Part shown: in pieces, positions 1 to 34,980 of the stretch
Position numbering within the stretch: position 1 is the first letter of the stretch
Layout of the letters: each line of letters starts with the position of its first letter
From: Campylobacterales bacterium
Lineage (GTDB): Bacteria; Campylobacterota; Campylobacteria; Campylobacterales; Sulfurimonadaceae
Reading direction: 5' to 3'
DNA length: 34,980 bases
NCBI GenBank assembly: GCA_016938595.1
Contig: JAFGUJ010000014.1
Span: 1-34,980 of the forward strand
The notes under the pieces: generated by a model
What the model saw: the letters and a program-made list of their open reading frames with translations, nothing else
What the model was told of the DNA's origin: nothing
The model's database searches: none
Position numbers and translations under genes: made by a program

Positions 1-1
1 C

Positions 2-118
2 GAAACCGAGATGATCTACAAAAGGCTCGGTTTCAGCGTGATCGATGAAAAACGGAGCGAATATTACAAAGAGCAGTTTGGACGGCCGGGGATCATGCGG
101 CTGCAGATAACACTCTAA
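2..118 (+). CDS. C-terminal fragment of a GNAT-like acetyltransferase (5' end outside window)
   Basis: Open frame from the window edge: ETEMIYKRLGFSVIDEKRSEYYKEQFGRPGIMRLQITL*; the 'E..MYxxLGF' pattern resembles GNAT C-termini. Short fragment, so tentative. Confidence 0.45.
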   Translation, partial: ETEMIYKRLGFSVIDEKRSEYYKEQFGRPGIMRLQITL

Positions 119-128
119 GGGGCATCTA

Positions 129-1505
129 ATCGAATACGGTCTCCTTGGGCTTCTTCCCCCTGCATTGACGATTCTTCTCGCGTTTTTCACCCGTTCTGTC
201 TTTATCGCCCTTCTCAGCGGTATTTTGCTGGGGGAACTGATCATGAGCGGATACGATCCCCTGGGGATGCTGACCCATACCGCCGGCCGTTTTTTTGCGC
301 TTCTGCAGGAGGGATGGGTCCTCAAAACGCTCGCTTTCGCCGTCATGGTGGGATCGGTCATGGCCCTGATAGAGAAAAGCGGCGGCGTAGCCGCCCTCGT
401 ACACGAACTGAGCATCAAACGCTCCTGGGTCGGAACCAAACGGGGGGCGCTGATCCCCAGTTTCATCGCCGGGGTTGTCATCTTCATCGAATCTTCCATC
501 ACCTCGCTCGTCGCCGGGGCCGTGGGCAAACCGTTCTGCGACCGCTACGGCATCAGCCGGGCCAAACTCGCCTACGTATGCGACTCCACCTCCGCCCCCG
601 TCTGCTCCATCATCACGATCAACGGCTGGGGAGCGCTCCTGCTGGGGCTGATTTCGGGGCAGATCGCCGCAGGGCTCATCGCCGGGGAAGAGGGACGGTG
701 GCTCGTTGAAGCGATCCTGTACAATTTTTACGCCTACATCGCCCTTGCGGTGACGTTCACCGTGATCTGGTTCGAGATCGATATCGGCCCGATGGCCCGC
801 GCTTCCCTCTCCCCTACCATCGCTGTCGAGTCCAGCGGGGAAGTCGGCTCTTTGTACTGGTTTGTCTGGCCGATGGTATGGATGATCGCAGGGGTGATCG
901 GGTTTATGATCTATACCGGAGGAGGAGACATCCTCAAAGGTTCGGGATCAAGTTCGGTCTTTTACACCCTTTCCCTGACGCTGCTGCTGATGTGGCTCTA
1001 CTACCGGTATGAGAATGCAATGGCGAGTCGTGCATTTATCACCACCGCGCTGCGGGGGGCCAAGGAGCTCATTCCGATCGCCCTCATCCTCCTGTTCGCC
1101 TTTGCGATCGGCGGGATCACGTCGGATATGGAGGTCGGAAAATACCTCGCCACGTTTGTCGGCGACTACCTCCCCCCTCAGTATCTGGGAGCGGCCATTT
1201 TCATCCTCTCGGGAATCATCGCTTTTGCCACGGGGACGAGCTGGGGAACGTTCAGCATCATGATCCCGATCGCCGTACCCCTCGCTCTGGGGCTCGATGC
1301 CTCCGTGGCGCTGGCGATGGGAGCCGTGATATCGGGCGGCGTCTTCGGAGACCACTGCTCACCCATCTCCGACACAACGATCATTTCGGCGATGGCATCG
1401 GGGTGCGAGGTGATCGAGCACACCCGAACACAGCTCCCCTATGCCCTGATCTCGGCCGCCATCGCGCTCATCTTTTTTATCGTAGCAGGAGTATCCCTCT
1501 CATGA
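129..1505 (+). CDS. Na+/H+ antiporter, NhaC family (start uncertain; track start is TTG at 165)
   Basis: 446-aa polytopic membrane protein with NhaC-type segments (GTSWGTFSIMIPIAVPLA, GGVFGDHCSPISDTTIISAMASGC). In-frame upstream codons encode IEYGLLGLLPPALTILLAFFTRS, typical of the family N-terminus. Confidence 0.85.
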   Translation: MEYGLLGLLPPALTILLAFFTRSVFIALLSGILLGELIMSGYDPLGMLTHTAGRFFALLQEGWVLKTLAFAVMVGSVMALIEKSGGVAALVHELSIKRSWVGTKRGALIPSFIAGVVIFIESSITSLVAGAVGKPFCDRYGISRAKLAYVCDSTSAPVCSIITINGWGALLLGLISGQIAAGLIAGEEGRWLVEAILYNFYAYIALAVTFTVIWFEIDIGPMARASLSPTIAVESSGEVGSLYWFVWPMVWMIAGVIGFMIYTGGGDILKGSGSSSVFYTLSLTLLLMWLYYRYENAMASRAFITTALRGAKELIPIALILLFAFAIGGITSDMEVGKYLATFVGDYLPPQYLGAAIFILSGIIAFATGTSWGTFSIMIPIAVPLALGLDASVALAMGAVISGGVFGDHCSPISDTTIISAMASGCEVIEHTRTQLPYALISAAIALIFFIVAGVSLS

Positions 1506-2170
1506 TCAAACCCCGACTTCTCCTTCTCGAAGACGACCCGAACCTCTCCGAGAGTGTCAGCGAATACCTCGAAGATCACGGCTTTGACGTCGTGTGCGTG
1601 TATGATGCAGCAGAAGCCGAAGATGCGCTGTTCGAGCACAAATTCGATCTGCTGCTCCTCGACGTCAACGTCCCCGGCGGCGACGGGTTTTCGCTACTCA
1701 AAGACTCCCGCAGCGGGGGGAACGCGACCCCGGCAATTTTCATCACCTCCCTCAACGCGATGAACGACGTCGAAAAGGGATTTGAAAGCGGAGGGGACGA
1801 TTATCTGCGCAAGCCTTTCGAGCTCAAAGAGCTTTTGCTGCGGGTGCGGACGATCCTCAAACGCAATTTCTTCCACAATCCGACCGAAACCGTCGAGCTG
1901 GGAGACGCAATCACCTACGATATCCAAAACCAGATTCTCCTCATCGGCGGGCACGAGCAGAGCCTCCAACTCAAAGAGCACAAACTTCTCAAGCTCTTCA
2001 TCCAGCACCGCAACGAACTTCTCTCCCATGAAACGATCATGGAACATCTCTGGGACTACGATGAAACCCCCAGTGACGGAAGCCTGCGCACCTACATCAA
2101 GACGTTACGCAAATACCTCGGAAAGGACCGTATTGTCAGCCATAAACGCCTCGGGTATCAGTTTCGCTAA
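1502..2170 (+). CDS. Two-component response regulator, OmpR/winged-helix family
   Basis: MIKPRLLLLEDDPNLSES...DLLLLDVNVPGGDGF...KPFELKELLLRVR receiver domain; C-terminal winged helix (LLSHETIMEHLWDYDETPSDGSLRTYIKTLRKYLGKDRIVSHKRLGYQF). Confidence 0.93.
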   Translation: MIKPRLLLLEDDPNLSESVSEYLEDHGFDVVCVYDAAEAEDALFEHKFDLLLLDVNVPGGDGFSLLKDSRSGGNATPAIFITSLNAMNDVEKGFESGGDDYLRKPFELKELLLRVRTILKRNFFHNPTETVELGDAITYDIQNQILLIGGHEQSLQLKEHKLLKLFIQHRNELLSHETIMEHLWDYDETPSDGSLRTYIKTLRKYLGKDRIVSHKRLGYQFR

Positions 2171-3317
2171 ATACCGCACTCTCCGGTCGTTTTTAGCCCT
2201 CTACGGGGTAATGAGCGTCCTGATCCTGGCCCTGGTGGGGACGCTGTATTACGAATCGATGAAAACGCAGATGCTCTCCTCGCACCGGCTGGCGATGCAG
2301 CTGCAAAGCGAGAGCTACGTCCCGCGCCTGAAAGCCTGGCTCGAAAACGGCATCGATCTCTCAACCTTTCCCGAAGACCTCGCCTACCGCACCGCGCTGT
2401 ACGGCTACGATCAGGAGCTTCTCGTCGGAAACCTCCGCCAGAGCCATTACAACTTCGACGAGAACATCGCCCTCCATAACGGGTTTGTCCACCTCATCAT
2501 CCCCCTCTCCCCCTACGGGCTGGGGGAATATTATCTCGTATTCGAAACCACGGATGACGAGCTGTGGAAGAGCCAGACGTTGCGCAATGCCCTCCTTTTC
2601 GGATCGGCCCTCTTCCTCCTCTTCGCCGTCCTCGGGTTTACCCTCTCGCGCCTTTTTCTGCGCCCGATGAACGACGCGATCGCCTTGCTGGATGATTTCA
2701 TCAAAGACACGACCCACGAGCTCAACACTCCCGTAAGCGCGATCCTCACCAACATCGAAGCGCTCCAGGAGAGCGAGCTTCCCCCCGCAGCGGCCAAGAA
2801 ACTGAACCGGATCGCCATCGCTTCGCGGACCATCTCGACGCTGTACGACGACCTCACCTACCTGATCTTGAACCATGATCTCGCCGTCCGCGACACGCAG
2901 CTCGACCTGAGCGCTCTGCTGAATGAACGGCTGGAGTATTTCCGCCACCGGATCGAGCAAAAACAGATCACCCTCACCCTCGATATCGATCCGGAGGTGA
3001 TCCTCTTCATCGACACGACCAAAGCGACCCGCCTCGTCGACAACCTCCTTTCCAATGCGATCAAATACAACAAAATGGGGGGGGGCATTACGGTCGCGCT
3101 CCATCCTGGAAGGCTGTGCATCGAAGACAATGGGATCGGCATCCCCGAAACGATGATCGCTCGGATCTTCGAGCGGTATACACGGGCGGACAAAAGCGTG
3201 GGGGGATTCGGTATCGGGCTGCACATCGTCGCGATGATTGCCAAAGAGTATCACTTGCATATTGACGTGGAATCGGAAGAGAAAAAAGGGACGAAGATCT
3301 GCGTGGAGTGGAAGTAA
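2133..3317 (+). CDS. Sensor histidine kinase (partner of the preceding response regulator)
   Basis: Two TM segments, H-box DTTHELNTPVSAILTNIEAL, N-box NLLSNAIKYN, G-boxes DNGIGIP and GGFGIGLHIV. The track ORF starting at 1782 is over-extended; an in-frame TTG at 2133 overlaps the regulator's end. Confidence 0.88.
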   Translation: MSAINASGISFAKYRTLRSFLALYGVMSVLILALVGTLYYESMKTQMLSSHRLAMQLQSESYVPRLKAWLENGIDLSTFPEDLAYRTALYGYDQELLVGNLRQSHYNFDENIALHNGFVHLIIPLSPYGLGEYYLVFETTDDELWKSQTLRNALLFGSALFLLFAVLGFTLSRLFLRPMNDAIALLDDFIKDTTHELNTPVSAILTNIEALQESELPPAAAKKLNRIAIASRTISTLYDDLTYLILNHDLAVRDTQLDLSALLNERLEYFRHRIEQKQITLTLDIDPEVILFIDTTKATRLVDNLLSNAIKYNKMGGGITVALHPGRLCIEDNGIGIPETMIARIFERYTRADKSVGGFGIGLHIVAMIAKEYHLHIDVESEEKKGTKICVEWK

Positions 3318-3319
3318 AA

Positions 3320-3340
3320 CCCGGGAGAAAGCCTCCCGGG
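3320..3340 (-). terminator. Stem-loop terminator (T-run on the minus side)
   Basis: cccgggag-aaagc-ctcccggg: perfect 8-bp stem, 5-nt loop. On the minus strand it is followed by TTTTACTTCC, consistent with ending the cytochrome c transcript; may also act on the convergent kinase transcript. Confidence 0.65.
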
Positions 3341-3347
3341 AATACGG

Positions 3348-3647
3348 TTATTTCATTTTCGCGATGTGGTCGGCGAGAGTTTTCATGTCGGCGTCGCTGA
3401 GTGCGGCTACCTGACCTTTCATCAGGGCACCCATCCCTTTGACGTTACGGGTTCCCGCTTTGTACCCTTTGAGGGCTTCGAGAGTTTTGGCTGAATCCCA
3501 TCCGGAGATCACCGCCGATTTACCCAGAGCCGGTTTTTCTCCTTTGGCACCGTGGCATGCGGCACATTTTTGATACAGAGCGCCTCCGTCAGCGGCGCTC
3601 AACATGGCGGTCAATCCGAGAAGTGCAATCAATGTTTTCATGTTCAA
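3348..3647 (-). CDS. Small periplasmic class I c-type cytochrome
   Basis: 99 aa, signal peptide MKTLIALLGLTAMLSAADG, heme-binding CAACHG, distal Met region (VKGMGALMKGQ). Confidence 0.88.
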   Translation of the reverse strand: MNMKTLIALLGLTAMLSAADGGALYQKCAACHGAKGEKPALGKSAVISGWDSAKTLEALKGYKAGTRNVKGMGALMKGQVAALSDADMKTLADHIAKMK

Positions 3648-3772
3648 TCCTTTTATTTTGTTTTATACGCCGACGGAGCAAAGCCCCGTTCGGCTACGCT
3701 AACGCTGAGTTTTCTTCAGCAGAAAGCTCACGCGCGGCACGCCGCATATTTATCTATCATCATCGGTTTTAA

Positions 3773-4105
3773 TCAGCCACAGGAAGGTACATTCCCCGAA
3801 TCGCTTCCGTACTCCTTGGCGAAATCGCCCACATCCTGGAGCTTCTTTTGCATCGCAGGGTTCGTCAGCACCGGAACCGCTTTGGGGAACCGTTCGCCGT
3901 ATTCCTTGATGAACCCTGCGCCGCCGTCGGCAAAGAGATCTTCCCATTCGGCCACCGTATGTTCGGCGGCAAACTTCGTTCCGTTCATATTGTCAAATTT
4001 CGCTTTGAGCGTTTTGAGATACACTTTTTGCCCTGTTTTGGCATCGGCTTGCGCCATAGAGGCGGCCAGTGCGGCTGCGGCCAGTAACATGATCAGCTTT
4101 TTCAT
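3773..4105 (-). CDS. Small secreted protein, cytochrome-like but without CXXCH
   Basis: 110 aa, signal peptide MKKLIMLLAAAALAASMAQA; GQKVYLKTLKAKFDNMNGTKFAAEHTVAEWEDLF; no heme motif. RBS gaaggag upstream. Confidence 0.7.
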   Translation of the reverse strand: MKKLIMLLAAAALAASMAQADAKTGQKVYLKTLKAKFDNMNGTKFAAEHTVAEWEDLFADGGAGFIKEYGERFPKAVPVLTNPAMQKKLQDVGDFAKEYGSDSGNVPSCG

Positions 4106-4193
4106 TTTGACTCCTTCGTTCGAGGTTCTCTCTCGAGATCCTCTTTGGATAGGAGCAGTATAGAAAGTTATCGTGAAGTGATTGTGGAGCGGT

Positions 4194-4415
4194 TCAGTGG
4201 TTTTGCAACTGTTCGATCAGTGCCGCAATCTGCTTTTCCTGCTCGTACAGCGCAAAGCTTTTACGGACATATGCCTGCAGCAGCAGTTTGAGGTCGTTGT
4301 TTCCCGATACATTGAAATCCTCGTTCATCCGCGCGCTCAGAAAACGGGCAAAATCGGCCTCGACATCGATGTCGTATCGTTTGGCATTGAGGGTAAGGGA
4401 AAGCTTCGTCGTCAC
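4194..4415 (-). CDS. Small conserved-type protein, possibly ZapA-like
   Basis: 73 aa; short N-terminal beta-like segment followed by a long charged helix (LYEQEKQIAALIEQLQ). Function is inference. Confidence 0.55.
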   Translation of the reverse strand: MTTKLSLTLNAKRYDIDVEADFARFLSARMNEDFNVSGNNDLKLLLQAYVRKSFALYEQEKQIAALIEQLQNH

Positions 4416-4417
4416 GA

Positions 4418-4684
4418 TCAGCTCAGCAGACTTTCGATTTTCGAAACGATGGCTTCGATTTCGGCATCTTTGGCCGTCAGTTCATCCGAAAAGAGTTTGA
4501 TTTCTTCATCTTTGGAGAGCAGATCATTTTTCAACCGTTCGATCTCTGCGCCATTGTTTTCGCGGGCGGAAGCGAGTTCGTTCCGGAGGTTTTCCAGTTC
4601 TTCCTGCTGTTTTTGCAATTTCGCGATCAGATCGGTAGTCAGGGTAGTCAACTTTTCCATAGGGGTTGGATTAAACAACATCAT
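4418..4684 (-). CDS. Small coiled-coil protein (possible ZapB-like)
   Basis: 88 aa; heptad-rich EKLTTLTTDLIAKLQKQQEELENLRNELASARENNGAEIERLKNDLL; adjacent to the 73-aa ORF on the same strand. Confidence 0.55.
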   Translation of the reverse strand: MMLFNPTPMEKLTTLTTDLIAKLQKQQEELENLRNELASARENNGAEIERLKNDLLSKDEEIKLFSDELTAKDAEIEAIVSKIESLLS

Positions 4685-4828
4685 TAGCCTTCGGCGGGAA
4701 TTTTTTCAATAGTTCTATGAGATAGAATTCTAACACAATTTGTACTATGATTCATCCATTGTCAGTTTTCACACGTCATATACCGTACCAAAATAGTCGG
4801 GTCTAGAGGAGTGGACATTACGCCGCCC

Positions 4829-4857
4829 TTGACAGTACTACTAATTAGTAGTAATAT
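4829..4857 (+). promoter_or_regulatory. Sigma70-type promoter with embedded operator upstream of marR
   Basis: TTGACA (4829-4834), 17-nt spacer, TAATAT (4852-4857). Perfect 18-bp palindrome TACTACTAATTAGTAGTA at 4836-4853 fills the spacer. Confidence 0.8.
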
Positions 4858-4887
4858 GTCGGTACACTATATATAAAGGAGGGAGCG

Positions 4888-5337
4888 ATGAAACGTCCGA
4901 AAGGCTATGGCATTCACGAAGACAAAGTCTTGCGTACACACATCGAACTTTCCCGGGCTTTTTTAAAAATCCGTGCGAAAGAGACGGCATGGATGGAAGC
5001 GCAAGGGCTTACATTGCCGCAGTTTGCCATTTTGGAAGCATTGTATCATCTTGGGAATCTCAATGTGGGACAAATCACCAAACTCATTTTAAGTACACCC
5101 GGGAATATAACGGTGGTCATCAAAAACCTTGAGGCCAAAAAACTTGTCACAACAAAACCTTCCAAAACCGATCGCCGGGTTAAAATACTCCAGATCACCG
5201 AAGAGGGGAGTGACATCATCCGAACGATTTTTCCTGCACATGTAGAAAATCTCGATCGGTGGTACGGATCGGGATTGAGTGAAGAAGAACTTGAAATCGT
5301 CTCAAAACTGTTGCGCAAACTCGAAAAAGCGCAATAA
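4888..5337 (+). CDS. MarR-family transcriptional regulator
   Basis: 149 aa; winged helix with LTLPQFAILEALYHLGNLNVGQITKLILSTPGNITVVIKNLEAKKLVTTKPSKTDRRVKILQITEEG; RBS ggaggg. Confidence 0.93.
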   Translation: MKRPKGYGIHEDKVLRTHIELSRAFLKIRAKETAWMEAQGLTLPQFAILEALYHLGNLNVGQITKLILSTPGNITVVIKNLEAKKLVTTKPSKTDRRVKILQITEEGSDIIRTIFPAHVENLDRWYGSGLSEEELEIVSKLLRKLEKAQ

Positions 5338-5356
5338 AAAAATTTAATCCAATAGT

Positions 5357-5366
5357 ACTAATTAGT
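5357..5366 (+). promoter_or_regulatory. Second copy of the palindromic operator core, upstream of the pirin gene
   Basis: ACTAATTAGT, identical to the central 10 bp of the 4836-4853 palindrome, located in the marR-pirin intergenic gap. Confidence 0.55.
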
Positions 5367-5383
5367 GGGAAAAGGAGCCTGTC

Positions 5384-6169
5384 ATGAAACGAAGAGAACT
5401 GCTTAAATTCATGCTGCTGGCATTTCCTTTAGCAGTATTAGCCCAACCGAAGGAGAAAAAAATGTCTTGTATCGTTCACAGAGCCCATGAACGGGGTATA
5501 GCCGAACATGGATGGCTTCACAGCCGGTTTAGTTTTTCGTTTGCGGAGTACCGCAACACAAACCGCATGGGTTTTGGAGCATTGCGGGTCATCAACGACG
5601 ACGTGATCGAAGCGGGGATGGGATTTGGCATGCACCCTCACCGCGACATGGAGATCGTCTCGATCGTCACCAAAGGCGCATTGGAGCACAAAGATTCCGA
5701 AGGGAATCACGGCATTATCCATGCGGGGCAGATTCAGTATATGAGTGCCGGAAGCGGAGTGATGCATTCGGAATATGCGACGGAGGATGAGGATGCGGCG
5801 CTTTTTCAGATCTGGATTCATCCCGATCGCAAAGGAGGCGTCCCTTTGTATGACAACCGCGACTTTAGCACCGTCGATCAAAACAACCGTTGGGCCGCCC
5901 TCGTATCGGGAGACGGGAGAGATCATTCAATCCTGATCCGGCAGGATGCCGCCATCTATTCAACCCATCTGGACAAAGATGCGCAGATCAGCGTTGCACC
6001 CGTCAAACCTTTCCACGGACGGCTGATATTCGTGATGGAAGGTTCGGTTGAGATCGCCGGGGATGTGCTTAATGCACGGGACGAGCTGCAAATCACGGAT
6101 AAGGAGGAATACGCCCTGAGGGCACTGAGCGAATCGAAGATCTTGTTATTTGACGTGCCGATGCACTAA
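5384..6169 (+). CDS. Pirin family protein with an N-terminal signal-like extension
   Basis: Cupin core GFGMHPHRDMEIVSIVTKGALEHKDSEGNHGIIHAGQIQYMSAGSGVMHSEY. N-terminus MKRRELLKFMLLAFPLAVLAQ precedes an internal ATG (5462) with its own RBS. Confidence 0.9.
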   Translation: MKRRELLKFMLLAFPLAVLAQPKEKKMSCIVHRAHERGIAEHGWLHSRFSFSFAEYRNTNRMGFGALRVINDDVIEAGMGFGMHPHRDMEIVSIVTKGALEHKDSEGNHGIIHAGQIQYMSAGSGVMHSEYATEDEDAALFQIWIHPDRKGGVPLYDNRDFSTVDQNNRWAALVSGDGRDHSILIRQDAAIYSTHLDKDAQISVAPVKPFHGRLIFVMEGSVEIAGDVLNARDELQITDKEEYALRALSESKILLFDVPMH

Positions 6170-6204
6170 CCGTTTAAAAATCAATCAACCACAAAGGAAA
6201 CACC

Positions 6205-6777
6205 ATGAAAAAAGCATTCTCTTCATTTTTAGCCTTCACGCTGATCGGCTCTGCATCGCTTTTTGCGGGAACCTATAACGTCGATCCCGAGCATTCTGCC
6301 GTGGGTTTCAAAGTCAAACACATGATGATCTCCGACGTGAGCGGGAAATTCGACACTTTCAGCGGCGTAATCCATTACGACGAAAAAACGAAAACGCTCA
6401 AAGAACTGAACGGAAAAATCGATGTCCATTCCATCAATACCGCCAATGAAAAACGCGATGCCCACCTCAAAGCGCCTGACATGTTCGACGCCCAAAAATA
6501 TCCCCTGATCACTTTTGATTTGGATAAAGTCAAAGGAGACAAAGCCTATGGAAAACTGACGATGCACGGCATCACCAAAAATGTCGCTCTCGATTATGAA
6601 AACAACGGCCTGATCAAAGATCCATGGGGAAATCAACGGATCGGTTTAGGGCTCAGCGGGAAAATCAACCGTAAAGACTACGGAATCACCTGGAACAAAG
6701 CGATCGAAGCCGGCGGTGTAGCTGTCGGAGAAGTGGTCAAACTCGATATCCAGCTCGAAGGAATTCTGGCTAAATAA
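6205..6777 (+). CDS. YceI family periplasmic (polyisoprenoid-binding-like) protein
   Basis: Signal peptide then [31 protein letters not shown]...[27 protein letters not shown]. Confidence 0.92.
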
Positions 6778-6856
6778 GCCAGATCCGGCAAAGACGTATC
6801 CCATTAGAAAACAGCATTTGCGCTATAATTTCAAATCTTTAGCACAGGGTGTCTCA

Positions 6857-8830
6857 TTGCCGATTTTTAAAGTCCATACCCCCTATCAGAGCGCCGGAGA
6901 TCAGCCCGTCGCCATCGAAACGCTCAGCAACGGTATCAAGCGGGGCGAGCGCTACGTCGCCCTCGAGGGGGTCACCGGAAGCGGGAAAACCTATACGATG
7001 GCCAAGGTAATCGAGTCGGTGCAGCTCCCCACGATCATCATGACCCACAACAAAACCCTCGCGGCGCAGCTCTACAGCGAATTCCGGGCCTTCTTCCCCG
7101 AAAACCACGTCGAGTATTTCATCAGCTACTACGACTACTACCAGCCCGAGGCGTACATCCCCCGTCAGGACCTCTTCATCGAAAAGGACAGCTCGATCAA
7201 CGACGAGCTCGAGAGGCTGCGCCTCTCCGCCACCGCGAACCTCCTCAGCTACGACGACGTCATCGTCGTCGCCTCCGTTTCGGCCAACTACGGGCTGGGG
7301 GATCCCGAAGAGTACGAAAAGATGGTGCAGGTGGTGAGTCTTGGGGATGAGATCAGCCAGAAAAAACTGCTGCTGCGCCTCGTCGAGATGGGATATGCCC
7401 GCAACGACACCGTTTTCGAGGGGGGGCATTTCCGCGTCAACGGCGAAGTCGTCGACATTTTCCCCCCCTACTGGCAGGACCAGGCGCTGCGGATCGAATT
7501 TTTCGGCGACGAAGTGGAACGGCTCGCCCTCTTCGAACCGCTGAACAACGGCGTCGTCCAGACGATCGAGACGATCACGATCTACGCCACGAGCCAGTTC
7601 GCCGTCGGGCAGGAGAAGCTCTCCCGCGCGATCAAACGGATCGAGGACGAACTGGGAGAACGGCTGGCCGAACTCGAAAAACAGGGAAAAATCGTCGAAG
7701 CACAGCGGCTCAGACAACGGTGCGAATTCGACCTCGAAATGTTGCAGGCGACGGGGATGTGCAAGGGAATCGAAAACTATTCCCGCCACCTGACCGACAA
7801 AAAACCCGGAGAAGCCCCCTATACGCTCCTCGATTACTTCGCCCTTCACCATGACAAATACCTGATCATCGTCGATGAGTCGCATGTCAGTCTTCCGCAA
7901 TTTCGGGGAATGTTCGCGGGAGACCGCAGCCGCAAAGAGGTCCTCGTCGACTACGGATTCCGCCTTCCCAGCGCGCTCGACAACCGCCCCCTGATGATCG
8001 ACGAGTTCATCGAAAAAGCGCCCCATTATCTCTTTGTCTCGGCGACTCCCTCTGCGCAGGAACTGAATCTCAGCACCACGATCGCCCACCAGATCATACG
8101 CCCCACGGGGCTGCTCGATCCGGAAATCACGATCAAGCCCAGCACCAATCAGGTCGAAGACCTCCACGACGAGATCAAAAAGACAGTCGCCCTGGGAGAC
8201 CGGGTCCTCGTGACGGTCCTCACCAAAAAAATGGCCGAAGCACTCACCAAATACCTCGCCGATCTGGGGATCAAAGTACAGTACATGCACTCCGAGATCG
8301 ACGCCATCGAGCGCAACCAGATCATCCGCGGCCTTCGGGTCGGAGATTTCGACGTTCTGATCGGGATCAACCTGCTGCGGGAGGGGCTCGACCTGCCGGA
8401 AGTAAGTTTGGTGGCCATTCTCGACGCCGATAAGGAAGGATTTCTCCGCTCGGAGACCTCGCTGATCCAGACGATCGGACGGGCGGCACGGAACGAGCGG
8501 GGACGGGTACTCCTGTATGCCGACAAGATCACCGGATCGATGGAACGTGCCATCGCGACGACCACCGCACGGCGCGAAAAGCAGGATGCCTACAACAAAG
8601 AGCACGATATCGTCCCCAAGAGCACGAAGCGGGTGCTCGACGAAAACCTCAAACTCGAAGACCCCGCAGAGCTCTACAACCGCTCCAAAAAGGCCAAAAC
8701 CCTCCCCGCCGCGGAACGCAAAAAGCTGGTCGACGAACTCACGGCGAAAATGAAAGAGGCGGCCAAAAAGCTCGAATTTGAAGAAGCTGCGCGGCTGCGC
8801 GATGAAATAGCCAAAATAAGGAAATTATGA
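6857..8830 (+). CDS. uvrB: UvrABC system protein B
   Basis: [43 protein letters not shown]-terminal UVR motif. Track start 6818 is upstream of a TATAAT at 6824-6829; TTG at 6857 ([11 protein letters not shown]) is the more likely start. Confidence 0.96.
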
Positions 8831-8833
8831 TTT

Positions 8834-9394
8834 ATGGATGAAATGCTCAACAATCTCTCGACGTATGGTTACATCGTCCTCTTCCTCTACACCCTGGGAG
8901 GCGGTTTCGTCGCGCTTCTGGGAGCCGGGGTGCTCAGTTTTATGGGGAAAATGGATCTCTCCTTGTCGATCGCGGTCGCCATGATCGCCAACTTCATCGG
9001 CGATGCGCTCCTCTTTTACATGTCCCGCTACCACAAAGCGGAGATGATGGGGTATTTCAAAAAGCACCGCCGCAAGCTCGCGTTTTCGCATCTGCTGATC
9101 AAAAAGCACGGGGTGTGGATTATCCTCTTCCAGAAATTCGTCTACGGTCTCAAAACCCTCGTCCCGCTGGCGATCGGTCTGACCAAATACGATTTTTGGA
9201 AATTCAGCGGTTACAACGCAATCGGGGCAGCCATCTGGGCGGTCGTCGTCGGGGGGGGGAGTTATCTCTTCGGAGGGGCGCTGATCGAAGGGTACAAGAT
9301 GGTGGCCGACAAACCCTACATCGCGCCGCTCATGCTATTGATTGTCGGGGGAAGCCTGTGGTTCTATCTCTCACAGGCCACCAAGAAAAAATAA
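8834..9394 (+). CDS. DedA family inner-membrane protein
   Basis: LLGAGVLSFMGKMDLSLSIAVAMIANFIGDALLFYMSRY and downstream KFVYGLKTLVPLAIGLTKYDFWKFSGYNAIGAAIWA. Confidence 0.83.
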   Translation: MDEMLNNLSTYGYIVLFLYTLGGGFVALLGAGVLSFMGKMDLSLSIAVAMIANFIGDALLFYMSRYHKAEMMGYFKKHRRKLAFSHLLIKKHGVWIILFQKFVYGLKTLVPLAIGLTKYDFWKFSGYNAIGAAIWAVVVGGGSYLFGGALIEGYKMVADKPYIAPLMLLIVGGSLWFYLSQATKKK

Positions 9395-9398
9395 TGGT

Positions 9399-11408
9399 TT
9401 AAAACAGCAGCTGCTCTTCCGTCTCCGGAGCCGGAGCTTCGAGGACATCGGGCGCTTTGGAGACATCGGTAAACGTTTCGGTTGTATTGCTCTCCGTATC
9501 TACGGTCATATCGTAGACGCCTGAGGGACGGTCGAAATAACGCTTGGTATTGGGGTAGATGCGCAGTAGGTCCTCATAGAAGTAGCGGAAAACCTGTCCG
9601 GCGGCCCGGCCACCCGTTTCGCTGCGGCGCATGGGGGTGTTGTTATCATTCCCGAACCATACGACTGTCTCCACCGTGGGAGAATATCCGGCAAACCACG
9701 CATCGACGTTTTTGTTGGTCGTTCCCGTTTTACCGGCAATCTCGATCCCCGCTACACGCGCCGAGGTTCCCGTTCCGTGGGATACGACATTTTTCAAAAT
9801 CGACGTCATCAGATAGATCTGCTCAGGGGTATTGACCTGACGCCGTTTGTTCTCATACCGGATCCGCTCCCCATTTGGAGTCACCACTTCGCGCACGAGA
9901 ATCGGATTCGTCAATCCTCCCCCGCTGGCAAACATCGTGTAGTATTTGGCCAGGTCCAGAGGCGAAAGGGTGATCGTCCCCAGCGCCAGCGAAAGATCGG
10001 GCGGAAGGTTTTCGACAATGCCGTAGTTGCGCAGCCCTGAGACGACTTTCTGGAATCCCATGTCGCTGACCATGTTGATCGTCGCCAGGTTGCGCGAATG
10101 GGTCAGCGCATCGCGGATCGTTACCATCCCCTTGTATTCGTTCTTGTAGTTTTTGGGCTGCCATGTTTTCTCTTTGCCCCCCTCACCCTCGTAGGTATAG
10201 GTACGGGCGATATCGGGGACGAGCGAGGCGGGAGACATTCCGTTGTCCAGTGCCACCTGGAAGATGAAAGGTTTGAACGCCGATCCCGGCTGCCGTTTGG
10301 CCTGCGTAACGCGGTTGAAAGGGCTGATCGAATAATCATATCCCCCCACCATGGCCAGAATCTCCCCCGTATGGGGATCAAGACTGATCAGTGCGCCGTT
10401 GAGCTGACGCTGCATATTCTCATCGAGTGCTCCTGCCTCCTGCGCCCGCTTGAGTATCTCGTCGCGTCCTGATTGCAGCGCCTTGTACCCGGCTTCCTGA
10501 AGCCTCATGTCGATCGTCGTATAGACTTTGTAGCCGCCGCTGCGAATGTCCGGGAACGCATCGCCCAGCTGGCGCATGACCTCATCGATGATGTAGGGGC
10601 CGGAATTTTTGCTGAGGGTGTCATTGTAGACCTTGGGGCGTTCCTGCGTAGCTTTGTCATAGGTCGCCTGATCGATCCATCCCAGCTCAAACATCCGGCC
10701 GATAACACGGTTCGCGCGTCCCAAGGAGAGCTCGTAGTTGCGGGTCGGCGAATAGAAATTGGGGGCTTTGGGGAGTCCCACGAGCATCGCCATCTCTTTG
10801 AGCGTCAACGATTTGAGCGGCTTGCGGAAATACCCGTCCGACGCCGTTTTGATCCCGTAATAGCCGTGCCCCAGATAGATTTCGTTGAAATAGCGCTCGA
10901 GAATCTGTTCTTTGGAGAGCTCCTGCTCGATCCGGATCGCATACAGCACCTCTTTGAACTTCCGCGAGAATTTTTTCTCGCGGGTGAGGAGGGTATTTTT
11001 CACCAGCTGCTGGGTGATCGTACTGGCCCCCTCTTTGAGCTTTCCGGCGGTGATGTCTTTGATGATCGCCCGCATAATCGCATCGGGATTGACACCGTGG
11101 TGTTCGAAGAACATCGTATCTTCAATCGCCAGCAGCGCCTCGATCAGGCGCGGCGGGATGTTTTCATACGAAACATAATAACGGTGCTGATCGCTAAAAA
11201 GATTGGCGATTTTGTGTCCGTTTCGATCATACACTTCGGTGGTCAAACGGGGCTGATAATTGATCAGCCGCTGGGTTTCGTACTCAAATGTATAAATAAG
11301 ATACCCTAAAAAGCCCACCGGAATCAAAATCATGATTCCGACAAAAATAAAAAAATATTTTTTGATGCGGGTTTTTAGAGGCACTCTGGAATGGTTGTTA
11401 AGGTTCAT
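9399..11408 (-). CDS. pbp1A: Class A penicillin-binding protein 1A (transglycosylase/transpeptidase)
   Basis: ALLAIEDTMFFEHHGVNPDAIMRA, GASTITQQLVKNTLLTREK, RQPGSAFKPFIFQVAL (SxxK), SRN, GKTGTTNKNVDAWFAGYSP (KTG). Confidence 0.95.
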   Translation of the reverse strand: MNLNNHSRVPLKTRIKKYFFIFVGIMILIPVGFLGYLIYTFEYETQRLINYQPRLTTEVYDRNGHKIANLFSDQHRYYVSYENIPPRLIEALLAIEDTMFFEHHGVNPDAIMRAIIKDITAGKLKEGASTITQQLVKNTLLTREKKFSRKFKEVLYAIRIEQELSKEQILERYFNEIYLGHGYYGIKTASDGYFRKPLKSLTLKEMAMLVGLPKAPNFYSPTRNYELSLGRANRVIGRMFELGWIDQATYDKATQERPKVYNDTLSKNSGPYIIDEVMRQLGDAFPDIRSGGYKVYTTIDMRLQEAGYKALQSGRDEILKRAQEAGALDENMQRQLNGALISLDPHTGEILAMVGGYDYSISPFNRVTQAKRQPGSAFKPFIFQVALDNGMSPASLVPDIARTYTYEGEGGKEKTWQPKNYKNEYKGMVTIRDALTHSRNLATINMVSDMGFQKVVSGLRNYGIVENLPPDLSLALGTITLSPLDLAKYYTMFASGGGLTNPILVREVVTPNGERIRYENKRRQVNTPEQIYLMTSILKNVVSHGTGTSARVAGIEIAGKTGTTNKNVDAWFAGYSPTVETVVWFGNDNNTPMRRSETGGRAAGQVFRYFYEDLLRIYPNTKRYFDRPSGVYDMTVDTESNTTETFTDVSKAPDVLEAPAPETEEQLLF

Positions 11409-12109
11409 TAAATTCTAAATCCTCTGTTTTTAAACTCGGCGTTGATCAACGCTTTCGTATAGGTCTCTTTCGGGTTGGCGACTACCTCGGCCGTCGGGCC
11501 CGTTTCCACGATCCGCCCTCGGCGAATCACACACATATCTTCACACAGTAATGACGCGGCCCCCATATCATGGGTTACGAACAGCATTGAAAAACCCATT
11601 TTATCCTGCAGCGTTTTCAACAACGCAATCATTCCCTCTTTGGATGCCGAATCGAGTGCCGTCGTCGGCTCATCGAGCAAAAGAAGTTTCGGATTCGATG
11701 CCAATGCTATGGCGACAACCGTTCGCTGGAGCTGTCCTCCGGAGAGTTCGGGAGGATACCGTTCCAGCAGTCCCCTCTCCAGCCCCAGCAACCCGAAAAG
11801 TTCTTCTATCCGTTCCGCAGCGGTAAATACCTGATCTTTGATCTTCGTCAAAGGGGACAGTGCGGTAAACGGATTCTGGGGAACCAGGGCTACCGATTTC
11901 CCCCTTTCCCACGCAAATCCGCACCGCTTCTCCAGACGCGTTTCAAGCTCCGGATCCAACAGCCCCAGCAACGCTTTGAGGGTGAGCGATTTGCCGCTGC
12001 CGCTCTCCCCCACCAGCGCCAGCGAACGGCGGATCTCCAATGAAATATCGAGAAGCGTATGCTGTTTATGGATGATTGTCAGCCGATCGATCGAGACAGT
12101 ATTCATCAC
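11408..12109 (-). CDS. ABC transporter ATP-binding protein (Opp/Dpp-type), no permease nearby
   Basis: Walker A GESGSGKS, Q-loop VPQNPFTALSP, signature LSGGQLQR, Walker B LLLLDEPTTALD, H-loop FVTHD. Confidence 0.92.
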   Translation of the reverse strand: MMNTVSIDRLTIIHKQHTLLDISLEIRRSLALVGESGSGKSLTLKALLGLLDPELETRLEKRCGFAWERGKSVALVPQNPFTALSPLTKIKDQVFTAAERIEELFGLLGLERGLLERYPPELSGGQLQRTVVAIALASNPKLLLLDEPTTALDSASKEGMIALLKTLQDKMGFSMLFVTHDMGAASLLCEDMCVIRRGRIVETGPTAEVVANPKETYTKALINAEFKNRGFRI

Positions 12110-13218
12110 GTAATTTTACCCAATCTGGGAGCAAATCGCTCACATGCCTGACGCAAAAGAGATTCGTCGATATCGAGCCGGGCTATCAGGCGGAGGATCG
12201 CTTTTTTCACCGTCGGCTGGCGTATCGCCCCGATATGAATTCCCAGCTCCTGTTTCAACTCCTCCTGCAGCGCCATCACCTCGCGGTTGTCCCCGATCAC
12301 GATCGGGACGATCAGCCCTTCCACCTCTATTCCGAGGGTATCGTAGACAATTTTCTGACGAGTGCGGATTTTTTCCCTGAGCTGCACCGCATGGGAACGG
12401 ATATATTCCAGCGCGTGATGGGCCAACGCCGTATCGTACAGGGACGGAGCGGTCGCGTAGATGACGTTTTTCGCCCGGTTTATCAGGTAGTCGCCGATAT
12501 GGACCGAACAGAGGGTGTACGCTCCAAAACTCCCGTACGCTTTTCCCAGCGTCCCCATCTTCACCATCAGGGGTGTCGGCGCGATGGAGTAATGATCGAG
12601 GATCCCCATCAAGTTAGGCCCGATCACACCGCTGCTGTGGGCTTCGTCGAGGACCAAAACGGCACTGTGTGCTATCGCAAGCTCGATGATGTCGCGCGTC
12701 ACGCAGTCTCCCCCCATCGAATAGATCCCCTCAACCGCGACGACCACCCGCCTGGAGGAATACCGCTCCAGCGCCTCGCGCAGAAAATCGGCGTCGTTGT
12801 GGGGGAAAAATACCACCTCCCCCTCACACAATCTCGAGGCGACAATGCCGCTGGCATGGTATTCCTCGTCCATCAGCAGCACATCCCCCTTGCGGACCAG
12901 TGCCTCGATCAGGCCGATATTGGCGTTAAACCCGCTTCCCATGACGATCCCTTCTTCAAAGCCGTTGGCTTCGCACAGTGCCTTCTCGAACGCCACGTGG
13001 ATCGGATGGTATCCCCCCACCAGCATCGAGGCTTTGGGGGCATGAGCAGGGTAGGATGAGAGAGTGTTGCTCGCTTTGCGGTGAAGCTCTTTTACATGGG
13101 CCAGTCCGAGATAGTCGTTGGAAGCCGCATCGATGAGCCCCTCATCCGTCACACGGCGTTCGCGGTACCGTCCGGCGCGTTTGAGCGCCTTCAGCTCTTT
13201 GTCGTAAGGGTTCATCAT
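12106..13218 (-). CDS. bioF: PLP-dependent alpha-oxoamine synthase (8-amino-7-oxononanoate synthase / KBL family)
   Basis: DAASNDYLGLAH, VLVLDEAHSSGVIGP, KMGTLGKAYGSFGAY (PLP lysine). Start assigned to MMNPYDKEL overlapping the M48 gene stop (ATGA); track ORF start at 13383 is over-extended. Confidence 0.85.
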   Translation of the reverse strand: MMNPYDKELKALKRAGRYRERRVTDEGLIDAASNDYLGLAHVKELHRKASNTLSSYPAHAPKASMLVGGYHPIHVAFEKALCEANGFEEGIVMGSGFNANIGLIEALVRKGDVLLMDEEYHASGIVASRLCEGEVVFFPHNDADFLREALERYSSRRVVVAVEGIYSMGGDCVTRDIIELAIAHSAVLVLDEAHSSGVIGPNLMGILDHYSIAPTPLMVKMGTLGKAYGSFGAYTLCSVHIGDYLINRAKNVIYATAPSLYDTALAHHALEYIRSHAVQLREKIRTRQKIVYDTLGIEVEGLIVPIVIGDNREVMALQEELKQELGIHIGAIRQPTVKKAILRLIARLDIDESLLRQACERFAPRLGKIT

Positions 13219-13967
13219 CGCTGCGCCGGCAGCTGCGCAATGTATGCACGGATTTCGCGGATCCGCGCCTCGTCGGCCGGGTGGGTCGACAAAAAGGCGG
13301 GAGGTTTCGGGGAGCTCTTGGCAAGGCGTGCCATATTCTCCCAGAACCGGAGCGCCTGGTTCGGATTGTATCCCGCTTTCCACATCAGATAGATCCCGAT
13401 CTGGTCGGCTTCGTGCTCGAACTTTCGGCTGTAGGGGAGGATCAGTCCCACCTGCGACGTGATGCCGTAGGCCTGCGAATAGAGCCCCTGATACTGGGCG
13501 GGGATGTTCAGAGCCGTGGCCAGCACCTGCGCCCCCAGGTTGCCCGCCGTCTGCATGGAGAGGCGTTCGGCACCGTGGCGGGCCAGGGCATGGGCGATCT
13601 CATGCCCCATGACGGTGGCGATCTGATCGTCGTTTTCAGTGATTTTCAAAATCCCCGTGTAGAAAAAGACCTTCCCGCCGGGGAGGCAGAAGGCGTTGGG
13701 GGTATCGTCTTGGATGACCGTGAATTCCCACGAAAAATCGCTCCGTCCGCTCACCGCGGCGATCCGCTGTCCGATCCGCTTCACCCTCTCCTGCAGCACG
13801 CGGTCAGTACTGATTTTCGAGGTTTGCACGACCTTTTTGGCTTCGGTGGCTCCCAACGCCATCTCCTGATCGGTCGAAACCATCATAAACTGTGTCCGGT
13901 TCGTCACCGGTGTCGTCGCGCACCCGGCCATCAGCAGTGCTACCGTCATCAATGATGCGATTTTCAT
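13215..13967 (-). CDS. M48 family metalloprotease, lipoprotein
   Basis: Lipobox VALLMAGCATT, zinc motif VMGHEIAHALARHGAERLS, downstream EHEADQIGIYLMWKAGYNP. Confidence 0.92.
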   Translation of the reverse strand: MKIASLMTVALLMAGCATTPVTNRTQFMMVSTDQEMALGATEAKKVVQTSKISTDRVLQERVKRIGQRIAAVSGRSDFSWEFTVIQDDTPNAFCLPGGKVFFYTGILKITENDDQIATVMGHEIAHALARHGAERLSMQTAGNLGAQVLATALNIPAQYQGLYSQAYGITSQVGLILPYSRKFEHEADQIGIYLMWKAGYNPNQALRFWENMARLAKSSPKPPAFLSTHPADEARIREIRAYIAQLPAQR

Positions 13968-13968
13968 G

Positions 13969-14523
13969 TCATCCCTCCTGTAAAAAAGGTTTGAGGATTT
14001 CGACGGAGAGGCCCATCGCGGTACTCTCAAATCCCCGCACGTCACGAATGTAGGGCTTGCAAAATCCCTCGACCATACATGCCCCCGCTTTCCCCCGCCA
14101 TTCGCCGCTCTGAAGATAACGTTCAACGTCCGCAGGATCAAACAGGTCGAAAAAATAGCGCGTCACCGACATATCGATCAATTCGAGACGGGGCGTTTTA
14201 TAGATCATACAGGTAATGATATCGGTTTCCGAACCGCTTTGGGTACGAAGAATTTCTCTCGCATCGGTTTCATCTTTGGCCTTGCGCAGGATTTTCCCCT
14301 GAGCCGTTACAACGGTATCGGCGACAAGGAGAGGCAAATCAGCGCAACCGAACCGTTCCAGATTGACTTTGTACTTTCCGAGCGTTGCCTGATAAACGAA
14401 GTTTTTGGGAGAGGGGGCGAGTATGGAGTCTTCGTCGAAATCAACCGACTCCTGGACAAAAGGGATTCCCGCCGCACGGAGAAGTTCGGCACGGGTGACC
14501 GATCCGGAAGCGAGACGGAGCAT
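13969..14523 (-). CDS. maf: Maf-family nucleotide pyrophosphatase
   Basis: MLRLASGSVTRAELLRAAGIPFV...LLVADTVVTAQGKILRKAKDETDAREILRTQSG. Start taken at 14523, not 14568. Confidence 0.88.
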   Translation of the reverse strand: MLRLASGSVTRAELLRAAGIPFVQESVDFDEDSILAPSPKNFVYQATLGKYKVNLERFGCADLPLLVADTVVTAQGKILRKAKDETDAREILRTQSGSETDIITCMIYKTPRLELIDMSVTRYFFDLFDPADVERYLQSGEWRGKAGACMVEGFCKPYIRDVRGFESTAMGLSVEILKPFLQEG

Positions 14524-14527
14524 GGGG

Positions 14528-15064
14528 TTAATAGGCGTTACGCAGTACGACGCCGATGAAGATTGCAATAATCCCCAGGGCGATATTGACGGGAACCATA
14601 TACTGGGCGATCAGGCCCAGCATGTTTTTCGCTTCTTCGAGATTGCCCGCTTTGAGGGCGATCTCGGCTTTGCGGCGGCGCCACATCATCGCTCCGAGAT
14701 TCAGGGCCATCACCATCCAGATCGCTTCTTTGATATGGACGATATTGTAAAGACTCATCGCGTATTCGTCGATGACGTTGCCGAACTCATCAACCGCTGC
14801 CGCACGGAATCCTAGCCCCACCGCCATAAAAACAGCCGTAACGATCAAAATGACCACGAACGGCCATACAATGGTGAAGAGTCGTTTGAGGGTATGCGCC
14901 GCTCTTTCCAGCCGCATCTTGGGATCGGTAATCATGGCCAGTGACTGGTGGGTCGCGAAGCGGATCGCGATCATCCCGCCGACCCAGATGACAGCACTGA
15001 TGACGTGGAGAAAAACAATCAGGTTGCGGTGATCGGCAAACGTTTCTACGAGAAATTCTTTCAT
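14528..15064 (-). CDS. Integral membrane protein, CopD-like
   Basis: 178 aa, four predicted TM helices; [27 protein letters not shown] resembles CopD-type His-containing TM helices. Confidence 0.6.
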
Positions 15065-17628
15065 TGTGCCAGTTCCTTCGTAACATAAGTGAGTGCCGCC
15101 TCTTTGGCGTCACCTATTTTCGACGGATCTTTTCCTCCGGCCTGGGCGAAATCCGGACGTCCGCCGCCCCCGCCGCCGAGAATCGGTGCGATCACTTTGA
15201 TCCAGTCCCCTGCTTTGAGCGGGGTGTTTTTCGCACCCGCCGCCAGGAGGACTTTGTCATCTTTGACCTGGAAAAGCATCACTGCTACCGATTCATGGCT
15301 GTTTTTGAGCTCATCTATGCGCTCTTTGATGTCTCCCGCCCCCAGTTCGGCGACGACAACGGCAGTCGTGCCCATCATCGTGACGCTGAGTTCCTCTTTC
15401 GACGCAGACGCCAGTGCCGCCATCTCGGATTTGAGGGTTTTCACCTGCTCTTTGAGCCGCTCGATGCCGGCGAGGACGTCGCGGTTTTTGACCGACGTTT
15501 CGACCTCTTCAAGAAGGGCCCGCTGTGCTTTAAAAAGGTTGTAGGCGGCGTTGCCGCACACCGCTTCGATACGGCGAACCCCTGCGCTCACCCCGCTCTC
15601 CTTGGTGATGACGAACGTTCCAATGGATGCGGTGTTGTCGACGTGTACGCCGCCGCAGAACTCGACCGAAGCAGAGCCGAAATTGACGACACGGACCGTA
15701 TCGCCGTATTTTTCCCCGAACTGTGCTTTGGCGCCGCTTTTCTTCGCATCGTCGATGCTCATTTCGCGTGTCTGCCCTTCAAGGGCATGGAAAACATGGT
15801 AGTTGACCCGCTCTTCGACCAGCGCAATCTCTTCGGGGGTCATCGCCTTGGGATGGGAGAAGTCAAAGCGCAGACGGTTGTGCTCGACAAGTGAGCCAGC
15901 CTGCGAAATATGCTCGCCCAGGATCTCATAGAGCGCCGCGTGCAGAAGGTGGGTCGCCGAGTGGTGCTTGGCAATCTCGTTGCGGGAAGGGTCAACGACC
16001 GCTTCGACCGTCTCACCGACGCTGATGGTCGCTGTCGTTTCGATGTGCGAGAGGTTCAGTCCGTAAAATTTTTTGGTGTCGGTAACGACCGCTTTACCCT
16101 CCAGAGTACCGGTATCTCCTACCTGCCCTCCGCTTTCGGCATAAAACGGGGTCTCTTCGAGCAATACCCACCCTTTCTGATGTGCGTGGAGCTGATCGAC
16201 CCTCTCGAAATTTTCCCCCAGCAGCGCCTGGATTTTGACCGGCGCTTTGGTGTAGGCGTACCCGATGAAGCTGTTGACACCGAACGTCTCGAGAAGCGTT
16301 TTGAAATCCCCTTCGACGTGGGCGTCGCCCGAACCTTTCCATGCCGCTTTGGCCCGTTCGCGCTGTTCGCCCATCAGCCGCTCGAATGTCTCGACGTCGA
16401 GGCTCATGTGTTTCTCGCGGAGCATGTCTTCGGTCAGGTCCAGAGGGAAGCCGAAGGTGTCGTAGAGTTTGAACGCCACTTCGCCGCTGAAGACCTCTTT
16501 GGTGTTTTTGAGCTCTTCGTTGAAAAGTTCGATCCCCGATTGGATCGTTTTGAAAAAGCGCTCCTCCTCGAGCATGATCTGCTCTTTCACGACGGAGAGT
16601 TTTTCGACGATGTACGGATATTGTTTCCCCATCAATTCCGCAACGGTATCGGCAACTTCATACATGAACGGCTTCGTGAATCCCAGAAGATACCCGTGGC
16701 GCACCGCACGGCGCAGAATCCGGCGCAGAACGTAACCGCGCCCTTCGTTGCTGAAATTCGTCCCTTGAGAAAGGAGGAACGTCACGGTGCGGATATGGTC
16801 GGCGATGACACGGTACGATGCCCCCGTAGCGTAGACGTAGGGCTTGCCGATGAGCGCTTCGACTTTTTTGATGATCGGCATGAAAAGCGAACTGTCGTAG
16901 TTGCTCGTCACCCCTTCAAGCACCGCGGTTGCCCGCTCCAGCCCCATCCCCGTATCGATGGAGGGTTTGGGGAGCGGCTTGAGCTCCCCTTTGGCGTTGC
17001 GCTCGTACTGCATGAAGACGAGGTTCCAGATCTCCAGGAACCGGTCGCCGTCTCCCCCCATGTAGTCTTCCGGACCGTTGAAGTGCTCGGCACCCTGATC
17101 GATAAAGATCTCCGAACACGGCCCGCACGGTCCCGTGTCTCCCATCTGCCAGAAGTTGTCTTTGTCCCCCAGACGCATGATGCGATCGGCGGCAATGTGC
17201 TTTTTCCAGATCTCTTCGGCTTCGTCATCGCTTTCATGGACGGTGACCCACAGCTTCTCTTTGGGGAGCTTCATCACTTCGGTGACGAATTCCCACGCAT
17301 GGGCAATCGCCTCTTCTTTGAAATAGTCGCCGAAGCTGAAATTTCCGAGCATCTCGAAAAAAGTGTGGTGACGGGCCGTATGGCCGACGTTTTCAAGGTC
17401 GTTGTGCTTTCCGCCGGCGCGGACACAGGTCTGGGCACTGGTCGCACGCGGATTCGCCGGAATAGGGATATCCCCGGTAAAAATCGATTTGAAAGGGACC
17501 ATCCCCGCATTGGTGAACAGCAGCGTCGCATCGTCGGGGACGAGAGGAGAACTCGGCGTTCTTTCGTGTTGTTTTGATTCGAAAAAGGCCAAAAAGGCTT
17601 CGCGGACATCCATCATTGTCATACTCAC
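15061..17628 (-). CDS. alaS: Alanyl-tRNA synthetase
   Basis: Full-length Ala[61 protein letters not shown]-terminal [15 protein letters not shown]. Confidence 0.97.
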
Positions 17629-17648
17629 ATTCTGGGTAAAATTGCGCG

Positions 17649-17656
17649 ATTATAGC
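17649..17656 (-). promoter_or_regulatory. Probable -10 element (GCTATAAT) of the alaS operon
   Basis: Reverse complement of attatagc, just upstream of the alaS start. Confidence 0.5.
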
Positions 17657-17741
17657 GAAAGATGGCTTTCTTTTCTTTTTTAATGGAGTAAAGGCAGAAA
17701 ATATTTGACGGAAATGATTTTCGCGGAGACGAGGTTTTTTG

Positions 17742-17771
17742 CCTACTTTTTTGCCGGAACAAAAAAGCAGG
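17742..17771. repeat. A/T-rich inverted repeat between leuA and alaS
   Basis: CCTACTTTTTTG / CAAAAAAGCAGG arms (12 nt, one mismatch), 6-nt loop CCGGAA, 10 bp downstream of the leuA stop. Confidence 0.55.
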
Positions 17772-17780
17772 AGTGCGATT

Positions 17781-19448
17781 TTATGAAAACGCCCGGTTCA
17801 GGGCACTGAACATCGCCTTGATCGACGCGACAGTGATATCGCTGTCGCGCCCGACACCGAAGAAACTCTCGAGCTTCTCGGTCTGGATCTCGATGTAGGC
17901 GATCGCCTCGGCGCTGGAAAGCTCTCCGTGCGAATGCTCGCTGTAGGAGAGCACTTTGAACGGATGGGAATATTCCGCCATCAACGCGTTCTTGGACGCA
18001 TCGATCGGGCCGTTCCCTTCCCCTTCGCTTCGGATCAGCTTACCGTTGTGCTTGTATTCGAGGACGCATTTGACCCGTTTGTCTTTGGCGCTCTCACTGA
18101 CCACCGAATAATCGATAAACTCGATATCGTGCGGCTCGCCGAAATAGGTCTTCTCGAAAATTCCGAAGATCTCTTCGCTTGAGAGCTCCCGCCCCGCCTC
18201 GTCGGTGACGTGCTGGACGATCCGGCCGATCTCGGGGTGCATTTTTTTGGGGAGTGAATAGCCGAATTTGTCCTCGAGGACATAGGCGACTCCCCCCTTG
18301 CCCGACTGGGAATTGATCCGGATGATCCCCTCGTAGTTGCGTCCGACATCCTGAGGATCGATCGGCAGGTAGGGCACCTCCCAGAACGCATCCTCTTTGC
18401 TCCGCTGGTAGGCGAGTCCCTTGTTGATGGCATCCTGATGCGATCCTGAGAACGCCGTATAGACCAGTTCCCCGACATACGGATGGCGAACGTGCGTTTC
18501 GATGTCAGTGCACGCCTCGACCGTTTTGACGACCGTCTCGAGATCGCTGAAATCGAGCTCGGGGTCTACTCCCTGGGTGTACATGTTCAGTGCCAGGGTA
18601 ATGATATCGACGTTCCCCGTCCGCTCTCCGTTGCTGAGCAGTGTCCCCTCGACCCGGTCGGCTCCGGCCAGCAGCGCCAGCTCGGTCGCCGCGACGGAGG
18701 TGCCCCGGTCGTTGTGGGTATGGGTCGAAATCAGGACGTGCTCGCGGTTGGTGAGGTGGCGGCTCATCCACTCCACCTGATCGGCGTAGACATTGGGGGT
18801 CGCCATTTCGACCGTTGCGGGAAGGTTGATGATCACCTTGCGCTCCGCACTAATCCCCCAGCGATCCGTCACCGCGTTACAGATGCGGGCGGCGAACTCC
18901 AGTTCGGTCCCCGTAAAGCTCTCGGGAGAGTACTCGAGCATGATCTCGCCGTCGTGCTTGGCTGCACGGGCTTTTACCATATCGACACCCTCGAGGGCGA
19001 GGGCGATAATCTCATCCTGCTCTTTTCCGAAGACGATCTTGCGCTGCGCGACCGACGTGGAGTTGTAGAGGTGGACGATCGCTTTTTTGACCCCCGCGAG
19101 GGCTTCGAACGTCTTGTCGATCAGGTGTTCCCGCGCCTGGACGAGGACCTGGATCGTGACGTCATCGGGGATCAGTTTCTTTTCGACGAGGGTGCGGAGA
19201 AAATCGAACTCGACTTTCGACGCTGAGGGAAAACCCACCTCTATGTGTTTAAATCCGAGTTTCAGCAAGAGAGAGAAGAGGGTGAGTTTCTGATCCAGAT
19301 TCATCGGCGTGATCAATGCCTGATTTCCGTCACGGAGATCGACGCTGCACCAGATCGGGGCGTGCGTGATGGTTTTGGACGGCCAAACGCGGTTTGGCAA
19401 ATCGACTTGCGGATAGGGGCGGTATTTGCCCGATGAAGTGTGTTTCAT
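17781..19448 (-). CDS. leuA: 2-isopropylmalate synthase
   Basis: WCSVDLRDGNQALI, STHTHNDRGTSVAATELALLAGADRVEGTLLSNGERTGNVD; C-terminal regulatory domain. Confidence 0.95.
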   Translation of the reverse strand: MKHTSSGKYRPYPQVDLPNRVWPSKTITHAPIWCSVDLRDGNQALITPMNLDQKLTLFSLLLKLGFKHIEVGFPSASKVEFDFLRTLVEKKLIPDDVTIQVLVQAREHLIDKTFEALAGVKKAIVHLYNSTSVAQRKIVFGKEQDEIIALALEGVDMVKARAAKHDGEIMLEYSPESFTGTELEFAARICNAVTDRWGISAERKVIINLPATVEMATPNVYADQVEWMSRHLTNREHVLISTHTHNDRGTSVAATELALLAGADRVEGTLLSNGERTGNVDIITLALNMYTQGVDPELDFSDLETVVKTVEACTDIETHVRHPYVGELVYTAFSGSHQDAINKGLAYQRSKEDAFWEVPYLPIDPQDVGRNYEGIIRINSQSGKGGVAYVLEDKFGYSLPKKMHPEIGRIVQHVTDEAGRELSSEEIFGIFEKTYFGEPHDIEFIDYSVVSESAKDKRVKCVLEYKHNGKLIRSEGEGNGPIDASKNALMAEYSHPFKVLSYSEHSHGELSSAEAIAYIEIQTEKLESFFGVGRDSDITVASIKAMFSALNRAFS

Positions 19449-19509
19449 ACGAAACTCCTTGTTGAAAATCTCTTCTCATTCCCCTTGCTGTTGGCAAATG
19501 AGCATCGTG

Positions 19510-19518
19510 ATTATAGCA
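19510..19518 (-). promoter_or_regulatory. Probable extended -10 element of leuA (TGCTATAAT)
   Basis: Reverse complement of attatagca, ~60 bp upstream of the leuA ATG. Confidence 0.5.
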
Positions 19519-19554
19519 AAAAGGGCTTTTATCGCGTTTATGGAAAGAGTGTAC

Positions 19555-19560
19555 TATAAT
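19555..19560 (+). promoter_or_regulatory. Probable -10 element of the pilus operon
   Basis: TATAAT 37 bp before the ATG of the 742-aa ORF, in the divergent leuA/pilus intergenic region. Confidence 0.45.
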
Positions 19561-19596
19561 TAGTCTATAAAGCGGGGGATATCAAAGGAAAGAAAA

Positions 19597-21825
19597 GTGA
19601 AAAAAGCTGTTTTGTTTTTTATCATCTCACTCACCTTTGCATTCCAGAGCTGGGGCGCCTGTTCAAACACGTACGGGCAGGTTTTTATCAACGAGACAAA
19701 TACCAAAGACAATTTCATTGAAATCTATGTTTTGGATACCGCTCCAACAGGAAGCTACACTGTCAAAGCGTGTATTTCAGACACCGACTGTTCTACTGCG
19801 ACCTACCTCGTCAACGGTACCTCATCATGGTACGTCAAAAATTTCAACCTGATCAGCAACCGCTCTGAATTTGACATCACGTTGTACGGTCCGGACGAAA
19901 ATGTGGCCGATTACATCCGGATCGGCGATCCTCCCACAACCTATAACACCGATTACCAAAACTGTCCTTCGATCCTTTCGAAACTCAACACATCCGCCCA
20001 TACCTACCATCGGACCAACAGCGGACAGCGCGATTTTTACCGCTCTCCGGACGGATCTTCGACCTGGCAGGAGAGCAATTGGCAGGACGATACCAAAGGT
20101 TCATCCAATACCGGCGACATGCCCCCTCCCCCCGAATGCACCTCGTTTGCCTACGACCTCTACCACACCGCTGATCCCTACCGCCTCCAGACCCGCCTCT
20201 CCTCACACCCCTTCGACGTGAACGTCACCGTCGCCTGCACCGGCACCGGTACCATTCCCTCCCGAAAAATTGTAAACCTCTACGGCTTCAGCGGCGACTG
20301 TCCGGCCGACATTGCAGGGCTGCCCATGGTGTGGAGCGGGGCGGCGGACATCAACGACACCGTCCGCACCATCACGCTGAGCGGGCTCAACAGTCCGAAG
20401 GCCTATTCGAACCTCAGGCTGATGCTCGAAACCGACACAGGGGAGCTACACTGCTCCTCCGACCATTTTTCCCTTCGGCCTTCGACCTTTGCCATCGTTT
20501 CCCCGGCCTCGCCGATCCGTGCCGGGGAGATCACCGTGCAGGTCTCGGCGACAGAGAGCGACGGCGGGTATGACGGCACCGCGATCGCGACGACGGCCCT
20601 ACAGATTCCCGATCCCGAATGCCCCGTCACAAACGGCTTTTTGGCCATGGGGAGCACCTCCGAACCCCTCTCCCTGGCGTTTGCGAACGATGTTCATACG
20701 TCGGAGATGAACGCGACCGACATCGGGGAGATCGTCCTCAACGTCAAAGACACGGCATGGACGACGGTCGATCAGGCCGGTGACTGCATCCTCGAGAGCA
20801 ATGCGACCATTCCCGATGCACTCGGACGGATCGGATGCAATGTCGAGAACAATCTCTCGCTGAAAATCGTCCCCCACCATTTCGACGTCAATTCCACCCT
20901 TTCCGATTTCGCGGGGGGAACGTTCACCTACCTGAGCCGCGATCTGGCGATGTCAGCCGATATGAACATCAAAATAACGGCCAAAACGTCCGGAGGGAAA
21001 ACAACCCTCAATTACACCGACGGATGCTACGCCAAACCCTCGACCCTCACGCTGCAGCATTCGCAGGTTCCCGATCCCCTCTCCCGAATCCTCTACGATC
21101 TCAACGGCGTGGAGGACAACGTCACCAAAAACGGCGATATGACCCTCAGCCTCGCCGAATCGGTTTTTTCTCAAGGGATTGCGCCGCTGCTGATGCGGCT
21201 CAATTTCGACCGCGACCCGTCCAGGGTCCTCAACCCGTTTGATTTCACGCTCCAGTCGGCCGTCGTCGTCGACAGCGACGCCACCAGCAGCGCCGACGGG
21301 CTAAGCGAGCTTGCAGGGACGGCAACCTATCTCTACGGCAGAGTCCGGGTCTACGACATCGCGACCGATGCCCCCTCCGCCCCCAATCCGGTCGAATTCG
21401 AAATCTACAGCTCGACTCCGGCGGGATTTGTCAGCGGGATGCCCCAGAATACGCTCGGATGGTACCGCAATCTCCACCACGATGCGGCCGCCGAAGGAAA
21501 CGTCATCCGCGGCGGGTTCAGCGCGGGATCCGACGATCCGGACGTCGGCACCTCGGCACTCCCCTCCTACGGCGTCCAGATCGTCACCGTCACCGCCTCC
21601 GAAGACAAAACGGTCCACCTCGACATCGCGCCGTGGCTGTGGTATTCCCGCACCAATAATTACGACTACGCCGCCGGTTGCAACAGCCATCCGTGCTTTC
21701 TCTACGACCATACCGGCACCGCCTCGGGGGTTACAGGGGTCACCAGCGGAATCTACCAAGGGAGCGATTTTGAGATGAAACCGGCCAAAGAGATCACCAA
21801 CAAAGGGGTGAAACTCTTTCGATGA
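19597..21825 (+). CDS. Large exported MshQ-like (DUF6701-like) protein of the type IV pilus cluster
   Basis: 742 aa; signal peptide MKKAVLFFIISLTFAFQSWGAC; N-terminal GQVFINETNTKDNFIEIYVL resembles a lamin-tail (LTD) domain; C-terminal YLYGRVRVYDIATDAPSAPNPVEFEIYSSTPAGF pattern resembles MshQ C-termini; many Cys. Stop overlaps the first pilin start (ATGA). Confidence 0.6.
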   Translation: MKKAVLFFIISLTFAFQSWGACSNTYGQVFINETNTKDNFIEIYVLDTAPTGSYTVKACISDTDCSTATYLVNGTSSWYVKNFNLISNRSEFDITLYGPDENVADYIRIGDPPTTYNTDYQNCPSILSKLNTSAHTYHRTNSGQRDFYRSPDGSSTWQESNWQDDTKGSSNTGDMPPPPECTSFAYDLYHTADPYRLQTRLSSHPFDVNVTVACTGTGTIPSRKIVNLYGFSGDCPADIAGLPMVWSGAADINDTVRTITLSGLNSPKAYSNLRLMLETDTGELHCSSDHFSLRPSTFAIVSPASPIRAGEITVQVSATESDGGYDGTAIATTALQIPDPECPVTNGFLAMGSTSEPLSLAFANDVHTSEMNATDIGEIVLNVKDTAWTTVDQAGDCILESNATIPDALGRIGCNVENNLSLKIVPHHFDVNSTLSDFAGGTFTYLSRDLAMSADMNIKITAKTSGGKTTLNYTDGCYAKPSTLTLQHSQVPDPLSRILYDLNGVEDNVTKNGDMTLSLAESVFSQGIAPLLMRLNFDRDPSRVLNPFDFTLQSAVVVDSDATSSADGLSELAGTATYLYGRVRVYDIATDAPSAPNPVEFEIYSSTPAGFVSGMPQNTLGWYRNLHHDAAAEGNVIRGGFSAGSDDPDVGTSALPSYGVQIVTVTASEDKTVHLDIAPWLWYSRTNNYDYAAGCNSHPCFLYDHTGTASGVTGVTSGIYQGSDFEMKPAKEITNKGVKLFR

Positions 21826-22472
21826 GAAACGGACTGACCCTTATAGAGCTGATCTTGTCGATGATGATCATCGGCGTCGTTTTCACTGTCATCCCCCGTC
21901 TGATCCTCTCGATGAATCAGAGCACTCAGGTGACGATCAAGGAAGAGGCGATGTACAACGCCCTGGCGCAGATCGGGATGATCACAGCTCTCCCCTGGGA
22001 CAACAATAACACCCAAAACAGCCAGATCCTCGGTGTCACCCACGGCGACGGGGCATATGAGTGCAACACGACCAGTGGCTACCGGATCGGCGGATTCGTC
22101 GGGGGGCGCAACTGCATTTCCCCTGCGGGAACCGATTTCAATGCCGGCGTCATCGGGCGCGAAGACGCAGAGTATAACGACATCGACGACTACCACGACA
22201 CCAATATCACCGCCGACAAGAACTGCTCCACGACCGTTAAAAAAGGGCTTTACGTCATGGACACGAGCGTCGCCTACGTCGATGATCCCCAGCCTCTGGG
22301 CAGTGCCGCTTTAAACACGGTTCCCAAAGGAATCGGCGAATCCTCCAACACCAAATACGTCCGGGTACAGGTAAAATACGGAAGCGATGCGCGGCGGCAA
22401 GGGTGCATCACGGCTCTGGAATACCATTCGTTCAATCTCGGCCATATCCAGATCAACAGCAGGAGCTGGTAA
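21822..22472 (+). CDS. Type IV prepilin-like (minor pilin) protein
   Basis: MRNG|LTLIELILSMMIIGVVFTVIP: class III signal with Glu5. Confidence 0.85.
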   Translation: MRNGLTLIELILSMMIIGVVFTVIPRLILSMNQSTQVTIKEEAMYNALAQIGMITALPWDNNNTQNSQILGVTHGDGAYECNTTSGYRIGGFVGGRNCISPAGTDFNAGVIGREDAEYNDIDDYHDTNITADKNCSTTVKKGLYVMDTSVAYVDDPQPLGSAALNTVPKGIGESSNTKYVRVQVKYGSDARRQGCITALEYHSFNLGHIQINSRSW

Positions 22473-23341
22473 TGCGCCGCGGCTACACCCTCATCGAGAT
22501 CATTATCACCGTTGCCATCACCGGAATCCTGTCGGTCGGAATGTTCAAGGCGTTCGAAGCGGTCACGCTTCGAAGCGAAAAAGCCAAAATTCTCACCTCC
22601 CTCTCACTCGATTCGCAAAGCGCTTTGGACCAGATCAGCCTCCTCCTCTACCACCGCGCCCCGATGTCGGTCAGCGGCTACAATCTGGGGGACCCTGCCC
22701 GTATCCCCCTTGACCAGTCGGTCGACAAAACGGTGATCGAATGGATAGGCATTGCTCATGAGAGCTATGCGGCGGGGGATTACAGCACCTTTGTCGATAT
22801 GAACCGATCGCACAGGCCCGTGCTCCACACCCCCCAAACAACCAAAAGCGCCATCGAAGCGACCCAGAACGCCAAATGGGAAAGCTTTACGTGGAACGAT
22901 ATCGCCCTGATTTTTTCGGGAACGTTCGACGAAGGAACCCCCGCGCTCCATCCCATCATGATGAGCGCCGACGAGACCATCACCTTTACCGGCACCGCCC
23001 CGGATACCATCTATGAAAAATACCTTCTCGCCGATTCGGCCTATGCGGTGACGCGGGGAGAGCATATTGACCAGAGCGCCCCGTGCATAGTGGCACTGGG
23101 CCTCACTCCGCAAGTGCTGGACAACGCCCTGCTCCTCTTTTATGACTACCGCCCGTGGAAAGGAGAGACCTTCTGCGCCGACACCCCTAACGGAGGAGGA
23201 AAAGTGGGGATTCTTGCCCTCGATACCAATGCGTTTCGCGCGCGCATGGTTAACCGCACGATCCGTCTTTCGATCGACATGAACCGCAGCGTACGGGGAG
23301 GCAATCCGGTGAAACTCTCCAAACAAAAAGTGGTATTCTGA
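22472..23341 (+). CDS. Type IV prepilin-like (PilW/MshO-like) minor pilin
   Basis: MRRG|YTLIEIIITVAITGILSVGMFKAFEAV; start overlaps the previous stop (TAATG); track start 22403 is upstream. Confidence 0.83.
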   Translation: MRRGYTLIEIIITVAITGILSVGMFKAFEAVTLRSEKAKILTSLSLDSQSALDQISLLLYHRAPMSVSGYNLGDPARIPLDQSVDKTVIEWIGIAHESYAAGDYSTFVDMNRSHRPVLHTPQTTKSAIEATQNAKWESFTWNDIALIFSGTFDEGTPALHPIMMSADETITFTGTAPDTIYEKYLLADSAYAVTRGEHIDQSAPCIVALGLTPQVLDNALLLFYDYRPWKGETFCADTPNGGGKVGILALDTNAFRARMVNRTIRLSIDMNRSVRGGNPVKLSKQKVVF

Positions 23342-23775
23342 TGCGCCCGGCATTCGGTCTTCCCCAGGTTCTCCTCATTATCCTCTTTGTCGGGGGGATC
23401 GTCACCGTCACGATGCGCTACGCCTCGCTGGGGGCTCAGCACTATGCCGACAGCTACACCCGCGAACAGGCCGAGCTGTTTTTGCACAGCGCGACCGAAG
23501 CGGCACTGCTGCGTATCGGCGCATTTGACCGCAGTGGCGGGGAGTGCATGAAAGAACTCACCGTCACCTCATCAGACGGGCGGCTGGAAGCCAATGTCAC
23601 CGTCGAGCGCTATTACCTCGCAGACGGTTCAGCCTGTAGCAATCTCCCCTACACCCCGATCCAGACGGAAGAGTCCCACGGGATGGTGAGCATGCGGGTA
23701 GTGGTCGCCACCCTCTCCCACCCCAAAAACCTCCACCCGATCCGACTTCAACGAAGGAGCCTGCAGCGCCCATGA
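23341..23775 (+). CDS. Pilin-like protein lacking Glu5 (PilX/GspK-like candidate)
   Basis: MRPAFG|LPQVLLIILFVGGIVTVTMRYASLGAQHYADSYTREQAELFLHSATEAALLRI; overlaps both neighbours. Confidence 0.68.
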   Translation: MRPAFGLPQVLLIILFVGGIVTVTMRYASLGAQHYADSYTREQAELFLHSATEAALLRIGAFDRSGGECMKELTVTSSDGRLEANVTVERYYLADGSACSNLPYTPIQTEESHGMVSMRVVVATLSHPKNLHPIRLQRRSLQRP

Positions 23776-24224
23776 TGAAACGTGCTTTTTCCCTGATCGA
23801 ACTGATCTTCGTTATCGTCCTGATGGGGGTACTCACCGGAATCGGATTCTACTACAGCCGCCCTGACTCTACACGCCAGGACGCCCAGTACACCCTCCTC
23901 AAACTCAAAGAGGCCCGCTACCGTGCCATAGGCTATGACGCCGAATCTCCGTCCACTTGTGTCATCCTGACCAAAGAGGCCCTCTCCTCAAACGAACCGC
24001 CCAAACACGAAATCCGCTCTGCCGTATCGGTGATCTATCCTCCGGATCCGGCCCTGGACAGCGTCTGTTTCGATTCCCTCGGACGCCCCCACGGGGGGGA
24101 TTCGACAACCCTCGACACGCTCATGCGAAGCCCCGTCGACATTCTTTTCAAAAATGGTGATAAAAACACCACAATTCGTCTGTATCCGCAAACGGGATAT
24201 GCTATAATCCCTTGCAATAACTAA
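23772..24224 (+). CDS. Type IV prepilin-like protein
   Basis: MMKRA|FSLIELIFVIVLMGVLTGIGFYYS, Ala at -1, Glu5 present. Confidence 0.83.
   Translation: MMKRAFSLIELIFVIVLMGVLTGIGFYYSRPDSTRQDAQYTLLKLKEARYRAIGYDAESPSTCVILTKEALSSNEPPKHEIRSAVSVIYPPDPALDSVCFDSLGRPHGGDSTTLDTLMRSPVDILFKNGDKNTTIRLYPQTGYAIIPCNN
24200..24208 (+). promoter_or_regulatory. Possible internal extended -10 promoter (TGCTATAAT)
   Basis: TGCTATAAT within the 3' end of the last prepilin gene, followed by the only substantial gap (58 nt) inside the cluster. Confidence 0.45.
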
Positions 24225-24282
24225 TGTGTTTTTTTAATATTACCGGAACATAACGACCAAAACCCGTAAACAAAGCAGGCCC

Positions 24283-25725
24283 ATGGAGCATCCGAAATTT
24301 CTTTACATCGAGCATGACCGTCTCCGCGTGTATCACAACGGCGCGTTCCATGAAAACGGCGAAACGAAACTTTGGAGCGGTGCCATCGTCCCCCTCTCCC
24401 TTCTGAATATCCATACCCTCAAACTCCCCGACCATCTCAGCGACGAAGAGCTTGCCATCCAGGTGGAAATCCGGATGTTCGAAGAGGGGAACCTCAGCAG
24501 CGACGAAGAGTACACGATCGATTTCATCCGCCATCCGATGGCGACGGAAAGTTCGGTGCTGGTCGAAGCTTTTGCCCTCTCCCATGCCAAAGCACAGGAG
24601 TATTTCGGCGAATCGCTTGCCAAAACAGGCTCAATCGACCGGATCGTTCCGGGGTTTATGGTGTACGCCGCCCTGTATCCCGCCATCGAAGCCCGAAACG
24701 ACCTCTTTCTCTACTGGGGAGAAGAAGAGGCTTATGCCGCCATCTATCAGGATGGGCGGTACATCGCCCACCGCAGCATCGAAACCCTCACCACGATCGC
24801 CGTGGAAACGGGTCTTGATCTGAACAAACTGAAATTTTTCCTCCACACAAAAGGACTCGTCGAAGAGAACTACTCCAGCGAAGAGCTGAACAAGTACATT
24901 CTCATCCAGGAGCGGATCGCCAAAAACATCGAACGGGTCGTCCATACGATCAACCACAAACGGGGCCTCTTCGGCCTCAGCGGAATCGACCGCTGCTACC
25001 TTGATTTCGAGGGGAAAGCCGTCCCCGGACTGGAAGATATTTTCAAGGCATACGGGATCCCGGGCCTCATCCCCGAGCCTCTGACGCACGAGAGCACCCC
25101 GCCCGATGCCATCCATGACGCGCTGTGTGCCGATTACCTCTCCCAAAACATCCCCTTCAACCTCTCCCCCTATCCGCGCAAAGCCCCCTGGTACGCCAGA
25201 GAAAGCGGAAAATTTTTGGGGATTGTCGGGGGCATGCTCCTCTCTGTCCTCCTTGCCGCTTTTGCCGTTTCGTGGATGCTCGGCAGCGCCCAGGAGCGCA
25301 ACGACGCACTGAACGAAGAGCTGGCTTCCCTGCGGCAGGAGACCGCCTCCCTCTCCGCCACCCTGAAAAAAAACCATGCGGAGCTTAAAGCCCATCAGGC
25401 CGAAGCGGCAGCGCGGCGCGAAGAGATCCTCCTCTACAAAGGGGCGGAAGAGACGGCGGTGCTCATCCGCGACATGCACACGGCCCGACAGCAGTTTCTC
25501 CTCGATACGACCGCCGAACTTGGGCGCTACCGCCTGGGGGCGATGCTGATGGAGCAAAACGGTTCCAAATCGATGAACGTTCACGTGGTTGCGGATGACC
25601 GCAAGCGCGACGACATCGCCAAACTGATGAGCGGCCTGTATGCCAGAGGATATCAGGATGTCCAGACCCACGAGATCACCCTCGACAACGACATGTACAA
25701 CAGTCTGGTAAAGGTGACGCGATGA
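24283..25725 (+). CDS. PilM-PilN-like fusion (MshI-like) inner-membrane assembly protein
   Basis: 480 aa: ~300-aa cytoplasmic domain, one TM (FLGIVGGMLLSVLLAAFAVSWML), coiled coil and PilN-like periplasmic part. Position directly before PilO/PilP-like genes. Confidence 0.65.
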   Translation: MEHPKFLYIEHDRLRVYHNGAFHENGETKLWSGAIVPLSLLNIHTLKLPDHLSDEELAIQVEIRMFEEGNLSSDEEYTIDFIRHPMATESSVLVEAFALSHAKAQEYFGESLAKTGSIDRIVPGFMVYAALYPAIEARNDLFLYWGEEEAYAAIYQDGRYIAHRSIETLTTIAVETGLDLNKLKFFLHTKGLVEENYSSEELNKYILIQERIAKNIERVVHTINHKRGLFGLSGIDRCYLDFEGKAVPGLEDIFKAYGIPGLIPEPLTHESTPPDAIHDALCADYLSQNIPFNLSPYPRKAPWYARESGKFLGIVGGMLLSVLLAAFAVSWMLGSAQERNDALNEELASLRQETASLSATLKKNHAELKAHQAEAAARREEILLYKGAEETAVLIRDMHTARQQFLLDTTAELGRYRLGAMLMEQNGSKSMNVHVVADDRKRDDIAKLMSGLYARGYQDVQTHEITLDNDMYNSLVKVTR

Positions 25726-26351
25726 GCGAATTAGAGACACAGCTCGACACGATCGACGAACAGCTTTTGACCTACGGACCGGCACAGCGCTGGCTCATCT
25801 ACATCGGAAGCGCGGCGGGAATACTCCTGATGGGATGGATGTTCTACCTCTCGGATGCCCTCGCGGAGCTCTCCGAGCTTGAAGAACAGAACCAGGCTCT
25901 GGTTCAGCAGATCGGCGAAAACTCCCCCGAAGCCTACCGATCCAAAATCTCCCAGACGGCCGCAGCGATTGCCCGGGAAAAATCTCGCGCCGATGCCCTG
26001 GACAATGAAAAACAGGCTCTTTTGGCGGAAATGAGCGCCCGCAGCGGACTGGTATTCAACAACCGCACCTACGCACAGATGCTGCAGAGGCTGCTGGAGC
26101 GTTCAGTACGGCTGGGGCTCAAAATCGAACAGATGGAATCCGAAGACACCGCCAAACCCTTCTTCGGCAAAATCATCCAGTACAAAAAACTGACCGTCAC
26201 CGGAACAGGAAACTACCCCGCCATCGCCGATTTTCTGACATTTGTCGAAGAGCAAAACACCCTCGTACAGATCGATACGGTTCAGATCCGTTCCGACGAG
26301 GAAAAACCCCGTTTCGAAGCGGTCATCTTCTACATGGGGGTAGCGCTGTGA
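25722..26351 (+). CDS. PilO/MshJ-like pilus assembly protein
   Basis: 209 aa; short cytoplasmic N-terminus, one TM (WLIYIGSAAGILLMGWMFYLS), coiled coil, ferredoxin-like C-terminal segment (KLTVTGTGNYPAIADFLTFVEEQNTLVQIDTVQI). Confidence 0.75.
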   Translation: MSELETQLDTIDEQLLTYGPAQRWLIYIGSAAGILLMGWMFYLSDALAELSELEEQNQALVQQIGENSPEAYRSKISQTAAAIAREKSRADALDNEKQALLAEMSARSGLVFNNRTYAQMLQRLLERSVRLGLKIEQMESEDTAKPFFGKIIQYKKLTVTGTGNYPAIADFLTFVEEQNTLVQIDTVQIRSDEEKPRFEAVIFYMGVAL

Positions 26352-26692
26352 ACAAACTCGTTTTTTGGATCGCCCTCTTCCTCGCCGCGTTCCCTCATCT
26401 GCAGGCGCAGATGTACGATCCGTTTCGCAAAACCGCAAAACCCTCATCGGCACCCCATCTGATGCCGCCTCCCCCGATGATGGCCCCCTCGGTCCCCCCC
26501 ACCGTCGTCAGCGCCGTGATGAACGGCAAAGCCTACATCAACGGCGCATGGTACCGGGTCGGAGACCGCATCAACCAGCACGAAATCACCTATATAGATA
26601 AACATTTTGTCGGCCTCAAAGAGGGGAACCGGCTCAAAATGATCGGCGTCGGCTCCAGCCGCCGTGTACTTGGCACAAAGGACGTTCCATGA
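26348..26692 (+). CDS. PilP/MshK/CtsR-like periplasmic pilus assembly protein
   Basis: 114 aa; signal peptide, Pro-rich linker, C-terminal VVSAVMNGKAYINGAWYRVGDRINQHEITYIDKHFVGLKEGNRLKMI (PilP/GspC HR-like). Confidence 0.68.
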   Translation: MNKLVFWIALFLAAFPHLQAQMYDPFRKTAKPSSAPHLMPPPPMMAPSVPPTVVSAVMNGKAYINGAWYRVGDRINQHEITYIDKHFVGLKEGNRLKMIGVGSSRRVLGTKDVP

Positions 26693-28197
26693 AAAAACTG
26701 CTATTAGCTTCTTTGCTGATAACCAACCTGATGTATGCACAAGAGTGCGATACCAAACGCTTCAGCCTCAGCGCCTACCAGCACCGCGGTTCCGCCCTCA
26801 CCCTGATGGATCTGGTGCGCGACGTAGCGCAAACCTGCCAGATCAGCGTCGTCTTCGAAGACGCCCGTTCCAGAGAGCAGCTCTCGCAGCCGCTGGATAT
26901 GGTGAATATCCAGGATTACTCCCTCCCTGAGCTTTTTACTTTTATCTTTGACGAACACAACCTTTTTTATACGTATGACCCCTCCAAAAAAATGGTCCGG
27001 GTCTCCTACACGAAAACCGTCAATTTCAATGTCGACTACATCAACATGTCCGAGCTGGTCACCGAATCGACCAAATCGATCACCGTGGGGCCCAGCACCA
27101 ACACCGGTGTCTCCGCATCGGGCACGACGGGAAGCGGCTCGACGACGACAGGAACCTCTTCCGGCACTTCTTCCTCTTCGGGAGCCAACAGCGACTACAC
27201 GAATGTCCGTGCCATCTCCACTTTCACCTTCTGGGATCAGCTCCAAAACCACATCGAGCAGATTCTGCAGGTGGATGAAGCCTACAACGAAACGCTCCAC
27301 AAAACCCTCGTCAACCGCGATGCGGCCGTCGTGACCCTCACCGGGACGAAGCGCCAGATCGACGGGGTCAAGCGCTACCTCGACAAACTCGAAGCGCGGA
27401 TGCATTCGCAGGTGATGCTCGAAGCCCATCTGATCGAACTCACCTACAACGACTACCGCTCGATCGGGGTCAACTGGAGCAACTTTTCGCTCGCCCTCGC
27501 AGGGCAGTATTCCAACGCCTACACGAACATCGCCGGGACCGCCAACCCCGTCTACAAATTCGGGATCGACTTCAACCCCGCCGGCCTCATCGATTTTCTC
27601 AAAACCTACGGGAATGTCGAGATCCTCTCGAATCCGAAAGTGCTGACCCTGAGCAACCAGCCCGCCGTCATCAACGTCGGACAGCAGCTGAGCTACCTCT
27701 ACCAAAACGGCAGCATCATCGGCACCACCACGACCCCCACCACCGTCACCAACACCCTGGGTTCCGTCTTCGTGGGGCTTACCCTCAACATCATCCCCGA
27801 AGTTACGGAAGACGGCTACATCATCATGCGGATCAACCCGATCACGAGCGAACTCCTCAACGAGTCGGAATTGAACCCCTCCAGCGTGGGTTCGGGAACC
27901 ACGACGAACCAGACCGAGCGGACAATGCCGCCTGATACACGGGTCAAACAGATGACCTCGATCGTCAAGGTCAAAGATTCCCAAAAGGTCCTTATCGGCG
28001 GGCTGATCGAGAAAAAAATCTCCCGGGACAATACGAAAGTTCCGTTCGTCGGAGACATCCCCCTGCTGGGACGGCTGTTCAACAACGACACCGATACGAC
28101 CCGCAAAAGCGAACTTTTCATCCTGATCACCCCGACGCTCGTCAAGCAGGATGTGTTTCCGACTATCGACGATGCGATCCTGAAACGGTTTGACTGA
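26689..28197 (+). CDS. mshL: Outer-membrane secretin (PilQ/MshL/CtsD-like)
   Basis: Secretin core: VMLEAHLIELTYNDYRSIGVNW, VEILSNPKVLTLSNQPAVINVGQQLSYL, VKDSQKVLIGGLIEKKISRDNTKVPFVGDIPLLGRLFNNDTDTTRKSELFILITPTLV. Confidence 0.92.
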   Translation: MKKLLLASLLITNLMYAQECDTKRFSLSAYQHRGSALTLMDLVRDVAQTCQISVVFEDARSREQLSQPLDMVNIQDYSLPELFTFIFDEHNLFYTYDPSKKMVRVSYTKTVNFNVDYINMSELVTESTKSITVGPSTNTGVSASGTTGSGSTTTGTSSGTSSSSGANSDYTNVRAISTFTFWDQLQNHIEQILQVDEAYNETLHKTLVNRDAAVVTLTGTKRQIDGVKRYLDKLEARMHSQVMLEAHLIELTYNDYRSIGVNWSNFSLALAGQYSNAYTNIAGTANPVYKFGIDFNPAGLIDFLKTYGNVEILSNPKVLTLSNQPAVINVGQQLSYLYQNGSIIGTTTTPTTVTNTLGSVFVGLTLNIIPEVTEDGYIIMRINPITSELLNESELNPSSVGSGTTTNQTERTMPPDTRVKQMTSIVKVKDSQKVLIGGLIEKKISRDNTKVPFVGDIPLLGRLFNNDTDTTRKSELFILITPTLVKQDVFPTIDDAILKRFD

Positions 28198-28198
28198 G

Positions 28199-28993
28199 AT
28201 GTCACGATGGCTTGAAGCAGCGGCGCGTTTCGAAGAGCGGCGCGACAGCAGGGACTATTTCGAAATCCAAAGCGCACTGGGAGCGACGCAGAGGATCCAG
28301 ACCCTTCTGGAAAATACGTTCCGGCAGCTCATTTTTCTGATCGGCGAACCCGGCAGCGGAAAAAGTTTTTTGCTCCACCATCTTCACGCCTTGTGGCAGG
28401 AGGAGCGCGACATTCTCCTGATCGAAACACCGTTCATGACGCCGCTCGATCTGCTCAAAAAACTCCTCGCCCACAAAGGGATCGAGGCGCCGGGAGAGGA
28501 CATTGAACAGCTTCGCCTTACTGCGACGGAGCTTTACGGTTCCTGCGAGCACCTCATCATGATCGACGAAGCGCAGCTGCTGAGTCCGGAGATGAAAGAG
28601 TTCATCCGCATCCTGAGCGATTCCAAGGCGTTCTGGTTTATCCTCGCGATGCACCGCAGCGAGGGGGAAGCGATTTTACGGGCCCCCCATTTCAAAAGCC
28701 GCCCCCACCGGATCATCGAACTCTCACCCCTCACCCCCGTAGAGTGCAAAAACTACGTCCACAAAGAGCTGATCCGGATCGGCTTTTCCGAAATCACCGA
28801 CGAACTGAGTCCCAGGCTGATTGCAAAAGCCCACCGGATCAGCCAGGGAAATTTCCGCAATTTCAAAAAAATTTTTTACCACCTGTTCCACCTGCTGCAC
28901 TACACCAACAGCCACAACAAAACCAAATATCTGCGTCCCTCCTCCTGTACCCTCACGATGGCCGCGATGAGTGCGGAGCTCCTCCATGATTGA
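28199..28993 (+). CDS. ExeA/MshM/CtsP-like AAA ATPase
   Basis: Walker A IGEPGSGKSFLL, Walker B LIMIDEAQLLSPEMKEF, start at ATG 28199 just after the secretin stop. Confidence 0.82.
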   Translation: MSRWLEAAARFEERRDSRDYFEIQSALGATQRIQTLLENTFRQLIFLIGEPGSGKSFLLHHLHALWQEERDILLIETPFMTPLDLLKKLLAHKGIEAPGEDIEQLRLTATELYGSCEHLIMIDEAQLLSPEMKEFIRILSDSKAFWFILAMHRSEGEAILRAPHFKSRPHRIIELSPLTPVECKNYVHKELIRIGFSEITDELSPRLIAKAHRISQGNFRNFKKIFYHLFHLLHYTNSHNKTKYLRPSSCTLTMAAMSAELLHD

Positions 28994-29690
28994 TAATTTC
29001 GACCGTCTGGTACAGCGCTGCGCCCTCCGGCGACGACGGCAGATGATCCGTCTCTCTTTGATGATCGTCGCCACGATCCTGATGGTCATCGCCTCCGTTT
29101 CGGGATATCAGATGTGGCTGACTTCCCAAAAAACCGCCGATGCCGTCCGAACGCCTTCCAAGGCGCACATCGCCCTCAATTCCCCTGCAGTTGGGCCCGA
29201 ACCGACCGAATCCAATACAACCCGTCCGAGCGTGGAGCTGGCCCCTGCCGAGGCACCCCAAAAACCGCTTTCCCCTAAAAAAGAGGCAGTGTCCGTGCGG
29301 GCAGAACCCGAACCTGCCGCTGCGGCCCAAACGGTTCCAAACCCGAGCGCGCCCCTGCGCGGCGGACCCCTTTTTGACGTGAGCGCCCCTTCCCAAAGCG
29401 CTTCCGCCGATCCTCTCGAAACCTATCAGCGCCGTCCCGGATACGACACGGCCCTGGCAATCGCCCGCGATTTCTACGCCAAAAACAATTTTTCCGAAGC
29501 GGCAGTATGGGCCAAAAAAGCCAATCAGCTCAACCGCGAAGGCGAAGAGGCGTGGCTCCTCTATGCCAAATCCTATTACGCCCAGGGGCGAAAAAACGAA
29601 GCGGTAGGGGTGCTGGAACTCTATCTCAACTACAAAGACTCCCGTACCGCAACGGAACTGCTGCGTACGTGGAAAACATCAGGAGAATAG
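28986..29690 (+). CDS. Single-TM protein with C-terminal TPR-like repeats (MshN-like)
   Basis: TM LSLMIVATILMVIASVSGYQMW, Pro/Ala-rich linker, TALAIARDFYAKNNFSEAAVWAKKANQLNREGEEAWLLYAKSYYAQGRKNEAVGVLELYL. Confidence 0.72.
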   Translation: MIDNFDRLVQRCALRRRRQMIRLSLMIVATILMVIASVSGYQMWLTSQKTADAVRTPSKAHIALNSPAVGPEPTESNTTRPSVELAPAEAPQKPLSPKKEAVSVRAEPEPAAAAQTVPNPSAPLRGGPLFDVSAPSQSASADPLETYQRRPGYDTALAIARDFYAKNNFSEAAVWAKKANQLNREGEEAWLLYAKSYYAQGRKNEAVGVLELYLNYKDSRTATELLRTWKTSGE

Positions 29691-29691
29691 A

Positions 29692-31368
29692 ATGATCCGT
29701 CAACAGGTACGTCTGGGAGATTTACTGATCGAGCAGGGGCTGATTACCCCCGAACAGCTCGACTACGCCCTGAAGCAGCAAAAAGATTCGGGATTCGCCA
29801 AAAAACTGGGGGAAGTGCTCGTTGATGAGGGGATGGTATCGCACAAAGAGATGGCGATGCTGCTGTCCCGACAGCTCAAAATCGATTTTGTCGACCTCTT
29901 CGGCGAAAAAATCGACTTTCATGCACTGGCGAAATTTTCGATCTCGCTCCTCACCGCCGCCAAAGCGATCCCGTTCAAGGAAGACGAGGACTACGTCTAC
30001 ATCGCCACCTCCGACCCCCTCAACTTCGATGCACTGGAAGCGTTGGAACGTAACATCGCCGTCAAACCGATCAAGGTCTACCTCTCGCTGACCGAAGACA
30101 TCAACCACATCTTCCAGCGTCTGGAGATCATCAAAAAGACCCAGACCATCGCCGCAGAGGTAAAAAAAGAGATCAACAACGAAGGGGCCAAAGGGGGCGA
30201 AGGGGAAGCGAGCGCCGTCATGCAGCTCATCTCCCTGATCATCAAAGACGCCATCCTCCGCCGCGCCAGCGACCTGCACATCGAACCCGAACTGCAATCG
30301 ATGTCGGTCCGCACCCGGGTGGATGGGATACTGCAGGAGACGTTCGTTTTCGACCTGGACATCTATACCGCCCTCGCCTCCCGGATCAAACTTCTGGGCA
30401 ACCTTGACATCTCCGAGCGGCGCAAGGCGCAGGATGGGCGCTTCAGCCTCGACATCGCGGGGGGAAAATACGATTTCCGTCTCTCCACCACCCCGACGCT
30501 GTTTGGCGAATCGATCGTCATGCGGATTCTGGACCAGCAGAAAATCCTCCTCAAACTCCATGAGCTCGGTTTCGAAGACCGCAACTTAGAGCTCTTCAAC
30601 GAGATCATCCACGCCCCCTTCGGGATCGTCCTCATCACGGGTCCCACCGGAAGCGGTAAAACGACGACCCTCTATGCCGCCTTGAACGAGGTCAAAAGCA
30701 TCGAGAACAAGGTCCTCACCATCGAAGACCCGATCGAGTACCAGCTCCCCCTCGTGCAACAGGTGCAGGTGAACGAGCGGGTCGGGTTCAGCTTCCTCGA
30801 AGCGCTCCGGTCGTTTCTTCGCCAGGACCCGGACATCATCCTTGTCGGGGAGATCCGCGACTTCGAGACCCTCAACTCGGCCGCGCAGGCGTCCCTGACG
30901 GGGCACCTCGTCTTCTCGACGCTCCACACCAACGACGCCCCCAGCGCGATCGGGCGGATGGTGCAGATGGGACTGCAGCCCTATCTGATCGCCGATTCGC
31001 TGGTCGGGATCGTCGCCCAGCGCCTTGTGCGCAAAATCTGTCCCGAGTGCAAATACGAAATCAAGCCGCACAAAAACCTCCTGCGCAAAGTTGAGCGGTG
31101 GATCACGGACGAAACGAAATTTTATGCGGGCAAAGGATGCCCCAAATGCAGCAATACCGGATACTCGGGGCGGATTTTGATCTCGGAAATCCTCGTCGTC
31201 AACGAAACAATCGCAAAAATGATCAGCGACGAGTCCTCCAAATACGACATCGCCCGCTACGCGCAACAAAACGAGGGGTTCGAACCGATGATCATCGACG
31301 GCCTCTCCAAAGTTCTGCGCGGGATCACCACTCTTGATGAAGTTCTTCGCGTGACCAAGGAGATCTAG
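29692..31368 (+). CDS. mshE: Type IV pilus/T2SS assembly ATPase with N-terminal MshEN domain (MshE/CtsE-like)
   Basis: MshEN motifs; Walker A GPTGSGKTTTLYAAL; Walker B ILVGEIRDFETL; CPEC...CPKC zinc site. Confidence 0.94.
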   Translation: MIRQQVRLGDLLIEQGLITPEQLDYALKQQKDSGFAKKLGEVLVDEGMVSHKEMAMLLSRQLKIDFVDLFGEKIDFHALAKFSISLLTAAKAIPFKEDEDYVYIATSDPLNFDALEALERNIAVKPIKVYLSLTEDINHIFQRLEIIKKTQTIAAEVKKEINNEGAKGGEGEASAVMQLISLIIKDAILRRASDLHIEPELQSMSVRTRVDGILQETFVFDLDIYTALASRIKLLGNLDISERRKAQDGRFSLDIAGGKYDFRLSTTPTLFGESIVMRILDQQKILLKLHELGFEDRNLELFNEIIHAPFGIVLITGPTGSGKTTTLYAALNEVKSIENKVLTIEDPIEYQLPLVQQVQVNERVGFSFLEALRSFLRQDPDIILVGEIRDFETLNSAAQASLTGHLVFSTLHTNDAPSAIGRMVQMGLQPYLIADSLVGIVAQRLVRKICPECKYEIKPHKNLLRKVERWITDETKFYAGKGCPKCSNTGYSGRILISEILVVNETIAKMISDESSKYDIARYAQQNEGFEPMIIDGLSKVLRGITTLDEVLRVTKEI

Positions 31369-32607
31369 GTGAAATTCTACCGGGTCCGCTACAAACGGGG
31401 GAAACAGAGATTGTCGCTCACCCTCGAAGCCGCGCACAAAGCCGAGGCCCTCAAACGTTTCCGGGACAAAGCACTCGGCGTTCCGCTGGAGGTCAAAGAG
31501 GTCTCCGAATCGTGGGGGATGAAATTCGAGCGGCTTCAACAGCGGTTCAGCAATCCGATCAAAAACCGCCGGGTCAAGGACGAACCCTATATCACCTTCC
31601 TCGATCAGCTCGCCACGATGCTCGATGCGGGGATGCCGATCAACACCTGTCTGGCTGAGAGCATCAGCGACACCCAGGACCCAATGCTTCGGGCGATCTT
31701 CACCGAAGTGCTCCGCGATATCGAGAGCGGCCAGAGCCTGAGCCGCTCCGTGATCGGATACCAGCGCCAATTGGGAACCCTCTCCCTCTCCATGTTTGAA
31801 CTGGGCGAGCAGACGGGAACGCTGAGCACCGCCATCGCCAAACTCTCCGCGATTCTGCAGCAGATTTTCGACAACCGCCAGAAACTCAAAAAAGCGACCC
31901 GCTATCCCCTCTTCATCCTCGTCGCGATGGGGATCGCCTTCACAGTCGTCATCACCTTCGTCGTCCCGCAGTTCCAGAGCTTTTTCGAAGAATCGGGGAT
32001 GCAGCTGCCCTTCCCCACCAAACTGCTGCTGTGGACCGAACACGCCATCAGCACCTACGGCCCCTATATCCTCGCAGGGGCGATTTTCCTCTCGGTCGCC
32101 TTCAGTTTTGCCTACGCCAGAAATCCCGCTTTGCGGCTCGCAACGGACCGCTATTTTCTGAAAATCTACATCGTCGGCAAAGTCACCTATTACGCGATGA
32201 TCGGCCGTTTCATCTATCTGTTCAACGTCCTTACCGATGCGGGGATCCCGATGATCGATGCGCTGGAGATCGCCATGGGGGTTGTCGACAACCACTACAT
32301 GAAACAGGAACTCAAAAAAATCCCCGTAGCGATCGAAGACGGCCGTTCACTGGCGCAGGGGTTTTCCGAGAGCGGACAGTTCGAGGGGATGGTCATGCAG
32401 ATGATCAAAGCCGGAGAGAGCAGCGGATCGCTGGGGACGATGCTCGGGAAAGTGAATCGGGTGTATAATAACCGCTACGATTACATCGTCGACAACGTCG
32501 CCACACTGATCGAACCGATCCTCATCGCCGCCATCGCGGGGTTTGTCCTCGTTCTGGCGCTGGGGATCTTTTTGCCGATGTGGTCGATGGTCGACATAGC
32601 AGGATAA
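31369..32607 (+). CDS. mshG: Inner-membrane platform protein, GspF/PilC/MshG/CtsF family
   Basis: FLDQLATMLDAGMPINTCL, LGEQTGTLSTAIAKLSAILQQ, IKAGESSGSLGTMLGKV, three TM segments; GTG start. Confidence 0.92.
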   Translation: MKFYRVRYKRGKQRLSLTLEAAHKAEALKRFRDKALGVPLEVKEVSESWGMKFERLQQRFSNPIKNRRVKDEPYITFLDQLATMLDAGMPINTCLAESISDTQDPMLRAIFTEVLRDIESGQSLSRSVIGYQRQLGTLSLSMFELGEQTGTLSTAIAKLSAILQQIFDNRQKLKKATRYPLFILVAMGIAFTVVITFVVPQFQSFFEESGMQLPFPTKLLLWTEHAISTYGPYILAGAIFLSVAFSFAYARNPALRLATDRYFLKIYIVGKVTYYAMIGRFIYLFNVLTDAGIPMIDALEIAMGVVDNHYMKQELKKIPVAIEDGRSLAQGFSESGQFEGMVMQMIKAGESSGSLGTMLGKVNRVYNNRYDYIVDNVATLIEPILIAAIAGFVLVLALGIFLPMWSMVDIAG

Positions 32608-32610
32608 GGG

Positions 32611-32706
32611 ATGGAACTTGAAACCGGAACGATCACCGTCGCTGTCGTGAGTACCCTGATCCTCGCATTCGGGCTCTGGATCATTCACAAAATCACGAAC
32701 ATTTAG
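32611..32706 (+). CDS. 31-aa single-TM small protein (not in supplied ORF track)
   Basis: ATG..TAG reads MELETGTITVAVVSTLILAFGLWIIHKITNI*, 3 nt after the mshG-like stop, one hydrophobic helix. Partly overlaps the convergent DedA stop (32693). Confidence 0.5.
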   Translation: MELETGTITVAVVSTLILAFGLWIIHKITNI

Positions 32707-33313
32707 CGTCGGATTCAGCCTCTTTTTTCATAAACCACAGGTACGCCCCGATCAATGCCGCGGCACCCACCATTAGGCCGAGGGTGATTTCACGCAGATA
32801 CTGCATGATCAGCGCTTCGTTACCGCCGATGAAGTACCCCAGAAATGCCAGAATCGCCCCCCACAGTCCGGCTCCCAGCGCCGTGTAAAAACTGAAAATC
32901 CCCAGATGCATCCGCGAGAGCCCCGCAGGGACCGAGATGAGCTGCCGCACTCCGGGGATCAGCCTTCCCGTAAAAGTCGATATGGCGCCGTGGCGATCGA
33001 AAAAAAGATCCATTTTTTCAAGGCTTTTTGACGAAATGAAGAAATAGCGGCCGTACTGCACCAGAAAGCGGCGGCCGATCCAGAGAGCCCCGAAATAGTT
33101 TATGTAGGCCCCGATCATCGATCCCGCAAGCCCCGAAAGGATCACGAGAGAAAGATCCATCTTCCCCTGTGCCGCCAGATACCCCGCCGGGATCATAACG
33201 ACCTCGCTGGGAAGCGGGATGAACGAACTCTCCACCGCCATCAGCACCACGATCCCGGCATACCCGAATCCTGCAACCGTATCGACGAGCCACTGCGTCA
33301 GTTCAGCGAGCAT
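32693..33313 (-). CDS. DedA family inner-membrane protein
   Basis: MLAELTQWLVDTVAGFGYAGIVVLMAVESSFIPLPSEVVMIPAGYLAAQG...TGRLIPGVRQLISVPAGLSRM. Start set at 33313. Confidence 0.92.
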   Translation of the reverse strand: MLAELTQWLVDTVAGFGYAGIVVLMAVESSFIPLPSEVVMIPAGYLAAQGKMDLSLVILSGLAGSMIGAYINYFGALWIGRRFLVQYGRYFFISSKSLEKMDLFFDRHGAISTFTGRLIPGVRQLISVPAGLSRMHLGIFSFYTALGAGLWGAILAFLGYFIGGNEALIMQYLREITLGLMVGAAALIGAYLWFMKKEAESDAKCS

Positions 33314-34328
33314 CGGAATCCTTTTCAATCGTTTCGATGATGTGGACCGCACCGTTGGGAGCAATCAGCCGGGCCAGCCGTTCACTCTTGGAGCGGATGT
33401 CGCTGAGGATCGCCCCCTGCAACTTGGCCCCCACCTCATCGCCTTGGCGTTCGCACCATCCGCAATCGTATTTGAGGATGTACTGCGCGTTATGGAACTG
33501 GTGATCAGCGGCCGCATGGGGAAACGGAATATAAAACGTCGGCACCTGCGCGGCGCACAGTTCCCACAGGGTGCTGGCCCCCGAACGGCTGATGGCAAAA
33601 TCGCTCCGCGCGACGAGAGAGGCGATCTCGGTCGTAAACCCATACACCTCCGCATCAATTCCCAGCTCGCGGTAGGCACTCTTCACCCTCTCTTCCTCTT
33701 TCGCGCCGCACTGGTGGATGATGTGCATCCCGCCGCTCGCAAGCCACGGTGCAATCTCCAGGGCAAGATCGTTGATGAACTTCGCCCCCTGCGATCCTCC
33801 CAGAAAGACAACCGTCTTGATCCGGTCACGGACACGGGCATCGCGGAAATAGACGGGATTGACCGGATAGTCGCAGTGGTTTTCCCCCTCTTCGTAAGAG
33901 CTGAAAAACCGCTTCGCCTTTGGCCGCAGGAGAGTATTAAGCTTCCCCGTCACCGCGTTTTGTTCGTGGATGTAGAGGGATGTTTTCATCGTGACGGCGG
34001 CCAATGCCGCCGGGGCAGCCGAAAATCCCCCGACACTCACGACAGCATCGGCACCGAATTCGCGGATGAGGCGGCGCGATTCGACAACCGCTTTAAGCAC
34101 CTTCCACAACGCCCCGAGTTTCCCCAGTCCCTTTTTGTTGACGACCCCCGTCGTTTCGAGAAAATGGGCCTCTTCGAACACCTTGCTCTCACCGAACCAC
34201 TGACGGTCCTGCCCCGACGTCGATCCGATAAACATGACGCGGTGCCCTCTGGCTTTGGCCGCTTCGGCCAGCGATAAGGCGATAACGAGGTGTCCCCCGG
34301 TCCCCCCTCCCGTAAAGATGAGATTCAT
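33303..34328 (-). CDS. murG: UDP-GlcNAc--lipid II GlcNAc transferase
   Basis: MNLIFTGGGTGGHLVIALSLAEAAKARGHRV, VFLGGSQGAKFIND, SRSGASTLWELCAAQVPTFYIPFPHAAADHQFHNA. Confidence 0.95.
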   Translation of the reverse strand: MNLIFTGGGTGGHLVIALSLAEAAKARGHRVMFIGSTSGQDRQWFGESKVFEEAHFLETTGVVNKKGLGKLGALWKVLKAVVESRRLIREFGADAVVSVGGFSAAPAALAAVTMKTSLYIHEQNAVTGKLNTLLRPKAKRFFSSYEEGENHCDYPVNPVYFRDARVRDRIKTVVFLGGSQGAKFINDLALEIAPWLASGGMHIIHQCGAKEEERVKSAYRELGIDAEVYGFTTEIASLVARSDFAISRSGASTLWELCAAQVPTFYIPFPHAAADHQFHNAQYILKYDCGWCERQGDEVGAKLQGAILSDIRSKSERLARLIAPNGAVHIIETIEKDSDAR

Positions 34329-34980
34329 TTTTTATCCCCCGGTTTGTAGACGATTTTTTTGGAGAGCATCAGCACCATCCCGATCCCGATCGACGAGGCC
34401 AGCATCGCCGACCCTCCGTAACTCAGAAACGGGACCGAAATCCCCTTGATCGGGGTCAGGCCGCTGATCCCGTAGGCGTTGATCATAAAGGCGAACGTGA
34501 TCAGCAAGCCCACCCCGAGACTGAAAAGATAGGCCGTATCGTTGTGGGAGCGGTTGGCGATTTTAAAGAGACGGTGCAAAATCATGATGAATATCAGAGT
34601 CACCCCGAAAACCCCGACAAACCCGAACTCCTCGGCAATCCCGGCGAGGACGAAGTCGGTATGCACTTCGCTCAGAAACCCCAGCTTGAAGGTCCCCCCG
34701 CCCAGACCGGTCCCGAAGATTCCACCGTTGTGGATCGCGTTGAGCGAGTGGCCGATCTGGTAAGGCTCCTCGGCGTTTTCGAGCCGCAAATGTTTCGCAA
34801 TCGATTCGGGGAAAAAAGCCAGAATGGTACTCTGGGCCCCCTGCCACCAGGAGAGGATCCGGTTAATCCGGTGCTCCGCCGTCAGAATGAAAAAAAGGAA
34901 AAAAGCGACCGCCCCTCCGATCAGGGTCATGAAGAAACGGAAACTGCTCCCCGCGAAAAAGAGCATAAAGGCGAGCGTCA
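34325..34980 (-). CDS. ftsW: Cell division lipid II polymerase/flippase FtsW, C-terminal part (runs off the window)
   Basis: GTGLGGGTFKLGFLSEVHTDFVLAGIAEEFGFVG and GLTPIKGISVPFLSYGGSAML; SEDS family. Confidence 0.93.
   Translation of the reverse strand, partial: TLAFMLFFAGSSFRFFMTLIGGAVAFFLFFILTAEHRINRILSWWQGAQSTILAFFPESIAKHLRLENAEEPYQIGHSLNAIHNGGIFGTGLGGGTFKLGFLSEVHTDFVLAGIAEEFGFVGVFGVTLIFIMILHRLFKIANRSHNDTAYLFSLGVGLLITFAFMINAYGISGLTPIKGISVPFLSYGGSAMLASSIGIGMVLMLSKKIVYKPGDKK

Follow-up and report, generated by a model that had tools for sequence, protein, structure and literature searches.

A probable MSHA-type type IV pilus gene cluster in Sulfuricurvum and its sister locus in the Campylobacterota

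The window analysed here, a stretch of DNA of 34,980 nucleotides, comes from a MAG of Sulfuricurvum, a sulfur-oxidising member of the Campylobacterota, as its Campylobacterota-like character had suggested. It harbours a type IV pilus gene cluster at positions 19597-32706, composed of 14 intact genes, all on the + strand and mostly overlapping, with intergenic junctions of the ATGA, TGATG and TAG-GTG types. The sole visible gap is the 58 bp between 24224 and 24283. The original prediction of consecutive, co-oriented ORFs that overlap or abut was correct, each ORF being found in place, but its count of thirteen becomes 14 once the tiny last ORF is included. The gene order is Q-D-O-P-C-I-J-K-L-M-N-E-G, followed by the gene for a 31-aa membrane protein:

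19597..21825, + strand: MshQ-like exported protein, 742 aa (DUF6701 50.3 bits, cut-off 27)
21822..22472, + strand: minor pilin, MshD counterpart, 216 aa (class III leader; full-length profile match to Aeromonas MshD)
22472..23341, + strand: minor pilin, probable MshO counterpart, 289 aa (class III leader, 24.9 bits)
23341..23775, + strand: MshP-like minor component, 144 aa (kept in all loci of the window type, System A below)
23772..24224, + strand: minor pilin, probable MshC counterpart, 150 aa (class III leader; match to Aeromonas MshC)
24283..25725, + strand: MshI-like PilM-PilN fusion, 480 aa (AF2 and Foldseek; match to Aeromonas MshI2/PilN-like protein)
25722..26351, + strand: MshJ/PilO-like protein, 209 aa (Aeromonas MshJ over 158 columns, E 5e-5; weak PilO/T2SSM_b)
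26348..26692, + strand: MshK/PilP-like periplasmic protein, 114 aa (family profile against Aeromonas MshK, E 9e-7)
26689..28197, + strand: MshL-type secretin, 502 aa (Secretin 141.8 bits, Secretin_N_2 27.1)
28190..28993, + strand: MshM/ExeA-type AAA ATPase (AAA_22 67 bits; Aeromonas MshM family profile, E 1.5e-10), with a start at TTG 28190 or ATG 28199
28971..29690, + strand: MshN-like TPR protein with one TM segment (TPR_19 26 bits), with a start at GTG 28971 or ATG 28986
29692..31368, + strand: MshE extension ATPase, 558 aa (T2SSE 418 bits, MshEN 50.7)
31369..32607, + strand: MshG platform protein, 412 aa (T2SSF 170.9 bits, two domains)
32611..32706, + strand: conserved single-TM microprotein, 31 aa, in the MshF position (conservation; AGGA ribosome site)

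The MshQ-like protein consists of a signal peptide, a lineage-specific N-terminal part of ~150 residues and a conserved C-terminal part (~residues 175-742). The latter aligns at 46-54% with the C-terminal ends of the 845-1699-aa homologues of the closest Sulfuricurvum, and its identity drops to 21% between families. The N-termini of the homologues diverge and often carry lectin-like Laminin_G_3 domains. Unlike in these relatives, no Laminin_G_3 domain was found in the window MshQ, and Pfam detected zero domains in its unique N-terminus. An AF2 model showed a mostly-beta protein (mean pLDDT 66.8), and searching the PDB for its fold was uninformative, with generic multi-domain beta-sandwich matches only.

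The certainty of the names in the following pilin block falls in the order D, O, P, C. Three of the four proteins initially called pilin-like harbour a class III leader, defined as TIGR02532 above cut-off; the exception is the MshP-like protein, for which profile searches detected neither a canonical leader nor a family match. The first gene product matches the Aeromonas MshD profile with 96.7% probability (E 3.7e-10). The match of the last one to Aeromonas MshC covers 120 columns with 93.6% probability and is partly driven by the leader. MshO and MshP were named from their place in the gene order. The start of the MshO counterpart was taken as ATG 22472; a longer ORF opens at 22403.

Among the assembly genes, the AF2 model of the MshI-like protein (pLDDT 88.7) had P. 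aeruginosa PilM (5eou) as its best Foldseek match (E 1.4e-12), and its C-terminal part is related to the Aeromonas MshI2/PilN-like protein (E 7.7e-5). In the related loci that have it, the mshN gene always lies between M and E (or X-E). Profiles of the Aeromonas MSHA operon matched D, J, K, L, M, E, G and part of I. The gene content thus fits MSHA rather than a mixture, in line with the MSHA-like call made initially.

Secretin, ATPase and platform proteins are common to type II secretion systems (T2SSs) and type IV pili, and the GspE and GspF models match the window proteins strongly, as would be expected of a T2SS that exports, for instance, the MshQ-like protein. Nevertheless, all T2SS equivalogs score far below their cut-offs (GspE 509.9 of 630 bits, GspD 146.5 of 351, GspF 243 of 424), and the partner filament gene of relatives codes for an MshA-like pilin, not GspG. 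The top-scoring model among all those for secretins is the MshL equivalog TIGR02519, whose cut-off of 250.2 bits the window protein misses by 16 bits (233.7). On these curated cut-offs we rejected a T2SS, which is extremely unlikely.

The MshE protein has V. cholerae MshE (5htl) as a homologue (E 2.4e-12). It scores 65.3 bits with the NF053729 c-di-GMP motif model (cut-off 38), and both of its 24-residue c-di-GMP-binding motifs are conserved at 11/11 positions in a relaxed score. In V. cholerae, binding of c-di-GMP to MshE leads to pilus extension, and PilT to retraction (PMC7096442, PMC5013675).

The original prediction had noted a tiny TM ORF at the end of the cluster. Immediately 3' of mshG in each case, this ORF was found in 21 loci from five families, with a within-genus pN/pS of 0.06-0.16 at a pS of 0.5-0.7. 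It is therefore a genuine gene under purifying selection. No sequence link was found between the 31-aa protein and MshF; they have only their position in common.

The original prediction had also proposed a gene-order comparison, and the order Q-D-O-P-C-I-J-K-L-M-N-(X)-E-G-microprotein was indeed recovered in about 20 independent loci from six Campylobacterales families. The cluster is therefore not a chance assemblage. This locus type, which we call System A, is accessory (59/299 Campylobacterales genomes), and relatives devoid of it have a clean empty site between murG and leuA. In most System A loci, genes for an MshA-like major pilin and a partner pilin adjoin the cluster.

No gene for PilT, prepilin peptidase or an obvious major pilin is present in the window, as first reported. 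Two PilT-family ATPases are encoded elsewhere in the genome, on contigs C163 (449 bits) and C68 (430 bits; cut-off 319), and a prepilin peptidase (Peptidase_A24) on contig C135. Four Sulfuricurvum genomes that carry the system also encode the MshA-like pilin (157-187 bits), which was not detected in two that lack the system. The pilin was not found in the present assembly (89% complete), in which an assembly gap covers the expected site. Together with an MshQ of 742 aa, compared with 845-1699 aa in most Sulfuricurvum relatives, its absence might indicate a system that lost its major pilin and is no longer functional. However, the MshA/glnA/pckA segment of relatives is missing en bloc, and contig C143 begins just before that segment, which places the MshA region in the gap. 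Since MshA is outside the assembly, the completeness of the system is deduced from relatives. The System B copy of this MAG (see below) similarly lies in a gap of the assembly, flanked by contigs C19 and C170. Given these gaps at both positions, the intact ORFs and the purifying selection on the microprotein across the genus, we disfavour decay, which we regard as very unlikely.

A second Campylobacterota locus, System B, has the order I-J-K-L-M-N-X-E-G, with neither Q nor the pilin block. It is near-universal, holds a conserved era-hslUV-rplI neighbourhood and is the sister of System A in the MshE tree. System B includes the Campylobacter locus: loci L103 and L108 of family f11, which corresponds to Campylobacter by synteny, fall inside it with strong support. 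The cadF-linked locus L101 also lacks Q and the pilin block, and its long branch makes its exact placement in the tree provisional. Jejuni-type CtsE forms a long branch in this analysis. Both c-di-GMP-binding motifs are retained in MshE of 19/19 System A loci by motif scoring, whereas they are gone from the ATPase in 31/32 System B loci. The System B secretins tested score 259-271 bits on TIGR02519. The secretin tree does not cleanly separate A from B (two label changes), and the A profile gives the System B secretins of family f16 their highest scores; the A/B split therefore rests mainly on MshE and gene content. Excluded from this comparison, as different T2SS/T4P-like systems, were the secretin matches at L122, on an Aliarcobacter plasmid, and at L070 and L093, which represent a third Campylobacterota locus.

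Judging from sequence, System B, which probably includes the Campylobacter cadF/por locus, is apparently Cts, a DNA-uptake machine. The resemblance to Cts noted in the original prediction is real: the core order K-L-M-N-E-G recurs in the Cts-type locus, and the secretin tentatively assigned to Campylobacter Cts scores as an MshL. There are type IV pili that combine adhesion with DNA uptake. The window locus could thus be a competence machine, or the adhesion/DNA-uptake hybrid suggested initially. However, Cts apparently belongs to the sister System B, so the likeness reflects common ancestry, and the window locus was not found to be orthologous to ctsR-D-P-X-E-F. The patchy distribution of System A, compared with that of B, and the retention of c-di-GMP motifs generally in A only also argue against competence. 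As the separate sister locus fits Cts, we rejected the hybrid and consider a role in DNA uptake unlikely.

Gene content and order, their conservation, motif retention, the co-occurrence of MshA in relatives and the PilT and peptidase genes make it likely that the product of the window cluster is an MSHA-type type IV pilus with a role in attachment to surfaces. MshE and MshG would drive the growth of a filament, built of MshA-like pilin, that passes through the MshL secretin. The inner-membrane and periplasmic alignment complex would comprise MshI, J and K, and MshM and MshN would have accessory roles. Filament formation would be initiated by the minor pilins (D, O, P and C), which probably bear the variable, beta-rich MshQ as a tip adhesin. 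Binding of c-di-GMP to the MshE N-terminus would turn extension on, the PilT encoded elsewhere would drive retraction, and the distant peptidase would cleave the prepilins. Counting against this reading are the sub-threshold MshL score, a gene order unlike that of Vibrio and Aeromonas, the positional naming of MshO and MshP, the location of MshA outside the assembly and a window MshQ without the lectin-like domain of relatives.

In an evolutionary scenario whose chances we judge evenly balanced, a c-di-GMP-controlled MSHA-type machine was duplicated in an ancestor of the Campylobacterota. System A would have become an accessory adhesive pilus with MshQ, and B would have lost the sensor and the adhesin/minor-pilin block to become the near-universal Cts; the microprotein would be a new conserved machine part of A. 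For look-alike Campylobacterota loci the comparison of A and B suggests a rule: MshQ, the pilin block, the c-di-GMP motif and the microprotein point to an adhesive pilus, and their absence to a competence-type machine. The comparison also assigns Campylobacter Cts to the MSH family, making the origin of Cts testable. Genomes with and without System A at the murG-leuA site provide natural pairs for addressing its role in attachment in free-living sulfur oxidisers.

Compared with known systems, the locus has I, J, K, L, M, N, E, G, D, C, P/O-like and Q in common with Vibrio and Aeromonas MSHA (mshI-mshQ), as well as the A/B-like pilins (here in relatives), the double c-di-GMP motif of MshE and the peptidase and PilT genes located elsewhere. 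It differs in that Q-D-O-P-C are upstream of the assembly genes in another internal order, PilM and PilN are one fused protein, the 31-aa microprotein stands where the larger MshF sits, and MshA and its partner pilin occupy varied sites in Campylobacterales loci. Campylobacter Cts (CtsR-D-P-X-E-F) has a homologous secretin, ATPase and platform in the same relative core order, but is of the System B type, devoid of MshQ, the D/O/P/C block and the ATPase c-di-GMP motif. According to the available part of Denise et al. 2019 (PMC6668835), mshE, mshG, mshL and mshM are mandatory in one locus in the MSH model, and loci without a prepilin peptidase are the rule. Homologues of all four genes lie together in the window locus, as judged by profile matches other than MacSyFinder's own, with no peptidase gene and with c-di-GMP-binding motifs predicted in the MshEN domain. 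MSH systems were already predicted there in Epsilonproteobacteria, and those loci are very probably the same set as the window type or overlap with it; the two-locus split, the sensor loss and the microprotein are absent from that part of the account. The gene set for a retractable adhesive MSHA pilus is largely ordinary; what is new here is the A/B pairing, with the sensor lost in B, together with a conserved protein of 31 aa at the position of MshF.

The window is contig C164 of a MAG of 216 contigs that is 89% complete. Its pilus cluster comprises 14 genes, all on the + strand between 19597 and 32706, whose neighbours overlap or abut except at a single 58-bp gap; the msh genes are in the order Q-D-O-P-C-I-J-K-L-M-N-E-G. 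The closest named relatives of the secretin belong to Sulfuricurvum MAGs (64-82% identity). Family searches of the cluster proteins identified DUF6701 (an MshQ-type C-terminus), three canonical prepilins, a secretin carrying Secretin_N_2, and AAA_22, TPR, MshEN+T2SSE and T2SSF domains. For the 480-aa protein encoded at 24283, they returned nothing over cut-off. We read this protein as a PilM-PilN fusion, because its AlphaFold2 model (pLDDT 88.7) matches PilM (5eou, E 1.4e-12) and a profile of its C-terminal part matches the PilN-like protein encoded in the Aeromonas MSHA operon. Beyond the PilM-like part, the model shows a long helix (residues 307-415) and then an alpha/beta domain at the C-terminus.

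The neighbourhoods of ~70 loci, annotated with profiles built in this analysis, revealed two recurring arrangements. System A, the type of the window, has the order Q-D-O-P-C-I-J-K-L-M-N-(X)-E-G-microprotein and is found in Campylobacterales families f1, f4, f7, f16, f18 and f20, usually adjoined by MshA-like and partner pilins. System B (I-J-K-L-M-N-X-E-G) is devoid of mshQ and the pilin block, often adjoins era-hslUV-rplI and occurs in almost all families. Many genomes harbour both. In an MshE tree from a quick search, with SH-aLRT supports and no bootstrap, the A sequences form one clade (19 rows, support 99) and the B sequences another (32 rows, 88); the two are joined with a support of 98, and the Aeromonas and Legionella MshE proteins fall outside. 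This grouping was the same with several long branches taken out. The secretin tree did not cleanly separate A and B. At a threshold of 1e-110, A-type MshG was detected in 59 of 299 Campylobacterales genomes from nine families.

In four f16 loci (L097, L099, L100 and L119), System B ends after N with no E/G genes nearby, and its secretins are closer to System A than to other B secretins; sharing or conversion between the two machines is possible. Some Campylobacterota harbour a third, distinct secretin-ATPase-platform locus (L070 and L093, in genomes G053 and G144) outside the A/B clades, with partly degenerate c-di-GMP motifs. The Aliarcobacter cryaerophilus plasmid pACRY43158 (L122) carries a T2SS/T4P-like cluster coding for a GspG-type pseudopilin, platform, secretin and GspE-type ATPase.

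In V. cholerae, MshE binds c-di-GMP via two 24-residue motifs (PMC5013675), which drives pilus extension, and PilT mediates retraction (PMC7096442). Using a relaxed score of 11 positions per motif, we found both motifs in all 19 System A ATPases (9-11 positions; 11 and 11 in the window MshE) and in one of 32 System B ATPases, that of the basal branch L110. NCBIfam NF053729, present in 7 of 13 members tested, agrees with the motif score for the window MshE (65.3 bits, cut-off 38). The simplest reading of these sequences is that the c-di-GMP sensor was lost along the B lineage.

By content, L101, on a 1.47-Mb contig of family f11 with 28% GC, is a System B-type locus. Its order, rplM-rpsI-CadF-like-HAD-1184-aa por/NifJ-type protein-R-D-...-E-F with flagellar genes coming next, is the neighbourhood known for the C. 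jejuni cts competence genes. The L101 secretin exceeds the MshL cut-off (270.8 versus 250.2), so that Cts itself appears to be MSH-derived. The ATPase of L101 forms a very long branch that is placed tentatively in the MshE tree. Two other f11 loci (L103 and L108) are firmly inside clade B, and L103 retains the era-hslUV-rplI neighbourhood. The ctsD gene corresponds to cj1474c (PMC10046745).

An MshA-like pilin profile gave strong matches (157-187 bits) in Sulfuricurvum G051, G037, G172 and G173, all with System A; in G014 and G029, which lack System A, it detected weak pilins only. The MshA-like gene immediately precedes mshQ in G173 and G037 and is found next to glnA and pckA, at a distance of 36-38 kb, in G051 and G172. 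This entire segment is absent from the window's MAG, where contig C143 begins just before it. The System B locus of the MAG also falls in an assembly gap, C170 ending and C19 breaking off at its flanks. Genes for two PilT-family ATPases (449 and 430 bits) are present on other contigs of the MAG, as is one for a Peptidase_A24 protein.

System A is an accessory module, which in the window, G051 and G173 occupies the murG-leuA site. In three other Sulfuricurvum genomes (G014, G057 and G029), leuA directly follows murG (gap ~100 bp), and ~1 kb separates them in G045. In the MshE tree, the System A copies from two genomes of Sulfurimonadaceae cluster with those of family f18 and their System B copies do not, which suggests horizontal exchange. 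The window also contains a dispersed intergenic repeat of ~80 bp (3661-3746, including CCCCGTTCGGCTACGCTAACGCTGAG), and several further contigs of the genome carry copies resembling it; a second repeat family of similar length is found near priA/ispG in relatives.

The 31-aa ORF immediately 3' of mshG is conserved at 21 loci of five families, with pN/pS of 0.06-0.16 (pS 0.49-0.70) relative to other Sulfuricurvum copies. It sits where MshF lies in MSHA operons; position alone is common to both, no sequence link having been found. In Sulfuricurvum MAG LH_M14 (L036, 12956-15900), an apparent frameshift divides mshE in two and the microprotein is shortened, reflecting either sequencing error or decay. 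In MshQ, the C-terminal 565 residues are conserved and the N-termini are interchangeable, holding lectin-like domains in relatives. This pattern is as expected of a tip adhesin, and a tip location is inferred.

An Aeromonas caviae record of 4.94 Mb (L121, NZ_AP026896.1), filed as a plasmid, contains an MSHA operon. This record came from a plasmid collection and is evidently a chromosome; an inserted ORF may interrupt its mshQ region. Profiles of the window cluster matched K, L, M, E and G of this operon. In profile-profile comparisons, 21822-22472 matched Aeromonas MshD over its full length (96.7%, E 3.7e-10), the PilO-like gene was tied to MshJ, and 23772-24224 showed a less secure link to MshC; MshO and MshP were assigned by position. 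Searches of the open-access literature yielded no description of the A/B pairing or the microprotein. In V. cholerae, an mshI-F operon precedes mshB-Q (PMC4624765), whereas the window cluster runs from Q-D-O-P-C to I-J-K-L-M-N-E-G. Earlier work had predicted MSH systems in Epsilonproteobacteria and described them as single-locus and peptidase-less (PMC6668835); the cluster is thus a Campylobacterota version of a known machine, and its main value is comparative.
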